Source of the DNA: Mycobacteroides abscessus ATCC 19977
GTDB lineage: Bacteria > Actinomycetota > Actinomycetes > Mycobacteriales > Mycobacteriaceae
Direction of reading: 5' to 3'
DNA length: 64,000 nt
Assembly (NCBI RefSeq): GCF_000069185.1
Contig: NC_010397.1
Coordinates: forward strand, 3,038,001 to 3,102,000
A program made the position numbers and the translations under genes. Below the pieces are notes generated by a model. It was not told the origin of the DNA, made no database searches, and saw nothing but the letters and a program-made list of their open reading frames with translations. Below, piece by piece: positions 1 to 64,000 of this stretch (position 1 is the stretch's first letter; each line of letters begins with the position of its first letter).

Positions 1-1
1 G

Positions 2-967
2 GCCTCGGTGGCCGCACCCGCGCTGCTGCTGGCCATGTTCTGCACCGAGAGTGTCACCAACACACTGGTTTTCACCAACATCAACGGTGTGGTGCTGCTG
101 CTGGAGGTGCTGTTCTTCCGCTGGTTGCTGCACGGCACCAAGAAATCCGAATGGTTGGCCGGGGTTGCCATCGGCCTCACGCTGGTGATCAAACCGCTGC
201 TGGCTCCCCTGCTGTTGCTGCCGCTGTTGAATCGCCAATGGCGTGTGTTCGCCGCCGCGTTCGGCATTCCCGCCTTCTTCAATCTGGTGGCCCTGTACGG
301 CCCCCGCAAGGTCAGGATCGTCGACGGCTGGGACTATCTGCGCCGCACCGTGAAGTACCTGGGCGAAACCCGCGATTACTTCAACAGCTCCATCGCCGGC
401 AACGGCCTGTACTACGGGCTGCCCGAGCCGTTGATCGCCTTTTTGCGGATTGCTTTCCTGGCGATCGCCCTGGTCAGCGTGTGGCTGCTGTACAAGTACT
501 ACCGTCGGCGCGATCCCAGGTTCTGGGCACTGACCACCGGCGGTGTGCTGTTGACCGCGTCTTTCCTGCTGCTGGGCCTGGGCCAGGGGTACTACTCGAT
601 GGCGCTGTTCCCGTTCGTCATGACGATCGTGCTGCCCAATTCGGTGCTGAGGAACTGGCCCGCCTGGCTGGCGGTCTACGGGTTCTTTTCCATGGATCGC
701 TGGCTGCTTGGCCATTGGCCCACCACGGGCCGCGCGCTGGAATACCTCAAGATCACCTACGGGTGGTGCCTGCTGCTGATCGTCGTGATGATGGTGCTGG
801 TGCTTCGGTACCGGGATGCCCGGGCCGCTGGCACACTGGATCAAGGACTAGATCCGGAGTGGATGAGGGCCCAGACAGGCACTAAGGAGTCAGCAACCGA
901 TGACGACATCGAACGACCCGAAGGTGAATCTGACCGACGAGCAGTGGCGGGAGCGACTGACTCCTGA
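2..967 (+). CDS. aftC: Arabinofuranosyltransferase AftC, C-terminal part (5' end outside window)
   Basis: The reading frame is open from the first bases, so the N-terminus lies upstream. The visible 321 residues are mostly hydrophobic helices with short basic loops, as expected for the membrane half of a GT-C (GT87-like) glycosyltransferase. AftC uses decaprenyl-phosphoryl-arabinose to add alpha-1,3 branches to the arabinan of arabinogalactan and lipoarabinomannan. The identification rests on this topology plus the msrB neighbour, since aftC (Rv2673) precedes msrB (Rv2674) in M. tuberculosis. The hydrophilic acidic tail overlaps the start of msrB by 68 bases, an unusually long overlap. Confidence 0.75.
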   Translation, partial: ASVAAPALLLAMFCTESVTNTLVFTNINGVVLLLEVLFFRWLLHGTKKSEWLAGVAIGLTLVIKPLLAPLLLLPLLNRQWRVFAAAFGIPAFFNLVALYGPRKVRIVDGWDYLRRTVKYLGETRDYFNSSIAGNGLYYGLPEPLIAFLRIAFLAIALVSVWLLYKYYRRRDPRFWALTTGGVLLTASFLLLGLGQGYYSMALFPFVMTIVLPNSVLRNWPAWLAVYGFFSMDRWLLGHWPTTGRALEYLKITYGWCLLLIVVMMVLVLRYRDARAAGTLDQGLDPEWMRAQTGTKESATDDDIERPEGESDRRAVAGATDS

Positions 968-1313
968 CGAGTTCGCGGTGCTGCGCCGTGCGGGCACCGA
1001 ACGACCGTTCGTCGGCGAGTACACCGACACCAAGACCGAGGGCGTGTACAACTGCCGGGCATGCGGCGCCGAACTGTTCCGCAGCACCGAGAAGTTCGAA
1101 TCCCATTGCGGCTGGCCGTCCTTCTTCGACCCGGCCAATTCCGACGCAGTGATTCTGCGGCCCGACGACTCGCTCGGTATGCGGCGGGTGGAGGTGCTGT
1201 GCGCCAACTGCCACAGCCACTTGGGCCACGTGTTCGAGGGCGAGGGATACCCCACGCCGACCGATCAGCGTTACTGCATCAACTCAATTAGTCTGCGGTT
1301 GGCACCACAGTAA
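900..1313 (+). CDS. msrB: Peptide-methionine (R)-S-oxide reductase MsrB
   Basis: This 137-residue protein reduces methionine-R-sulfoxide in proteins and takes part in oxidative damage repair in the cytosol. It has the full MsrB set: zinc cysteines C52/C55 and C101/C104, the conserved CGWPSF block at 70-75, and the catalytic cysteine C126 in RYCIN. The length is normal for a stand-alone MsrB. The start fits the family N-terminus and has a GGAGT ribosome site nearby, even though it lies inside the end of aftC. Co-transcription with aftC is likely. Confidence 0.95.
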   Translation: MTTSNDPKVNLTDEQWRERLTPDEFAVLRRAGTERPFVGEYTDTKTEGVYNCRACGAELFRSTEKFESHCGWPSFFDPANSDAVILRPDDSLGMRRVEVLCANCHSHLGHVFEGEGYPTPTDQRYCINSISLRLAPQ

Positions 1314-1621
1314 CGTCCCAATCGGCGGCCGCCTCGGCGCGAGATATTTGACCGGCCCAATGCGATCGCGATTGCCTGATGCGTCGATGGCCCGCAGCAG
1401 GCAATGTCGGCCCGGACTACCTGCTCTGGCTCGGCAGCATCGCTACGTTTATGGACGAGCAGCTGCTCAATATCAGTTCCCTGAAACCACTTTCGGGCCT
1501 TCTCCATCTGCACTCTGATGCGGCCCAACCTCTCGCCGGCCTCAGCGTCCGATCCAATGTCACCGCCAATTCATCGGCAGTCCAGCGCCGTTGAGTTACA
1601 CCATCAACCACATATGGCGGG
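1314..1621. other. Gene-free stretch with a possible gene remnant
   Basis: No convincing intact gene lies between msrB and the minus-strand lipoprotein. On the minus strand two overlapping frames look protein-like. One (about 1611 to 1540) begins MVDGVTQRRWTADELAVTL. The other, shifted by one frame (about 1567 to 1380), continues with a charged helical stretch (GRIRVQMEKARKWFQGTDI). Together they look like one short gene broken by a frameshift, but I cannot name a family. No promoter or terminator stands out. Confidence 0.3.
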
Positions 1622-2185
1622 CTACCTCTGGACCTCCGTACAGACCGTGAACTTGCGCTGCGGGTGTTTGTAACCGCCCGACGGGCAGCCTTCCAGTGTT
1701 GTGGTGTCCAGGATGATCTTGAGTGGCTTGATTCGTTTGGGTGCGTTGGTGTCTGTGCAGACGACCTTGGCTACAGGCTGACCCAGGCTGATGCACGAGT
1801 CCTTGGCCCACGCCAAGTCCAGGCATGCGGTGTACTGCCCGGTGGCCTCGGAATTGTGATAGTAGGAACGATCGGTATCTCCGCATTCTTGCGGGATATT
1901 GACACGCTGCACGATCCGGTAGGTATTTCGGTCCGAGCCACAATCCACCACCGTCAACGACGCATTCACCAGCTCGCCGCCCAAATTCACACATCCACCC
2001 ACCGGAGCCTCCGCCTGACCATTAGCCGTCAACGAACCTGGCGACGGGAACTGGCCGGGAATGTCCGCAAAATCAGTCGATTCCTGTCGGGTCGCAGACT
2101 GCTTTGTCGACGGCGTTTCCTCGGCTTGAGCGCATCCCGCAATGGCAAAGCCACACAATCCCATGACAACAAACAGCGCCCTCAA
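1622..2185 (-). CDS. LppU-like putative lipoprotein
   Basis: A predicted lipoprotein of 187 residues from a TTG start at 2185, chosen because an AGGGGG ribosome site lies 6 bases ahead and the signal peptide begins there (MRALFVVMGLCGF, then lipobox AIAGC). The mature part has cysteines in GGCVNLGG, VVDCGS, QECGDTD and TACLDL, a pattern I associate with the mycobacterial LppU family; that link is from memory. It is the last gene of a three-gene minus-strand cluster of secreted proteins absent from the matching place in M. tuberculosis. Function unknown. Confidence 0.6.
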   Translation of the reverse strand: MRALFVVMGLCGFAIAGCAQAEETPSTKQSATRQESTDFADIPGQFPSPGSLTANGQAEAPVGGCVNLGGELVNASLTVVDCGSDRNTYRIVQRVNIPQECGDTDRSYYHNSEATGQYTACLDLAWAKDSCISLGQPVAKVVCTDTNAPKRIKPLKIILDTTTLEGCPSGGYKHPQRKFTVCTEVQR

Positions 2186-2219
2186 CGCAATGCCCCCTGC
2201 TTCCAGTTGCTCGGTTTGA

Positions 2220-2747
2220 TTAGAAGACGAAAGAACCGGATGGTTGCAACACAAAACCGCGCTCCGGGCTGACGCGTTCGATGCACGCGATCAATCCGTC
2301 GCCACCGGCCGCACATGTCACGTTCCCATATGAGACCTTCTGGCCTGGGTTGAGAATCTTCCGTCCGGGGTTGGCATCTTTGCAGGCGCCCTTGGTGTGG
2401 GCTATGCCGCGTTGGTTTACGGCGCCGAAGTCACATGGTCCAGAATCCCCGCCGTGCACAGGAACATCCTGAAGGCCCGGGAGCGGGCCCCAGCAAGAAA
2501 TCTCCTGATTATCTCCGTTCGGGTTTTTAGGCGCGCCAAAATTGCAGTCAACACCGTTTGCCGTTGAAAACCCGATGGTCTTTGAGCCTCTGTCCCAGCC
2601 CATCGTGTACGACGCTACCGGCGCCTCTGAGAAACCATTGAGATCAGGGAATCCTGGCGGTTCAGCAGAAGCAATATTGGACTGAGAGCATGCCGAAATA
2701 GCTAGTGCAAGAAATGCAGCAGATGCGTATGAAACTCGTGTCTTCAT
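2220..2747 (-). CDS. Putative secreted lipoprotein, cysteine-containing
   Basis: A 175-residue exported protein. The ATG at 2747 is preferred over the GTG two codons upstream because AGGAG lies 9 bases before it but only 3 before the GTG. A signal peptide ends in the lipobox AISAC. The mature domain has evenly placed cysteines (VDCNF, ISCWG, GPCDFG, GACKD, VTCAAG, LIACIE) and ends with GFVLQPSGSFVF, a plan seen in several mycobacterial secreted proteins of unknown role. It starts 12 bases after the stop of the Gln/Pro-rich gene, so the two are probably one transcript. Confidence 0.65.
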   Translation of the reverse strand: MKTRVSYASAAFLALAISACSQSNIASAEPPGFPDLNGFSEAPVASYTMGWDRGSKTIGFSTANGVDCNFGAPKNPNGDNQEISCWGPLPGLQDVPVHGGDSGPCDFGAVNQRGIAHTKGACKDANPGRKILNPGQKVSYGNVTCAAGGDGLIACIERVSPERGFVLQPSGSFVF

Positions 2748-2759
2748 AATCACGCTCTC

Positions 2760-4451
2760 CTATTGAATCGTGCAGTTAGTCGTGTATATACGTGGACTGT
2801 AGGGCACCTTCGCCGTGCCGTTGTTAACAGCTTCACGGTTAGCAGCCATCCAGGCGGGGTCCCAGAACTGGCTAACTTTCAGCTCCAGACTACCCATCTT
2901 GGTAGCAGAATCCAGGCCCTGTTTTGTGATGGTCGGCGCGTACACCCCATCCACACCCCCGATATTACTGACAACGTTTTCTACCAGGACATCGCCCACA
3001 GTTTTCTCAGTGAGTTCCTTGGCTGTCGACGCCAAGACGCCCGTAGCGGACCGACCTGCAGATGACTCGGCGAAGAAGAAGCCATCTTCTCCCTTGGCGC
3101 CAAGAGCAATGAGTTGACTCTCCCGACTTCCAGATAACAGCGGTCCGATATACGTAAAGGGGCCGTTGATCCAGCTATTAGGGTTCTTGGGGTCGATCGG
3201 CGCAGATTGATACAACGCACGACCGGTCGTATCCGGATCTGCCGACGTGTTCCCTGCTAAGAGCATGGTGTTTGTCTTAGGATCAAATGCTCCGCTGGTT
3301 TGTGCCAACGGTGAGTTGCCGATGATCTTGTCGGGATGAGCAAGATCGACGATGGCGGAGTTCGGCGTCACATAGTGCTCGTTGAGAGTCCCGTCGGGAT
3401 TGTGGTATTTGGGCGTGCTGTAGAACGCATATTGCTTACCTTGCGGTCCTAGAGCTGTCCCAGTCGGGATTGGACGCTGGTCCTTGGGAAGAAACTGCGG
3501 ATTGAGCGGATTGTCCGCACCGTCAAGCTTCGGATGCTCCCCGATCTTGCCCGGATCCCCACCTAGATTGCGGCCTGTGTTCGGGATGCTGAAGTCCAAG
3601 TCGTCACCCGTGGCTGTCTGCCGGGGCGCTTCGCAGTTGACTTTCCGATCCGATACAGATTGGTTAGAAGGCTCCTGCGACGGCTCGGAGTCTTGCGGTC
3701 CGGCCTGTTCAGGTGCGCAGTTACATTCGTCGCCGGGGCCAACTTTGCGGCTGGGCTGTTGGAACAACGACCCGGCACCGCCCGCCGCAGAAGCCATGAA
3801 ACTAAGCATCTGCTGAGCAATGCCGTAATACTCGGCCGCAGACTGACACTGCTGCTGACGCTGTTGCTGCTGCTGATCCAACTGCTGCGTCGTATCGTCC
3901 TGCTTGTTCTGCGGCTGCTGTTGGTTCGGCTGTTGCTGTTGCGGCTGTTGGCCCTGTTGCGGCTGTTGTGGCGAATTCTGTTGCGGTGCCTGGTAATCAG
4001 GATTCGGCTTACCGGGCCCCTGAGTGTAGGGAGTCGCGGTTTGGTAGTCAGGTATCTGCGTCCCATGAGCGGGCTGCTGCGCCTGTTGGGGCTGCTGCCC
4101 GGCCTGCTGACCTGGAACCTGTTGGGGCGCTTGCGGACTACCGCTGTTGTATATCGAGATGCCATTGTTTTGATCCAGCGGCGGCTGGTTGTTGCCACCC
4201 TGGTAATCAGGCATCGAGCTGGGCATTTGCGGTGGCTGGAACTGAGAGCCGTTCATACCCCCAGGGCCCATCCCCCCGCCCGTGGGCCCCGTTGGGTCCG
4301 CGGCTACGGTCGCGACGGCCGAAAAGCCACTACCAGGAAGGGTGTGGTCATCGACAACCTTCGCTCCGCCGACAGCCATGGCGACAATCGCCGCCAGCGC
4401 CGATGCCCGCCGCAAACCCGCAGACATCGCCCAACGATCCTTCATGACCAT
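2760..4451 (-). CDS. Secreted Gln/Pro-rich protein with conserved C-terminal domain
   Basis: A 563-residue protein I cannot assign to a family. Residues 1-51 form a long signal sequence ending AVATVAADP, the usual look of a mycobacterial signal peptidase site. Residues about 55-205 are low complexity, dominated by Gln, Pro, Gly and Asn with repeated DYQ motifs. Residues about 205-260 hold cysteines (QQCQSA, DECNC). Residues 330-563 form a compact, ordinary-composition domain that ends in NCTIQ. AAAGGGG lies 11 bases before the start. It heads the cluster with the two lipoproteins. A surface or cell-wall role is inferred from the architecture alone. Confidence 0.6.
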   Translation of the reverse strand: MVMKDRWAMSAGLRRASALAAIVAMAVGGAKVVDDHTLPGSGFSAVATVAADPTGPTGGGMGPGGMNGSQFQPPQMPSSMPDYQGGNNQPPLDQNNGISIYNSGSPQAPQQVPGQQAGQQPQQAQQPAHGTQIPDYQTATPYTQGPGKPNPDYQAPQQNSPQQPQQGQQPQQQQPNQQQPQNKQDDTTQQLDQQQQQRQQQCQSAAEYYGIAQQMLSFMASAAGGAGSLFQQPSRKVGPGDECNCAPEQAGPQDSEPSQEPSNQSVSDRKVNCEAPRQTATGDDLDFSIPNTGRNLGGDPGKIGEHPKLDGADNPLNPQFLPKDQRPIPTGTALGPQGKQYAFYSTPKYHNPDGTLNEHYVTPNSAIVDLAHPDKIIGNSPLAQTSGAFDPKTNTMLLAGNTSADPDTTGRALYQSAPIDPKNPNSWINGPFTYIGPLLSGSRESQLIALGAKGEDGFFFAESSAGRSATGVLASTAKELTEKTVGDVLVENVVSNIGGVDGVYAPTITKQGLDSATKMGSLELKVSQFWDPAWMAANREAVNNGTAKVPYSPRIYTTNCTIQ

Positions 4452-4960
4452 GGATACAACCGCCCCTTTCAGCTGACGCTGACCGCGCCCCTGGACAGAT
4501 CATTGCATACAAATGGTTGCCATGTCGATAAAACCCCAGCTATTAAGTTTGCCATTCCGCTTTGGTCCTACATCGCGCTGGTAGACGCAACATGCAGACC
4601 TCGGACCAGCACCGCGATCTTGGAGCAACCTCAGTCGTGAGACATCACCTCACGGTCGGCATGTTCGCACGTATTCGCCAGATCTCGACGTTCCGGCCAG
4701 ATCGCTAGTCAGTTTCGGCACCCCGGCGTACAACGAGCGCATGGCACACTCACGGCGCGATAAGTTCGCCACCGCGTACATCGGTGACCTCGCGCCGTCT
4801 CGAGATGGAGACCGCGCTCCAACTTCACCGACCCACTCGGGACCGCAGGGGCGATCCCGCCGAAATCCGCGAAATATCCTCCAAGGCATGGGCTCAACGA
4901 CTCCGTCACGGGACTGACCGCTCACGCCAATAGTTGAAAAGCGCTACCTCGCCTGTCTCA
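4452..4960. other. Intergenic stretch without a supported gene
   Basis: About 500 bases between the Gln/Pro-rich secreted gene and the MFS exporter. The part next to 4452 must carry the promoter of the secreted cluster. The short open frames here (for example minus 4709-4909) have no family features or ribosome sites. I see no transposase or tRNA remnant. Confidence 0.4.
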
Positions 4961-6139
4961 TCAACTCGATCTCGCTGACGTTACAGCCCTCCTAGTTCGG
5001 CGTCGTGCCTGCAGCCCGCACAGCGTGACCACGAGCGCCAGCGCCGCCAACATCACACTGACCCATAGCGGTCCTCGGTAGCCCAGCGGGGTGTGTATCG
5101 ACGCCCCTCCCAGCGACGGGCCGATGACGGTACCGACGTTGAAGGCAGCGGTGGTGAGCGAGCTGCCCAGCATGGGCGCATCACTCGCGGCGTACAGCCC
5201 CTGCGAAAACAGGGTCGAGCCGACGCCGAACGACAACGCGCCCAGTGCGAACACGAGCGTGACGAAAAGCCAGTCGTGAGCCGCCGTGCCCGCGAACGCG
5301 ATCCAGCCCGCCAGCAGCAACACTCCGCCCCCACCGGCTACCAGGTTGGCGTGTGAGTCGGCGAGTCTGCCCGTGGCGTGGACGCCGACAAACGAGCCAC
5401 ACCCAAAGAGTGCCAGGAGCGCCGGAGTCCACGCCGGACTCAACGAGGTGACCTGCACCGAGACGGGAGCCAGATAGGTAAAGGCACAAAAGGTTGCTGC
5501 GTTGCACAGAACTCCCGCGGCCAGCGTTATCTGCAGCCGTCGGTTCCGAAGCGTCCGCAATTCACCAATTCCGTCCGGTAAGCCGGTCACCGGCCGTCCG
5601 ACTGGTAGTGCGTACATGATCGCCGCGAGCGCCGGCACCGATACCAGCACCACCGCCCACAGCGCCGCACGCCATCCCCAGAAGTAGCCGAGCGCCGCGC
5701 CGCCGGGTACTCCTGCGACACAGGCGATTGTTATGCCACTGAGCAGCAACGCTGTGGTGCGCCCCTTCGCGCGTGGACCCGTAATGGACATCGCTGTCGT
5801 CAGCGCCACTGCCAGGAATCCGGCGTTAGCGACCGCCGAAACCACACGAACGATCAACAGCAACGGAAAGCTCGCGGCCGTCGCGCCCACGATGTGCGCT
5901 GCGATAAAGACCGACAAGAACAACACGAGCGCCCGGCGCCGGGGCCAACGACCACTGATAAGAGCCATCAGTGGAGCACCGACGATGATGCCAACGGCAA
6001 ACGCTGACGTCAGCGTTCCCGCCGCAGCCAGCGAGACACCAAAGTCGTCACCCACCTCGGTGATGAGCCCGGCGAACATGAATTCCGAACAGCCCTGGGC
6101 GAATATGGCCAAGGTGAGCGCGTAGATAGGCAGTGTCAC
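4961..6139 (-). CDS. MFS exporter of the Cmx/AraJ-like drug efflux type
   Basis: A 392-residue, 12-helix major facilitator protein in the plasma membrane, expected to export small molecules by proton exchange. The N-terminus (IYALTLAIFAQGCSEFMFAGL) and the loop GRWPRRRALV after helix 2 match the Cmx/CmlA-like chloramphenicol efflux group and sugar efflux relatives; the substrate cannot be fixed from sequence. It stands alone between the secreted cluster and hemQ, where M. tuberculosis has other genes. With the cat gene 6 kb away, a joint contribution to intrinsic phenicol resistance is possible but is inference. Confidence 0.75.
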   Translation of the reverse strand: MTLPIYALTLAIFAQGCSEFMFAGLITEVGDDFGVSLAAAGTLTSAFAVGIIVGAPLMALISGRWPRRRALVLFLSVFIAAHIVGATAASFPLLLIVRVVSAVANAGFLAVALTTAMSITGPRAKGRTTALLLSGITIACVAGVPGGAALGYFWGWRAALWAVVLVSVPALAAIMYALPVGRPVTGLPDGIGELRTLRNRRLQITLAAGVLCNAATFCAFTYLAPVSVQVTSLSPAWTPALLALFGCGSFVGVHATGRLADSHANLVAGGGGVLLLAGWIAFAGTAAHDWLFVTLVFALGALSFGVGSTLFSQGLYAASDAPMLGSSLTTAAFNVGTVIGPSLGGASIHTPLGYRGPLWVSVMLAALALVVTLCGLQARRRTRRAVTSARSS

Positions 6140-6287
6140 AACAACTCCGTGCAGATGAGTAGGCCGAATAGGGACGGCAAAGCATCTGGGATTGGTTCGG
6201 CTGCTACTTGTTCAGACGGACCGAAAGGTCAACGTCGCAGAACGGCAAAGACAACCACCGCAATGGTTGGCGCCCATACTAACCCGT

Positions 6288-6335
6288 CGACACGCCGCGT
6301 CCTGCGGGCGTGTCTCGGCATGTCACGGCGTGTCG
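6288..6335. terminator. Hairpins downstream of hemQ
   Basis: CGACACGCCG at 6288-6297 pairs perfectly with CGGCGTGTCG at 6326-6335. The inner part of the same left arm (6289-6296) can instead pair with GGCGTGTC at 6307-6314. The structure begins 4 bases beyond the hemQ stop. A role as terminator of the minus-strand hem operon is likely, though no U-run follows, as is common in mycobacteria. Confidence 0.55.
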
Positions 6336-6339
6336 GCGA

Positions 6340-7035
6340 CTACGGGAGGCGCGCGACGAGCTCCTCGGGCGAGATCCTCGGGCCGGTGAAGAATGGCGTC
6401 TCTTCGCGCACGTGCAGGCGCGCCTCGGTGGCGCGTAGATCGCGCATCAGGTCCACGATGCGGTACAGCTCCGGGGCCTCGAACGCCAGCAGCCACTCGT
6501 AGTCGCCGAGCGCGAACGCCGGCACCGTGTTGGCGCGCACATCCTTGTAGGCCCGGGCGGCGATGCCGTGATCGGCGAGCATCTTGCGCCGCTCCTCGTC
6601 GGGCAGCAAGTACCAATCGTAAGACCGCACAAAGGGATACACGCAGATGTAGGCGCCGGGTTCCTCCCCTGCAAGGAAGGCCGGGATGTGGCTCTTGTTG
6701 AACTCGGCGGGCCGGTGCAGGGCCGCGTTGCTCCACACGGGAGTGCTGGCCCGGCCCAGGCTCGTGGTGCGCCGGAAATCGCTGTACAGCGCCTGCAGCT
6801 GCTCGATCGATTCGGCATGCGACCAGATCATGAAGTCCGCATCGGCGCGCAGGCCGGCCACGTCGTAGATGCCGCGCACCACCACGCCGTCATCCTCGTG
6901 CCGTTTGATCAGAGTGGCCACCTCATCGGCGACGCCGTCACGGTCGTCGCCCAGACCTCCGTCGCGTACCTGGAACACCGAGAACATCAGGTAGCGGATG
7001 GTGGAGTTGAGGGTGTCGAAATCGAGGCTAGCCAT
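6340..7035 (-). CDS. hemQ: Coproheme decarboxylase (hydrogen-peroxide dependent) ChdC/HemQ
   Basis: The last enzyme of the coproporphyrin-dependent heme pathway of Gram-positive bacteria: it removes two propionates from iron-coproporphyrin III to give heme b. The 231-residue chlorite-dismutase-like protein begins [20 protein letters not shown]. It contains the active-site stretch [12 protein letters not shown], with the tyrosine that forms the catalytic radical, and the MLADHG segment with the likely heme-ligating histidine. The ATG at 7035 is used; an upstream extension would lie entirely in hemY. It overlaps the end of hemY by 8 bases, so translation is probably coupled. Confidence 0.93.
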
Positions 7036-8404
7036 GCCTCCATCGTGCCACGCTGGCCTGCGCGGCTTGCGAGGCGGAGGCCACACAAGCCGGCACCCCT
7101 ATCCCATCCAGGTACGAGCCGGCCACCGCGATTCCGGACGGCAATCCGGAACGGATGGCGTCGACGACTTCAGCGTGGCCCGGCCCGTACTGCGGCATGG
7201 CATCGATCCAGCGGGCCACCGCCGAGTTGACCGGGACGATGCCGGCGCCCAACACCGCCTCCAGATCGGCAACGGCCCAGTGTCGCAGCTGCTCGTCGGT
7301 GGTAGCGCGCGCCACCGTGTCACCGAAGCGTCCATAGGAAAGTCGCACCACCTGGGTACTCCGCCCGCGCAACCCCCACTTACTGGTCGAGAACGTTATG
7401 GCCTTGGTATGCAAGGCTTCTCCCGACGCGACGAGCACCCCCGAATTGGCGGGTATCGGGGCGTCGCCGGGCAGCGTCAGCGCCACGACGACCGACGAGG
7501 CCACCGGGATGGTGCGTGCGGCGGCCGCCGACTCAGGGGCCACCGCCTCAAGAATTGCGGCCGCGCGGGGTGCCGGCACCGCCACGATGACGGCATCGAC
7601 GGCGTCCGTCAGTCCGCCCTCGCCAGTGACCGCCCAGCCCGCGCCGTCACGTTCGATGCCGGTCACCGCGACCTGCACATGTTCGGCCCGCGCACGGCTC
7701 CAGAGCTCCTCCACCAGCACTGCATAGCCGCCGTCAACAGCACCGAAAATGCCGCTGTCGGAGATCGGTGGCAACGCCTGCCGGGCCGCGGCCAACAGAC
7801 TGCCCGCTCCCTCGTCGAGTGCCCGGGCAATGCCGGGGGCTGCCGTACGCAGACCCGTCGTCGCGGCCGAGCCCGCATACACGCCACCGAGCAACGGATC
7901 GACCAGCCGGGCGACGACCTGCGGCCCGAATCGCAGGGCGACAAGGTCAGCGACGGTCGGTTCGGCTCCGACGGTCCAATGCATGTCGCGCTGGGGTTCA
8001 CTGTCGATGCGGGCAACGGTTTCCTCGTCGACGAGCCCCACCACCGACGACGCCGAAGCCGGAATGCCGTTCACCGTCCTCGCGGGCAGCGGATGCAAGC
8101 CGCCGCCGGCGTAGATCAGCGGCCGCGCGCCGGTGGTGTCGAGCGTGCGGTCGGCCAGCCCCAGTTCATCCAGCAGGTCGAGAACCTCCGGGCGCCGGGT
8201 GATGAAGGCCTCGGCGCCGATGTCGATCCGGTGTTCACCCAGGGTGATGGTGCGCAGGATGCCGCCCAACTGCCCGGCCGGGTCGTAGAGGCTGATGCGG
8301 GCGTCATCACCAAGTTCGCGGCGGAGCCGATATGCCGCCGTCAGGCCCGAAATACCGCCCCCCACAATGGCAATGGAGGGAGAACCCGACGGCTGCGGCG
8401 TCAC
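7028..8404 (-). CDS. hemY: Coproporphyrinogen III oxidase (HemY/CgoX)
   Basis: An FAD enzyme of 458 residues that oxidises coproporphyrinogen III to coproporphyrin III before iron insertion. The N-terminus has the dinucleotide-binding fold [17 protein letters not shown], and the C-terminus the second FAD contact region ([15 protein letters not shown]). Length and overall pattern match actinobacterial HemY (Rv2677c). It lies between hemE and hemQ in a tight minus-strand operon with 16 bases to hemE, so three heme steps are transcribed together. Confidence 0.93.
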
Positions 8405-8420
8405 TTGGCCAGCTCACACA

Positions 8421-9515
8421 TCACAACGAATGCACCAGCGCCGCCGCATCGGTCAGTACCGCCGGATCGGTATCCGGCAGCACGCCATGCCCCAGATTGA
8501 AGATATGCCCGGCGGCGCCGTCAGCCACCGCCTGGCGTCCCTCGGCGACGATACGGCGAACTTCACTCTCCACTACCGGCCATCCCGCCAACAGCACGGC
8601 AGGATCGAGGTTGCCCTGCAAGGCTTTTCCGGAACCAACTCGGCTCGCCGCGACATTCAGCGGGGTGCGCCAGTCCACCCCCACCACCGTGGCGCCGGCC
8701 TCCCCCATCGCCCCCAGCAGCTCGGCGGTGCCCACCCCGAAGTGCGTCATCGGCACACCGACTCCCGCGAACTCCTGGAAAATCCTTGTGCTGTGCGGCA
8801 ACACCGCAGCGCGGTAATCGGCCAGGGACAGTGCGCCCGCCCACGAGTCGAACAACTGCAGCGCGTCCACTCCCGCGTCGAGCTGCGCCCGCAGAAACGC
8901 GATGGTGATGTCGGTCAACGCCGTCATCAACGCATGCCAGGTCTGCGGATCGCCCAGCAGCAGGGCCTTGGTGCGCTGATGGTGACGGCTCGGGCCGCCC
9001 TCCACGAGGTAGGAAGCCAATGTGAAGGGCGCACCGGCGAAGCCGATCAGCGGGGTGGCGCCGAGCTCGCCGACCAGTAGCCGCACCGCGGCGCTGACGG
9101 CCTCGACCTGTCCGGGCTCCAGCCGCGGCAGCGCCGCCACATCCGCGGTGGTGCGCACCGGGTTGGCGATCACGGGCCCGACATCCGGAACGATGTCCAG
9201 GTCGATTCCGGCGGCCTTGAGTGGCACCACGATGTCCGAGAAGAGAATGGCGGCATCCACACGGTGCCGACGGATCGGCTGCAGTGTGATCTCGCAAACC
9301 AGTTCGGGGTTAAAACAAGCGTCCAGCATGGCGTGATCGGCTCGCACCGCCCGGTACTCCGGCAGCGAACGTCCGGCTTGCCGCATGAACCACACCGGCG
9401 GGTGGCTGGGCACCCCGCCCGCGGCAGCCACCAAATAGGGCGAAAGAGGCAGGTCACGCCGCGTTTTCGAAGTGGTTTGCGCCGCCGTGGCGCTATCTTC
9501 GTTCAATCCGGTCAT
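8421..9515 (-). CDS. hemE: Uroporphyrinogen decarboxylase HemE
   Basis: Decarboxylates four acetate side chains of uroporphyrinogen III to give coproporphyrinogen III. It shows the family signature near the N-terminus ([16 protein letters not shown]), the second signature [17 protein letters not shown], and the C-terminal NLGHGVLP. The start at 9515 gives 364 residues, close to the usual 355-360. Longer starts would add an Ala-rich stretch that runs into the divergent DUF3000 gene. No clear ribosome site precedes it, so the start is less certain than the identity. Confidence 0.93.
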
Positions 9516-9594
9516 CACAGCCCATGCTGCCATGACGGCTTCGCACGGCGCGCCTGCGGGAGCATGTCGGCCCGGCGCGCTACCGTCCATTGCT

Positions 9595-10176
9595 GTGACG
9601 TCTGCCGAACCAGCCCCGTTCCGCGCGGCGGTCGACGCGATGAACTCCGTGACCGCGCGTCCGGAAATCGAGCTGGGCACTATTCGTCCCCCGCAACGGC
9701 TGGCTCCGTTCAGCTATGCACTCGGCGCCGAGATCAAACACCGCGATACCGATAACGTGCCCGAACAATCCGAGGGCGATGCATTTGGCAGGCTAATCCT
9801 GCTGCACGACCCCGACGGCGATGAGGCATGGAACGGCACCATGCGGCTGGTCGCCTATATCCAGGCCGATCTGGATGCCTCCGAGGCCGTCGATCCGTTG
9901 CTACCGGAGGTCGCGTGGAGCTGGCTCGTGGACGCGATCAACTCGCGCACCGCGGACGTGACAGCGCTGGGCGGCACCGTGACCGCAACCACCTCGGTCC
10001 GGTACGGCGATATCGCCGGCCCGGGACGTGCCCACCAGTTGGAGCTACGCGCGTCCTGGACCGCGACCGGCACCGATATCGGTACCCACGTCGAGGCGTT
10101 CTGTGAAGTACTGGAGCATGCGGCGGGCCTGCCGCCGGTGGGTGTGACGGATCTGGGTTCGCGCCACCGCGCTTAG
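9595..10176 (+). CDS. DUF3000 family protein
   Basis: A conserved actinobacterial protein of unknown function (Rv2680 equivalent), 193 residues from the GTG at 9595. That start leaves 79 bases to divergent hemE and sits 8 bases after TACCGT, a good -10 hexamer for a leaderless transcript. The sequence is acidic and soluble with no signal peptide. The block [11 protein letters not shown] and a C-terminal beta-rich part are the recognisable family features. The RNase D-like gene follows 22 bases later, as in other mycobacteria. Confidence 0.8.
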
Positions 10177-10198
10177 CGCATACGCTGCTGACTCAGAT

Positions 10199-11401
10199 AT
10201 GGATACCGACTCCGAGCTTCCCGAGCCAACACCGCTGCTGCGCCCCGCCGAAGGGGTGCCGCCGATCACCGCGTCGACCGACGAAATTCGCGCGGCAGCA
10301 CAACGTTTGATCTCCGGAACCGGGCCGTTCGCCGTCGATGCCGAGCGGGCCTCGGGATTCCGCTACTCCAACCGGGCTTATCTGATCCAGATCCGCCGGC
10401 GCGGCGCGGGGACCGTGCTGCTGGATCCGACGAATGTTCCGGGCTCCCTCGGGCCGATTGTGGACGCGCTGGGCGCCGACGAGTGGATTTTGCATGCCGC
10501 CGACCAGGACCTACCCTGCCTGGCCGAGTTGGCTATGAAACCACCGTCGCTCTATGACACCGAATTGGCCGGGCGCCTGGCCGGATTCGAGAAGGTGAAC
10601 CTGGCCTCCATGGTGCACCGGCTGCTGGGGTTGGGTCTGGCCAAGGGCCATGGCGCCGCCGACTGGTCCAAACGGCCCCTACCCGACGACTGGCTGAACT
10701 ACGCGGCATTGGATGTCGAGGTGCTCGTCGAGTTGCGCGACAAGATCGCCGAAGTACTCGCCGAGCAGGGCAAGACCGAGTGGGCGCGGCAGGAGTTCGA
10801 GCATCTGGCGCACACCCCGGTACCCGCGACCCGTCGGGACAATTGGCGCCGTACCTCCGGGATTCACAAGGTACGAAAGCCCGGACAATTGGCAGCGGTT
10901 CGTGAATTATGGCTCAGCCGTGACGAATTGGCGCGTGCACGCGACGTAGCACCCGGCCGTACTCTGCCCGATTCGGCGATCGTGGAAGCGGCGCTGGCTG
11001 ACCCCAAGACACGCGCCGAGCTGATCGCGCTCCCCGTCTTCGGCGGTCCCCGCCAGAAGCAGCAGGCCGACCGTTGGCTGGCCGCGCTGGCCAAGGCGCG
11101 TAGCGGTACCGCGCCTCCACCGGTCAACGAGCCGACCACCGGGCCCCCACCGGTGTCGCGGTGGTCGCGGCGCAAACCCGAGGCCTACGCTCGTCTGGAA
11201 GCCGCGAGAACGGCCTTAGCGGCGCTCTCTGAACAGATTTCGGTGCCCGTGGAGAACATTGTCACTCCGGAGATCGTGCGGCGGATCTGCTGGGACTGGG
11301 ACGGACACGGTGATGTCGACGAACAACTGGCGGGCCACGGCGCACGTCCCTGGCAGCGGCAGCTGACCGTCCCCCTCCTGACCGAAGCGCTGGCGGACTA
11401 G
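10199..11401 (+). CDS. RNase D-like 3'-5' exonuclease with HRDC domain
   Basis: A 400-residue cytosolic nuclease. Residues about 35-200 form a DEDD exonuclease domain: FAVDAERA gives the first acidic pair, HAADQDLPCL the second motif, and LNYAALDVEVLVEL the Tyr-containing third motif (DEDDy class). Residues about 225-300 match an HRDC nucleic-acid binding domain (LWLSRDELARARDVAPGR). The C-terminal 100 residues are variable with Pro-rich linkers. Likely role: 3' maturation or decay of structured RNA. TACGCT 12 bases before the ATG suggests a very short leader. Confidence 0.88.
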   Translation: MDTDSELPEPTPLLRPAEGVPPITASTDEIRAAAQRLISGTGPFAVDAERASGFRYSNRAYLIQIRRRGAGTVLLDPTNVPGSLGPIVDALGADEWILHAADQDLPCLAELAMKPPSLYDTELAGRLAGFEKVNLASMVHRLLGLGLAKGHGAADWSKRPLPDDWLNYAALDVEVLVELRDKIAEVLAEQGKTEWARQEFEHLAHTPVPATRRDNWRRTSGIHKVRKPGQLAAVRELWLSRDELARARDVAPGRTLPDSAIVEAALADPKTRAELIALPVFGGPRQKQQADRWLAALAKARSGTAPPPVNEPTTGPPPVSRWSRRKPEAYARLEAARTALAALSEQISVPVENIVTPEIVRRICWDWDGHGDVDEQLAGHGARPWQRQLTVPLLTEALAD

Positions 11402-11466
11402 CGCCCTCTGCGCCGCCGGTCAAAACTCGGTTGCGCGTGCCCGCCGAACACGCTCTGCTGGTGGTC

Positions 11467-12126
11467 ATGGCGACCTTCGAACCCCTCGATCTGCAGCAGT
11501 GGCCGCGACGAGAATGGTTCGAACACTATCTGGATCGCTGCCCCACCTACTACTCGATGACGGTGGACTTGGATATCACGAATCTGAGGGCGGCGGTGGA
11601 CGCATCCGGTCGCAAGACGTATCCCACGCAGATTTGGGCATTGGCCACCGTGGTGAATCGTCACCCGGAATTCCGTATGGCACTGGACGATCAGGGCAAC
11701 CCAGGGGTGTGGGACGTGGTGGACCCGGCATTCACGGTCTTCAACCCCGATCGCGAGACCTTCGCCGGTATCAGTGCGCGCTACACACCTGATTTCGACG
11801 CTTTTCATTCCGAGGCCGCCGAGCTGCTGAGCGAATATCGTAATGCTTCAACACTTTTCCCACAGGGTGCGCCACGTCCACGCAACGTGTTCGATATCTC
11901 GAGCATCCCCTGGACACGCTTTACCGGCTTCACACTCACCATCGCCCCAGGCTGGGCACACCTGGCGCCCATCTTCACCATCGGCAAGTTCTACGAACAA
12001 GAAGGCCGAACCATGATGCCGCTAGCCCTACAGATTCATCACGCGGCCGCCGATGGCTATCACAGCGCACGCTTGGTCGAGGAGCTCCGCCAAATCATCG
12101 CCGATCCGGATTGGGTCCGGGACTAG
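11467..12126 (+). CDS. cat: Chloramphenicol O-acetyltransferase, type A (CAT)
   Basis: Transfers acetyl from acetyl-CoA to chloramphenicol. From the ATG at 11467 the protein has 219 residues, the standard CAT length, and aligns by eye with classical CATs throughout: RREWFEHYL near the start, [11 protein letters not shown] in the middle, and HHAAADGYH at 191-199 with the catalytic histidine (H192). The trimer contact block [20 protein letters not shown] is also present. M. abscessus carries such a gene next to dxs, which supports the organism call. It overlaps dxs by 4 bases tail to tail. Base composition is like its neighbours, so it is an old resident, not a recent import. Confidence 0.92.
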
Positions 12127-14048
12127 TCGACCTGCTGCGCGGCGGGGTTCACGGTGCTGTCTCCGATTTCGCGGCTCATCGCGGCCACCCAGCCGGTGAT
12201 CTTGCGGGCGATGTGCTGATCGGTGAGACCGAGCTCTTCGAGAACCTGACCACGCGACGCATGCTCCAGGAACTGCTGCGGCACACCGATATCCCGGCTC
12301 GGGATATCGACATCGGCATCCTGCATCGCCGCCGTTACCGCGCTGCCGGCGCCGCCGTGCACGCCGCTGTCCTCCAGGGTGACCACCAGACGATGTTGGC
12401 CGGCCAGTTCCACCACATGCGGCGGTACCGGCAGCACCCACCGCGGATCGACGACCGTAACGCCGATCCCCTGCTTGCCGAGCCTGTCCGCTGTCGCCAA
12501 GGCTGTCGACGCGAACGACCCGACCGCCACCAGTAGCACGTCGGCATGTAAACCACTGGCCGGACGGGCCAGGATGTCTACCCCATCACGTCGCTCGATT
12601 GCCGGGATATCCTCCCCGACTTCACCTTTCGGGAAACGCAAGGCGGTCGGACCGTCATCGACGGCCAGGGCTTCAGTCAGCTCCTCGCGCAGCCGCGAAG
12701 CATCGCGCGGCGCCGCGACCCGCATTCCGGGCACCACATTCAGGATCGACAAATCCCACATACCGTTGTGGCTGGCCCCGTCGCTGCCGGTGATTCCCGC
12801 GCGGTCCAGCACGAAGGTCACGGGAAGCCGGTGCAGCGCGACATCCATCATCACCTGATCAAACGCGCGGTTCAGGAACGTGGAGTAGATCGCGACCACG
12901 GGATGCAAACCGCCCATGGCGAGCCCGGCCGCGGAGGTGACGGCATGTTGCTCGGCAATACCGACGTCGAACAGCCGATCGGGGAAGCGCTCACCGAACT
13001 TACTGAGCCCGGTCGGGCCCGGCATGGCCGCGGTGATCGCCACGATATTGCGATGCTCACTGGCCACATCGATGAGCGCATCGGAGAACACCGAAGTCCA
13101 ACCCGGAGCCGAAGCCTTAATAGCCCGACCGGTTTTCGGGTCGATAATGCCGGTGGAATGCATCTGCTCGGCCTCGTCGTCCTCGGCGGGGGCGTATCCC
13201 ATGCCCTTGCGAGTGATCACGTGCACGATCACCGGACCGCCGTAGCCACGGGCACGGCGCAGAGCATCCTCCACAGCGTGCTCATCATGACCGTCAACCG
13301 GACCGACATATTTCAGCCCCAGGTCGGTGAACATCACCTGCGGCGACACCGCATCCTTCACCCCGACCTTGAGGCTGTGCATCAGGGCGTAGGCCAGCGG
13401 ACCCACGACCGGCATGCCACGCAGCAGCTTCTTGCTCTCGTCGAGGACCTTCTCGTAGGAAGGGGTGAGCCGCAGCCCCGCCAGATGCGAGGCGAGCCCG
13501 CCGATGGTCGGCGCGTAGCTACGCCCATTGTCGTTGACGACGATGATGATGCGCCGATGCTCGGCGGCGGCGATGTTGTTGAGGGCCTCCCAGCACATGC
13601 CTCCGGTCATGGCACCGTCGCCGACCACCGCGACGACATGGCGCCGTCGCTGCCCCGTCAGCTCGAACGCCTTGGCAAGTCCGTCGGCGTAGGACAGCGC
13701 CGTCGACGCGTGGCTCGATTCCACCCAGTCGTGTTCGCTCTCGGCCCGTGACGGATATCCCGACAGACCGTCCTTTTGGCGCAAGGTGTCGAAGTCTCCG
13801 GCCCGGCCGGTCAGAATCTTGTGGACGTAGGCCTGATGCCCGGTGTCAAAGATGATCGGGTCGTACGGCGACTCGAAAACCCGATGCAGTGCCAGACTCA
13901 GCTCGACAACACCCAGGTTGGGGCCAAGATGCCCACCGGTCGCGGCGACCTTATGGATCAGGAACTCGCGGATCTCGTCAGCGAGCAAGTCCAGTTCTCG
14001 CTTCGAGAGACCCTGCAGGTCACCCGGCCCCCTGATGTCGTCAAGCAT
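12123..14048 (-). CDS. dxs: 1-deoxy-D-xylulose-5-phosphate synthase
   Basis: First enzyme of the MEP isoprenoid pathway: joins pyruvate and glyceraldehyde-3-phosphate using thiamine diphosphate. The 641-residue protein has the N-terminal [18 protein letters not shown] block, the thiamine motif around [16 protein letters not shown], the transketolase pyrimidine-binding block ([17 protein letters not shown]) and the C-terminal transketolase domain. Length and start agree with mycobacterial Dxs1. It is probably transcribed with nhaA, whose stop lies 21 bases upstream. Confidence 0.96.
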
Positions 14049-14069
14049 CTGGCCAGTCTACGCAGCGAT

Positions 14070-15395
14070 TTAGATCCGGTCGCCTGGAGCAGAGCCAAAA
14101 ACATCGGGTACCCCGTCGTGATCGGCGTCAAGAGTCTCCTTGGCCTCGATGCGCTGATACACCCGGTTACGCAACCGCAGCACGACCGATGCCACCGCCG
14201 CCGAGGTCAACGATCCGGCGAGCACCCCGACCTTGACATGCGACGCGGTCTCCGCGCCCACGCCGGATGTCGCCGACTCGGCGGCTCCGAACGCCAGTTC
14301 GCCGATGAGCAGGGACACCGTGAAACCGATTCCGGCGAGCAGCGCCACTCCGGCAATATCCAGCCAACTCAGGTCATCGTCGAGGCTGGCGCGGGTAAAC
14401 CGCGCCAACAGGTAGGTGGTGAGGAAGACTCCCACCGGTTTGCCCACCAACAACCCCAGGACCACGCCGAGCGCCACCGGATCCAGCAGGGCCTGCCCGA
14501 GCCCAGCGAAACCGCCCAGCGTGACGCCAGCGGCGAAGAACGCGAAGACCGGTACCGCGACACCTGCCGACAACGGCCGCAGCCGGTGCTCGAATTGCTC
14601 GGCCATACCGTGCGCATCGGTGCGGCCGTCGCGCCTCAACACCGGGACCGTGAAGCCCAGCAGCACCCCCGCCACCGTCGCGTGCACACCGGAGGCGTGC
14701 ACCAGTGCCCAGGTGGCCACCGCCAGCGGCACCAGCAACCACCACTCCCGACGCCGACGCTGCACCGCCAGCGCGAACAACCCCAGCGGTACCAGCGCCA
14801 GTCCCAACGGCCCCCAATGCAGCTCATCGGTATAGAAGACCGCGATCACGATGACCGCCAGCAGATCGTCCACCACCGCCAGGGTGAGCAAAAAGGTACG
14901 CAGCGCCGTGGGCAGGTGCGTAGAAATCACCGCGAGCACAGCGAGTGCGAAGGCGATGTCGGTGGCCGTGGGAATCGCCCAGCCGCGCATCGCCGCGCCA
15001 CCTCCGGAGGCGTTGACCGCCAGATAGATGGCGGCGGGGACCAGCATGCCGCCCACGGCCGCGACGATCGGCAGCGCGGCGCGACCGGGGTCGCGCAGAT
15101 CCCCGGCGACGAATTCGCGTTTGAGTTCCACTCCCACCACGAAGAAGAAGATCGCCAGCAGCCCGTCGGTGGCCCAGCCGGCCAGGGTCAGATGCAGGTG
15201 CAACTGCTCCGGCCCGACGGTGATGGCACCCAGCCGGTAATACCACGAGCTCCACGGCGAATTGGCCCACAACAGCGCGGCCACTGCCGCCACCACCAAC
15301 AGGACACCACCGACGGTCTCCTTGCGAAGGATCTCAGCGACACGCGACGACTCCGCCCATGATCCGCGGGTGAAGACGCGCTGGCTCAATCGCAT
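14070..15395 (-). CDS. nhaA: Na+/H+ antiporter NhaA
   Basis: A 441-residue, 12-helix plasma-membrane antiporter that expels Na+ in exchange for protons. The ion-binding residues are visible: TATDIAFAL holds the helix IV aspartate, and [11 protein letters not shown] the tandem aspartates of helix V. The unwound-helix region and [13 protein letters not shown] are typical. After the last helix there is a soluble tail containing [12 protein letters not shown], a DxDxDG calcium-loop-like motif that I recall in actinobacterial NhaA proteins. It precedes dxs in the same direction. Confidence 0.93.
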
Positions 15396-15494
15396 GAGTC
15401 GGTGTCCGTTCTTTCAGGCAGGGTTCAGTACCGCCGACCAGACTTCCCGGCACACCTGAGAGCTACTTTATAAGATCTTTACACCGGTCGCTGT

Positions 15495-16661
15495 CTATCG
15501 GGTGAGCAGCGCGAAGCTCTCGATGTGATGAGTCAGCGGGAAGGCATCGAACACCCGCAGCTCACGCACCCGATATCCACGCTCTAGATACAGGCCCACA
15601 TCGCGCGCGAATGCTGCTGCCTCACAGCCGATATGGATCACCCTGGATACATTCGCCGCGGCGACCTTTCCGATGACCTCACGTCCGGCACCCGCCCGGG
15701 GCGGGTCCAGCACCGCGACATCGGCCTCACCCAGGTCGCGTATGGCGTGGCGCACCGACCCGCAGATCATGGTGACCTGGCGCAGATCGCCTAGTGCGCT
15801 CTTGGCACTACGGAACGCCGGGCGCGAGGTATCCACGCTCACAACATGTCCCGTACGTCCCACCGCCTCCCCTAGTGCGGCAGCGAAAACGCCGACGCCG
15901 CCGTACAAGTCCCAGGCGCTCATGCCCGGTTCCAGCTCCGCCCAGTCAGAGACCAACCGGCTGTAGGTGCCGGCCGCGTCGCGGTGGGCCTGCCAGAACG
16001 CCGTAACGGGAACCAACCAGTGCCGGTCCCCCACCTTCTGGACCGCGACATCCTCACCCTCGACAATCGTGCTCCCGCGCAACACATGTCGGCGACCCTG
16101 ATCGTCCATGACGGCGTGCAACGGCCCTTCGGAACCGAGCTCGGGCTGATCCAATCCGTCGAGAAGGCCCGGAACCACTTGGGCACAACGCAGGTCTGTC
16201 ACTAATTCGTCACTGTGATACCGATGAAAACCGGGCTGGCCCAAGGCATTCACATCCAGGCGCACCCGAGTGCGCCACCCGGTGGGGTCACCGGCCCCCA
16301 ACGGCTGCGCCACCCCCTGCCACTCGTACTTACCGAGTCGTGCCAGCTGCTGACTCACCACATCGCCCTTGAGCTCGCGCACGTACACCGGATCAGCGAA
16401 AGACAGATCGCAGCAGCCCGATCCCACGGCGCTGTGGGCGATCGGACACAGTGGTTCGATGCGGTGCGGCGACGGGTCCAGGACCTCGACGGCGGCGCCA
16501 TGCCAGAAGCTGGCCTGACGATCGTCGGTGATCTGTACGCGCACCCGCTCGCCGGGGAGCGCGTCCCTGACGAAGATGACGCGCCCGTCATGCCTGGCCA
16601 CCACGCTGCCCCCGTTGGCGGCGCCGCCGGTGTGCACCTCCAGAATGTCGCCGATGGTCAT
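15495..16661 (-). CDS. TrmA/RlmCD-type RNA (uracil-5-)-methyltransferase
   Basis: A 388-residue SAM-dependent enzyme of the Rv2689c group, expected to make 5-methyluridine in rRNA or tRNA; the exact target is not fixed by sequence. An N-terminal TRAM-like beta barrel (about 1-60) is followed by a cysteine group (PLCPIAH...GCCDL) that could hold an Fe-S cluster as in RlmD. The Rossmann methyltransferase has WDLYGGVGVFA (SAM site), LDPPRAGAG, and VIHIGCEAAAFARD with the nucleophilic cysteine. Its start abuts the stop of the upstream permease gene. Confidence 0.88.
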   Translation of the reverse strand: MTIGDILEVHTGGAANGGSVVARHDGRVIFVRDALPGERVRVQITDDRQASFWHGAAVEVLDPSPHRIEPLCPIAHSAVGSGCCDLSFADPVYVRELKGDVVSQQLARLGKYEWQGVAQPLGAGDPTGWRTRVRLDVNALGQPGFHRYHSDELVTDLRCAQVVPGLLDGLDQPELGSEGPLHAVMDDQGRRHVLRGSTIVEGEDVAVQKVGDRHWLVPVTAFWQAHRDAAGTYSRLVSDWAELEPGMSAWDLYGGVGVFAAALGEAVGRTGHVVSVDTSRPAFRSAKSALGDLRQVTMICGSVRHAIRDLGEADVAVLDPPRAGAGREVIGKVAAANVSRVIHIGCEAAAFARDVGLYLERGYRVRELRVFDAFPLTHHIESFALLTR

Positions 16662-18656
16662 TTACGAGTCGAAACCGCGCCGCGAGTCGCCCGGTGCGGA
16701 CTGTCTGTCCAGTTCACGCCGACGTTCAGACGAATCGAGTTGCCAGGGAACGGATGTGACCATGACATTGGGCACAAACAACAGACGTCCCTTGAGTCGT
16801 AGCGCACTCTGATTGTGCAGCACCTGCTCCCACCAGTGGCCCACCACGTATTCGGGGATGAATATGCAGACGACCGTGCGTGGCGCTTCCTTACTGATGC
16901 GCTTGACGTAATCCAGGATAGGCCGGGTGATTTCGCGGTACGGGGACGCGATCACCTTCAACGGCGTGCTGATATCGCTTGTCTCCCATTCGCGCACCAG
17001 CTCGCGGGTATCGCGGTCGTCCACGCTGACGGTGACGGCTTCCAGGACATCTGGGCGCGTGGCGCGCGCATATGCGAGGGCACGCAGCGTGGGCTGGTGC
17101 ACCTTCGAGACGAGCACGACGGCGTGCGTGCGGCTGGGCAGCACGACCTCTCCCTCGTGGTTGTCCAGCTCACGGGCCACCGTGTTGTAGTGCTTGTGGA
17201 TCATCTTCATCAGCACGAACAGCAGACCCATAGCCAAGATCGCGATCCACGCTCCGGCAAGGAATTTGGTGACCAGGACCACGAGCAGCACCGTGCCGGT
17301 CATGATGAAACCTATGGTGTTGATGACGCGTGAGCGCATCATCTTGCGGCGCACGGCCGGATCGGTCTCGGTCTTGAGCAACCGAGTCCAGTGCCGCACC
17401 ATACCGATCTGACTCAGGGTGAAGGACACGAAGACGCCGACGATATACAGCTGAATGAGGGCTGTCACTTCGGCCTTGAACGCCACCACGAACAGGATCG
17501 CCACGGCCGACAGGAAGATGATGCCGTTGGAGAACGCGAGGCGGTCGCCGCGGGTGTGTAGCTGGCGCGGCAGGTAGCGGTCCTGCGCCAGAATCGACCC
17601 GAGCACCGGGAAACCATTGAAGGCGGTGTTCGCGGCCAGTACCAAGATCAGGGCCGTCACCACAGTGATGAACAGGAAGCCGATCCGGAAATCCCCGAAT
17701 ACGGCCTCGGCCAACTGCGCGACCAGGGTCTTCTGGTGGTAGTCGGCGGGTGCGCCCGACAGCTGCCGCGTAGGGTCCTCGGCGATCTTCGCGCCGGTGC
17801 GTTCGGCCAGCAGGATGATGCCCATGAACAGCGTGATGGCGATGCCACCCAGCAGAAGCAATGTGGTGGCCGCGTTGCGCGACTTGGGCTTCCGGAAGGC
17901 GGGCACACCGTTACTGATCGCCTCCACACCCGTCAGCGCCGCACATCCCGACGAGAAGGCCCGCGCGACAAGAAAGACCAGCGCGAAGCCCAGGATGCCG
18001 TTGCCCTCGCCGTGCATCTCGAACGATGCCGATTCCGCCCGCAACGGGGTACCGAGCACATAGATCTGGAAAAGCCCCCAGCCGAGCATCAGGTACATGC
18101 CGATCATGAAGGCGTAGGTGGGGATGGCGAACGCGGCGCCCGATTCACGCACACCGCGCAGGTTCATCGACATCAGGATCACAATGGCGGCGACGGCAAA
18201 GGTGACCTTGTGCTGTGCGACCAGCGGAATGGCCGATCCGATGTTCGACATGGCCGACGACATGGAAACGGCAACGGTCAACACGTAATCCACCAGCAGG
18301 GCACTGCCGACCGTCAGCCCGGCGGTGGGACCCAAGTTGGTGGTGACCACCTCATAGTCACCGCCACCCGACGGATAGGCGTGCACGTTCTGCCGATAGC
18401 TCGCGACCACCACCATCATTACGGCGGCGACCGCGAGGCCGATCCACGGCGTCATCGCGTAGGCGGACATCCCAGCGACGGACAGCACCAAGAAGATTTC
18501 CTCGGGCGCGTACGCCACCGAGGACAACGCGTCCGAGGCGAAAACCGGTAGCGCGATGCGCTTCGGCAGCAGGGTATGGCCAAGGCTGTCACTACGGAAT
18601 GGCCGGCCGATTACCAGGCGCCGTGCCGCCGTCGACAGCTTGGAAAGCGTAGACAC
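16662..18656 (-). CDS. APC-superfamily permease (Rv2690c-like)
   Basis: A 664-residue membrane protein with about 12 helices in the first 480 residues and a cytosolic C-terminal domain of about 170 residues. The N-terminal block LPVFASDALSSVAYAPEEIF is typical of the KUP/APC-like amino acid or potassium transporters seen in many Gram-positives. The GTG at 18656 is preferred: it gives the conserved VSTLSKLSTAARRLVIG start and lies 8 bases after TAGTGT, a leaderless promoter arrangement. The adjacent divergent TrkA genes hint at potassium transport, but the substrate is unproven. Confidence 0.85.
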   Translation of the reverse strand: MSTLSKLSTAARRLVIGRPFRSDSLGHTLLPKRIALPVFASDALSSVAYAPEEIFLVLSVAGMSAYAMTPWIGLAVAAVMMVVVASYRQNVHAYPSGGGDYEVVTTNLGPTAGLTVGSALLVDYVLTVAVSMSSAMSNIGSAIPLVAQHKVTFAVAAIVILMSMNLRGVRESGAAFAIPTYAFMIGMYLMLGWGLFQIYVLGTPLRAESASFEMHGEGNGILGFALVFLVARAFSSGCAALTGVEAISNGVPAFRKPKSRNAATTLLLLGGIAITLFMGIILLAERTGAKIAEDPTRQLSGAPADYHQKTLVAQLAEAVFGDFRIGFLFITVVTALILVLAANTAFNGFPVLGSILAQDRYLPRQLHTRGDRLAFSNGIIFLSAVAILFVVAFKAEVTALIQLYIVGVFVSFTLSQIGMVRHWTRLLKTETDPAVRRKMMRSRVINTIGFIMTGTVLLVVLVTKFLAGAWIAILAMGLLFVLMKMIHKHYNTVARELDNHEGEVVLPSRTHAVVLVSKVHQPTLRALAYARATRPDVLEAVTVSVDDRDTRELVREWETSDISTPLKVIASPYREITRPILDYVKRISKEAPRTVVCIFIPEYVVGHWWEQVLHNQSALRLKGRLLFVPNVMVTSVPWQLDSSERRRELDRQSAPGDSRRGFDS

Positions 18657-18776
18657 GAACGCCAACACTAGGCCACGCGAGCAATCGCGGTACGGTCTCA
18701 CTTGACATCGCTGTGTCGGGTGCCGCGACGCGGCGTCCAACTATTGCGACGAAGCCGTATCCAGAAAGGTCAACCG

Positions 18777-19466
18777 GTGCGAGTAGTGGTGATGGGCTGC
18801 GGGCGCGTGGGCGCCGCGCTGGCCGGCGGCCTGGCCAGAATCGGCCATGAGGTGGCGATCATCGACAAGGAAGCCGCCGCGTTCAACCGGCTCGGCCCCG
18901 AATTCACCGGCGAACGCATTGTCGGCATGGGTTTTGATCGCGACGTTCTCTTACGGGCCGGAATCGAGCGGGCCCAGGCGTTCGCCGCGGTGTCCTCCGG
19001 CGACAACTCGAACATCATCTCGGCCCGGGCGGCCCGCGAAACCTTCGGTGTCGAGCGCGTGGTGGCGCGCATCTACGACGCCAAGCGTGCCGCGGTGTAC
19101 GAGCGACTCGGCATCCCGACGGTCGCGACCGTGCCCTGGACCACCGACCGTCTGCTGCACGCCCTCACGCGCGAAAGCGACACCACCAAGTGGCGCGACC
19201 CGTCAGGTTCCGTCGTCGTCACCGAACTCGCCCTGCATGAAGACTGGATTGGCAAGCGCGTCACCGCACTCGAGGCCGCCACCGGTGCGCGGGCGGCCTT
19301 CATCATCCGGTTCGGCACCGGCGTGCTGCCCGACGCCAAGACGGTGATCCAGGACAGCGACGAGGTCTACGTCTCCGCGGTTTCGGGACGTGCCGCCGAG
19401 GCGATGGCCATCGCCGCGCAGCCGCCCGGCGAGGACGCCGACGATGACCACGGAGGTGCCCGATGA
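18777..19466 (+). CDS. ceoB: TrkA-family potassium uptake regulator CeoB
   Basis: A 229-residue cytosolic nucleotide-binding subunit that gates a K+ transporter. It has an RCK-N Rossmann domain (VRVVVMGCGRVGAALA, acidic end of strand 2 at IIDKE) and an RCK-C domain after about residue 140. The GTG at 18777 follows AAAGGT by 6 bases and matches the N-terminus of mycobacterial CeoB (Rv2691); the in-frame extension upstream has no support. Its last 4 bases overlap ceoC. The divergent APC permease gene begins 120 bases away. Confidence 0.92.
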   Translation: MRVVVMGCGRVGAALAGGLARIGHEVAIIDKEAAAFNRLGPEFTGERIVGMGFDRDVLLRAGIERAQAFAAVSSGDNSNIISARAARETFGVERVVARIYDAKRAAVYERLGIPTVATVPWTTDRLLHALTRESDTTKWRDPSGSVVVTELALHEDWIGKRVTALEAATGARAAFIIRFGTGVLPDAKTVIQDSDEVYVSAVSGRAAEAMAIAAQPPGEDADDDHGGAR

Positions 19467-20122
19467 AGGTCGCCATCGGAGGGGCCGGCGCCGTGGGGCG
19501 CTCGATCGCACGCGAGCTCATCGAGAGCCGTCACGAAGTCACGCTGCTGGAGCGCAACCCGGACCACATCGATCCGGAGGCGGTGCCCGAAGCGCAGTGG
19601 CGGCTGGGCGATGCCTGTGAGATCAGCCTGCTGGAGGCCGAGGAGCTACACACCTTTGATGTGGTGATCGCGGCGACCGGCGACGACAAGGCCAACCTGG
19701 TGCTAAGTCTGCTGGCCAAAACCGAATTCGCGGTGGCTCGTGTGGTGGCGCGTGTGAACGACCCCCGCAATGAGTGGTTGTTCGACGACGCGTGGGGCGT
19801 CGATGTCGCGGTGTCGACACCGCGCATGCTGGCCTCCCTTGTCGAAGAGGCGGTCGCCGTCGGTGACGTGGTGCGGCTCATGGAGTTCCGCAAGGGACAG
19901 GCCAATCTGGTGGAGATCACCCTGCCCGACGACACCCCCTGGGGCGGTAAACCGGTACGTAAGCTGGAACTGCCCCGTGACGCGGTGCTGGTGGCGATTC
20001 TGCGCGGCTCACGCGTCATCGCCGCTCAGCCCGACGAGCCCCTTGAGGGCGGTGACGAGCTGATTCTGGTGGCCACCGCCGATATCGAGGACGAGCTGCA
20101 CCGGGCCGTGCTACCCGAATAG
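19463..20122 (+). CDS. ceoC: TrkA-family potassium uptake regulator CeoC
   Basis: The second RCK protein of the pair, 219 residues, beginning MKVAIGGAGAVGRSIA (dinucleotide-binding glycine motif) with LLERNPDH closing strand 2. Residues about 140-219 form the RCK-C ligand-binding domain. The ATGA overlap with ceoB signals coupled translation and probable hetero-oligomer formation, as in the M. tuberculosis CeoB/CeoC pair. No membrane Trk subunit is nearby; the divergent permease is the only transporter close by. Confidence 0.92.
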   Translation: MKVAIGGAGAVGRSIARELIESRHEVTLLERNPDHIDPEAVPEAQWRLGDACEISLLEAEELHTFDVVIAATGDDKANLVLSLLAKTEFAVARVVARVNDPRNEWLFDDAWGVDVAVSTPRMLASLVEEAVAVGDVVRLMEFRKGQANLVEITLPDDTPWGGKPVRKLELPRDAVLVAILRGSRVIAAQPDEPLEGGDELILVATADIEDELHRAVLPE

Positions 20123-20131
20123 TGGCCCGGA

Positions 20132-20875
20132 TCAGGCGGGGGGCTCGGACTCGGGCGCCCGATCTTCGGCCTGGTCGGTGTGACGGCGCACGTACCGGAT
20201 CACCAACAGAGTGACCAGGGCGCCGACGGCCGTCAGCGGCCAGCCCATGGCGATCTTGGCGCCACCGAGCCACGCCGTGTTTCCGGCGAGGTACAGCCAC
20301 TCCTGGACAACGAATCTGACAGCGAACAGCACGATCCAGGACACCGTCGCGATGTCGAAGGCGGTCACGATGCGCCGATTGCCGCGCCAGGACATATCGC
20401 CCCCGGTCGCCCAGCTGTACGCATAGCCGACAATCGGGCGGCGGATGATGACCGACACCAAGAACACCGTGCCCCAGAAGAAGTTGGCCCAGATACCAAT
20501 CAGGAAGTAGCCCTTGGCTTCTCCCAACAGGTAAGCGATCAGCGCACTGATCCCGACACTGATGAATCCCGAGACGGCCGGCTGCACCGATTCACGCCGC
20601 ACCAACCGCCAGATCAGCACGAGTGTCGCGGCAACCAGCGCCGAAATGATGGCGGGGATGAGCGAGGAGACACTGACCGCGACCACGAAGACGATCACCG
20701 GGATCGACGAATAGACGATGCCCTGCCAACCCCCAGCCTGGTGCCACATCTCGTGCAGCGGCGAGCTGCCCGGCTCCTCAGGTTTGGTCCCGGGCACGCT
20801 GATTTTCAGATGCGGGCCCTCGTGCGCGTCTAATCCACCCGAGCCGTCGGGCTCGTGCGATGGGGTTTCTGGCAC
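20132..20875 (-). CDS. DUF3159 membrane protein
   Basis: A 247-residue actinobacterial membrane protein of unknown function (Rv2693c equivalent). About 40 hydrophilic N-terminal residues precede five or six predicted helices; a charged tail ends ESEPPA. The loop HEMWHQAGGWQGIVYSSIP just before the first helix is the feature I recognise for the family. The GTG start at 20875 directly abuts the stop codon of the OB-fold gene upstream, so the two are surely one operon. Confidence 0.82.
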   Translation of the reverse strand: MPETPSHEPDGSGGLDAHEGPHLKISVPGTKPEEPGSSPLHEMWHQAGGWQGIVYSSIPVIVFVVAVSVSSLIPAIISALVAATLVLIWRLVRRESVQPAVSGFISVGISALIAYLLGEAKGYFLIGIWANFFWGTVFLVSVIIRRPIVGYAYSWATGGDMSWRGNRRIVTAFDIATVSWIVLFAVRFVVQEWLYLAGNTAWLGGAKIAMGWPLTAVGALVTLLVIRYVRRHTDQAEDRAPESEPPA

Positions 20876-21247
20876 TTAGCGCTGAATTTCGTAGTACGGG
20901 TTGTGAATCACCTTGCCGCCGTTCTCGAGCTTGCCGAGGCGGCCACGCACGAGCAGGGTGCGGCCCGATTCGATGCCCGGGATACGCCGCTGCCCCAGCC
21001 AGACCAGCATCACGGTGTCGGTGCCGTCGAACAGCTCCGCCTTCACGCCGGCCACACAGCCCTTGGAATTGGTTTCGACGGTACGCAGTGTGCCGCACAT
21101 GGTGACTTCTTGGCCGCGTTGACAATCGATGACGCGCTGAGCACCGGTGGCGGCGGCGTCGTCGCCGATTTTCTCGGCGTCTACTTGCTCCAGGTCCTCT
21201 GTCAGTCGACGGGTAAGTCGACGCAGATAACCGCCGGTGGTAGCCAC
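20876..21247 (-). CDS. OB-fold nucleic-acid-binding protein (Rv2694c-like)
   Basis: A small 123-residue protein with a single OB fold. The stretch EVTMCGTLRTVETNSKGC followed by VKAELFDGTDTVMLVWLGQRRIPGI is the classic OB beta-barrel pattern seen in tRNA-binding and RecG-like wedge domains. Binding to nucleic acid is likely from the fold; the partner is unknown. It lies first in the operon with DUF3159, with a 123-base divergent gap to the hydrolase gene. Confidence 0.8.
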   Translation of the reverse strand: MATTGGYLRRLTRRLTEDLEQVDAEKIGDDAAATGAQRVIDCQRGQEVTMCGTLRTVETNSKGCVAGVKAELFDGTDTVMLVWLGQRRIPGIESGRTLLVRGRLGKLENGGKVIHNPYYEIQR

Positions 21248-21370
21248 TTCCAGTCCTGGCCTCTCAACATGCGCAATCGGTTGATCTGTGCATCCGCCAC
21301 GGTAGACCTTCGCGCGCCGCGATGCCAGGCGACCCCCTGGGTGTTCCGCACACCGGGCAAAATCAGGTGC

Positions 21371-22102
21371 GTGACGTCCATCAATGCCCTCCGCGCGGGC
21401 GGCTCATCGCCGAAACTTGGTGGCCACAGGGCTGTTCTCATGCCGGGCACCGGCTCCGACGACGACTTCATCAATCGGGCCTTCGGCCCCGCCCTCACGC
21501 AGGTGGGGGCGACCCTGATCGCGGTACGCCCGGAGCCCGATGACCTGGTCAATGGGTATCGGCGGGCGCTGAATCAAGCTGCTCAGCTGGGACCCATCGT
21601 GGTCGGCGGGGTCTCCATCGGTACCGCAGTCGCCCTGACGTGGGCGTTGCAGAACCCGGAGGCGACGGTGGCAGTGTTGGCGGCGATGCCCGCGTGGACC
21701 GGGGCGCCGGAAAACTCGCCGGCTTCCGTGTCGGCACGGGTTACCGCCGAATCTTTGCGCTCCGACGGGCTGGCCGCGGTGACCGCGGCGATGCAGGCCA
21801 GCAGCCCCGCGTGGCTTGCCGCCGAGCTGACGCGCTCATGGGCCGTGCAGTGGCCGGGCCTGCCCCACGCAATGGAAGAGGTGTCGGCATTCGTGAACCC
21901 GTCGGCCGCCGAGATCCGCGCGCTGAGCGTGCCGATGGCCGTGGCAGCAGCCACCGATGACCCGATCCATCCGCTGGAGGTCGGCCGCGACTGGGCGGCC
22001 TGGGCCCCACGGGCGGCGCTGCGTACCTTCACGCTGGATCAGCTCGGCGCAGACCCGGCCTGTCTGGGACGGGCGTGTATCGCAGCACTGGCCGATATCT
22101 GA
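21371..22102 (+). CDS. Alpha/beta-hydrolase fold protein (Rv2695-like)
   Basis: A 243-residue protein from the GTG at 21371, which gives the conserved N-terminus VTSINALRAGGS and is followed by LMPGTGSDDDFINRAF. GGVSIGTAVAL resembles a nucleophile elbow (GxSxG), and a late acidic region (AATDDPIHPLEVG) fits the Asp loop, so a serine hydrolase is possible. The usual late catalytic histidine is not obvious, and activity is uncertain. The long in-frame extension upstream overlaps the divergent OB-fold gene and is not real. Confidence 0.75.
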   Translation: MTSINALRAGGSSPKLGGHRAVLMPGTGSDDDFINRAFGPALTQVGATLIAVRPEPDDLVNGYRRALNQAAQLGPIVVGGVSIGTAVALTWALQNPEATVAVLAAMPAWTGAPENSPASVSARVTAESLRSDGLAAVTAAMQASSPAWLAAELTRSWAVQWPGLPHAMEEVSAFVNPSAAEIRALSVPMAVAAATDDPIHPLEVGRDWAAWAPRAALRTFTLDQLGADPACLGRACIAALADI

Positions 22103-22103
22103 G

Positions 22104-22982
22104 TCACCGTCCGCGGGCCGCCGGATCGGCGGTGGCTTCGATCTTGAGCACCAGGCCTTCGCGCACCGTGAGGGTAACCACCGCGAAGAGCCTGCGCTGG
22201 GTGAAGGCCAGCAGCACCGGCTGCCCGAAGGGGCCGCCCACCAGGGTGGCGCCGGGACCCAGGTAGACGAGCAGGTTGGTGGCGACATCGGTGCGCCCGC
22301 GATTCACCTGCGGCGGCGGGGCGGGATCTCCGAGGATGGTGCCCACCCCCCAGACCCCGGGATCTAGTACCGCCATCAACCCGGTCAGATCGCCTTGGGC
22401 ACATGCGGTGACGAATTTTTCGATCAGCTGCTGATGCTCGGCGCCGGTGACATCGGTGGAGCGTGCCGCGGACTGCTGGAATCGGGTCCGGGCTCGGCGG
22501 GCGAGCTGGCGGCAGGTTCCCACCGGGCGGCCCACCGTCGACGCGATCTCCTCGAACGGCACTGCGAACACGTCATGTAGGACGAACGCCACCCGCTCAC
22601 CGGGGCTCAGCGAGCGCAACACCTCCAACAGGGCACCGCGTACCTCATCATCCAACGTAACCCGATCCGCCGGATCGGTAACCGCCGGAACATGCAGCGG
22701 GGCAGCGGATTCCACCACGGATGCGACCCCTGTCCGCTCACGGCGCATACGCGCCGAACGCAGCTGATCCAGGCACAACCGGCCCACCACCACCGACAAC
22801 CAGGCACGTGGCTCGTCAATCTCCGTCTCCTCAGCCCGGGCCAGCCGCACAAATGCCTCCTGGACCGCGTCCTCGGCGTCGCCGATATCGCCGAGCATCT
22901 GATAGGCCAGGTTCACCAGGTACGGGTAATGCTCGCGCCAAGCCGCGGTCACCAGCGCGTCGTGGGTGGACGAGGAGCTCAT
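22104..22982 (-). CDS. ECF41-type RNA polymerase sigma factor with SnoaL-like C-terminus
   Basis: A 292-residue extracytoplasmic-function sigma factor. Residues about 15-85 are sigma-2 (WLSVVVGRLCLDQLRSAR at its end), and about 118-170 sigma-4 (LSPGERVAFVLHDVF, then the helix-turn-helix FEEIASTVGRPVGTCRQLARRAR). Residues about 180-292 form the SnoaL-like domain that replaces an anti-sigma factor in ECF41 proteins and tunes activity. ECF41 genes usually lie beside carboxymuconolactone decarboxylase, oxidoreductase or epimerase genes, and here an NmrA-like gene is divergent. The ATG is 6 bases after a CGTCGT -10 element, so its transcript is probably leaderless and autoregulated. Confidence 0.9.
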   Translation of the reverse strand: MSSSSTHDALVTAAWREHYPYLVNLAYQMLGDIGDAEDAVQEAFVRLARAEETEIDEPRAWLSVVVGRLCLDQLRSARMRRERTGVASVVESAAPLHVPAVTDPADRVTLDDEVRGALLEVLRSLSPGERVAFVLHDVFAVPFEEIASTVGRPVGTCRQLARRARTRFQQSAARSTDVTGAEHQQLIEKFVTACAQGDLTGLMAVLDPGVWGVGTILGDPAPPPQVNRGRTDVATNLLVYLGPGATLVGGPFGQPVLLAFTQRRLFAVVTLTVREGLVLKIEATADPAARGR

Positions 22983-22988
22983 GTCATT

Positions 22989-23016
22989 ACGACGATTCCG
23001 TGACCCCGAAAGTTAC
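22989..23016 (-). promoter_or_regulatory. ECF41-type promoter of the sigma factor gene
   Basis: Reading on the minus strand: GTAACT (-35, 23016-23011), a 16-base spacer, CGTCGT (-10, 22994-22989), then 6 bases to the ATG. ECF41/SigJ promoters are known to have a GTCACA-like -35, a 16-base gap and CGTC. This is one half of a mirror-image pair with the promoter at 23028-23055. Confidence 0.7.
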
Positions 23017-23027
23017 CGGTCCCGCCA

Positions 23028-23055
23028 GTAACTTTTCGGGCCCGCGCCCCGTCGT
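23028..23055 (+). promoter_or_regulatory. ECF41-type promoter of the NmrA-like gene
   Basis: GTAACT at 23028-23033, a 16-base spacer, CGTCGT at 23050-23055. Both hexamers and the spacing are identical to the opposing promoter of the sigma gene. The two -35 elements form an inverted repeat separated by 11 bases. The predicted start of transcription falls near 23062. Confidence 0.7.
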
Positions 23056-23118
23056 ATTCGCGTGGGCCAAAGACCCAGCTGGACACCATCTCGAACCTCC
23101 CGAATTGGAGTACCCGTC

Positions 23119-23979
23119 ATGACAATTCTCGTCACCGGCGCTACAGGCAATGTGGGCCGTCCTCTTGTCGATCTACTGGTCGCGGCGGGGGCCGACGTCC
23201 GCGCGGTCACCCAGCATCCAGAACGCGCGAGCTTTCCACCACAGGTCGCCACCGTCGCGTCGGCCCGTGCTGGGCTGGACGGAGTCACGGCAGTTTTCCT
23301 GAATTCGCGCGCACTGGGAGAAGATCTCGACAGGTTCGTGAATCAATCCGCGCGGGAAGGAGTTACCCGCCTCGTCGCGCTCTCCGCCATCAACTGCGAC
23401 GACGACTTCTCGCGCCAGCCATCCCGGTTCCGTGGCGACCGGAACAAAGAAGTAGAGCAGTACGCCGCCGGCTCCGGGCTTCAGTGGGTGAGTCTGCGTC
23501 CGACGGTCTTCGCCTCCAACTTCCTGGGCATGTGGGGCACGCAGCTCCAGGCAGGCGATGTGGTCCGCGGACCGCACGCGGCGGCGTCGGCAGCCCCGAT
23601 CGCCGACAGCGACATCTCCGAGGTCGCGGCGCGGGCCCTGCTCACCGACGAACTCCTCGGCCAGCGCATCCCGCTGACCGGCCCGCAGGCTTTCACCAAC
23701 GCCGGCCTGGTCGCAGTGCTCGGCGACGTCCTGGGCAGGCCACTGGAATACCAACAGGTCTCCGACGATCTCGTGCGCCAGCGCTTCGGCCGCCTGGGGT
23801 TTCCCGCCGGATTCGCCGACGCGTATCTGGCGATGCAGGCGGCCACCGTGACCGAGCCCGCCATCGTCACCCATGACGTAGACCGAATACTCGGACGCCC
23901 TGCCGAGACGTTCGCGTCCTGGGCCAACAGATTCCGGACCCGATTCGCCCCCGCAGAGTTCGCGGCGCAGAAGGGATGA
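23119..23979 (+). CDS. NmrA-like NAD(P)-binding protein (atypical SDR)
   Basis: A 286-residue NmrA/epimerase-type protein beginning MTILVTGATGNVGRPLVDLL, with the glycine-rich TGATGNVG NAD(P) motif and the NmrA-like spread of short conserved blocks (LVALSAINCDDD, GLQWVSLRPTVFASNFL). The substrate is unknown; relatives reduce quinones or act as redox sensors. The ATG at 23119 has GGAG 8 bases upstream. An in-frame GTG at 23062 lies 6 bases after the ECF41-type -10 and could give a leaderless form with 19 extra residues. This is the expected ECF41 partner gene and overlaps the next gene by 4 bases. Confidence 0.85.
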   Translation: MTILVTGATGNVGRPLVDLLVAAGADVRAVTQHPERASFPPQVATVASARAGLDGVTAVFLNSRALGEDLDRFVNQSAREGVTRLVALSAINCDDDFSRQPSRFRGDRNKEVEQYAAGSGLQWVSLRPTVFASNFLGMWGTQLQAGDVVRGPHAAASAAPIADSDISEVAARALLTDELLGQRIPLTGPQAFTNAGLVAVLGDVLGRPLEYQQVSDDLVRQRFGRLGFPAGFADAYLAMQAATVTEPAIVTHDVDRILGRPAETFASWANRFRTRFAPAEFAAQKG

Positions 23980-24425
23980 CGACCGTGACCAACACACAAC
24001 CACCACGGTGGCTCAAGCCAATGAACAAAGTGGTGCGCGCCTTTCATCGCCTCGGCGTCTCCACCGGCCCGGCCATGGTGCTGACCGTCCCCGGCCGAAA
24101 GACCGGTCAACCTCGTCCCACACCGATCACACCCTTCGAGGTGGACGGTCAGCTGTTCGCGGTCGGCGGCTATCCCGGCTCGGATTGGGCCCGCAATGCC
24201 GCCGCGGCCGGTTCCGGAACGCTCACCAAAGGCAACAAGGTCCGGCATATCAGGATCGTCACCGTGCCGCCCCACGTGGCGCGACGAGTGCTTCGCGAGT
24301 TCGCCCTGCAAGTCCCCGTGGGCGTGCGGTTCGCCAAGAGCGCGGGACTTGTTCGGCAGGGCACTCCCGATGAGTTCGAAGGCCTGGCCGGCACGCTATC
24401 GGTATTCCGGTTCGATCCGGACTAG
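23976..24425 (+). CDS. Ddn-type deazaflavin (F420)-dependent nitroreductase family protein
   Basis: A 149-residue split-barrel protein of the nitroreductase/deazaflavin-dependent family, which in mycobacteria uses reduced F420 to reduce quinones and other substrates. Visible family features are the N-terminal amphipathic stretch (PPRWLKPMNKVVRAFHRLG), LTVPGRKTGQPRPTPITPF, and GGYPGSDWARNAAAAG. It overlaps the NmrA-like gene by ATGA, so both are likely under the ECF41-type promoter, and it meets DUF3710 tail to tail. Confidence 0.85.
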   Translation: MTTVTNTQPPRWLKPMNKVVRAFHRLGVSTGPAMVLTVPGRKTGQPRPTPITPFEVDGQLFAVGGYPGSDWARNAAAAGSGTLTKGNKVRHIRIVTVPPHVARRVLREFALQVPVGVRFAKSAGLVRQGTPDEFEGLAGTLSVFRFDPD

Positions 24426-24432
24426 GCGGGAT

Positions 24433-25170
24433 CTACCCGCCGGTGATGGTGGAACGCAGCTGCTGCATGGCCGACCCGGCGACGCTGCGTCGCGCCGCGG
24501 GCGTCGGGTCGTCCTGCGGAGCCGGTTCCTGCGCGGGAGCCTCTGCTTCTGCCTGGGCCATCGCCTGCGCCTGCGCCTGTTGCAGCTGCTCCAGCATGGG
24601 CTCGGGCAGCACAACCGGCAACGGGGTGCGCACCGGATAGGGGCTGTCATCACGCCGGACCACCGTGTCGGCCACGGCCTCGCGCGCCTCGTCGGCCAGG
24701 GCGTCGAAGGTCTCCGCGGGGCCCTGCAGCACGCAGCGGATCATCCAGCGATAGCCGTCGACTCCGATGAAGCGTACGGAGCCGCCCTGGGCGGCGCCCA
24801 CGACCTCGCGGCCCCACGGACCGTCGGCGATAGAGACCTCGGCCGCCTCCTTGCGCAGCGACTCGGCCAGCTCACCGGCGATCTCGCGCCACAAACCGGC
24901 CGACTTCGGTGCGGCATAGGCAGCCACCGAGTAGCGCCCGTTGGGCGTGAGCACGAAAACCGCACCGGGCGCACCCGCCGCGGTCAGCTCGACCTGAATC
25001 TGTCCGGTTTCAGGAACCGGAATGAGCACCGATCCCAGGTCCAAGCGTCCGACCCCGGCGTCCTCCGGACTATCGAAATCCTCGATTTCGTATGGGCCGT
25101 CGAATGTTTCGCCCGAAGCATCGGCCGTGTCATCCAGGTCGTTGAGACCACCACTGCGGTGTAAAGCCAT
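24433..25170 (-). CDS. DUF3710 family protein
   Basis: A conserved actinobacterial protein of 245 residues (Rv2696c equivalent), function unknown. An acidic N-terminal segment is followed by a compact mixed alpha/beta domain (about 40-190) and a tail rich in Ala, Gln and Pro that is probably unstructured. The ATG overlaps the dut stop codon in TGATG (a GTG one codon earlier is possible), showing tight coupling to dut. Confidence 0.8.
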   Translation of the reverse strand: MALHRSGGLNDLDDTADASGETFDGPYEIEDFDSPEDAGVGRLDLGSVLIPVPETGQIQVELTAAGAPGAVFVLTPNGRYSVAAYAAPKSAGLWREIAGELAESLRKEAAEVSIADGPWGREVVGAAQGGSVRFIGVDGYRWMIRCVLQGPAETFDALADEAREAVADTVVRRDDSPYPVRTPLPVVLPEPMLEQLQQAQAQAMAQAEAEAPAQEPAPQDDPTPAARRSVAGSAMQQLRSTITGG

Positions 25171-25640
25171 CACAAACTCGCATGTCCGCCGCTGGACCCG
25201 TATCCACCCGCACCGCGCGTGGTCACGGCCAGACCGGCCTCGTCAAATGAATCCACCTCAACCAGTTCGGGCAACTCAACCTGCTGAACCAGCAGCTGCG
25301 CGATCCGGTCGCCACGAGCAATGACGATCGGGACCTCCGAATCCAGGTTAATCAGGTTGACCTTCACCTCGCCACGATATCCGGCATCAATTGTTCCGGG
25401 GCTGTTGACGATCGAAAGACCCACGCGTGCAGCCAGACCCGAGCGCGGGTGCACCAAGCCGACCATCCCCGACGGGATGGCTACGGCGATACCGGTGCCC
25501 ACCAGTGTCCGGCGGCCGGGCTCGATCACCACGTCCTCGGCGCTGTAGAGATCAACCCCCGCGTCGTCGGCATGTGCACGGGAAGGCAGGGGAAGCTCTC
25601 GATCGAGGCGAACAATCGCCAATCTCGTAGGTGTGGGCAC
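25170..25640 (-). CDS. dut: Deoxyuridine 5'-triphosphate nucleotidohydrolase (dUTPase)
   Basis: Hydrolyses dUTP to dUMP and pyrophosphate, which keeps uracil out of DNA and feeds dTMP synthesis. The 156-residue trimeric-type dUTPase shows motif 1 ([14 protein letters not shown]), motif 2 ([12 protein letters not shown]), motif 3 ([16 protein letters not shown]), motif 4 ([11 protein letters not shown]) and the glycine-rich motif 5 ([12 protein letters not shown]). The GTG at 25640 is chosen because it fits mycobacterial Dut and lies 8 bases after TAGTCT on the minus strand. The DUF3093 gene starts only 25 bases away in the other direction. Confidence 0.95.
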
Positions 25641-25648
25641 GATCGCCC

Positions 25649-25658
25649 AGACTACCCT
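25649..25658. promoter_or_regulatory. Overlapping divergent -10 elements for dut and DUF3093
   Basis: TAGTCT on the minus strand (25654-25649) lies 8 bases before the dut GTG. TACCCT on the plus strand (25653-25658) lies 7 bases before the GTG at 25666. The two hexamers share two bases, so polymerase can open only one at a time. Confidence 0.5.
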
Positions 25659-25665
25659 TGGCCGC

Positions 25666-26145
25666 GTGATGGCATCTCCCAGCAACACGACCGATATCCG
25701 CTATCTCGAGCGGTTGTGGGTTCCATGGTGGTGGGCGCTGCCCGGCTTCGGCGCGGCAACACTCCTTGGCCTGGAGGTCAACCAGGGCCTGCGGCAGCTG
25801 CCCAGCTGGGTGCCGTACCCGATCCTGTTCGCGATCGTGGCAGGAGTCTTGTTGTGGTTCAGCCGGATCCGCGTGGAGGTCGCCGCCGGACCGGACGGCA
25901 CCCCGGAGCTGCGGGCCGGATCGGCACATCTTCCGGTGAGCGTGATCGCCAAGTCGGCGGCGATCCCCGCCACCGCCAAAAGCGCCGCACTGGGCCGGCA
26001 GCTCGACCCGGCGGCCTTCGTCGTGCACCGGGCATGGATCGGCCCGATGGTGCTGGTGGTCCTAAACGATGCCGACGACCCCACGCCCTACTGGCTGGTG
26101 AGCAGCCGCCACCCCGATCGACTGCTGGCTGCCCTGCGTAGCTAG
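25666..26145 (+). CDS. DUF3093 membrane protein
   Basis: A 159-residue actinobacterial protein with two close N-terminal membrane helices (about residues 18-65) and a cytosolic or peripheral beta-rich domain after them (Rv2698 equivalent; function unknown). [16 protein letters not shown] and the final [12 protein letters not shown] are recognisable family stretches. The start is a GTG directly followed by ATG; the GTG fits a leaderless transcript 7 bases after TACCCT. Genes with this fold commonly lie beside dut in actinobacteria, as here. Confidence 0.8.
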
Positions 26146-26187
26146 TCCGTGGCTGGCCGACGGCCGGGCCGTGACTAGCGCAGACTC

Positions 26188-26490
26188 TCAGGCCGCGCAG
26201 TCGGTGCAGATCAGCTGGCCATTCTTCTCACTGGCCAGCCGGCTGCGGTGATGCACCAGGAAGCAGCTCGAACAGGTGAACTCGTCGGCCTGCTTCGGGA
26301 TAACCCGCACCGAAAGTTCCTCGCCGGACAGGTCGGCACCTGGTAGCTCGAACGATTCGGCGGTTTCCGCCTCATCGACATCGACCACCGCCGACTGTGC
26401 TTCGTTACGACGAGCCTTGAGCTCCTCTAACGAGTCCTCTGACACATCGTCGGCGTCGGATCGCCTCGGAGCGTCGTAGTCGGTAGCCAT
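26188..26490 (-). CDS. DUF4193 zinc-ribbon-like protein
   Basis: A 100-residue acidic protein (Rv2699c equivalent). The first 60 residues are charged and helical; the last 35 carry CSSC and CTDC pairs separated by HHRSRLASEKNGQLI, a treble-clef or zinc-ribbon arrangement. Universal in mycobacteria; role unknown, though size and zinc motif suggest binding to RNA polymerase or nucleic acid. AAGGGGA lies 8 bases before the ATG. It diverges from cei, with a CRP-type site in the 200-base gap. Confidence 0.85.
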   Translation of the reverse strand: MATDYDAPRRSDADDVSEDSLEELKARRNEAQSAVVDVDEAETAESFELPGADLSGEELSVRVIPKQADEFTCSSCFLVHHRSRLASEKNGQLICTDCAA

Positions 26491-26608
26491 GCGTCCATCC
26501 CCTTATCAACATCTCGTCATCAAGCTTCTGCATAGGCGCAGCAAGGCTTTGTACCAGGCTGAAACGGACACCACCAACTATTAGTGCCCGGATAGCCCGG
26601 GTTCTTTG

Positions 26609-26624
26609 TGTGATTTACATCACA
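26609..26624. promoter_or_regulatory. CRP-type operator between DUF4193 and cei
   Basis: TGTGA at 26609-26613 and TCACA at 26620-26624 form the canonical TGTGA-N6-TCACA palindrome, extended to GTGTGAT/ATCACAC. It is centred about 75 bases upstream of the predicted cei start of transcription, a position suited to activation by a CRP-family regulator. Confidence 0.7.
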
Positions 26625-26691
26625 CGGTAGTGGACGCACCGTCTACTTCGCCGTCTGTCGCCGGGAAGTCCGCTGGCCTAGAGTGCCATCC

Positions 26692-27339
26692 GTGGTCGCA
26701 GACATCACCGAGGGCACCTCGGTCGACAAGGACGGACGCCCGTTCCGACGCCGGAACTATTTGCCAGCACTCATCCTCGGCATCGCGTTGCTGGCCGTCA
26801 CGGTCTTCGTCTGGGCCTCGGCACTGACCCGCGAAGCGCCGGTCAAGGAGGCAACCGCGTGCAATCCGCCCGCGGCGCAGACCGAACCCGGCTCCGGAAC
26901 CATCGGCAAGCCGGTGTCGCGTTCGTCGCTGACGGGAACCAGCGCCGCGACGCTCAACGACGTGAGAGTCCGCGTGCTCAATGCCAACGGCCAGGCCGGT
27001 CAGGCCGGCGAGGTGTCCGCATCGCTGCGCGATCTGGGCTTTCCCGCGCCAACCGCCGATAACGACCCCTTCTACCCCAGTGGATCCCGCCTGAACTGCG
27101 TGGGGCAGATCCGATTCGGTGAATCCGGATACGCCAACGCGCTGACATTGTCGCTGGTGGCCCCGTGCGTCGAGTTCGTGGAGGACACGCGGTCCGACGA
27201 CTCGGTGGATCTGGCACTCGGCAGTGAGTTCACCGAACTCGCGTCCGGTAATGCCGTCACCTCGGCACTGAACAGCCTCAAACCCGGTAGCCAGGCCAAC
27301 TCGGATCTGATCAGCCGGGCGCGGCAGAGCACCTGCTAG
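26692..27339 (+). CDS. cei: Cell envelope integrity protein Cei
   Basis: A 215-residue envelope protein (Rv2700 equivalent) needed for envelope stability in M. tuberculosis. A short cytosolic N-terminus is followed by one helix (about 25-46) and an extracytoplasmic LytR C-terminal (LytR_C) domain (about 85-180) that starts VRVRVLNANGQAGQAGEVSASL. The GTG at 26692 lies 7 bases after TAGAGT, indicating a leaderless transcript; a GTG three codons earlier overlaps that hexamer. Four cysteines in the outer part may form disulfides. It meets suhB tail to tail with a 4-base overlap. Confidence 0.88.
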   Translation: MVADITEGTSVDKDGRPFRRRNYLPALILGIALLAVTVFVWASALTREAPVKEATACNPPAAQTEPGSGTIGKPVSRSSLTGTSAATLNDVRVRVLNANGQAGQAGEVSASLRDLGFPAPTADNDPFYPSGSRLNCVGQIRFGESGYANALTLSLVAPCVEFVEDTRSDDSVDLALGSEFTELASGNAVTSALNSLKPGSQANSDLISRARQSTC

Positions 27340-28196
27340 CCGGGTATCGGTGCCGTCGCACCGATATCGGCCAACAACTGACCGAATTCACCGGCGATTC
27401 CGGGTGCCGTGGCCGCGATCAGCGCACCCGCGGCGCTGCGCGTGTCCGGGCCGGGCAGGATCACCACCGCGCCGGCCTCGCGCGCGATGAGCGCACCCGC
27501 GGCCCAGTCCCATGGCCCCAGACCATGTTCGTACTGGGCGTCGACACGCCCCTCCGCCACTGCACACAGATCCAGCGCGGCCGACCCGATCCTCCGGACG
27601 TCGCGCACCCGTGGCAGCAGCTGGGCCACCAGGTGCGCCTGGCGTTCCCGCCGCACCGTCGAGTACGCGAATCCCGTGGCCACCAAGGCGAGCCGGGTTT
27701 CCCGGACCGGATTGCACGCCAGCGGACGCTGCAGACCGTTCGCCTCGCGGACCGTCGCACCGGCACCTGAGGCCGCCGAGAAGACACGATCGGCCACCAC
27801 GTCGGCTACCGCACCGGCCACGGTCACCCCGCCCACCTGAGCGGCCACAGAGACCGCGTACGCCGGAATTCCGTAGACGAAATTGACGGTGCCGTCGATC
27901 GGATCGATCACCCAACGCACACCGGACGGTTGTCCGGAGCGGCCGGACAACGAGCCGCCCGCACTCTCCCCGTCTTCCTCACCCAGGATCGCGTCGTCGG
28001 GCCGAAGCGAGGCCAGCCGGCGGCGCAGCAGCCGTTCACAATCGGTGTCCACGAGGGTCACCGGATCTGTCTCGGAACTCTTGGTGCGCACGGACGCCGT
28101 CCAATCGACGGTGCCACGTCGATGCCGCACAAATTCGGCGGCCTCGGAGGCCAGCCGCACCGCCACCGAACGCAACGCTCCCGCTTCGATTCCCAC
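27336..28196 (-). CDS. suhB: Inositol-1-monophosphatase SuhB
   Basis: Hydrolyses inositol-1-phosphate to inositol, feeding phosphatidylinositol and mycothiol synthesis. The 286-residue protein has the metal-binding motifs of the family: ILGEEDGE, the WVIDPIDGTVNFVYG block, and GLGPWDWAAGALI near the C-terminus. It corresponds to Rv2701c in both sequence and position, between cei and ppgK. It is transcribed away from ppgK, with about 140 bases between the two starts. Confidence 0.93.
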   Translation of the reverse strand: MGIEAGALRSVAVRLASEAAEFVRHRRGTVDWTASVRTKSSETDPVTLVDTDCERLLRRRLASLRPDDAILGEEDGESAGGSLSGRSGQPSGVRWVIDPIDGTVNFVYGIPAYAVSVAAQVGGVTVAGAVADVVADRVFSAASGAGATVREANGLQRPLACNPVRETRLALVATGFAYSTVRRERQAHLVAQLLPRVRDVRRIGSAALDLCAVAEGRVDAQYEHGLGPWDWAAGALIAREAGAVVILPGPDTRSAAGALIAATAPGIAGEFGQLLADIGATAPIPG

Positions 28197-28335
28197 GCGT
28201 CTATCGCAGCACAGCCGACAGCGACACGCGCGGCGTCCCGACGGGCATTAGGGTGTCATTCGCATTCAGTGTGTTCCGGCTGTGTTCGCTGCCCGCGTGT
28301 GCCAGCCGCGTAGATCCAGGACCAAGGGAGCGCCG

Positions 28336-29139
28336 ATGACAGCCACCGACTCCGCACCGGCCGCAACCGCGGCGGACCCCTCCAACACGCCTCAGCAGGC
28401 GTTCGGCATCGACGTCGGCGGCAGTGGGATCAAGGGTGCGATCGTGGATCTGACGACCGGCGAGATGGTCGGCGAGCGGGTCAAGTACCCCACACCTCAG
28501 CCCGCCACGCCGAAGGCTGTCGCAGAGACCATTGCCAGAGTCGTGCGTGATTTCTCCTGGACCGGGCCCGTCGGTGTGACGTACCCCGGCGTGATCGTGC
28601 GCGGCGAGGCGCGCACCGCCGCCAACGTCGACAAATCGTGGCTGGGCGTCAACGTCCACGACATCATCAGCACCGAACTTGGGGGTCAAACCGTCACCGT
28701 CCTCAACGATGCCGATGCCGCCGGGCTGGCCGAGGACCGATACGGCGCGGGCAAGGATCAGTCGGGTGTCGTGGTCCTGCTGACGTTCGGAACCGGGATC
28801 GGCTCTGCCGTCCTGCACAACGGAATCCTGTTGCCCAATACCGAGTTCGGACATATCCAGGTGGACGGCATGGAGGCCGAGCACCGCGCGGCGTCATCGG
28901 TCAAGGAAAAGAACGACTGGAGCTACAAGCAGTGGGCGCCCGAGGTCACCAAGGTGCTGGAAGCGGTCGAGAACGCGCTGTGGCCGGATCTGTTCATCGT
29001 GGGCGGCGGTATCAGCCGCAAGGCCGACAAATGGGTGCCGCTGCTGACCAACCGCACACCCGTCGTGGCCGCTGCGCTGCAGAACACCGCGGGGATCGTC
29101 GGCGCGGCGATGGCCGCACACGCTGGCGTTTCGCCTTAG
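28336..29139 (+). CDS. ppgK: Polyphosphate glucokinase
   Basis: Phosphorylates glucose with polyphosphate or ATP; a cytosolic ROK-family kinase. The 267-residue protein has FGIDVGGSGIKGAIVDL (phosphate loop), VLNDADAAGLAEDRYG with the catalytic aspartate, and LLTFGTGIGSAVLHNG. The ATG at 28336 is preceded by AGGGAG at 7 bases; the first 20 residues are a low-complexity Ala/Thr tail. SigA follows 162 bases later, the order found in M. tuberculosis (Rv2702-Rv2703). Confidence 0.94.
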   Translation: MTATDSAPAATAADPSNTPQQAFGIDVGGSGIKGAIVDLTTGEMVGERVKYPTPQPATPKAVAETIARVVRDFSWTGPVGVTYPGVIVRGEARTAANVDKSWLGVNVHDIISTELGGQTVTVLNDADAAGLAEDRYGAGKDQSGVVVLLTFGTGIGSAVLHNGILLPNTEFGHIQVDGMEAEHRAASSVKEKNDWSYKQWAPEVTKVLEAVENALWPDLFIVGGGISRKADKWVPLLTNRTPVVAAALQNTAGIVGAAMAAHAGVSP

Positions 29140-29143
29140 CTTT

Positions 29144-29174
29144 TTCACAGGTTCTGCACTCTTGTCGTTACAAT
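29144..29174 (+). promoter_or_regulatory. Probable sigA promoter
   Basis: TTCACA at 29144-29149 and TACAAT at 29169-29174 with a 19-base gap resemble a housekeeping promoter; TACAAT is the strongest -10 match in the ppgK-sigA gap. It implies a leader of roughly 120 bases before the sigA GTG. Confidence 0.45.
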
Positions 29175-29301
29175 GGCACTCAGATAGCCGCACGCAGGGC
29201 CACGCAGGTGTTCCCCCGCGGCGACGAACATCAAGCAGACAGCCAAATTCTCGATTTTGCATGCCCATGCGCGTCGAAGAAGTAGCCAGGAAAGGGCGTA
29301 C

Positions 29302-30705
29302 GTGGCAGCCACGAAAGCAGCTCCGGTAACGCAGGCCACCGCCGAGACACCTTCGAACACCACCGCCACCAAGGCAGCGCCGGCCAAGAAGGCCCCCGCG
29401 AAGGCCGCCACCAAGGCGCCCGCCAAGAAGGCACCGGCCAAGAAGGCCCCCGCGAAGGCCGCCACCAAGGCGCCCGCCAAGAAGGCACCGGCCAAGAAAG
29501 CGCCGGCCAAGAAGGCCGCTGCCAAGGCAACCGATCCCGCTCTCGAGCCGCAGGGCGCCGCCGATGACGCCGACATCGAGCCCGGCGATGACTTGGACAC
29601 CGACCTCGCCGACGACGCCGATATCGAGGCCGACCTCGCCGAAGCCGCTGCCGAGCCCGAGCCCGAGGCAGAAGCTGACGGCGACGACGAGCCCTCCGAG
29701 AAAGACAAGGCTTCAGGCGATTTCGTCTGGGACGAAGAAGAGTCCGAGGCGCTGCGCCAGGCCCGCAAGGATGCCGAGCTCACCGCCTCCGCGGACTCGG
29801 TGCGTGCCTACCTCAAGCAGATCGGCAAGGTGGCGCTGCTCAACGCCGAAGAGGAAGTTGAGCTGGCCAAGCGGATCGAGGCCGGGCTGTACGCGACGCA
29901 AATCGTCACCGAGCTGACCGAGAAGGGCGAGAAGCTTCCCGCCGCGCAGCGCCGCGACATGATGTGGATCTGCCGCGACGGAGACCGCGCCAAGAACCAT
30001 CTGCTGGAAGCCAACCTGCGCCTGGTGGTCTCGCTGGCCAAGCGCTACACCGGCCGCGGCATGGCGTTCCTGGACCTGATTCAGGAAGGCAACCTGGGTC
30101 TGATCCGGGCGGTCGAGAAGTTCGACTACACAAAGGGTTACAAGTTCTCGACGTACGCCACCTGGTGGATCCGTCAGGCCATCACCCGCGCGATGGCCGA
30201 CCAGGCCCGCACCATTCGTATCCCCGTGCACATGGTCGAGGTCATCAACAAGCTCGGCCGTATCCAGCGTGAGCTGCTACAGGACCTGGGTCGCGAGCCC
30301 ACGCCCGAAGAGCTGGCCAAGGAAATGGACATCACGCCGGAGAAGGTGCTGGAAATCCAGCAGTACGCGCGTGAGCCCATCTCGCTGGACCAGACCATCG
30401 GCGACGAGGGCGACTCGCAGCTCGGCGACTTCATCGAAGACTCCGAGGCCGTGGTCGCCGTGGACGCGGTGTCCTTCACCCTGCTGCAGGATCAGCTGCA
30501 GTCGGTGCTGGAGACCCTGTCCGAGCGCGAGGCCGGCGTGGTGCGTCTGCGCTTCGGCCTCACCGACGGTCAGCCGCGCACGCTCGACGAGATCGGTCAG
30601 GTGTACGGGGTCACCCGCGAGCGCATCCGGCAGATCGAGTCCAAGACCATGTCCAAGCTGCGCCACCCGAGCCGTTCACAGGTGCTGCGCGACTACCTGG
30701 ACTAA
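29302..30705 (+). CDS. sigA: Principal RNA polymerase sigma factor SigA
   Basis: The essential group 1 sigma factor, 467 residues from a GTG with AGGAAAGG upstream. Residues about 26-75 are Lys/Ala/Pro repeats, followed by a very acidic stretch (about 80-145), and then the conserved core. The core has region 1.2 from [14 protein letters not shown], 2.1-2.4 ([37 protein letters not shown]), region 3, and 4.2 ([19 protein letters not shown]). The start is that of mycobacterial SigA (VAATKA), so an in-frame ATG-like extension upstream is rejected. A 12-bp hairpin follows the gene. Confidence 0.97.
29377..29484 (+). repeat. 54-base tandem repeat inside sigA
   Basis: Two consecutive 54-base units (29377-29430 and 29431-29484), nearly identical at DNA level, then a partial third. 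Each encodes 18 residues of the Lys/Ala/Pro-rich tail ([18 protein letters not shown]). Such a unit can expand or contract by slippage without a frameshift. Confidence 0.85.
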
Positions 30706-30723
30706 GCCGTTCCCTTTCGCGCC

Positions 30724-30777
30724 GAGCGTGAAGCCATTGCGGGATTCCCACCGATTTTCCGCACTGGCTTCACGCTC
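30724..30777 (+). terminator. Hairpin downstream of sigA
   Basis: GAGCGTGAAGCC at 30724-30735 pairs perfectly with GGCTTCACGCTC at 30766-30777 around a 30-base loop that itself contains a small GCGG/CCGC stem. It begins 19 bases after the sigA stop. Likely terminator or 3' stabiliser. Confidence 0.6.
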
Positions 30778-30888
30778 GCCGTATTTGAGTGAAATCGAGT
30801 AGCCCGCTACGCAGGTGAAGCGGCGGGCCGCGGCCACAGCATGGTTCCACCCCGGTGACAGTCATCGGGCGGAACCGAAGGACACGCC

Positions 30889-31830
30889 ATGACCGCAACA
30901 CTCGAGAAGGAAGTGACCGCACCCCAGCCGCCGCTGGACGGTGACGTCGCCGATCGCCGCAGCAAGTTCCGCAAACTGACGGCGGAGACGCCCAGGGATC
31001 CCAGCGCAGAACGCGCGTTCCTGGCATCGAAGCTGGCTGTGCTGCAATCCCATCCGAAACTTTCGGCGGCTACCCGGTATGAAGGCGAGCAGACGCTGGC
31101 CGAGGCCGCGGGGCTGGCGGACAGCGCCCAGCTGGCCGCAGCGGTAGCCCCGCCGCCGGGCGGTGTCGGCTACGGGATGTTCTACACGAACAGCTTCCGC
31201 ACCCGTTTCGCGCGGGGCACCGCGTTCTACTACGAGATCGTCTGCCCCCACCAGCCCGGCGGGAATGTGGCCGACTATCTGTATCTGACCGCCACCAACC
31301 GGGCTCAGAAGGGTGTGGAGGCGTTTGTGTCGTACCACGCACAGGACATCGCCCGGTTCAAGGTGTTCGACTGGGCACGTTCGGACCACTGGCAGACCGA
31401 TATCCCGTTCGCGAATCTGACGTCGTACCTGCGGAGCACCTCCTCACACGGCTGGGGCCTGCAGACGCTGCTCGTGTGGAATCAATCATTCGAAATCGCC
31501 CCCAACCGGTGGCGCAACGAGGTGCTGCTGCACAACCGGGCGGCGAACCGCTGGGATCTGGTGTACCGCTTCGACTATCAGTCCTCCACCGCAGAACAGA
31601 CGTCGGGCTGGGTGGGCAGCTGGGGTCCGATCGTGGAAACGTTCCAGAACAGCTACACGAACACCCGCTGGCTCGGGTTCCTGAACACGATGCTGGTCGG
31701 CCGCGACGCGGCCGGCAACTGGGGACAATGGGCGCTGTTGCGTGCGGCCGACTCGACCGTACGCAATGACGGGCACGGCTTCTCTCCGCTGTTCCTGGAC
31801 CCGAACTACTCGTTCGTGGTCAAGAGTTGA
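30889..31830 (+). CDS. Uncharacterised Trp-rich protein with N-terminal helical module
   Basis: A 313-residue protein I do not recognise. There is no signal peptide or membrane helix. Residues about 20-75 form a charged helical module that is related to the small protein encoded next (shared pattern ADRR..F..L...D..ER...K...S.P.L). Residues about 95-313 are rich in Trp, Tyr, Phe and Asn with alternating beta-strand character, like a beta-sandwich. The ATG follows GAAGGA. The gene is not part of the conserved sigA region of M. tuberculosis. Confidence 0.7.
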   Translation: MTATLEKEVTAPQPPLDGDVADRRSKFRKLTAETPRDPSAERAFLASKLAVLQSHPKLSAATRYEGEQTLAEAAGLADSAQLAAAVAPPPGGVGYGMFYTNSFRTRFARGTAFYYEIVCPHQPGGNVADYLYLTATNRAQKGVEAFVSYHAQDIARFKVFDWARSDHWQTDIPFANLTSYLRSTSSHGWGLQTLLVWNQSFEIAPNRWRNEVLLHNRAANRWDLVYRFDYQSSTAEQTSGWVGSWGPIVETFQNSYTNTRWLGFLNTMLVGRDAAGNWGQWALLRAADSTVRNDGHGFSPLFLDPNYSFVVKS

Positions 31831-31851
31831 CCGAGTAGGAAGTAGCCGTTC

Positions 31852-32061
31852 ATGAAGAATGACGGATCATCTCCCCCTCCTGGTGGCGGTCCCATCGCCG
31901 ACCGGCGCCGGCAGTTCGAAGAACTCAGCCGCACGCACCGCGAGGACGCAGATGAGCGCGCGCACATCGAGCACAAGATCGAGATCGTCACGAGCGATCC
32001 CGATCTGACCGCCGAGGAGAAGGCAGCCGCGATCGCGGAGCTGCGGCGCGCGCTGGAATGA
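31852..32061 (+). CDS. Small helical protein related to the N-terminus of the upstream gene product
   Basis: A 69-residue protein 21 bases after the preceding gene. After a Pro/Gly-rich start it is one charged helical unit (PIADRRRQFEELSRTHRED, then DERAHIEHKIEIV and a C-terminal helix) that lines up with residues 21-75 of the 313-residue protein with about 16 identities in 54 positions by eye. Co-transcription is likely. Function unknown; self-association or interaction with the larger protein is an inference from the shared module. Confidence 0.65.
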   Translation: MKNDGSSPPPGGGPIADRRRQFEELSRTHREDADERAHIEHKIEIVTSDPDLTAEEKAAAIAELRRALE

Positions 32062-32131
32062 CGGCCGCACCGCACGGCACGGACCCACCGGCGAGTTCGA
32101 TCTGTCAGTGGGTCCGGCCATACTGGGCAGC

Positions 32132-32665
32132 GTGAGCACCGTCGGCCACTGCTTTTTCGATACCGCTATCGGCAGCTGTGCTATCGCGTGGAGCGACAGG
32201 GGCATCGTCGCGTTACAGCTGCCCGAACGCGACGACGCCGCGACCCTTGCCAGGATCCGGCGTCCTGCGGGCAGCGAGCTGGCGCCACCTGACTTCGTGG
32301 CCCAGGCGATTGACGGAATTCGCCGCGTGCTCGCCGGCGACGACGATGATCTGCAGTGGGCCCGGCTGGATCTGGACGGCACCACCGACTTCGATCGCGA
32401 GGTCTACGCGGCGACGCGAGCCATCGGTCCGGGCAGGACCCGCAGTTACGGTGAGGTGGCGGCCTCGGTGGGTGAGCCGGGCGCCGCACAGGCCGTCGGA
32501 CAGTCTTTGGGACGCAACCCGATTCCGCTCCTTGTCCCCTGCCACCGGGTGCTTGCCGCCGATCGCAGTCTGCACGGCTTCTCCGCCTACGGCGGCGTAG
32601 TGACCAAACGCGAACTGTTGCGGCTCGAGCACACCCCCGGTTTCGACGACCCCACGCTGTTCTGA
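32132..32665 (+). CDS. Methylated-DNA--protein-cysteine methyltransferase (Ogt-like)
   Basis: A suicide repair protein that moves the alkyl group from O6-alkylguanine to its own cysteine. The 177-residue protein has the active-site block IPLLVPCHRVLAADRS and the helix-turn-helix region RTRSYGEVAASVGEPGAAQAVGQSLGRNP before it. The GTG at 32132 lies 7 bases after CATACT, fitting a leaderless transcript; a longer start at 32108 is possible but less likely. An N-terminal RNase H-like domain of usual size is present. Confidence 0.93.
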   Translation: MSTVGHCFFDTAIGSCAIAWSDRGIVALQLPERDDAATLARIRRPAGSELAPPDFVAQAIDGIRRVLAGDDDDLQWARLDLDGTTDFDREVYAATRAIGPGRTRSYGEVAASVGEPGAAQAVGQSLGRNPIPLLVPCHRVLAADRSLHGFSAYGGVVTKRELLRLEHTPGFDDPTLF

Positions 32666-32740
32666 CGCGCAAGCCCCATCACCGGTCTAGGCTCGAGCCC
32701 AGCTCTCGCAAGATCACCGGCTTACGCATCGGGAGAACCC

Positions 32741-33223
32741 ATGACAGGTCTGTACGTAGCTGCGCTTCTCATCGGAATCGTCGCGGGCCTGCGCGCGATG
32801 ACCCCACTGGCCGTGTTGAGCTGGGCAGCCTTCGCTAAATGCCTTCTCCTGGAGGGCACCTGGGCTTCTTTTCTGGCAAGCCTCGTCGTGGCCATCATCG
32901 CCACCGTGTTGGCCGCCGGCGAGATCGTCAACGACAAACTGCCCAAGACGCCCAGCCGAAAGGCGCCGCCGGCATTCGCGGCACGCATGGTATTGGGTGC
33001 CTTCTACGGTGCGGTATTCGGCACGCTGGCGCACGACACCTCCCCCGGGCTCCTCATCGGCCTCGTACTGGGTGCGATCGGCGCGGTGATCGGAACGCTC
33101 GGTGGAGCCTGGGCACGCGGAGCATTGGCCACCGCCTTCGGTAAGGACCTGCCGGCCGCACTCATCGAGGACGCGATCACCGTGGCGGCGGCCCTCGCGA
33201 TCACCGCGGGACTGGCCACGTGA
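32741..33223 (+). CDS. DUF4126-like membrane protein
   Basis: A 160-residue membrane protein with four or five helices and many small residues (GLRAMTPLAVLSWAAFA near the start, GEIVNDKLPKTPSRKAPP between helices). These features match the DUF4126 family, whose role is unknown. A GGGAGAA ribosome site lies 5 bases ahead of the ATG. The last bases overlap the start of the flavoprotein gene in GTGA, so the two are translationally coupled. Confidence 0.72.
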   Translation: MTGLYVAALLIGIVAGLRAMTPLAVLSWAAFAKCLLLEGTWASFLASLVVAIIATVLAAGEIVNDKLPKTPSRKAPPAFAARMVLGAFYGAVFGTLAHDTSPGLLIGLVLGAIGAVIGTLGGAWARGALATAFGKDLPAALIEDAITVAAALAITAGLAT

Positions 33224-34596
33224 GCACACATTTCGATGCTGTCGTGGTGGGTGCCGGGCAGGCCGGCCCTTCGCTGGCCGCACGGCTGCGCGGGGCGGGT
33301 CTGACCGTGGCGATCGTGGAACGGCACCTGTTCGGCGGCACCTGCGTGAACACCGGATGCCGGCCCACCAAGGCACTGGTCGCCAGCGCCCATGCCGCCC
33401 ATATGGCGCGTGAGGCCGCACGCTGGGGCGTCGTCGTCGATGGCTCCGTGAGCATGGACATGGTCCGGGTACGGGAACGCAAGGATGCGGTGATCCTGCC
33501 CTCACGCAACGGCGGACAGACGTGGCTCAAGGACCTGGGTTGCGCGATCTACCACGAACACGCGAGCTTTCTATCCCCGACCGAACTTTCCGTGGGCGAC
33601 GAGATCATCTCCGCCGAAAGGATTTTCCTGAACGTCGGCGGCCGCGCGGTGGTCCCTGACTGGCCCGGGGTCGATGACGTCCCGCTGTTCACCAACAGCT
33701 CACTGATCGAGTACGACGGGATACCGGAGCATCTCGTGGTGATCGGAGGCAGCTACGTCGGCCTGGAATTCGCACAGATCTACCGCCGGTTCGGCAGCCA
33801 GGTCACGGTGGTGCACCGCGGGCCTCGGCTGGTGGAGCGTGAAGACCCCGACGCGTCGGCGATCATTCAGGAGGTCCTCGAGCGTGAGGGAATCACCTTC
33901 CGTCTCAATGCCTCCTGTATCAACCTGGCACGCCATGACGAGGGTGTTGCCGTGGGCGTCGATTGCACGGACGGTGCGCCCAAGGTGGTGGGGTCTCATG
34001 TGCTCGTGGCGGTGGGACGCCGCCCGAACACCGACGACCTAGGCCTGGAGAACGCCGGGGTTGCCACCGACGCCCGCGGGTACATCACGGTCGACGATCA
34101 GTTGCGCACGAGCACACCGGGGATCTGGGCGCTCGGCGACTGCAACGGCCGTGGCGCCTTCACACATACCTCGTACAACGATTTCGAGATCGTCGCCGCG
34201 AACCTTCTGGACGACGATCCGCGACGCGTCACCGATAGGCTGCCGTGCTACGCGCTGTACACCGATCCGCCCCTCGGACGAGTGGGCATGACCGAGGCGC
34301 AGGCACGCGCTTCGGGGCGCTCCCTGCTGGTCGGACGCAAGCCGATGAGCCACGTCGGCCGCGCCCTGGAAAAAGGTGAAACCGACGGCTATATGCAGGT
34401 TTTGGTCGACGCGGACTCCGATCTCATTCTGGGCGCGACGATCCTCGGCGTGGGTGGCGATGAGGTGGTGCACTGCTTGCTCGACACCATGCAGTACGGC
34501 ATTCCCGCGCGACAATTGCAGCGCACCGTCCATATCCACCCCACTGTGGCGGAGTTCCTGCCGACGATCTTGGGTGAGCTTCAGCCGCTGATTTGA
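33220..34596 (+). CDS. Class I pyridine nucleotide-disulfide oxidoreductase (mercuric reductase-like)
   Basis: A 458-residue FAD enzyme with the redox-active disulfide in GGTCVNTGCRPTKAL (about 41-55), an N-terminal FAD motif (DAVVVGAGQAGPSLA), an NAD(P) motif (LVVIGGSYVGLEFAQ), and the C-terminal interface HIHPTVAEFLPT. This places it with the mercuric reductase/glutathione reductase group, but it lacks the HMA domain and the C-terminal cysteine pair of true MerA, so mercury is unlikely to be the substrate. It is coupled to the DUF4126-like gene. Its stop codon overlaps the -35 element of the next promoter. Confidence 0.88.
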   Translation: MSTHFDAVVVGAGQAGPSLAARLRGAGLTVAIVERHLFGGTCVNTGCRPTKALVASAHAAHMAREAARWGVVVDGSVSMDMVRVRERKDAVILPSRNGGQTWLKDLGCAIYHEHASFLSPTELSVGDEIISAERIFLNVGGRAVVPDWPGVDDVPLFTNSSLIEYDGIPEHLVVIGGSYVGLEFAQIYRRFGSQVTVVHRGPRLVEREDPDASAIIQEVLEREGITFRLNASCINLARHDEGVAVGVDCTDGAPKVVGSHVLVAVGRRPNTDDLGLENAGVATDARGYITVDDQLRTSTPGIWALGDCNGRGAFTHTSYNDFEIVAANLLDDDPRRVTDRLPCYALYTDPPLGRVGMTEAQARASGRSLLVGRKPMSHVGRALEKGETDGYMQVLVDADSDLILGATILGVGGDEVVHCLLDTMQYGIPARQLQRTVHIHPTVAEFLPTILGELQPLI

Positions 34597-34623
34597 CCTC
34601 AAGTGCACTTGAGAAAATAGCGT
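34593..34623 (+). promoter_or_regulatory. SoxR/MerR-type promoter of the VOC gene
   Basis: TTGACC (34593-34598) and TAGCGT (34618-34623) are separated by 19 bases, the over-long spacer typical of MerR-family targets. The spacer is filled by the perfect palindrome CTCAAGTGCACTTGAG (34598-34613), which closely matches the SoxR box CCTCAAGTTAACTTGAGG. The ATG follows 7 bases after the -10. No MerR-type regulator gene is in the window. Confidence 0.7.
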
Positions 34624-34630
34624 AGCTGCC

Positions 34631-35308
34631 ATGAGGATTCGGGATGTGCAGATCACGGCTACGGACCTTCCGGGGGCCGCGCGCTTCTACTCCGAAACTC
34701 TAGGATTGCCAGTGCAACTGGCTCCAGACAGAGCCACGGTAAGTATCGGCGACAGCACGCTGACCATGGTGCCCGGCCCTGCGTATCACGGCGCGCATCA
34801 CATCGCCTTCACCATTCCCGCGGGAAGCCTGGCATCCGCCAAGCAGTGGCTGTCACGGCGGGTCACCCTGCAGGCCGACGGTGAATGGCACGACGAGTTC
34901 GACTGCCCGCCCCACTGGCGGGCGCGCAGCATCTACTTCGCCGGGCCCGACGACGCAGTACTCGAGCTGATCGAGCGCAATGTCCTCGACAACCGGATCG
35001 AGCGCGCCTTCGGTGTCGGTGATATCCGGTACATCAGCGAAGTCGGCTTCGGAGTTCCGGATGTGCTGCAGACCCAGCTACAGCTGCGTGACACGCTCGG
35101 ACTATTGCCTTTCGGCGAACCAAATCCCCGGTTCGGCCCGGTGGGCGACCACGACGGCCTGTTCATCCTGGTGCCGGCCGACGCCACCTGGCGCCCCGAG
35201 AATCGGGGTGCACCGGCTGCCGCTCATATTGTCGTCACCGCCGACATACCCACTGCGCTGGAAATCGGCGAGCACTATCTCGTGCAGCCGCGGCCGTTAG
35301 GAGCGTGA
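34631..35308 (+). CDS. VOC (glyoxalase/dioxygenase) superfamily protein
   Basis: A 225-residue soluble protein made of two VOC modules. The first starts IRDVQITATDLPGAARFYSETLGLPV and ends FAGPDDAVLELIER; the second starts ISEVGFGVPDV and contains LRDTLGLLPFG. Metal ligands cannot be fixed by eye, so enzyme, binding-protein or resistance roles all remain open. The ATG at 34631 is predicted to be the first base of a leaderless transcript driven by the SoxR-type promoter, which suggests induction by redox-active compounds. It overlaps the convergent LLM gene by 12 bases. Confidence 0.8.
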   Translation: MRIRDVQITATDLPGAARFYSETLGLPVQLAPDRATVSIGDSTLTMVPGPAYHGAHHIAFTIPAGSLASAKQWLSRRVTLQADGEWHDEFDCPPHWRARSIYFAGPDDAVLELIERNVLDNRIERAFGVGDIRYISEVGFGVPDVLQTQLQLRDTLGLLPFGEPNPRFGPVGDHDGLFILVPADATWRPENRGAPAAAHIVVTADIPTALEIGEHYLVQPRPLGA

Positions 35309-36127
35309 GTCACGCCAGGCCAACGGCGCGTCGAGCACTGACAGGTCATAACCGTTGTCGGCGTCGATCCCGACGGTGAACAACCTCGCCCCCACCTCGA
35401 CGTAGGCATCCGCCTCTGCCGCGGTGAGCCCGCGCTCAGGATCCAGCCCCCAGCTGGTGGAGCGTTCTATCTCGTTGTGGTCGCGACCGATTCGGTCGGC
35501 TTCGGCAATCAGGACGCTGTTCTTACGGCGATAGGTGTCGATATCGCCAAACGCATGCCAGATATGAGCGTGCCGGGCCACCAACGGGATGGTGCGCTTC
35601 TCACCGCCGCCACCGATCAGGATGGGGATCGGACGCACCGGCTGCGGTAGCAACTGACCCAAGCGGCTCTCAATCCGGACCAGGCTGTCCTCGAACAAGT
35701 CGAAACGCGATCCGGTGGTTCCGAAGTCGTACCCGTAGGTGGTGTAGTCCCGTTCGTACCAACCGGCACCGACCCCCAGAATCAGCCGGCCACCACTGAT
35801 GTGGTCGACGGTGCGAGCCATGTCTGCCAGCAGATCGGGATTGCGGTAACCCACACCCGTCACCAGCAGCCCTATCTCCGCACGCGAGGTGACCTCGGCC
35901 CACGATCCTAAGGCGGTCCAGCCCTCAAAGTTGTTGACATCGGGTTGCACCTCGTCGAGCACCACGCCTTGGCTGCTCAGCGTGCCGGCGGGCCAATGGA
36001 AATGGTCGTAGCCGAAGATGACGTCCGCGCCCTTGTCCTCCGCGCGGAGCACAGCATCACGCCACTGCTTGTAGCTCTGCGTCTTGGCCGGCCGGAGCTG
36101 TATGCCAATGCGAATGCGATCAGTCAC
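35297..36127 (-). CDS. F420-dependent luciferase-like monooxygenase family oxidoreductase
   Basis: A 276-residue TIM-barrel protein of the LLM class F420-dependent group common in mycobacteria (IRIGIQLRPAKTQSYKQW, GADVIFGYDHFHWP, then RLILGVGAGWYERDYTTYGYDF and IPILIGGGGEKRTIPLVARHA). The GTG at 36127 is preferred over the TTG four codons upstream. The substrate is unknown; relatives reduce or oxidise small organics using F420. It is divergent from the RidA gene with a 57-base gap. Confidence 0.85.
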   Translation of the reverse strand: MTDRIRIGIQLRPAKTQSYKQWRDAVLRAEDKGADVIFGYDHFHWPAGTLSSQGVVLDEVQPDVNNFEGWTALGSWAEVTSRAEIGLLVTGVGYRNPDLLADMARTVDHISGGRLILGVGAGWYERDYTTYGYDFGTTGSRFDLFEDSLVRIESRLGQLLPQPVRPIPILIGGGGEKRTIPLVARHAHIWHAFGDIDTYRRKNSVLIAEADRIGRDHNEIERSTSWGLDPERGLTAAEADAYVEVGARLFTVGIDADNGYDLSVLDAPLAWRDSRS

Positions 36128-36184
36128 ATGGCAGTCCAATTATTCGATCGCCCGCGATATTCCCCGCCGCCTACGCTGCCCGCC

Positions 36185-36571
36185 ATGGGACGTTTCAGGA
36201 TCTCGTCGGACGGTGAGTGGGAAGCGGCAGTCGGATACTCGCGGGCGGTACGGGTTGGCGCGCATATCGCCGTCGCCGGCACCACCGCGGCCCGCCCGAA
36301 CCAACCGCCGGCAGGAGGTGATGACATCGCCGAACAGACCCACGAGGTACTGCGCCGCATCGAGTCGGCGCTTAGCCAGACGGGTGCCTCGTTGAGTGAT
36401 GTGGTGCGCACCCGCATCTTCGTGACCGACATCAGTCGGTGGCGCGAAGTCGGTTTGGTCCACGGTGCGTTTTTTGGCGATATTCGACCGGCCGCCACGA
36501 TGGTCGAGGTGTCAGCGCTCATCGATCCGGCGCTGCTCGTGGAGATCGAAGCCGACGCGATCGTCGAATAA
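36185..36571 (+). CDS. RidA/YjgF family deaminase
   Basis: A 128-residue RidA-like protein; the family hydrolyses reactive enamine/imine intermediates. It shows the order of family blocks GYSRAVRVGAHIAVAGTTA, EQTHEVLRRIESALSQTGAS, VVRTRIFVTDISRW and the C-terminal VEIEADAIV; the usual catalytic arginine region is DVVRTRI. The ATG at 36185 lies 7 bases after TACGCT, so it is probably leaderless. M. tuberculosis also has a YjgF-family gene (Rv2704) just after sigA. Confidence 0.87.
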   Translation: MGRFRISSDGEWEAAVGYSRAVRVGAHIAVAGTTAARPNQPPAGGDDIAEQTHEVLRRIESALSQTGASLSDVVRTRIFVTDISRWREVGLVHGAFFGDIRPAATMVEVSALIDPALLVEIEADAIVE

Positions 36572-36573
36572 AT

Positions 36574-36584
36574 TGGTCAGACCA
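36574..36584. promoter_or_regulatory. FadR/GntR-type operator upstream of the regulator gene
   Basis: TGGTCAGACCA is a perfect 11-base palindrome with the GGTnnnACC core of FadR-subfamily operators. It lies 37 bases before the ATG of the GntR regulator and just upstream of a likely -10 (TACGGT, 36609-36614), which suggests autoregulation. Confidence 0.6.
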
Positions 36585-36620
36585 CTAGACCTCTTACCAA
36601 TCAGGTGTTACGGTCACGAC

Positions 36621-37349
36621 ATGGCACTGCAACCGATCGCGCGTCAGTCGATACCCGACGAGATATTCAGCCAGCTCGCGGCGCAGGTTCTCACCGGAGA
36701 TCGCATCCCCGGCGACACCCTGCCCAGCGAACGGGCCCTTGCCGAAGCCCTCGGAGTGTCGCGCGCCGCGGTCCGCGAGGCACTCGGGCGCCTGGAACGT
36801 TCGGGGCTGATTCAGATCCGCCAGGGCGGATCGACGGTGATCCGCGACTACCGCAGCGACGCCGGCTTCGACGTGCTGCCGCTGCTACTGGCGTATGGCG
36901 GGGATGTGGACCGTCGCACCCTGGCCAGCGTCATCGAGGCGCGGGCCATCATCGGCCCTCAGGTTGCGCGACTGGCCGCACAACGAGCACATCAAACCCC
37001 CGGTGTCGCCGATCGGCTCCGCGCGATGACCAGCGAGTTGGAAGCGGAAGACGATCCGCTGCAACGGATGTGGCAAGCGCTCGGATTCTGGGAGCTGGTC
37101 ATCGATACCGCCGACTCAATCGCATTTCGACTCGTGTTCAACACCATGCGCGACTCGTATGTGCGGGCATTGGATGTCCTGGTGAACGTGATGGCGGCCG
37201 AGGTCGGAGACATCGGCCATTATCGCGCACTCGCCGACGCTATCGCACTGGCGGACCCTGACGCCGCACAGGATGCCGCCGCCGGAATGCTCGCCTTGGG
37301 CACCAAGGCTTTTGACAAGCTGCTGCGTGAGATGGAGAAGGAGAGATGA
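36621..37349 (+). CDS. FadR-subfamily GntR transcriptional regulator
   Basis: A 242-residue regulator: winged helix at about 8-75 (DEIFSQLAAQVLTGDRIPGDTLPSERALAEALGVSRAAVREALGRLE read in pieces) and an all-helical FCD-type effector domain at about 90-235. The ATG at 36621 lies 6 bases after TACGGT, so the transcript is probably leaderless; the in-frame extension upstream overlaps ridA. It overlaps the fatty acid hydroxylase-like gene by ATGA and therefore very likely controls it. The ligand may be an acyl-CoA or another small acid. Confidence 0.88.
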   Translation: MALQPIARQSIPDEIFSQLAAQVLTGDRIPGDTLPSERALAEALGVSRAAVREALGRLERSGLIQIRQGGSTVIRDYRSDAGFDVLPLLLAYGGDVDRRTLASVIEARAIIGPQVARLAAQRAHQTPGVADRLRAMTSELEAEDDPLQRMWQALGFWELVIDTADSIAFRLVFNTMRDSYVRALDVLVNVMAAEVGDIGHYRALADAIALADPDAAQDAAAGMLALGTKAFDKLLREMEKER

Positions 37350-38011
37350 CCCGCACCGCTACCCGCAAGGGCATGACCCTGCGCGACGCTCTTGCCGAAT
37401 TCATCAAGCACCCCACGCCGTGGATGCTGCTCGCCTGGTCCAGCGCCCTGATAATCGGCCGGATTACCTTGGGCAGCTGGTCAATCGCCGATGCGATCGT
37501 GCCAATCGCACTCGTGGCCATCTCCCCGATCGCCGAATGGCTCATCCACGTCGGCATCTTGCATTGGCGACCCCGTTCACTCGGACCAGTGACCCTCGAC
37601 TCTCGTCTTGCCCGCGACCACCGCCTGCATCATCAGGACCCGCGGGACGTTCCGCTGGTGTTCATCCCCTGGCCGAGCCTGATCGTGGTAATCGTCGGAG
37701 TGACCGCGATAGGCCTATTGATGTTCCCACGCAATGGACTTGGGCTCACCTTCGCGCTTGCCATCGCACTGTTCCTGATGTTCTACGAGTGGACGCACTA
37801 CCTGATCCATACCGACTACAAGCCTCGGCGTGCAATCTATCGCGCGGTCTGGCGCAACCACCGATACCACCACTTCAAGAATGAGAACTACTGGTTCACG
37901 GTCACCAGTTCGGGAACAGCCGACCGGCTGCTCGGAACCTTCCCGGATCCGCAGCAGGTGAAGTCTTCACCCACGGTGCGAAACCTGCACGCGCCCAGCA
38001 TTACCGGCTAG
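37346..38011 (+). CDS. Fatty acid hydroxylase / sterol desaturase superfamily membrane protein
   Basis: A 221-residue integral membrane di-iron enzyme. Four or five helices frame the histidine motifs: EWLIHVGILH, DHRLHHQD, EWTHYLIHTDY and NHRYHHFKNENYWF. These eight-plus histidines bind the two irons in this superfamily of hydroxylases and desaturases. The substrate is unknown; coupling to a FadR-type regulator favours a fatty acid or lipid. Its end overlaps by 4 bases the convergent small membrane peptide gene of the DUF692 operon. Confidence 0.87.
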   Translation: MTRTATRKGMTLRDALAEFIKHPTPWMLLAWSSALIIGRITLGSWSIADAIVPIALVAISPIAEWLIHVGILHWRPRSLGPVTLDSRLARDHRLHHQDPRDVPLVFIPWPSLIVVIVGVTAIGLLMFPRNGLGLTFALAIALFLMFYEWTHYLIHTDYKPRRAIYRAVWRNHRYHHFKNENYWFTVTSSGTADRLLGTFPDPQQVKSSPTVRNLHAPSITG

Positions 38012-38175
38012 TTTCCGGAGCCGGGGCCGTGACTGGCACCGGAATAGCCATTCTCCTGGTGATCAGGCCCATCAGCACGATTACGAGGCCTGCTACCCGA
38101 ATTGGTCGCCACAAAGAAACCCAGCCCCGCGACGAGCAGGACTATCACCGTCACAGCGACGATGACGGCGGTCAT
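38008..38175 (-). CDS. Small single-pass membrane peptide of the DUF692 operon
   Basis: A 55-residue open frame that starts in TGATG with the stop of the preceding gene, a strong sign of coupled translation. Residues 3-23 form one hydrophobic helix (TAVIVAVTVIVLLVAGLGFF). The remainder is polar with Arg, Asp, His, Ser and Gly and ends NGYSGASHGPGSGN. No cysteine is present. It resembles, in layout only, the membrane proteins with Gly-rich tails that accompany DUF692 enzymes in other actinobacteria. It might be the substrate or an anchor of the enzyme pair; this is inference. Confidence 0.6.
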   Translation of the reverse strand: MTAVIVAVTVIVLLVAGLGFFVATNSGSRPRNRADGPDHQENGYSGASHGPGSGN

Positions 38176-38603
38176 CACACCTCGGCCTGCTCCGGCCGTA
38201 ATGCGAAGTAACGCAACTTCTTTCCGAACGCGACCTGAAGTTCGCGCCGACCGCCGCGATGCACCAAGGCGATACGCCGCAGCCCTTCTGAGACCTCACG
38301 ATCCATCACCCAGTCACGCAGACGCGGGAGCTCATAGGTGTACTCGCGGAATTCCTTGGCATCGCACAGCACACAGCACTGCATCGAGTGCAACCGTGCG
38401 TACTGCTCAAATTCATACTCCCAGTTGGGCATTGCCGCGAGCCACGGCACCGCACTGGCCATGTCGAAACGTCGCTTGGCCCGCAGTTGCGCACCGGCTG
38501 TCAGCGCCGTGTACTCGTCAAAACCGGACGGAGCATTGCCCGCCAGCAGATCCGACAGCACAGATAGCTGGCGGCGGCGCAGGACCTCGCGGTTATCAAG
38601 CAT
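38175..38603 (-). CDS. Probable partner protein of the DUF692/MNIO enzyme
   Basis: A 142-residue soluble protein, unassigned. The N-terminal half (LLAGNAPSGFDEYTALTAG, then RRFDMASAVPWL) resembles the helical N-terminal domains of MNIO partner proteins, which recognise the substrate peptide. The middle contains three close cysteines (QCCVLC) and the block FREYTYELPRLRDWV. The ATG at 38603 overlaps the end of the DUF692 gene by 8 bases, and its stop overlaps the next start. The partner role is inferred from position and weak resemblance. Confidence 0.6.
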   Translation of the reverse strand: MLDNREVLRRRQLSVLSDLLAGNAPSGFDEYTALTAGAQLRAKRRFDMASAVPWLAAMPNWEYEFEQYARLHSMQCCVLCDAKEFREYTYELPRLRDWVMDREVSEGLRRIALVHRGGRRELQVAFGKKLRYFALRPEQAEV

Positions 38604-39492
38604 GAACAACACCCGCCTTGATCGCCTGGCGGACTATCGACAGGTCGGCACTCACGCTGGCTTCGTCGATCGATCCGTCACGCTCGATCAGCACGCCCAG
38701 GCTGCGGCCCGAAGTGAGCGCCACGAGTTCGGTCAGCAGATCAGCCACCGGCTCGATGATGGTGTCGGCATGGGTATCCCAATACAGGTCCCCCTCGAAA
38801 CGGCCGCCCGCAATATGCACATATGCGACGCGTTCAAGCGGGAAACGACGCAGCAGCGCGATGGGATCGGTGCCCGAGGCCACCGCCGTCGCGTACAGGT
38901 TGGGAATGTCGAGCACGAGCCAGCATTCGGTACGCCGCGAAAGTTCACGCAGGTAATCGGCCTCGCTGAGCTCATTTTCGGGCCATTGCAAAGTGGTGGC
39001 CACATTTTCCAGCGCCAACGGCACACCGAGATCGTCTTGAACCCGTGACACATTGTCCACCAGCACATCGAGAGCCAGCGTGGTGCGTGGCGGGGCCAGT
39101 AGGTGTCCGGCCTCGAGCACACCGCTGTGCCGCCCGTTCTCGAAACCCGCCCGCACGAAGGCCACGTGCTCGCTGACCATCGGCGCGTTCAGCTCGGCGG
39201 CCAGGGCGGCCAGATGCTTGACGCGCTTGGCGTCCGGCAGATCTGCCCCGGCAAGCCCCAAGGACACGCCGTGCGGCACCACTACGGTGCCCGCCTCACG
39301 CAGGCGCGTCAGTTCGGCGGGTAGCTCTCCGGGACGGAAGTTCTCGGCGACGATCTCGGTGAAGGCGAGGTTGAGCGAATCGTCGGTGACGGCGCCCTGG
39401 TTGAACATCGCAGCAAGCTCGGGGCGCCAGCAGGCGCCGACCACGGGCTCGTCGGCCAGCACGGTCTCAAGCGGGTGATTTGAAGAGGCCAC
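38596..39492 (-). CDS. DUF692 family protein, MNIO-type multinuclear iron oxidative enzyme
   Basis: A 298-residue TIM-barrel protein of the DUF692 family, whose characterised members (MbnB, TglH) are multinuclear iron enzymes that modify residues in peptides. The metal-site pattern is present: E50 (EIVAENF), H74 (PHGVSLGL), H109 (VSEHVAF), E162 (LALENVA), D195 (VLDIPNLY), H226 (YVHIAGG), D239 and H241 (DTH), E270 (LIERDG). The N-terminal WRPEL replaces the LRxxH of other MNIO proteins, as in the actinobacterial clade. The GTG has GGGGG 7 bases upstream. It heads a three-gene overlapping operon. Confidence 0.82.
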   Translation of the reverse strand: MASSNHPLETVLADEPVVGACWRPELAAMFNQGAVTDDSLNLAFTEIVAENFRPGELPAELTRLREAGTVVVPHGVSLGLAGADLPDAKRVKHLAALAAELNAPMVSEHVAFVRAGFENGRHSGVLEAGHLLAPPRTTLALDVLVDNVSRVQDDLGVPLALENVATTLQWPENELSEADYLRELSRRTECWLVLDIPNLYATAVASGTDPIALLRRFPLERVAYVHIAGGRFEGDLYWDTHADTIIEPVADLLTELVALTSGRSLGVLIERDGSIDEASVSADLSIVRQAIKAGVVHA

Positions 39493-39554
39493 CGCGGTTA
39501 CCCCCTTATCTCAAGACCGGCGAACTAGGCCAGTCTAGCTACCACGTTGATAGC

Positions 39555-39932
39555 TTAGTAAGTGGTTTGTGCCAGCGGCTCGAAAAAGCCATCCGGTCCC
39601 GGCCGGAAATTCGCTACGGAAGTCACCGCAGCGATCGGCAGCGGTCCGTACAAGTGAGGGAACAGCATCGATTCAGGGTCGCTAGGCACGCCTGGTTCCC
39701 AACGTACCGGACAGTCAAGCAGATTCAGGGCAACAGACAATACGACCAGATCACACCTCCCGCGATACAAGCGGTTGGCCGGAAGGTGAATCTGATACGG
39801 CGCGGAGAGGTGAATAAACCCGGATTCGGCCAGTGACGTGGGCCGATGCTCCCCCAGCGCACGTGCCCGCGCCCAGTCCTCGACGGAACACATGTGAAGA
39901 AGTTCGGCCGCGTCGGCGTCCCTCGACTGCAT
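39555..39932 (-). CDS. DUF952 family protein
   Basis: A 125-residue protein with the DUF952 hallmarks: LLHMCSVEDWARARALGEHRP, GFIHLSAPYQIHLPANRLYRG, and FPHLYGPLPIAAV. Members adopt an ADP-ribosyltransferase-like fold; the biochemical role is not settled. The ATG at 39932 lies 6 bases after GATACT, so the transcript is probably leaderless. It precedes the DUF692 operon on the same strand with 62 bases between, which include candidate promoter hexamers, so linkage is uncertain. Confidence 0.83.
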   Translation of the reverse strand: MQSRDADAAELLHMCSVEDWARARALGEHRPTSLAESGFIHLSAPYQIHLPANRLYRGRCDLVVLSVALNLLDCPVRWEPGVPSDPESMLFPHLYGPLPIAAVTSVANFRPGPDGFFEPLAQTTY

Positions 39933-40029
39933 CACACCAGTATCCGTTCCACTGCCGGGGGCGGCTCACTGCCCTGCACGGCCCGTGTAACACGCCCGAC
40001 GTGAGCCGCGACACACCGGACACACGTGG

Positions 40030-40057
40030 GGAACAACCGAAACCCCCCAAACGTCTG
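40030..40057 (+). promoter_or_regulatory. ECF-type promoter candidate upstream of the DUF7455 gene
   Basis: GGAACA at 40030-40035, a 16-base spacer, and CGTCTG at 40052-40057 resemble mycobacterial stress-sigma promoters (GGAAC, about 16-18 bases, then CGTT). The spacing equals that of the sigB promoter in this window. Leader about 60 bases. Confidence 0.4.
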
Positions 40058-40125
40058 ACAAAGTACATACATAGGCGCCGAGCGGTTCACCGGACCGCAA
40101 AGCTCAGGAGAGATACGGAGGAGCC

Positions 40126-40320
40126 ATGAACGCAACTCTGACCAGTCCAGAGCTGACGAAGGCTGACCGCTGCGATCGTTGCGGAGCGGCTGCCCGGGTC
40201 CGCGCCACACTCCCGTCGGGAGCCGAGCTGCTTTTTTGCCAGCATCACGCCAATGAGCACTCCGAGAAGCTGGCGGCCATGTCGGCGGTGCTGGTCATCA
40301 GCGGCCCGCTCGAGGATTAG
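40126..40320 (+). CDS. DUF7455 small zinc-binding-type protein
   Basis: A 64-residue protein with CDRCG at 16-20 and FCQHH about 20 residues later, a compact C-x2-C...C-x2-H metal site typical of the DUF7455 actinobacterial family. GGAGGAG lies immediately upstream of the ATG, the strongest ribosome site in the area. Function unknown; it lies between stress-associated genes and behind an ECF-like promoter. Confidence 0.8.
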   Translation: MNATLTSPELTKADRCDRCGAAARVRATLPSGAELLFCQHHANEHSEKLAAMSAVLVISGPLED

Positions 40321-40376
40321 TCACCGCGGTTTCACCCCCGGTAAGCACCACTGACCATCCCATCAGGAATGCTGGT

Positions 40377-41345
40377 GTGGCCATGAGTGAGAAGCCGCGC
40401 CATGTCTCGTTCGGTCGGGACGTCTTACACGTGATGCGTCGGACTGCCGTAAAGAGTTGGGACGACTCAATTTTCGCGCAGTCCGCGCAAGCCGCCTTCT
40501 GGCAGGTGTTGTCGTTGCCGCCGCTGCTGCTGGGCATCTTGGGCAGCCTGACTTTCGTCGGGCCGCTGTTCGGTCCGGACACGCTGCCTGAGATCCAGGA
40601 GCGGCTTGTCCGGGTGGCCAACAGCGTCTTCAGCAAGAGCGTCGTCACCGAAATCATCGAGCCCACAATCATCGACATCATGCGCGACGGGCGCGGCGAG
40701 GTGGTGTCGATCGGATTTGTGATCTCGTTGTGGGCGGGCTCGTCGGCGATTTCGAGTTTTGTGGACTCCGTGGTGGAGGCGCATGACCAGACACCACTGC
40801 GTCACCCCGTTCGTCAGCGGTTCTTTGCGCTGGGGCTGTATGTGGCCGCGCTGGCGATGGCGGTCGTGACATTGCCCATGGTGGCACTGGGCCCCAAGCG
40901 GATCGCGGAAGTGGTCCCCGACTCGTGGAACTCACTGCTGCGGTACGGCTACTTCCCGTTGTTGGGTATCGCGCTGGTGGCTCTGGTGACGCTGTTGTAT
41001 CGGGTATCCCTGCCCCGGCCGCTTCCTTCACACCGGCTGTGGATCGGCGCGCTACTGGCCGTGACGTTCTTCGCGATCGCCAGCCTGGGTCTGCGGTTCT
41101 ACCTCAACTGGATCACCGGCACCGGATACACCTACGGCGCGCTGGCCACGCCGATCGCATTCCTGCTGTTCGCGTTCATGCTCGGCTTCGCGATTGTGCT
41201 CGGCGCCGAGCTGAATGCCGCGATTGAGGAGAACTGGCCGGCGGGCGCAACACACGCCCGGCAGCTGCGGGAATGGCTGAGTCCCCAGAACGGCCAGAAC
41301 GGCCGGGACGACGGAACCCCCACACAGTCCCCCGAGGGCTGCTAG
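40377..41345 (+). CDS. YihY/UPF0761 family membrane protein
   Basis: A 322-residue membrane protein with six predicted helices (Rv2707 equivalent). It was once annotated as RNase BN in other bacteria, but its true role is unknown. QAAFWQVLSLPPLLLGILGSL near the start and GAELNAAIEENWPAG near the end are recognisable family stretches. The GTG at 40377 has AGGAA at a workable distance; ATG two codons on is the alternative. The tail overlaps the convergent DUF3039 gene by 4 bases. Confidence 0.85.
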   Translation: MAMSEKPRHVSFGRDVLHVMRRTAVKSWDDSIFAQSAQAAFWQVLSLPPLLLGILGSLTFVGPLFGPDTLPEIQERLVRVANSVFSKSVVTEIIEPTIIDIMRDGRGEVVSIGFVISLWAGSSAISSFVDSVVEAHDQTPLRHPVRQRFFALGLYVAALAMAVVTLPMVALGPKRIAEVVPDSWNSLLRYGYFPLLGIALVALVTLLYRVSLPRPLPSHRLWIGALLAVTFFAIASLGLRFYLNWITGTGYTYGALATPIAFLLFAFMLGFAIVLGAELNAAIEENWPAGATHARQLREWLSPQNGQNGRDDGTPTQSPEGC

Positions 41346-41575
41346 TCCTTTTTCATCATTTCGTAGATGCGCTTGCAGTCGGGGCACACCGGCGAGCCGG
41401 GCTTGGCCGAACGGGTCACTGGGAACACCTCGCCGCAGAGGGCGACCACGTGGTTCCCCATGACCGCGCTCTCGACGATCTTGTCCTTCTTGACGTAGTG
41501 GAAGACCTTCGGCGTATCGCTATCGGTGCTTTCGTCGACGGTGGTATCCGGACGCTCAAGGGTCTGCGTATCCAT
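41342..41575 (-). CDS. DUF3039 small zinc-binding-type protein
   Basis: A 77-residue protein (Rv2708c equivalent) conserved in actinobacteria. VALCGEVFPVTRS and PVCPDCKRIYEMM supply cysteines for a likely zinc site. The ATG at 41575 gives the family start (MDTQTLERPD); the longer open frame would run through the divergent DUF3099 gene. CACAAT lies 6 bases before the ATG, so the gene may be leaderless. Role unknown. Confidence 0.85.
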   Translation of the reverse strand: MDTQTLERPDTTVDESTDSDTPKVFHYVKKDKIVESAVMGNHVVALCGEVFPVTRSAKPGSPVCPDCKRIYEMMKKD

Positions 41576-41600
41576 TCCTACATTGTGACATTGTGGAGAT

Positions 41601-41993
41601 ATGAGAAAAGAGCTGTCGTTCGATGACGATGGCCGACCCGTACTCATCACCGCGGCTGCGGTCTCGGTAGAGGAGCAGCATCGCGCCCGGGTACGCCGTT
41701 ATCTGACGATCATGGCCTTCCGGATCCCGGCGCTCATCGGCGCCGCCTGGGCCTACAGCGTGTGGCACAACGGCTGGGTATCACTGGCAATCCTGGCGGC
41801 CTCTATCCCGCTGCCATGGATGGCTGTGCTGATCGCCAACGATCGCCCACCCCGGAAAGCCGAGGAGCCGCGCCGCTACGGCCCCCAGACGCAGCATCAC
41901 GCCCTGTTCCCCACCGCGGAACGCAGAGCCATCGATACCGCTTCTGCGCCGCAACCGCACCACCCGCCACAGGACTCCGCTGACCCGTCTTAG
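41601..41993 (+). CDS. DUF3099 membrane protein
   Basis: A 130-residue protein with two membrane helices (about 38-75, FRIPALIGAAWAY and VSLAILAASIPLPWMAVLI) and a polar Pro/His-rich tail (Rv2709 equivalent). ITAAAVSVEEQHRARVRRYL is the conserved N-terminal segment of DUF3099. The role is unknown. GGAG lies close to the ATG. It diverges from DUF3039 with only 25 bases between the starts and lies upstream of sigB. Confidence 0.82.
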   Translation: MRKELSFDDDGRPVLITAAAVSVEEQHRARVRRYLTIMAFRIPALIGAAWAYSVWHNGWVSLAILAASIPLPWMAVLIANDRPPRKAEEPRRYGPQTQHHALFPTAERRAIDTASAPQPHHPPQDSADPS

Positions 41994-42076
41994 GGGCAGC
42001 TATGTCAATTCTCAGGACATTCTCAGCTGCTAACGACGAATCCGCAGGTCAATGACGGCGATGTTCGGGAACCTCA

Positions 42077-42104
42077 GGAACTTTCTGGGGCCACCGGGCG
42101 TTGC
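42077..42104 (+). promoter_or_regulatory. ECF-type (SigE/SigH-like) promoter of sigB
   Basis: GGAACT at 42077-42082, a 16-base spacer, and CGTTGC at 42099-42104 match the GGAAC/CGTT elements used by mycobacterial SigE and SigH, which are known to drive sigB. The start of transcription would be near 42110, about 30 bases before the ATG. A second GGAACC lies 9 bases further upstream. Confidence 0.7.
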
Positions 42105-42140
42105 AACACATGAGACTTACGGATCAACTAGGAGGCAGCG

Positions 42141-43112
42141 ATGGCAAACGCCACCACCCGTCCGGCCCGCACCACCGAGTCCGAGGATCTGGACGCCCAG
42201 AGTCCAGCCGCCGATCTCGTTCGGGTGTATTTGAACGGCATTGGCAAGACCGCCCTGCTCACAGCGGAGGACGAAGTCGAGCTGGCCAAACGGATTGAGG
42301 CGGGGCTCTATGCCCAGCACCTTCTCGACACCAAGAAGCGTCTTGGCGAGGCCCGCAAGAAGGACCTGGCCGTGATCGTGCGGGAAGGCAACGCAGCGCG
42401 CAGCCATCTGCTGGAAGCGAACCTGCGTCTGGTGGTCTCGCTCGCCAAGCGCTACACCGGCCGCGGTATGCCCCTGCTGGATCTCATCCAGGAAGGCAAC
42501 CTGGGCTTGATCCGCGCCATGGAGAAGTTCGACTACGCCAAGGGCTTCAAGTTCTCGACGTACGCCACGTGGTGGATCCGCCAGGCCATCACCCGCGGCA
42601 TGGCCGACCAGAGCCGCACCATCCGCCTGCCCGTGCATCTGGTGGAGCAGGTGAACAAGTTGGCACGCATCAAGCGCGAGCTGCACCAGCGGCTCGGCCG
42701 CGAGGCCAGCGACGAGGAACTTGCCGAAGAGTCCGGCATCCCGGTGGAAAAGATCGGCGACCTGCTGGACCACAGCCGTGATCCGGTGAGCCTGGATATG
42801 CCGGTCGGTACCGACGAGGAAGCACCGCTGGGTGATTTCATCGAGGACACCGAGGCCATGTCGGCGGAGAATGCCGTCATCGCTGAGCTGCTGCACTCGG
42901 ATGTGCGCAGCGTGCTGGCCACGCTCGATGAACGCGAACAGCAGGTCATTCGGCTGCGGTACGGCCTCGATGACGGACAGGCGCGGACGCTGGATCAGAT
43001 CGGCAAGCTCTTCGGGCTCTCCCGCGAGCGGGTGCGCCAGATCGAGCGTGAGGTCATGGCGAAACTGCGCCACGGCGACCGCGCGGAGCGCCTGCGTTCG
43101 TACGCGAGCTAG
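42141..43112 (+). CDS. sigB: Group 2 (principal-like) sigma factor SigB
   Basis: A 323-residue sigma factor for stress and stationary phase. It has no long N-terminal tail and starts with region 1.2 ([20 protein letters not shown]). The 2.1-2.4 core ([40 protein letters not shown]), region 3 ([19 protein letters not shown]) and region 4.2 ([19 protein letters not shown]) are complete. AGGAGG lies 7 bases before the ATG. It is followed by a strong terminator and then ideR, the arrangement known in M. tuberculosis. Confidence 0.97.
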
Positions 43113-43132
43113 TGGACCTACTACCCTGCCCT

Positions 43133-43165
43133 CGGGGCGCTGCGTTCTGGAAGCGCAGCGCCCCG
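43133..43165 (+). terminator. Strong hairpin terminator between sigB and ideR
   Basis: CGGGGCGCTGCG (43133-43144) and CGCAGCGCCCCG (43154-43165) form a perfect 12-bp GC-rich stem with a 9-base loop, followed by ATTTA. It starts 21 bases after the sigB stop and separates sigB from ideR. Confidence 0.85.
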
Positions 43166-43213
43166 ATTTACGTTGTAGGTCGGTAGACTGAGCACGACCG
43201 TAAGGGGCGAGTA

Positions 43214-43900
43214 GTGAACGATCTTGTCGATACGACAGAGATGTATCTGCGCACGATCTACGACCTCGAGGAAGAGGGCGTCGTGCCGCTGCGTGCCCGC
43301 ATCGCCGAGAGGCTTGAGCAGAGCGGCCCGACGGTCAGCCAGACGGTGGCACGCATGGAGCGCGACGGCCTGCTGAACGTCGCCGGCGACCGCCATCTGG
43401 AACTCACCGATAAGGGCCGGGCACTCGCGGTTTCCGTGATGCGTAAGCACCGGCTGGCCGAGTGCCTGCTGGTCGACATCATCGGGTTGCCGTGGGAGGA
43501 CGTGCACGCCGAGGCATGCCGCTGGGAACACGTGATGAGTGAGGACGTTGAGCGCCGTCTGCTCACGGTGCTCAACAATCCGACCACGTCGCCGTTCGGT
43601 AACCCAATCCCCGGACTTTCCGAGCTCGGCGTCCCTGCCGACAGGTCCGAGAGTGCCAGCGCGGTGCGGCTCACCGAGATCCCGTCGGGATCGCAGGTCG
43701 CCGTGGTGGTGCGCAGGCTGGCCGAGCACGTGCAGGCCGACACCGACCTGTTGTCCCGACTCAAGGACGCCGGTGTCGTGCCCAACGCGCGCGTGACCGT
43801 GGAGTCCTCCCCCGATGGCGTCATCATCATCATCCCCGGGCACGAGAGCGTCGAGCTGCCCCACGAGATGGCTCACGCCGTGATGGTGGAGAAGGTCTAG
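43214..43900 (+). CDS. ideR: Iron-dependent repressor IdeR (DtxR family)
   Basis: Fe2+-activated repressor of siderophore genes and activator of iron storage, 228 residues. The metal ligands of DtxR/IdeR fall at the same residue numbers: M10, H79, E83, H98, C102, E105 and H106. An N-terminal winged helix (IAERLEQSGPTVSQTVARME), a dimerisation domain, and a C-terminal SH3-like domain (after about 145) are present. The GTG start follows AAGGGG. TAGACT at 43184-43189 is a likely -10. It overlaps the end of DUF4192 by 4 bases. Confidence 0.97.
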   Translation: MNDLVDTTEMYLRTIYDLEEEGVVPLRARIAERLEQSGPTVSQTVARMERDGLLNVAGDRHLELTDKGRALAVSVMRKHRLAECLLVDIIGLPWEDVHAEACRWEHVMSEDVERRLLTVLNNPTTSPFGNPIPGLSELGVPADRSESASAVRLTEIPSGSQVAVVVRRLAEHVQADTDLLSRLKDAGVVPNARVTVESSPDGVIIIIPGHESVELPHEMAHAVMVEKV

Positions 43901-44946
43901 CCCGCGCGCCGGATCTGTCTGGGTGGCAGGCTGATTCCCAGCTCGTGAGCGATCCGGTAACCGGTGTCGGCCAAGGTACCGATCTCGTCGGGCCGCATCC
44001 CGGAAAGCAGCGCGGACATCAATAACTGCCCCAGACGGTGATCCGCCTGCGCCATAAGCGCGGCATCCAGGGCAACACCCGCCAGCGGGCCATCACCACG
44101 CACATAAGCGCTGAAACCCAGCAGCACCAGCGCTTCGGCCCGCCAGGGCGGGGGCAGCAGCCTGCTCAGCGCCAACCAGAGCCGCTCGACATCCGCGGCC
44201 AGTGCACCGACCGCCAACGCGCACAGGGTGTCTCGCACACGCAGCGCCATCAGAGAACGAGCTATCGCAAGTATCTCGCGGTTCGACAGCGGCCGAAACT
44301 CGGCCGCCCGGCATGCCGTCCGCATCACGCGATTCACGGCACGCCGGTCTGCGGCGGCCGTGTCGCACGGCCCTTGAAAGGGGCGGCGCAATGAGACTGC
44401 CAGGGCCGCGGTGCGGGTCGTGTCGGTCGGCGCGATCAACGCCACCAAGTCTTCCCGGCGCCGGTGCACCGTCCTGCCTGCCAATACCGCGGCCGCGGTC
44501 AGCGGTGAGCACTGCGGATCGTCGACGGGCCCGCCCGCCCCGCATCCGTCGTAGCATCGCCACCATCCATGCGCTCCAACCCTGTCCACCACATGGCCGG
44601 CGATCAACGAAACGCCATGGTACTCAAGATGTTTTGCCAGTCGCCGAATGATGTCCCCGGCCTCCAGCTCATCGAGGACGGGACTGATGACCACGGCAAT
44701 CACCGCATCGGCCGGCCCGGGCCCGAGCACGGCGGCCAGCGCTTCGAATGCCGCGTGTTCAGGGTTGTCCAGGTCACGCAGATCCCTGCGCAGCACCGCC
44801 TCGATCAGTCCGTCGGCGAGCGTAACCACCACGAGGGAATCCTCGGGAATGAATCCCAGCATTGCCGGAAGTGCTGCGATCAAGGCCGAGGGCCGGTCCA
44901 GGCGAAAATCCGGGCGACCCGCAGGCCCGGGAATCAGTGATGTCAT
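43897..44946 (-). CDS. DUF4192 family protein
   Basis: A 349-residue actinobacterial protein of unknown function (Rv2712c equivalent). The N-terminal block ALIAALPAMLGFIPEDSLVVVTL and the C-terminal stretch VRGDGPLAGVALDAALMAQADHRL mark the family. It is soluble and Ala/Leu-rich with a cysteine pair (YDGCGAGG) mid-way. The ATG at 44946 gives the family start; the open frame continues upstream for 110 codons without support. Confidence 0.83.
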   Translation of the reverse strand: MTSLIPGPAGRPDFRLDRPSALIAALPAMLGFIPEDSLVVVTLADGLIEAVLRRDLRDLDNPEHAAFEALAAVLGPGPADAVIAVVISPVLDELEAGDIIRRLAKHLEYHGVSLIAGHVVDRVGAHGWWRCYDGCGAGGPVDDPQCSPLTAAAVLAGRTVHRRREDLVALIAPTDTTRTAALAVSLRRPFQGPCDTAAADRRAVNRVMRTACRAAEFRPLSNREILAIARSLMALRVRDTLCALAVGALAADVERLWLALSRLLPPPWRAEALVLLGFSAYVRGDGPLAGVALDAALMAQADHRLGQLLMSALLSGMRPDEIGTLADTGYRIAHELGISLPPRQIRRAG

Positions 44947-45067
44947 GCCCGCACAGTGACAGCGGTGACCGTCATCCGGCCCGGCGGCGGCCTGGCGATA
45001 CGGACGTCGCCCGGCGAGCTGTGGACGCGATCGTAATTGTGGACAACACGCCTGCAACTGCCGTGCG

Positions 45068-45802
45068 TCAGCGCACGTTGTCGTGCACCTTGAGTACTGC
45101 GGCGGTGAAGGCCTGGTCCAGGAGCACCGCATCGGGCTCGGTGCCCTGAAACGTCGTGTACGTGGCCTGAATTCGGATATCGGCGATCTGTGCGATGAGA
45201 GACAGGGTGGTCTGTGTGCCGCCACCGGTACCGGCCGGAGACACGGCCTGATTGACGGCGACCGAATCATCGGCATTGATCGGCGGGGCCACCGCTTCCG
45301 AGGCTGTCACCGTGCTCTGGATCTGATCCGGGCCGCTGAAGGTGAAGGACGCGCAACGCTGCAGTTGCGACTTGTATGCGGCAAGCGGCTCGGCGACTCG
45401 CAGGACCGCGACCGTGATGGTCGAGGCGTCGGACTGGTTGGTCCCGACCGCCACCGCTGCGTCCTGAGGCACCGCGGGAAGAGGCGCCGGCGCGCATGCC
45501 GTCGGGACTACCGCCGCCGCGTCGGGGACGCCCCGGATTTCGCGAAGCGCCGATCCGGCCGCCTCGGGCTCCAGCGTCGTGGCGGGATACTGGCGCGGGA
45601 AATCAGTGGGCGCCAGCAGTAGCGGACCCACCGGTCCGGCTGGCGCACGCACGGCGCTCGCGGGGGTCGGTGTTGCGGGCTGGGCAGAGCCGGAAGCTTC
45701 CACGGCCGATCCATCGATGGCCCGCGTGCATGCCGGAGCGATGGCTGCGCAGCACCCAGCCACAACCATCGTCGCTACCAGCCGCGATGCCGTCACGGTC
45801 AC
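45068..45802 (-). CDS. PknH-extracellular-domain-like lipoprotein
   Basis: A 244-residue exported protein: signal peptide with lipobox AIAPAC, a Pro/Ala-rich linker to about 60, then an extracytoplasmic domain with two conserved cysteines (PTACAP and QRCASF). The order of blocks ([27 protein letters not shown], final [15 protein letters not shown]) is that of the sensor domain of mycobacterial PknH and related lipoproteins. The ligand is unknown. It is divergent from sthA. Confidence 0.7.
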
Positions 45803-45913
45803 ATGCTGCCATCGGTACCGCCCGGGCCCCAGGAGGCGCGCGCGAGATTCAGGCGGGACAACTGTTCATATCGCCGTGACGCGCAGGGCATGCACGATTC
45901 GGCGAATCGGCGT

Positions 45914-47377
45914 ATGAGTACACCCATGACCAACGGTCTTCGCCCGAGCGGCTCATCCCCGACAGCTGATACTCCTTCCTACGATCTCGTCGTCATCGGG
46001 TCCGGCCCCGGAGGCCAGAAGGCCGCCATCGCCGCGGCCAAGCTCGGCAAGTCGGTGGCGGTCGTCGAACGCGACAACATGCTCGGTGGCGTCTGCACCA
46101 ATACCGGGACCATTCCGTCCAAGACACTGCGCGAGGCGGTGCTCTATCTGACGGGCATGAACCAGCGCGAGCTGTACGGCGCCAGCTACCGCGTGAAGGC
46201 CAACATCACCCCGGAGGATCTGCTGGCGCGCACCGAGCACGTCATCCGCAAGGAGATCGAGGTGGTGCGTGCCCAGCTGCAGCGCAACCGGATCGATCTG
46301 ATCAGCGGCATCGGCCGCTTCGCCGACGAACACACCGTCGTCGTGGAAGAACCTTCGCGCGGAGAGCGCACCACGCTGCATGCCGACTACGTCGTCATCG
46401 CCACCGGAACCAATCCCGCCCGCCCCGATGGAGTGGCCTTCGACGAGAAGCGTGTCCTGGACTCGGACGGCATCTTGAATCTGCGTTTCATCCCGGGATC
46501 GATGGTCGTCGTGGGCGCCGGTGTCATCGGCATCGAGTACGCGTCCATGTTCGCCGCCCTGGGCACCAAGGTGACCGTGGTGGAAAAGCGTGACACCATG
46601 CTGGATTTCTGCGACCCGGAAGTGGTTGAGGCCCTTCGTTTTCACCTGCGGGACCTGGCGGTGACGTTCCGGTTCGGCGAAGAGGTGACCACCGTGGAGG
46701 TCAATGACACCGGCACCATGACCACCCTGGCCAGCGGCAAGCAAATTCCCGCCGACACCGTCATGTACTCCGCAGGACGGCAGGGACAGACCGACCAGCT
46801 CGACCTCCCCAAGGCGGGCCTGGAGGCCGATCGCCGCGGCCGCATCTGGGTCGACGCAAACTTCCAGACCAAGGTCGACCACATCTACGCGGTGGGCGAC
46901 GTGATCGGGTTCCCGGCGCTAGCGGCCACCTCGATGGATCAGGGGCGTCTGGCGGCCTATCACGCGTTCGGAGAGCCGTCGAAAGGCATGACGGACCTGC
47001 AGCCGATCGGCATCTACTCCATCCCCGAGGTGTCCTATGTGGGCGCCACCGAGGTTGAACTCACCAAGAACGCGATTCCCTACGAGGTGGGCGTCTCGCG
47101 CTACCGCGAGCTGGCGCGTGGCCAGATCGCCGGGGATTCGTACGGAATGCTCAAGTTGCTGGTGTCGACCGAGGACCTGCGACTGCTCGGGATACACATC
47201 TTCGGATCCGACGCCACCGATCTGGTGCACATCGGCCAGGCGGTGATGGGCTGCGGCGGCACCGTCGAATACCTGGTAGACGCGGTTTTCAACTACCCGA
47301 CGTTCTCGGAGGCGTACAAGGTGGCCGCACTCGACGTGATGAACAAGATTCGCGCGCTGAATCAGTTCAAGGCCTGA
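45914..47377 (+). CDS. sthA: Soluble pyridine nucleotide transhydrogenase SthA
   Basis: Transfers hydride between NADPH and NAD+. The 487-residue flavoprotein has FAD motif [19 protein letters not shown] and NAD(P) motif [17 protein letters not shown]. In the redox-disulfide position it has [10 protein letters not shown]: the second cysteine is replaced by threonine, as expected for transhydrogenases, unlike true disulfide reductases. It matches Rv2713 closely. The ATG at 45914 is used, giving about 20 residues before the core; an ATG four codons on is possible. Confidence 0.94.
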
Positions 47378-47400
47378 GGCATTTCGCGCTGGGCGAATAG

Positions 47401-47435
47401 CGGCCGGGCGCGGAATTCGCATCCCGCCCGGGCCG
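47401..47435 (+). terminator. Hairpin downstream of sthA
   Basis: CGGCCGGGCG (47401-47410) pairs with CGCCCGGGCCG (47425-47435), with one bulged base and a 14-base loop. It lies 23 bases after the sthA stop and before the PAC2 gene, so it probably ends the sthA transcript. Confidence 0.55.
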
Positions 47436-47513
47436 TTGACCCGATAGGTACATTCGCCGTTTGCCTGCCGGTAAGGGACACTGGTAGGACGAGGACGCGA
47501 AGGGAGGCGAGCC

Positions 47514-48506
47514 ATGACCAGCAATGAGGGTGTAGAGCCACAGCCGTACAAACCGGATCAGAGCGGCATGTACGAGCTGGAATTTCCGGGCCCGCAGCTG
47601 GCATCTGCCGACGGACGCGGCCCGGTTCTCGTGCACGCGCTACAGGGTTTCTCCGACTCCGGCCATGCCGTGAAACTGGCCGCCGCGCATCTACGCCAGA
47701 CGCTTGAGAGCGAGCTGGTGGCGTCGTTCGCGATCGACGATCTGCTCGACTACCGGTCGCGCCGGCCGGTGATGACATTCAAGAGCGATCACTTCACCGA
47801 GTACGCCACCCCCGAGCTGAATCTGTATGCCCTCAAGGACACCAAGGGCACACCGTTCTTGTTGCTGGCCGGGCTCGAACCGGATCTGAAATGGGAGCGA
47901 TTCGTCAACGCGATCCGGCTGCTCGCCGAGCAGCTCGGCGTGCGTAAGACGATCGGATTGGGCGCCATTCCGATGGCGGTTCCGCATACCCGCCCGATCA
48001 CGCTGACCGCGCACGGCAACGATCGCAAGACGCTCGACGAGCACCCTGGCTGGATCGATGAGGTTCAGGTGCCGGGCAGCGCGTCCAATCTGCTGGAGTT
48101 CCGCCTGGCCCAGCACGGGCACGACGTGGTCGGCTTCGCCGTGCACGTTCCGCATTACCTGGCGCAGACCGACTACCCGGAGGCCTCGCAGCGCCTGCTG
48201 GAAGAGGTCGCCAGGACCGGCGATCTGGATCTGCCGCTACAGGAGCTCAGCGAGGCGGCCGCCAAGGTGCGCAACCAGATCAACGAGCAGGTCGAGGGCA
48301 GCGAGGAAGTGGCGCAGGTGGTCCAGGCCCTCGAGCGCCAGTACGACGCCTTTGTCGCGGCCCAGGAGAATCGTTCGTTGCTGGCACGGGACGAAGAGCT
48401 GCCCAGCGGTGACGAGCTGGCCGGAGAGTTCGAGCGATTCCTCGCCGAACAGGCCAAGTTCGGCGACGATCCCTCGGGTCCGTCACCGGAAGGCCCCATT
48501 CTCTAG
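47514..48506 (+). CDS. PAC2 (proteasome assembly chaperone-like) family protein
   Basis: A 330-residue soluble protein (Rv2714 equivalent) with the PAC2 fold: LVHALQGFSDSGHAVKLAAAHL near the start, VRKTIGLGAIPMAVPHTRP, and FAVHVPHYLAQTDYPEA. The C-terminal 90 residues are a charged helical extension. The family is named after eukaryotic chaperones, but its role in actinobacteria is not settled. GGGAGG lies 6 bases before the ATG. A hydrolase gene follows, as in M. tuberculosis. Confidence 0.87.
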   Translation: MTSNEGVEPQPYKPDQSGMYELEFPGPQLASADGRGPVLVHALQGFSDSGHAVKLAAAHLRQTLESELVASFAIDDLLDYRSRRPVMTFKSDHFTEYATPELNLYALKDTKGTPFLLLAGLEPDLKWERFVNAIRLLAEQLGVRKTIGLGAIPMAVPHTRPITLTAHGNDRKTLDEHPGWIDEVQVPGSASNLLEFRLAQHGHDVVGFAVHVPHYLAQTDYPEASQRLLEEVARTGDLDLPLQELSEAAAKVRNQINEQVEGSEEVAQVVQALERQYDAFVAAQENRSLLARDEELPSGDELAGEFERFLAEQAKFGDDPSGPSPEGPIL

Positions 48507-48560
48507 CCGGGTTGTGCGCTCGCCGCGCCAAATTTGCGGCGACGGGTCAAAATACTTCAC

Positions 48561-49640
48561 ATGAATCCTCCACCGCGGCTCCTGCGTCCGGTGCCGGATA
48601 CCGAGCACATCGACGGGGTCGACGGCGGCGGCGATACGCCATCCGCAGCTACATCGACGCGTCCACGGCTGGCGTTCCGCACCATCCACGGGTACCGGCG
48701 CGCCTACCGGATCGCGGGCTCGGGCCCGGTGCTGCTACTCATCCACGGTATCGGCGACAACTCGGCGACATGGGACAGTGTGCATGCGCAGCTCGCCGAG
48801 CATTTCACCGTGATCGCCCCGGACCTGCTAGGGCATGGACAGTCCGATAAGCCACGCGCCGACTACTCGGTAGCGGCCTATGCCAATGGCATGCGGGACC
48901 TGCTGGCCGTGCTGGACATTGAGAGGGTCACCGTCGTTGGGCATTCGCTCGGTGGTGGCGTCGCCATGCAATTCACCTACCAGTTCCCTCACCTGGTGGA
49001 GCGTCTCATCCTGGTGGCGCCGGGAGGCGTGACCAAGGATGTCAACATCGTGTTGCGTTGCGCGTCATTGCCGTTCATCGGAGATGCGCTGGGCCTGTTG
49101 AGGCTGCCAATGGCCATGCCGATGCTCCGACTGGGCGGTGCGGTGGCGCGCGCGACGTTCGGCCGGGCGAGTATGGCCCGCGATATCCCCGATGTGCTGC
49201 GCGTTCTCGCTGATCTCCCTGAACCCCGGGCCTCCGCCGCGTTCACCCGCACGCTGCGCGCGGTGGTGGACTGGCGCGGCCAGGTGGTCACCATGCTGGA
49301 CCGATGTTACTTGACCGAATCCGTTCCTGTTCAGCTCATTTGGGGTAGCGACGACCTGGTCATTCCCGTCAGCCATGGACACCTCGCGCATGCCGCGATG
49401 CCCGGCTCCGCACTGGAGATCTTCGACAAATCCGGACATTTCCCCTTCCATGACGACCCCGAACGATTCATCGGCATCGTTCGCCAATTCATCGCATCCA
49501 CCGAGCCCGGCGAATACAACGAGGACGAACTGCGCCGATTGTTGCGAACCGGCGTCACCGAACACGCCATCAGTGGGGCCGCCCGCACCCGCATGGCGGT
49601 GCTCGATGCGATGGGCACCGACGAACGCAGCGCCACTTAG
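48561..49640 (+). CDS. Alpha/beta-hydrolase (Rv2715-like)
   Basis: A 359-residue serine hydrolase with the full triad: oxyanion block HGIGDNSATWD, nucleophile elbow VVGHSLGGGVAMQ, the acidic loop WGSDDLVIP, and the histidine in DKSGHFPFHDDPERF. The C-terminal 50 residues extend past the usual fold. The substrate is unknown; lipid or ester hydrolysis is plausible. The ATG at 48561 is 4 bases after AATACT, so a leaderless or very short leader is likely; nine upstream codons in frame are not supported. Confidence 0.88.
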   Translation: MNPPPRLLRPVPDTEHIDGVDGGGDTPSAATSTRPRLAFRTIHGYRRAYRIAGSGPVLLLIHGIGDNSATWDSVHAQLAEHFTVIAPDLLGHGQSDKPRADYSVAAYANGMRDLLAVLDIERVTVVGHSLGGGVAMQFTYQFPHLVERLILVAPGGVTKDVNIVLRCASLPFIGDALGLLRLPMAMPMLRLGGAVARATFGRASMARDIPDVLRVLADLPEPRASAAFTRTLRAVVDWRGQVVTMLDRCYLTESVPVQLIWGSDDLVIPVSHGHLAHAAMPGSALEIFDKSGHFPFHDDPERFIGIVRQFIASTEPGEYNEDELRRLLRTGVTEHAISGAARTRMAVLDAMGTDERSAT

Positions 49641-49724
49641 CGCGAGAGCTCAAGCGCTGTCAAAGATTTGCGCCAACTCCCGGGTACCCGAGTGCGCGCG
49701 GCGCAAGGGACGTAGAGTCGAGGA

Positions 49725-50408
49725 ATGAGCGTTGATGTCGCGGTTGTGCGCGTATTCACCGACGAGACAGGCAACTTCGGCAATCCCCTGGGGATAGTCA
49801 ACGGTGCCGATGTGGGCGCGGCGGACCGACAGCAGGTCGCCGCCCGGTTGGGTTTCAGCGAGACGGTTTTCGTGGATCTGCCAGCGGAAGGGTCCAACAC
49901 CGCGCATCTGCGGATCTTCACTCCGGCGGCAGAACTTCCCTTCGCCGGACATCCCACGGTGGGACTGGCCTGGTGGCTGCGTGAACGCGGAACACCGGTC
50001 AACACGTTGCAGGTTCCCGCGGGAGTACTGCAGGTCAGCTACGACGATCGGACATGGATACGGGCCCGTTCCGACTGGGCACCGGAAACCGATTTCCACG
50101 AATCGGACTCCCCTGCTGATGTCGAGGCCGCGGACCCTGCCGACTACCCGGACGAACTGCTGCATTGCATATGGGCCTGGCAAAACCGCGACGCCAACCT
50201 GGTGCGGTCCCGGGTGTTCGCGTCTGATCTGGGCGTCGATGAAGACGAGGCGACCGGGTCCGTGGCGGCACGGCTGACGGACTTGCTCAGCCGTGACCTG
50301 ATCATCAATCAGGGCAAAGGGTCGCAGATTTTCACGCAGTGGAGCCCGGAGGGCTGGGTCACGATCGGCGGCCGCGTGGTCGCCGATCAACCGCTCACGC
50401 TGGACTAG
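49725..50408 (+). CDS. PhzF family isomerase/epimerase-like protein
   Basis: A 227-residue member of the PhzF (DAP epimerase fold) family (Rv2716 equivalent). The N-terminal [15 protein letters not shown] and the block [15 protein letters not shown] are conserved; in the second half [13 protein letters not shown] corresponds to the family GSxxG region. The acidic catalytic residue usually found around residues 45-50 is present as FSETVF. The substrate is unknown. TAGAGT 6 bases before the ATG indicates a leaderless transcript. Confidence 0.88.
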
Positions 50409-50432
50409 GCAGCCCGGAATCGGCCCGACGGG

Positions 50433-50897
50433 TCAGGATTCCGCCGGAGCGTCCCGATGGGCCCTCAGTGCTGCGATCTCACGTTCGAAGTCCTCGGCGG
50501 AGCTGAACCCGCGATACACCGAGGCAAAGCGCAGGTACGCGACCTCATCCAGGTCACGCAGCGGGCCAAGGATGGCCAGGCCCACCTCATTGCTGGGAAT
50601 TTCCGGGGATCCAGCCGCCCGGACGGCATCCTCGACCTGCTGGGCCAGCAGGTTCAGCGCATCATCATCGACATCACGACCCTGACAGGCCCTCCGTACG
50701 CCCTTGACGACCTTGTCGCGACTAAAAGGCTCAGTGACCCCGCTGCGCTTCACGACGGCCAGCACGGCGGTCTCGACGGTGGTGAAACGGCGGCCGCACT
50801 CGGGGCATGAGCGCCGGCGTCGTATCGCCTGACCCTCGTCCGCCTCACGGGAATCGACAACGCGCGAGTCAGGATGACGGCAGAACGGACAGTGCAT
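50433..50897 (-). CDS. nrdR: Ribonucleotide reductase regulator NrdR
   Basis: An (d)ATP-sensing repressor of ribonucleotide reductase genes, 154 residues. It has the N-terminal zinc ribbon (MHCPFC at 1-6, CPEC about 25 residues later) and an ATP-cone domain beginning [25 protein letters not shown] lies 5 bases before the ATG. The length is standard. It is transcribed with the upstream LysM gene possible, across a 130-base gap. Confidence 0.95.
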
Positions 50898-51027
50898 TAC
50901 TGCTCCTTCGCCGGTTCTGGACTCTATGTCGTTGGGCTGGGATGACTGACGCACCGCGCAGCGCGCCCAGACCGGTGTCGAGGATACCCGTGCTCCCGCA
51001 CGCCCGAAGGTCACGTCCGTGTGCCGA

Positions 51028-51540
51028 TCAGCCGACCGGGGAAACCAGCGTCTGACCGGCTTGCACTGTCGCCGAATCAAGTTCATTGAGTTCGCGGATC
51101 TTGGACACCACCGCCGAGCGTGGCGCCTCAGGCGCGACACGCGACGCGACGTCGGCCAGGGTCTCTCCGGGAGCGACCTGCACAACCGCAAGGCGGTCCG
51201 GCACGCCCGCTCCCCCGATGCCCGCGGCGCTGACCTGGCCGAGCATCAACAGCCACATCGTCGCCACCGCGGCCCCCACCGCGACAACGATGGTGGCCTT
51301 CAGGCTCACCGGGCGGCGACGATGTACGCGATGCGCTACCCCCGACACACGGATGCCGTTACCGCGGTAGGCAACCGGTCGGCCGGCAGGCCGCCGATAG
51401 GCGACGGTGCGCACCGGCAGCGCCCGGCGCTGAGTCAATGGGTACTCCGCACTGTACGCGCGTGCCGGCGGGGCGTACTCGCGCGGCGCACCCTCGCGAG
51501 CGTGAGAACTACGCGGCGGGGTGAGAACGTTTGTGCTCAT
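51028..51540 (-). CDS. LysM-domain cell-wall protein (Rv2719c/ChiZ-like)
   Basis: A 170-residue protein: a basic, Pro-rich cytosolic N-terminus (about 80 residues), one membrane helix ([19 protein letters not shown]), and an extracytoplasmic LysM domain ([16 protein letters not shown], then [19 protein letters not shown]) that binds peptidoglycan. In M. tuberculosis the equivalent is a DNA-damage-induced cell division inhibitor with wall hydrolase activity. The divergent lexA and the pair of LexA-like boxes upstream support SOS control here too. AGGAAGGG precedes the ATG. Confidence 0.88.
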
Positions 51541-51554
51541 CGGTATGCCCTTCC

Positions 51555-51580
51555 TGTCCTGTCGATCTGTCCTGTCGATC
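51555..51580. repeat. 13-base tandem repeat in the chiZ-like leader
   Basis: TGTCCTGTCGATC occurs twice in direct succession (51555-51567, 51568-51580), 15 bases before the start codon of the LysM gene. In the transcript each copy contains AGGACA, so it adds purine-rich segments near the ribosome site. Confidence 0.8.
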
Positions 51581-51614
51581 GGTTAACCCGTTCGCTCTTA
51601 TGTTCGAATGTACT

Positions 51615-51647
51615 CGATCATGTGTTCGACGTCCGAACATGTGATCG
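51615..51647. promoter_or_regulatory. Paired LexA (SOS) boxes for the chiZ-like gene
   Basis: CGATCATGTGTTCG (51615-51628) and CGAACATGTGATCG (51634-51647) each differ by one base from the mycobacterial SOS box core CGAAC-N4-GTTCG. They are mirror images of each other, with centres 19 bases apart, about two helical turns, which suits cooperative binding. Confidence 0.7.
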
Positions 51648-51734
51648 ATTTGTAGCATCCGACACCGACAAGTGCTGCTGACCTGCCCCGTTACCCTCCC
51701 GGGGCGACCCGGCGCCCCCTATTTGCGACACGCA

Positions 51735-51750
51735 TCGAACACATGTTTGA
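51735..51750. promoter_or_regulatory. LexA (SOS) box of lexA
   Basis: TCGAACACATGTTTGA differs by one base from the palindrome TCGAAC-N4-GTTCGA. Its right end overlaps the lexA -35 hexamer, a position for autorepression. Confidence 0.85.
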
Positions 51751-51775
51751 TATATGCCGTCGACAGGGCTAGATT
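51747..51775 (+). promoter_or_regulatory. lexA promoter
   Basis: TTGATA (51747-51752), a 17-base spacer and TAGATT (51770-51775) form the best housekeeping promoter in the window. The -10 ends 7 bases before the lexA ATG, so the mRNA is leaderless. Confidence 0.75.
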
Positions 51776-51782
51776 CGGGCCC

Positions 51783-52457
51783 ATGAGCGATACACCCAGC
51801 AAGGGACCCGCCACCGGTTCACTGACCGAGCGCCAGCGGACCATCCTGGAGGTCATCCGCGCATCGGTGAATGAGCGGGGCTATCCCCCGAGCATCCGCG
51901 AAATCGGAGACGCCGTCGGGCTCACCTCCACCTCGTCAGTCGCCCACCAACTACGCACCCTTGAACAGAAGGGCTTTCTGCGGCGTGATCCCAATCGTCC
52001 ACGCGCCGTTGATGTTCGGGGAATCGATGACGCGGGCACTCCATCGGCGACCACCGACGTGATCGGCTCGGGCGACCTGCCGGAGCCGACATTCGTGCCT
52101 GTGCTCGGGCGCATTGCCGCCGGCGGTCCCATCCTCGCCGAGGAGGCCGTCGAAGATGTGTTCCCACTCCCCCGCGAGCTTGTCGGCGAGGGCTCGTTGT
52201 TCCTGCTCAAGGTGGTTGGCGAGTCGATGGTGGACGCCGCGATCTGCGACGGCGACTGGGTGGTGGTCCGCCAGCAGAACGTGGCCGACAACGGCGACAT
52301 CGTGGCCGCGATGATCGACGGAGAAGCGACCGTCAAGACGTTCAAGCGGACATCGGGCCAGGTCTGGCTGATGCCGCACAATCCACTCTTCGAGCCGATT
52401 CCCGGCAACGACGCCGCCATTCTGGGCAAGGTCGTCACCGTTATCCGGAAGGTCTAG
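51783..52457 (+). CDS. lexA: SOS repressor LexA
   Basis: Repressor of DNA-damage genes that self-cleaves when bound to RecA filaments. The 224-residue protein has an N-terminal winged helix ([23 protein letters not shown]) and a C-terminal S24 peptidase domain. The cleavage bond is A113-G114 (GRIAAGG), the catalytic serine S148 (GESM) and lysine K185 (ATVKTF). The ATG at 51783 is fixed by the leaderless promoter; open frame further upstream contains the promoter itself. It overlaps the GNAT gene end by 4 bases. Confidence 0.97.
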
Positions 52458-52987
52458 GCCTCCCCGGGCGCCGGCCCCGGCGCGCGGGAATCGCCGGCGG
52501 AGGTCAAGAACAGCTGAAAATGCGTGACGTCATGCCAGCTGCCCAGCTTGTATCCAATCCGCCGGTACAGCGCGACCTGCTCGAATCCCATTGTCCGGTG
52601 CAGCTTTTCACTCGCCGCATTGGGTGTGACGACAACCGCGAGCACGGTGCGATAACCCAGCTCCCGTAGCCGGCCGAGTAACGCTGTGTACAACTGGCGT
52701 CCGGTGCCGCGCTGCCTGCGCGCGCCGTCGACATAGACACTGACCTCACAGGCCCATTGGTAGGCAGTGCGCGACTTCCACGGCGCCGCATACGCGTAGC
52801 CGAGAATTTCCCCGCCATCCTCGGCGACGAGCCAGGCATGTCGGTGGGCCGCCGTCTGGATGCGTTCGGCAAGAACAGCATCCGACGGCGGCACCTCCTC
52901 AAACGAGATGGCCGTATCGGTCACATACGGCGCATAGATTGCCGCACACGCGGCCGCATCGGCGGCCGTCGCGTCACGAATGTGCAT
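52454..52987 (-). CDS. GNAT N-acetyltransferase of the phosphinothricin/methionine-sulfoximine type
   Basis: A 177-residue acetyl-CoA-dependent transferase. The order [54 protein letters not shown], and [18 protein letters not shown] (acetyl-CoA loop) is that of the PAT/MddA group, which acetylates phosphinothricin, methionine sulfoximine or related small amines. The substrate here is unproven. It directly follows the acyl-CoA dehydrogenase gene on the minus strand, with 6 bases between. Confidence 0.85.
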
Positions 52988-52993
52988 GGGCGA

Positions 52994-54148
52994 CTAGAGC
53001 GAACGCCCGATGATCTCCTTCATGATCTCGGTAGTGCCGCCGTAGATCGTCTGGATACGGGAGTCCATGTATGCCCGGGCCACCGGGTACTCGCGCATGA
53101 AGCCGTACCCGCCGTGCAGCTGCAGGCAGCGGTCGATCAGGTGGACCTGCTTCTCGGTGCTGTACCACTTGGCCATCGCGGCCTGCTCGACACTCAGCTC
53201 TTCTTTGTTGAGCAACGAGATGAACTCGTCGACCATGACCCGGATGACCGTTGCGTCGGTGGCCAGCTCGGCGAGCAGGAAACGACTGTTCTGGAAGCTC
53301 TTGATGGGCTTGCCGAATGCCTTGCGCTCGGTCGTGTACGCAATGGTCTCTTCGAGCACCGACTCCATCGCGGCGGCCGCCATGACGGCGATCGACATAC
53401 GCTCCTGCGGCAGGTTCTTCATCAGGTAGATGAAGCCCTGACCCTCTTCACCCAGCAGGTTGGCCGCAGGCACCCGGACGTCGGTGAAGGACAGTTCGGC
53501 GGTGTCCTGAGCATCCAGACCGACCTTGTCGAGCTTGCGGCCGCGTTCGAAGCCCTCCATGCCGCGCTCCACAACGATCAGCGAGAAACCCAGCGCGCCC
53601 TTTTCCGGATCGGTCTGTGCGACCACGATCACCAGGTCGGCGTTGATGCCGTTGGTGATGAAGGTCTTTGCGCCATTGAGAATGTAATGATCGCCGTCCT
53701 TGACGGCGCGGGTCTTGATGCCCTGCAGATCGCTTCCGGTGCCGGGCTCGGTCATGGCGATGGCCGAAATCAGCTCGCCGGAACAGAAGCCGGGGAACCA
53801 GCGGGCCTTCTGCTCGTCATTGGCCAGGTCCCGGAAGTACGGGCCGGCGACATCGTTATGCAGGCTGAATCCGACGCCGGTGTGGCGTCCCTTGGTCACC
53901 TCTTCGGTGATGATCGTGTTGTAGCGGAAATCGATAAGACCACCGCCACCGAACTCCTCGGGCATGTCGGTGCCCAGGAAGCCCTGTTTGCCGGCCTCGA
54001 CCCACAGTGCACGGTCGACGATCTTGTTCTTCTCCCACTCCTCCTTGTACGGCTCAGCGTGCCGATCCAGGAAGGTCTTGAACGACTCGCGGAACAGTTC
54101 GTGCTCGGGTTCGAAAATGGTGCGTTTGAACTTAACGGCGCCGGCCAT
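52994..54148 (-). CDS. fadE20: Acyl-CoA dehydrogenase (FadE20-like)
   Basis: A 384-residue flavoprotein of beta-oxidation. Standard blocks are present: AMTEPGTGSDLQGIKT, a central beta domain, ERKAFGKPIKSFQNSRF, and the C-terminal QTIYGGTTEIMKEIIGRSL. The whole sequence parallels M. tuberculosis FadE20 (Rv2724c), which lies in the same position. The ATG at 54148 is chosen for AAGG 5 bases ahead; GTG two codons earlier is less likely. An inverted repeat of TetR-operator type lies 42 bases upstream. Confidence 0.9.
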   Translation of the reverse strand: MAGAVKFKRTIFEPEHELFRESFKTFLDRHAEPYKEEWEKNKIVDRALWVEAGKQGFLGTDMPEEFGGGGLIDFRYNTIITEEVTKGRHTGVGFSLHNDVAGPYFRDLANDEQKARWFPGFCSGELISAIAMTEPGTGSDLQGIKTRAVKDGDHYILNGAKTFITNGINADLVIVVAQTDPEKGALGFSLIVVERGMEGFERGRKLDKVGLDAQDTAELSFTDVRVPAANLLGEEGQGFIYLMKNLPQERMSIAVMAAAAMESVLEETIAYTTERKAFGKPIKSFQNSRFLLAELATDATVIRVMVDEFISLLNKEELSVEQAAMAKWYSTEKQVHLIDRCLQLHGGYGFMREYPVARAYMDSRIQTIYGGTTEIMKEIIGRSL

Positions 54149-54189
54149 GATCACCTTCCGGTTTGGATTTACGTACTTGGCAGAATGTA

Positions 54190-54213
54190 TACCAACCCAC
54201 TGGTCGGTCGGTA
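54190..54213. promoter_or_regulatory. TetR-type operator between fadE20 and the molybdopterin enzyme gene
   Basis: TACCAACC (54190-54197) and GGTCGGTA (54206-54213) form an 8-bp inverted repeat with one mismatch and an 8-base centre. It lies in the 110-base divergent gap and could control either gene; such ACC-rich repeats are common targets of mycobacterial TetR regulators of fatty acid genes. Confidence 0.5.
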
Positions 54214-54258
54214 CTCGCCTGCCCGGTTTCGTCGGACAGAAAGCCTAGAGTCATTCAG

Positions 54259-56583
54259 GTGATCAGGCCCGCGTTTTCCGCTGTTCAGGTGAGTGGCTCG
54301 GCACGGCTTTCCCACACCCACTGGGGCGCGTTCACCCCCGAGGTCCGGGACGGCGAAGTGATCGGCGTCACTCCGATCGAGACCGATCTAGACCCCTCCC
54401 CGCTGCTGCAGAACATTCCTGGTTCCATCCGGCACCAGGCCCGGGTGACCGCGCCGGCGGTGCGCAGCGGCTGGCTGCGGGAGGGCCCTGGCCCCAGCGA
54501 CAAGCGTGGCGCCGACGAATACGTCGAGGTGTCCTGGGATGAGCTGACCGAACTGCTGGCCGATGAACTGCGGCGCGTCGTCGACACCCATGGCAACGAG
54601 GCTATCTACGGGGGCTCATACGGCTGGGCCAGCGCAGGGCGCTTCCACCACGCCCAGAGTCAGGTGCACAGGTTCCTGAAACTGCTGGGCGGGTATACCT
54701 TTTCGCGTCATTCCTATAGCCTCGGCGCGACCGGCGTCATCATGCCGCACGTCATCGGAACCCACGACGGGCTGTTCAAGCGATCCACATCCTGGGACGT
54801 GATCGTCGAAAACACCGATCTGCTGATCGCGTTCGGCGGAATCGCGCTGAAGAACACGGGTGTCAACCATGGCGGCACCACCGCGCACCCGGCGCGCGAT
54901 GCCCTCAACAGATTCCGCGACCGCGGTGGACGCATCGTCTCCTTTAGTCCGCTACACGATGACATCGACGGCGAATGCGAATGGCACGCCCCGATTCCCG
55001 GGACCGACGTGGCGGTCATGCTGGCGCTGGCGCATGTGCTGGCGGTGGAGAAGCTCGCAGATCTGACCTTCTTGAGCAGCTACTGCACCGGCTACGAGCG
55101 GTTCGAGCGCTATCTACTGGGCGTCGACGACGGCGTACCCAAGAGCCCGGAGTGGGCGGCACCCATCAGTGGCCTGGACGCGGCCGAGCTGCGCACCTTG
55201 GCCCGCCGCATGGCGGCAGGGCGCACTCTGGTGACGGTCAGCTGGTCCCTGCAACGGGTGCGCCATGGTGAGCAGGCACCCTGGATGGGACTCACCCTGG
55301 CCGCGATGCTCGGTCAGATCGGGCTTCCGGGAGGCGGTTTCGGCCATGGCTACGGCTCGATGAACGAGCCCGGGCTGGCCCCGGTGAGCTGTCCGCTGCC
55401 CACCTTTCCGCAGGGCCCCAACCCCGTCGAGACGTTCATCCCGGTGGCGGCCATCAGCGAGCTCCTGCTGCGCCCTGGGCAGACGCTCGCCTACAACGGT
55501 CAAACACTGACCTTGCCGGACATCCGCTGCGTCTATTGGGCGGGCGGCAACCCCTTCCATCATCATCAGAATCTGCCCAGACTGCGCCGCGCGCTGTCCC
55601 GGGTCGACACCGTCGTCGTGCACGACCCGGTGTGGACCGCGATGGCCAAGCACGCCGACATCGTCGTGCCGTCCACCACCAGTCTGGAGCGCGATGACTT
55701 CTCCGGTAGCCGCAACGACCCACTGCTGGTGGCGATGAAAGCCGTCGCACCGCCCTATGCCAACTCCCGTGACGACTACACCACGTTCTCGGCACTCGCC
55801 GACAGACTCGGATTCGGCGAGCAGTTCAGCGAGGGACGCACCGCCGCCCAGTGGCTGCGCCACATCTACACCGAGTGGGCCGGCGCGCTGAACTTTTCGG
55901 TGCCCTCCTTCGACGAATTCTGGGACCGCGGCTATCTGGAGTTGCCGACCGATGCCGGCCTGACGCTGCTGTCGGACTTCCGTGAGAACCCCGCTGCGCA
56001 CCCGTTGCACACTCCCAGCGGGCGCATCGAAATCTTTTCCGAGACCATCGACGGCTTCGGATACTCCGACTGCGGTGGTCACCCACAGTGGTACGAACCC
56101 ACCGAATGGCTGGGCGGTGAGCGCGCTCAGCGTTTTCCGTTGCATCTGATCGCCAATCAGCCGCGCACCAGGCTGCACAGCCAGCTCGACTTCGGTGGCA
56201 CCAGCCAAGGGTCGAAGGTGCGGGGACGCGAGCCTCTCCGGATACATCCGCAGGACGCCGCCACCCGTGGTATCGCCGACGGCGACGTGGTGCGGGTGTT
56301 CAACGACCGCGGCGCCTGCCTGGCCGGGGCGGTCCTCGATGAGGGCCTACGACGCCAGGTGGTGCAGCTGTCGACCGGGGCATGGTTTGACCCGATCGAG
56401 CCCGCCGACCCGAATTCTGCTTGCGCCCATGGCAATCCGAATGTGCTGACAGACGACTCGGGAACCTCGTCGCTGGCGCAGGGCTGCACCGGGCAGCACG
56501 TGCTGGTGCAGATCGAACGGTTCGAGGGGACGCCACCGCCGGTGCGGGCACACACCCCGCCGCGGTTCGTCGCCCGCGACTAG
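54259..56583 (+). CDS. Molybdopterin-dependent oxidoreductase, biotin/DMSO sulfoxide reductase type (BisC-like)
   Basis: A 774-residue bis-MGD enzyme that reduces S- or N-oxides. N-terminal THWGAFTPEVRDGEVIGVTP and YGGSYGWASAGRFHHAQSQVHRF match the BisC/TorZ/DMSO reductase group, with the Mo-ligand serine in FSRHSYS. It lacks the N-terminal Fe-S cysteine domain, as expected for this subgroup. The C-terminal molydopterin-binding domain is present (PLHLIANQPRTRLHSQLDFG, HGNPNVLTDD). No Tat signal is seen, so it is probably cytosolic. The GTG at 54259 lies 7 bases after TAGAGT. Confidence 0.87.
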   Translation: MIRPAFSAVQVSGSARLSHTHWGAFTPEVRDGEVIGVTPIETDLDPSPLLQNIPGSIRHQARVTAPAVRSGWLREGPGPSDKRGADEYVEVSWDELTELLADELRRVVDTHGNEAIYGGSYGWASAGRFHHAQSQVHRFLKLLGGYTFSRHSYSLGATGVIMPHVIGTHDGLFKRSTSWDVIVENTDLLIAFGGIALKNTGVNHGGTTAHPARDALNRFRDRGGRIVSFSPLHDDIDGECEWHAPIPGTDVAVMLALAHVLAVEKLADLTFLSSYCTGYERFERYLLGVDDGVPKSPEWAAPISGLDAAELRTLARRMAAGRTLVTVSWSLQRVRHGEQAPWMGLTLAAMLGQIGLPGGGFGHGYGSMNEPGLAPVSCPLPTFPQGPNPVETFIPVAAISELLLRPGQTLAYNGQTLTLPDIRCVYWAGGNPFHHHQNLPRLRRALSRVDTVVVHDPVWTAMAKHADIVVPSTTSLERDDFSGSRNDPLLVAMKAVAPPYANSRDDYTTFSALADRLGFGEQFSEGRTAAQWLRHIYTEWAGALNFSVPSFDEFWDRGYLELPTDAGLTLLSDFRENPAAHPLHTPSGRIEIFSETIDGFGYSDCGGHPQWYEPTEWLGGERAQRFPLHLIANQPRTRLHSQLDFGGTSQGSKVRGREPLRIHPQDAATRGIADGDVVRVFNDRGACLAGAVLDEGLRRQVVQLSTGAWFDPIEPADPNSACAHGNPNVLTDDSGTSSLAQGCTGQHVLVQIERFEGTPPPVRAHTPPRFVARD

Positions 56584-58055
56584 AGCGCGGTCAGGACGGC
56601 GGCAAGCGCCCGCGGCACCCGCCCCACTACCCGCGTGCCATCGGCGAGATGCTCGGTGGACTGCACCTGCCCCTCGGTGTGGATTCGGGCCACCAGATCG
56701 CCGCGCTCGTACGGGATCACCACATCGACGGGTACATCACCGCGGGGCACCGCCTCGGCGATCGCCTCGCGCAGCGTGGCGATCCCCTCGCCCGTGTGCG
56801 CCGACACGAATAGCGCCTTGGGTAACGCGCGGCGCAGCTGCGCCAGCGCCAGATCACCCGCCGCGTCGACCTTGTTGATCACCAACAGCTCCGGCGCCGC
56901 GGACGCATCATGATCGGCGACCACCTCACCGATCACCGTGCGCACCGCCTCGATCTGGGCCAGCGGTGCCATATCGGACCCATCGACCACATGGACGAGA
57001 AGATCCGCGTCGGCAACCTCTTCCAGCGTGGACCGGAATGCCTCGACCAGCTGGGTCGGCAGGTGCCGCACGAAACCAACGGTGTCCGTGATGACGAATT
57101 CGCGGCCGTCATCGAATGTTCCGCGGCGCGTCGTGGGTTCGAGCGTGGCGAACAACGCGTCCTGAACGAGCACCCCTGCCCCGGTGATCGCGTTCAGCAG
57201 ACTGGATTTACCGGCGTTCGTGTAGCCGACGATGGCAACCGATGGGACATCGCTTTCCAGGCGGCGGCTGCGCTTGGTGTCACGAACCTTCTTCATATCG
57301 CGGATCTCGCGGCGCAACTTGGACATGCGCTCGCGGATCCGGCGCCGATCGGTCTCGATCTTCGTTTCACCGGGGCCACGGGTGCCCACCCCGCCACCGG
57401 CGCCGCCGGCACGACCACCGGCCTGCCGGGACATCGATTCACCCCAGCCGCGCAGTCTCGGCAGCATGTACTCCATCTGCGCCAACGAGACCTGCGCCTT
57501 ACCCTCGCGGCTGGTCGCGTGCTGGGCGAAGATGTCCAGGATCAGGGCGGTGCGATCGATGACCTTGACCTTGACCGCCTTTTCCAGGGCCACCAGCTGG
57601 GCCGGGCTTAGCTCCCCGTCGCAGATCACCGTGTCGGCGCCGGTGGCCAGCACGATCTCGCGCAGTTCGATCGCCTTGCCAGAGCCGATATACGTTGCCG
57701 GATCGGGCTTTTGGCGCCGCTGGATCAGACCTTCGAGCACCTCGGATCCGGCGGTTTCGGCCAGTGCGGCAAGCTCGGCCATGCTGGCCTCGGCCTCCTG
57801 CGAGGTACCCTCGGTCCAGACCCCTACCAGCACAACTCGTTCCAGGCGCAGCTGGCGGTATTCGACCTCGGTGACGTCGGCGAGTTCGGTGGAAAGCCCC
57901 GCCACACGTTTGAGTGCGGCGCGGTCTTCCAGCGCAAGCTCGCCGTCGGTGGGCGTCTCATAGGTGGTACGCATACTGGCTACCGATGCTCCCACCCGGG
58001 GCTCATCGAACGCATCCGAATTATCCGCAGGCGCCAATGCCGCCCCACCATTCAT
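56580..58055 (-). CDS. hflX: GTPase HflX
   Basis: A ribosome-associated GTPase that splits stalled or stored ribosomes. The 491-residue protein has the N-terminal HflX domain, the Gly-rich linker ([20 protein letters not shown]), a coiled-coil segment, and the G domain: [13 protein letters not shown] (P-loop), [10 protein letters not shown] (G3), and INKVDAA (G4). The ATG at 58055 overlaps the dapF end by 35 bases; an ATG at 57974 would shorten the variable N-terminus by 27 residues. Last gene of the miaA-dapF-hflX run. Confidence 0.93.
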
Positions 58056-58908
58056 CCGAGATTTCGCCATCGGCCAGCAACATGGAAGGCCCGCGCAGGA
58101 AGCTGGATTCACCGGTGACCGTCACGCGAACCTGTCCACCAGGAATGTTGACGACGACCTCGCCGGTCCGCTGCCCGATGTGACGCAGCGCGGCGTAGGC
58201 CGCCGCTACCGTTCCCGTTCCACAGGAACGTGTCTCGCCGACACCACGCTCGTGAACGCGCATATGCACCGTGTTCGCCGGGCCCGCGGACGGAGCCGTC
58301 AGCACCTCGACATTGACTCCATCGGGGAACAACTGCTCGTCGAAGGTAACCGGCGCACCCACATCGAGGATGCGCAGCTGCTCGGTTGTCAGTACGGCAT
58401 CCACACAGGCCAAGTGTGGATTACCCACGTCGATGGCCAGGCCGGAAAACCGGCGTCCACCGACGATCGCCTCGCCGGCACCGAACTCCTTGACCGGCCC
58501 CATGTCGACCGTCACATCGGCGGTGAGCTGGCTCCAGGAATTGATGCGCACCGGCCGGGGCCCGGCCAGCGAGGCCACCACAAACTCGTCCCGATGCTCC
58601 AGTCCTACCGATCGCAGATAGTGCGCGAATACTCGCACACCGTTGCCGCACATCTCGGCGATCGAACCGTCAGCATTGCGGTAGTCCATGAACCAGTCTT
58701 CGCTGCTCACCCCGGCAGGTTTCTCGGCCAGGACCCCGCCCTCCAGAGCAGCGCCCACCGTGGTCACGCGCAGCACGCCATCGGCGCCGAGACCGCGCTG
58801 CCGGTCGCACAACGCCTGGACGGCGGCCACCGACAGGTCGCGTTTGATGTGGACATCCGGCAGCACCACGAAATCGTTCTGGGTGCCGTGCCCCTTGGTG
58901 AACTTCAC
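58021..58908 (-). CDS. dapF: Diaminopimelate epimerase
   Basis: Converts LL- to meso-diaminopimelate for lysine and peptidoglycan. The 295-residue protein starts [15 protein letters not shown] and shows both catalytic cysteines, in [15 protein letters not shown] and [14 protein letters not shown]. The normal length and actinobacterial gene order (Rv2726c between hflX and miaA) support it. It overlaps miaA by 4 bases (ATGA). Confidence 0.96.
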
Positions 58909-59846
58909 GTATTCGAGGATAGGCGCCAGCGCGACACGATTTCGCCCGCCAGCCCTTCAGGGCCACCGGTCTCCACGGACTCCCCTGCCAGCCATACCAC
59001 GCGATGATCGCGGCCGAACCACGACCGTTGACGACGGACATAGCGGCGGGTGCCGACGAAGGTCAGGTCGCGCGCCTGCGCCAGCGCCCCTGCACCACCC
59101 CCGGCGTCCAGCGCCGCGATGACCTGCGCGTATCCGATGGCCCGCGACGCGGTCACACCGTCACGCAACCCGGTACTCAACAGATATTCGACCTCGCCGA
59201 CGAAACCCTGCTCGAACATCAGGTCCGTGCGCCGGGCGATCCGATCATCGAGTTTCTCCGTCTCCCAATCCAATCCGACGATCAATGTGTCCCACCGTGG
59301 CGGGCCGATGGTGGGCGCCGATGCCGCGAACGGCTGACCGGTGAGCTCGATCACCTCAAGCGCGCGCACTGTGCGGCGCCCGTCGGTGGGCAAGATGATC
59401 GCGGCCGCCGCCGGGTCACGCGCGGCGAGTTCGGCGTGCAGCGCGGTGACCCCGATCTGCGCCAAGCGCTCCTCCCAGCGCGCACGCACCTGCGGGTCCG
59501 TCGCGGGAAACGCCCAATCATCAAGTAACGCTTGGATGTACATCATCGATCCGCCGACGATCACCGGCACATGTCCGCGCGCACGGATATCGTCGATCGT
59601 CGCGACGGCGCGTTCTTGATAGGTCGCGACTGTGGCTGTTTCGGTCACGTCAAGCACGTCGAGCATGTGGTGAACGAGACCCCGCCGCTCGCATTCCGGC
59701 ACCTTGGCGGTGCCGATATCCATACCGCGATACAGCTGCATCGCGTCGGCATTGACGATCTCCCCGCCCAAGCGCTCGGCCAGCTCCAGCGCGAGCGCCG
59801 ACTTGCCGGTGGCGGTGGGACCGATGACCGCGATGGGCCGTGTCAT
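58905..59846 (-). CDS. miaA: tRNA dimethylallyltransferase MiaA
   Basis: Adds the dimethylallyl group to A37 of tRNAs reading UNN codons. The 313-residue protein begins [20 protein letters not shown] (P-loop), followed by [18 protein letters not shown] and [34 protein letters not shown] lies near the tRNA-binding end. The ATG at 59846 overlaps the upstream gene by 4 bases. The second enzyme of the same modification, MiaB, is encoded 3 kb upstream on the same strand. Confidence 0.96.
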
Positions 59847-60511
59847 GACACCCGCCAAATGCCGGCAAAATACCCCACCCCGTAGGGCGAGCCGCGATAC
59901 AAGCACCTGGCCTCGACGACGTCGGAATCCACCAGCCCGGCGAGCACCTGGTATGCGGGACGGCCGGTGATGGCGTCCGGCAGGTGCCGTAACGAGGCGG
60001 CATCGCCCCGCGTCAGGGCATCGACGACGGCACGCTGCGCCGCCTCGGCGTCGGGCCGGTAACCGCCGGGCGCCTTGTCGGTCAGGGTGTTGGCGCCATC
60101 GGCGACGATCAGCACGCCGGGCGGCACCGGTCGCCTCTCGATCTCACCACGCAACGCCCGGCCGAAGGCCAGCGCATCCGTAGCAGGACCGACAAGCCGT
60201 ACCTCGGCTTCGTCGGCTTCCGCGCGGCTGCGCAGCCACCCGGCGATAAGTACCGGCAGCGGGAGCTGGGCCGGCTTGCCCATCCGATCCGAGAGTGAAA
60301 CGCGCACGTCAGCTCCGTAGCCGGCGAAAGTGCCCGACATATCGGCGTGGTACTGCCCGTCCCCGACTCCGATCGCGATCCATTGTGCGGGCAGGCTGCG
60401 GGCAACAGTCACGCTCGCCGCACGCAGCTCACCGGTCTCGGCCGCGGCCTCACCCCCCAATTCGGGTACCAGCAGCGGGGTCGACGGGCAGATGGCTATC
60501 GACAAATTCAC
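59843..60511 (-). CDS. LigB-like class III extradiol dioxygenase-fold protein (Rv2728c-like)
   Basis: A 222-residue Ala-rich protein conserved next to miaA in actinobacteria. The start [20 protein letters not shown] and the block WIAIGVGDG fit the LigB-like class III dioxygenase fold, but the usual iron-binding histidines are not apparent, so catalysis is doubtful. Function unknown. Coupled to miaA by an ATGA overlap. Confidence 0.78.
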
Positions 60512-60687
60512 AGCGCTAGCTGGCCTTCAGCGTCGGGGCCCACGCGATATCCACCTGGGACATCGCGGCCTCCTCGGGTAATCATCTGGCATATGTTCGC
60601 CCGTGCGGCGATGACACCTGTTTGAATGAACGGTGTAGTGAGCTTAGGGCGCCGTGCTGCGCGGCAACAATTGTAGGAAGAGGTTTC

Positions 60688-62028
60688 ATGTCCGATCAGA
60701 CACAGCCGGAACTCTCAACACAGCAAGAGCGTGTTACCCCCGTCCCCCGGCCGGGGCCGAAACCTCATCCGATGCCGCGCCGTCCCGCGGCGCCGGCTCC
60801 CGCGGCTCACCATGTAGACCCCCACAAGTTCGGCCGGGTGGATGATGACGGCACCGTGTGGCTGATCACGAGCGCCGGAGAACGCCAGATCGGGTCGTGG
60901 CAGGCCGGGGACGCCGACGCGGCGTATGCGCATTTCGGACGCAGATTCGAAGATCTGGAGACGGAAGTCCAGCTGCTGGAACTGCGGCTCGGGTCCGGGT
61001 CAGGTGACGCACGCAAGATCAAGACCGCCGCCGAGCACCTGGCCGAGACGCTGCCCGCCGCCGCGGTGCTCGGTGATGTGGACTCCCTGTCGGCACGGTT
61101 GTCGGCGCTCGTGGAGTCCGCGGACGCACAGGCAGCGGCGGCGCGTGCCCAGCGTGACGAGGCGCGCTCGGCCAGTATTTCCCGCAAGGAGGAGCTGGCC
61201 GCCGAAGCCGAGGAGCTGGCCGCCAACTCCACCCAGTGGAAGGCCGCCGGTGACCGGATCCGGGCCATTCTCGACGAGTGGAAGTCCATCCACGGTGTGG
61301 ATCGCAAGACGGACGACGCGCTGTGGAAGCGGTATTCGACGGCACGGGAGACCTTCAACCGCAGACGCGGCGCCCATTTCGCCGAGCTGGACCGTGAGCG
61401 CGCCGGCGCCCGCGAGAAGAAGGAAGAACTCTGCAAGCGGGCCGAGGCGCTGTCGGATTCGACGGATTGGGGTGCGACCTCCGCGGCGTTCCGGAATCTG
61501 CTGAACGACTGGAAGGCCGCCGGGCGGGCACCGAGAGAGACCGACGACAACCTGTGGCACCGGTTCAAGGCCGCCCAGGACAAGTTCTTTGCCGCCCGCA
61601 ACGCCGAATCCGCGTCCCGTGACGCCGAATTCGTGGCCAACGCGGAAGCAAAGCGCGCGCTGCTCGTCGAGGCGGAGAAAATCGATCCCGAGGCCGATGT
61701 CGACGCTGCCCGCGCGGCACTGCGCGCCATCGGCGACAAGTGGGACGCCATCGGGAAGGTTCCTCGCGAGCAGCAGGCCGACCTGGAGCGGCGCCTACGG
61801 GCGGTCGAGAAGAAGGTTCGCGAGGCCGGCGAATCCGGCTGGGGCGACCCGGAAGCCGAAGCACGTGCCGAACAGTTCCGCGACCGCGCACGCCAGTTCG
61901 AGGAGCAGGCGGCCAAGGCCGAGGCGGCCGGCAAGACCAAGGATGCCGAGAAGGCCCGCGCCAGCGCCCAGCAGTGGCAGGAATGGGCCGACGCCGCGGT
62001 GGCGGCCGTCAAGAGCCGCTCGCGCTAG
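60688..62028 (+). CDS. DUF349 domain-containing protein
   Basis: A 446-residue, mainly helical cytosolic protein (Rv2731 equivalent). After a Pro-rich N-terminus (about 1-50) come several DUF349 repeats, each about 70 residues with the pattern W..L...WK..... (for example [12 protein letters not shown] with [15 protein letters not shown], and [27 protein letters not shown]), and a final coiled coil. The role is unknown. AGGAAGAGG precedes the ATG at 60688; the open frame upstream is unsupported. Confidence 0.88.
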
Positions 62029-62037
62029 CTACCCGTC

Positions 62038-62643
62038 CTACTTGTCGCGGTCCTCGTCATCCTCGAAGGCGTCGTCGAGGATGGTGCGCTGATCGCGCTT
62101 GGCGGCCTCACGCCGCTCCTGCTCGGCCGCGAGCTGCACCGCCGTGCGCGACCACACCACGCGCGCCCAGTGGAAGGTCAACAAAATGACAGCGATCCAG
62201 GCGATCACCAAGCCGATTCCCGGGCCCGGATGCCCGCTGCCCGCGGTCTGACGCGTCCAGATCGCCAGCATGCCGATGACACTGGCGACAAACGAGCCCG
62301 CCAGCGCGATCCAGGACAACACCCACCGGCGCGTCAGCAGCGCCAACATGGAGAACCCGACTCCGAAGATCATCGCGAGCCATACAAAGATCCGCGACGG
62401 TACCCGTACCGCTTCCTGATCGGCGATCGCGCCGTTGACCAGAACGTCGAATCCTCTGGCATGGCCGGTGTGCGGGAGCACGAAGGTCAGCAACAGCGCG
62501 AAAACCAGGACCGCCACCACCATGGCGCGGGCTCCGGGATCGATTTCGCCGGCGACCTTCTTCTCGGCGGCGTCGATGTCTTTGTGAAACGCCGCGAACT
62601 CATCGAATTCGGCGTCTTCTTTTCCCGGCTCGGAGTCATTCAT
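62038..62643 (-). CDS. Membrane protein (Rv2732c-like)
   Basis: A 201-residue protein with an acidic N-terminus ([20 protein letters not shown]), four predicted helices between about 40 and 160, and a charged C-terminus ([12 protein letters not shown]). Conserved beside miaB in mycobacteria; no known function. The ATG at 62643 forms an ATGA overlap with the miaB stop, which decides it over the GTG three codons earlier. Confidence 0.82.
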
Positions 62644-64000
62644 AGCCCGCACCCTGCAACCTCAATCCGCTCTGTCTTCGGGGCCCCAATCGCGGGCATT
62701 CCCAAGCCAATTCCCGGCGTACTGGGCTTCTTGCCGGCTTCATGCGCGTCGCCCGCACGGGTGCGCCGGTGACTGCGCACGCCGTCGTCGGCAATCAGGT
62801 GGTGCGGTGCGGCACCGGTGACGTCGACGGTGATGATGTCACCGGGACGCAGTGCCCCGTCGACGTGTCCTTGCGGGCGGAAATGCACGAGGCGGCCATC
62901 GCGGGCCCGCCCGCTCATCCGGGCTGTCTCCCCGTCCTTACGGCCCTCCCCGGTGGCGATCAGCACCTCGATCATGCGACCGATCTGCTTCTGGTTTTCC
63001 TCCAGGGTGACGGATTCCTGCAGCGCGATGAGCCGGTCGTAGCGTTCCTGCACAACGGCTTTGGGCAGCTGGTCGGGGAGCTTCGCGGCCGGGGTGCCGG
63101 GACGGATCGAGTACTGGAACGTAAAGGCGCTGGAGAAACGCGCGCGGCGGACCACCTCGAGGGTCTGCTGGAAATCCTCTTCGGTCTCACCAGGGAAACC
63201 GACGATGATGTCGGTGGTGATGGCGGCGTCCGGCATAGCCGACCGCACCTTGTCGATGATGGACAGGAAGCGCTCGGACCGGTAGGAACGGCGCATCGCC
63301 TTCAGGATGCGGTCCGAACCTGATTGCAACGGCATGTGCAGCTGGGGGCACACATTCGGGGTCTGCGCCATTGCCTCGATGACATCGTCGGTGAATTCGG
63401 CGGGGTGCGGCGAGGTGAATCGCACCCGCTCCAGGCCGTCGATACGGCCGCAGGCACGCAGCAGCTCCGCGAAAGCTCCACGGTCCCGGGGAATCTCGGG
63501 GTCTGCGAAGTTGACGCCGTAGGCATTGACGTTCTGCCCCAGCAGCGTCACCTCCAGCACTCCCTGGTCTACCAGCGCCTGGACCTCACCGAGGATGTCT
63601 CCCGGCCTGCGGTCGATCTCTTTACCGCGCAGCGAGGGAACAATGCAGAAGGTGCAGGTGTTGTTGCAGCCGACCGAGATCGATACCCAGGCCGCATAGG
63701 CTGATTCACGGGTCGCAGGCAGGGCCGACGGAAAGTGCTCAAGTGCCTCGACGATCTCGACCTGCGCCTCATTGTTGTGTCGGGCGCGCTCCAACAATGC
63801 GGGCAGTGAGCCGATGTTGTGGGTACCGAAGACGACATCGACCCACGGGGCCTTGGCCAGCATGCCCTCGCGGTCCTTCTGGGCGAGGCATCCACCGACG
63901 GCGATCTGCATGTTCGGGTTGGCAGCCTTGCGGGGCGCCAGATGGCTGATGTTTCCGTACAGCTTGTTGTCGGCGTTCTCGCGCACCGCGCAGGTGTTGA
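62640..64000 (-). CDS. miaB: tRNA-2-methylthio-N6-dimethylallyladenosine synthase MiaB (N-terminus outside window)
   Basis: A radical-SAM methylthiotransferase that converts i6A37 to ms2i6A37 in tRNA. The frame is open to the window edge, where it reads [15 protein letters not shown]; the first 60 or so residues are missing. Two Fe-S sites are visible: C in NTCAVRE and VGGCLAQKD for the N-terminal cluster, and CNNTCTFC (CxxxCxxC) for the radical-SAM cluster. A TRAM domain ([25 protein letters not shown]) and a Gly/Pro-rich tail follow. It acts on the product of MiaA. Confidence 0.95.

What the first reader, a model, noticed from the sequence alone, without database searches (positions are those of the whole stretch)
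22989..23055. Mirror-image promoter pair for an ECF41-type sigma factor and its partner genes
In the divergent gap both strands carry GTAACT, exactly 16 bases, then CGTCGT. The two -35 elements form an inverted repeat (CCCGAAAGTTAC/GTAACTTTTCGGG). Each -10 is followed by 6 bases and then a possible start codon (ATG of the sigma gene, GTG at 23062). Known ECF41/SigJ promoters have a GTCACA-like -35, a 16-base gap and CGTC. The symmetry implies that one sigma factor drives both its own gene and the NmrA/Ddn redox pair, giving a two-way autoregulated switch without an anti-sigma factor.
Basis: partly seen in the sequence, partly recalled or inferred. Interest (0 to 1): 0.72.

Follow-up and report, generated by a model that had tools for sequence, protein, structure and literature searches.

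The report
Mirror promoters of mycobacterial SigI
Two near-identical promoters, back to back, appear to switch on a mycobacterial sigma factor (SigI) together with the redox genes beside it; the arrangement is conserved across many mycobacteria and recurs at a second set of redox genes, a variant of a scheme already known for related sigma factors.

Summary
Both strands carry GTAACT-N16-CGTCGT at 22989-23055 (0.02 matches expected in the window); exact GTMACTT-N15-CGTC occurs nowhere else in the 5.09 Mb genome. The sigma factor is SigI, with an NTF2/SnoaL-type C-terminal fold but without the ECF41 WLPEP motif (0 of 87 orthologues) and without the ECF41 TGTCACA -35. Of 89 SigI loci, 88 have GTAAC-N17-CGTC before sigI and 84 have the mirror element towards nmrA-ddn. 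The distance between the two -35s varies (4, 11-13, 20-25), which favours two promoters over one operator. Where nmrA and ddn are both gone (3 loci) the mirror element is gone; where the pair moved away from sigI (G060, G189, G186) it kept its element; six nmrA homologues not tied to sigI lack it. Seven SigI genomes have a second mirror pair, mostly between a multicopper-oxidase unit and a ddn paralogue. That SigI itself reads these promoters is inferred, not shown. Verdict: new variant of the known ECF41/COE arrangement.

The parts
22104..22982 (-). sigI: ECF sigma factor, 292 aa, sigma2 + sigma4 + C-terminal NTF2/SnoaL-like domain
   Evidence: NCBIfam SigI equivalog 439.4 bits; Pfam Sigma70_r2 and r4_2; best solved sequence relative SigJ 5xe7; fold search SigJ and SigG1 first, then ketosteroid-isomerase folds
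22989..22994 (-). -10 element CGTCGT of the sigI promoter; ATG follows after 6 bases
   Evidence: ATG 8 nt after CGTC in 75 of 87 orthologues and 9 nt in 10 of 87
23009..23016 (-). -35 element GTAACTTT of the sigI promoter
   Evidence: 88 of 89 loci have GTAAC-N17-CGTC; the three following T are 0.98, 0.97, 0.94
23017..23027 (.). 11-base gap between the two -35 elements; its length varies between species (4, 11-13, 20-25)
23028..23035 (+). -35 element GTAACTTT of the nmrA-ddn promoter
   Evidence: GT[AC]AC-N17-CGTC in 84 of 89 loci, 75 GTAAC and 9 GTCAC
23050..23055 (+). -10 element CGTCGT of the nmrA-ddn promoter (consensus of the set on this side CCGTCCTT)
23119..23979 (+). nmrA-like NAD(P)-binding gene, 286 aa; a leaderless GTG start at 23062 would add 19 residues
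   Evidence: Pfam NmrA and NAD_binding_10; reading frames
23976..24425 (+). ddn-like F420H2-dependent quinone reductase family gene, 149 aa, overlaps nmrA by 4 bases
   Evidence: Pfam F420H2_quin_red; TIGR00026

Best explanation
Positions 22989-23055 are a pair of back-to-back SigI promoters. RNA polymerase carrying SigI reads GTAACTTT (-35) and CGTC (-10), with 17 bases between GTAAC and CGTC, towards sigI on one side and towards nmrA-ddn on the other. When the C-terminal NTF2-like domain of SigI is relieved by an unknown signal, SigI raises its own (probably leaderless) mRNA and that of the NmrA/Ddn-like redox pair together: a positive feedback loop with a built-in output and no separate anti-sigma factor. 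Shown: both elements, their nearly invariant internal spacing, their conservation, and their co-inheritance with the sigma gene and partner genes. Inferred: that SigI is the sigma that uses them, the leaderless starts, the signal, and control by the C-terminal domain (by analogy with ECF41 and SigJ).
For: 0.02 sites expected in the window; the two are the only exact GTMACTT-N15-CGTC sites in the genome. Sites before sigI in 88 of 89 SigI loci; a free scan of 15-19 gave 17 in each. Mirror element with N17 in 84 of 89 on a free scan of 13-21; the rest are three loci without nmrA and ddn (L013, L047, L049), one with N18 (L056) and the broken locus L088. Named set, overlapping the first: 64 of 64 sigI-facing, 63 of 64 nmrA-facing. 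Ten of ten loci without a detectable nmrA but with ddn in the fetched stretch keep the mirror element. nmrA-ddn away from sigI in G060, G189 and G186 kept its element. Six nmrA homologues not tied to sigI (L223, L224, L228, L229, two in L232) have none within 170 bases upstream. Exact GTAACTT-N15-CGTC sites average 2.61 in 89 SigI genomes and 0.50 in 109 others; reversed-pattern control 1.04 and 0.65. sigI ATG 8 nt after CGTC in 75 of 87. Seven second mirror pairs, all in SigI genomes; the seven SigI-less genomes with sites on both strands have no such pair.
Against: No transcript or binding data were seen. Another sigma factor could read these sites: in M. tuberculosis sigI is reported to be under SigJ (passages of PMC4821874), and SigJ-type paralogues exist in this genome (L114, L115). 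The genus-wide count partly follows from sigI carrying its own element. In nine loci the nmrA-side -35 is GTCAC while the sigI side stays GTAAC, so the two sides need not be read equally well. In G035, which has sigI, the nmrA homologue that lies elsewhere has no element (L228); I take it for a paralogue because it has no ddn beside it and resembles the one in SigI-less G154, but it can be counted against. Two SigI-less genomes have an nmrA homologue (G154, G158). Thirteen SigI genomes lack one at E below 1e-80. Four more distant homologues of the second-locus membrane gene, also in SigI genomes, lack the element. One second mirror pair (G036) has no oxidase unit beside it.
Confidence: 0.82

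Rival explanations
1. Cascade: the sigI-facing promoter is read by SigJ or another ECF41 paralogue rather than by SigI, so the locus is a relay and not a self-feeding loop.
For: A SigJ-dependent promoter upstream of sigI is reported for M. tuberculosis (Homerova 2008, seen only as cited in PMC4821874); SigJ-type paralogues are present here; both kinds share the CGTC -10 and, in nine loci, a GTCAC -35 on the nmrA side.
Against: The sigI-facing -35 is GTAAC in 88 of 89 loci, while ECF41 sites are TGTCACA (PMC3426412 passages). The same element faces nmrA, and unlinked copies were found in genomes that have SigI; SigI-less genomes, all of which hold some ECF match (198 of 198), show counts no higher than the reversed-pattern control. 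None of the 12 paralogue loci of the own genome (about 1.5 kb flanks) shows GTAAC-N17-CGTC.
Confidence: 0.1
2. Dyad operator: the inverted arms GAAAGTTAC/GTAACTTTC bind a dimeric regulator that represses or activates both genes, and the ECF-like look is secondary.
For: The arms extend past the -35 hexamers. Gap lengths cluster at 4, 11-13 and 20-25 with none between in 83 loci although the tree needs 14 changes of class, a weak helical-phase signal (post hoc p 0.0075). Three loci have an extra inner GTTAC near the short gap (L004, L005, L016; read).
Against: Each arm keeps 17 bases to its own CGTC while the distance between the arms ranges from 4 to 25. One arm stands alone where the partner genes are lost (L013, L049). 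Single elements occur elsewhere (L239, L244, L245). TTT after AAC is usual in ECF -35s (recalled).
Confidence: 0.06
3. Only one side is active and the other is decay or coincidence.
For: The nmrA side differs in consensus from the sigI side (CCGTCCTT against TCGTCGT), and its -35 is GTCAC in nine loci.
Against: Both sides are conserved over 88 and 84 of 89 loci; loss of the left element was seen only where nmrA and ddn are both gone (L088 not counted).
Confidence: 0.03

Closest known systems
ECF41 sigma factors with COE partner (Wecke et al. 2012, PMC3426412, passages seen)
   Same: C-terminal SnoaL/NTF2-like extension, no anti-sigma gene, epimerase-type (NmrA, PF05368) neighbour, promoter with about 16-base spacing and CGTC -10; divergent <ECF< >COE> loci often with the motif before both genes (55 loci, 36 ECF-side and 41 COE-side promoters).
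   Different: -35 GTAACTTT instead of TGTCACA; no WLPEP motif in 87 of 87; the element faces sigI in 88 of 89 loci; a ddn-like second gene; a second mirror pair at another locus.
M. tuberculosis SigJ and the SigJ-dependent sigI promoter (Homerova 2008, seen only as a citation in PMC4821874)
   Same: Same superfamily of sigma factors; SigJ is the best solved relative.
   Different: There a second sigma factor drives sigI; here the data favour SigI itself. Whether the M. tuberculosis sigI locus has this element was not examined.
SigI, NCBIfam PRK09635.1
   Same: Scores above the curated cut-off.
   Different: No difference found; I found no description of its promoter in the paper searches.

Membership tests
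SigI (NCBIfam PRK09635.1) | score above the curated cut-off | tested here: met
   439.4 against 317 bits
ECF41 | C-terminal SnoaL/NTF2-like domain | tested here: met
   AlphaFold2 model, mean pLDDT 74.7; 10-residue blocks from 181 on 73-93, the last 53; fold search SigJ E 1.7e-12 but whole-chain TM only 0.32-0.35, and ketosteroid-isomerase/NTF2 folds with target TM about 0.5-0.6; no Pfam SnoaL hit at E 0.001
ECF41 | WLPEP motif in the sigma2-sigma4 linker | tested here: not met
   0 of 87 orthologues; the own-genome paralogues L114, L115, L117 show it. Motif described in PMC3426412. DGGG and NPDK, recalled as further ECF41 motifs, also 0 of 87
ECF41 | promoter TGTCACA-n16-CGTC before the COE gene | tested here: not met
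   spacing and CGTC match; -35 is GTAAC in 88 of 89 (sigI side) and in 75 of the 84 nmrA-side elements, GTCAC in 9 of 84
ECF41 | neighbouring carboxymuconolactone decarboxylase, oxidoreductase or epimerase | tested here: met
   NmrA PF05368, listed as epimerase in PMC3426412
ECF41 | no adjacent anti-sigma factor | tested here: met
   neighbouring reading frames; the frame downstream of sigI has a weak alpha/beta-hydrolase match below Pfam's cut-off. Only the nearest neighbours were looked at
autoregulated ECF promoter | promoter responds to its own sigma factor | not testable with these tools
   no expression or binding data

The most novel reading that the evidence does not exclude
The mirror pair is a functional unit in itself: two SigI polymerases bound back to back, about one or two helical turns apart, help or exclude each other, so the cassette is kept and copied whole (sigI/nmrA-ddn, then a multicopper-oxidase unit/ddn paralogue). 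In one clade a recognition-helix change (Gly155 to Ala in sigma4.2) goes with a third-base change in one -35 (GTAAC to GTCAC), catching promoter and sigma factor partway through a shift of specificity.
Probability: 0.2. Interest if true: 0.6.

Novelty: new variant of a known kind. Interest (0 to 1): 0.42.

Why it matters
SigI is one of the less understood mycobacterial sigma factors (recalled). A tight predicted promoter (GTAACTTT-N14-CGTC), a small predicted regulon of redox genes and a natural record of gene loss, relocation and a second cassette make its targets and its autoregulation directly testable. The clade with mixed -35s offers a simple test of which residue sets the third base of the -35.

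Tried and rejected
A conserved GTCACTTTGCGCG...CGTC site in four relatives (L094, L095, L099, L104) looked like a further target. It begins 125 bases before a transporter-like frame and, by eye, reads as conserved coding sequence; no copy within 3 mismatches is in the own genome; dropped. Single GTAAC-N17-CGTC sites in the own genome: 19 in all, 17 besides the two, against 46 for the reversed pattern, so background.

Helical phasing of the gap: p 0.0075, but post hoc and on hand-picked lineages; tandem copies of the GTTAC stretch can be read in L004, L005 and L016. Kept only as a hint.

Gly155Ala with GTCAC: one clade, one event, 17 other fixed differences in the same output, and L087 has GTCAC with Gly; the independent-pairs test had 2 pairs and no power.

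Relatives outside mycobacteria (16 loci, L207-L222): none has GTAAC-N17-CGTC in about 330 bases before the match; L207 and L220 have GTCACA sites and the two Nocardiopsis loci have GTCACA sites facing each other.

Rows dropped: L088 (sigI of G134 is broken between two records; the other part is L230) from element and protein counts; L048 from protein and tree counts because no start was parsed; L231 could not be judged because nmrA lies at a contig end; L233 and L234 (36-37% homologues) have no element and were not used. In one search, 17 of 74 nmrA starts were not parsed.

Full report
Observation. Shuffles give 0.02 matches per window for a spacing of 14-18. In the whole 5.09 Mb genome the form GTMACTT-N15-CGTC occurs exactly twice, here.

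The genes. The minus-strand gene is SigI by NCBIfam, with sigma2 and sigma4. The AlphaFold2 model puts an NTF2/ketosteroid-isomerase-type domain at the C-terminus; the best solved relatives are SigJ and SigG1. Across the gap lie an NmrA-like gene and an overlapping Ddn-like F420H2 quinone reductase family gene. No anti-sigma gene is adjacent.

Conservation. In 198 genomes of the genus, 89 SigI loci (E below 1e-80) were read. With the spacing free between 15 and 19, each sigI-facing GTAAC...CGTC found has 17 bases between: 88 of 89, the exception L088 being a broken locus. On the nmrA side, with spacing free between 13 and 21, 84 of 89 have GT[AC]AC-N17-CGTC, one has 18 (L056), three have none (L013, L047, L049), and L088 was not counted. 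In the 64 named mycobacterial loci, which overlap the first set, the counts are 64 and 63. The consensus is GTAACTTT-N14-CGTC; between the elements conservation falls. The sigI ATG is 8 bases after CGTC in 75 of 87 and 9 in 10, which suggests a leaderless mRNA (leaderless transcripts are common in mycobacteria by the titles listed).

Natural experiments. (a) nmrA was not detected beside 13 SigI loci (plus L088). Ten of these hold ddn in the fetched stretch and keep the mirror element; three have neither gene and no mirror element. (b) In G060 and G189 nmrA-ddn sits elsewhere and keeps a complete mirror pair, now opposite a small membrane protein with a multicopper-oxidase-like frame; in G186 it keeps only its own element. 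In G060 the sigI locus shows what looks like a decayed left arm (L047). (c) nmrA homologues not linked to sigI (G154, G158, the copy in G035, a second copy in G159, two on a G163 contig) have no element within 170 bases; the G035 copy lies in a SigI genome and can be counted against the reading. (d) 76 of 78 genomes with an nmrA orthologue (E below 1e-80) have SigI; 13 SigI genomes lack one. (e) Site counts are 2.61 per SigI genome against 0.50 in SigI-less genomes, with reversed-pattern controls 1.04 and 0.65. Part of this follows from sigI carrying its own site.

A second cassette. Seven genomes (G001, G036, G062, G080, G100, G118, G155) have another mirror pair, gap 8-10. In six of them one side is a small membrane protein and a multicopper-oxidase-like frame (Pfam checked for G001 only); a ddn paralogue was found on the other side in six (not in G118). 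G036 has no oxidase unit there. The listing was cut, but the seven SigI-less genomes with sites on both strands were all seen and none has a mirror pair. The membrane protein occurs in 12 of 198 genomes, all 12 with SigI (4.4e-5 if genomes were independent, which they are not); the 8 nearest homologues have the mirror pair and the 4 distant ones (51-59% identity) do not. Since the partner is a ddn paralogue or nmrA-ddn itself, the cassette probably arose by duplication of the first; that is inference. Single elements lie before an NAD(P)-binding protein gene (L239, Pfam; L245 similar by eye) and a small hydrophobic protein gene (L244).

Promoter pair or operator. Among 83 loci on the tree the distance between the two -35s is 11-13 in 65, 20-25 in 15 and 4 in 3, while each element keeps its own 17-base spacing. 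That fits two separate promoters. The three gap classes need 14 changes on the SigI tree and nothing between was seen; a helical-phase preference is possible (p 0.0075, post hoc) but tandem copies can be read in three loci.

Specificity. ECF41 promoters are TGTCACA-n16-CGTC (PMC3426412, passages). SigI has GTAAC, closer to the general ECF 'AAC' (same paper). In nine loci the nmrA side alone has GTCAC. Eight of them (L064, L075, L077, L078, L080-L083) form one supported clade, probably the M. rhodesiae/M. sphagni group: that name is my inference from matching contig lengths. In these eight, residue 155 in the sigma4.2 recognition helix is Ala, against Gly in 79 of 79 others. The ninth, L087, has GTCAC with Gly. 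This is one event among 18 fixed differences and proves nothing alone.

Known or new. Divergent ECF41 loci with the motif on both sides were described in 2012, and epimerase/NmrA partners too. What I did not find in the held library is a description of the SigI -35, the mirrored pair in mycobacteria, or the second cassette; most subscription papers are not held, and Homerova 2008 was seen only as a citation. I therefore file it as a new variant of a known kind. The step that SigI itself uses these promoters remains inferred.

Noticed in passing
23056-23121 and L002-L007: In the seven Mycobacteroides loci a GTG 8 nt after CGTC is in frame with nmrA in five (L001, L002, L003, L005, L007); in L004 an ATG at 6 nt is in frame instead; in L002, L003, L005 and L007 the ATG at 6 nt opens a short frame of 18-21 aa. 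In L006 the nmrA start was not parsed. Possible leaderless N-terminal extension or coupled short ORF.
   Followed up: partly
L214, L215 (Nocardiopsis): Distant SigI/SigJ relatives with two GTCACA-N16-CGTC sites that face each other instead of standing back to back.
   Followed up: no
L239:1744-2457, L245: Single SigI-type element before a gene for an NAD(P)-binding (epimerase-like) protein in G017 and, by eye, G051.
   Followed up: partly
L244: Single SigI-type element before a small hydrophobic protein gene in G116; family not searched.
   Followed up: no
L004, L005, L016: Extra GTTAC copies inside the gap, apparently from short tandem duplications.
   Followed up: partly
L027, L052, L056: nmrA matches are only partial (152, 87 and 62 bits) while ddn and both promoter elements remain (N18 on one side in L056); nmrA may be decaying there.
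   Followed up: no
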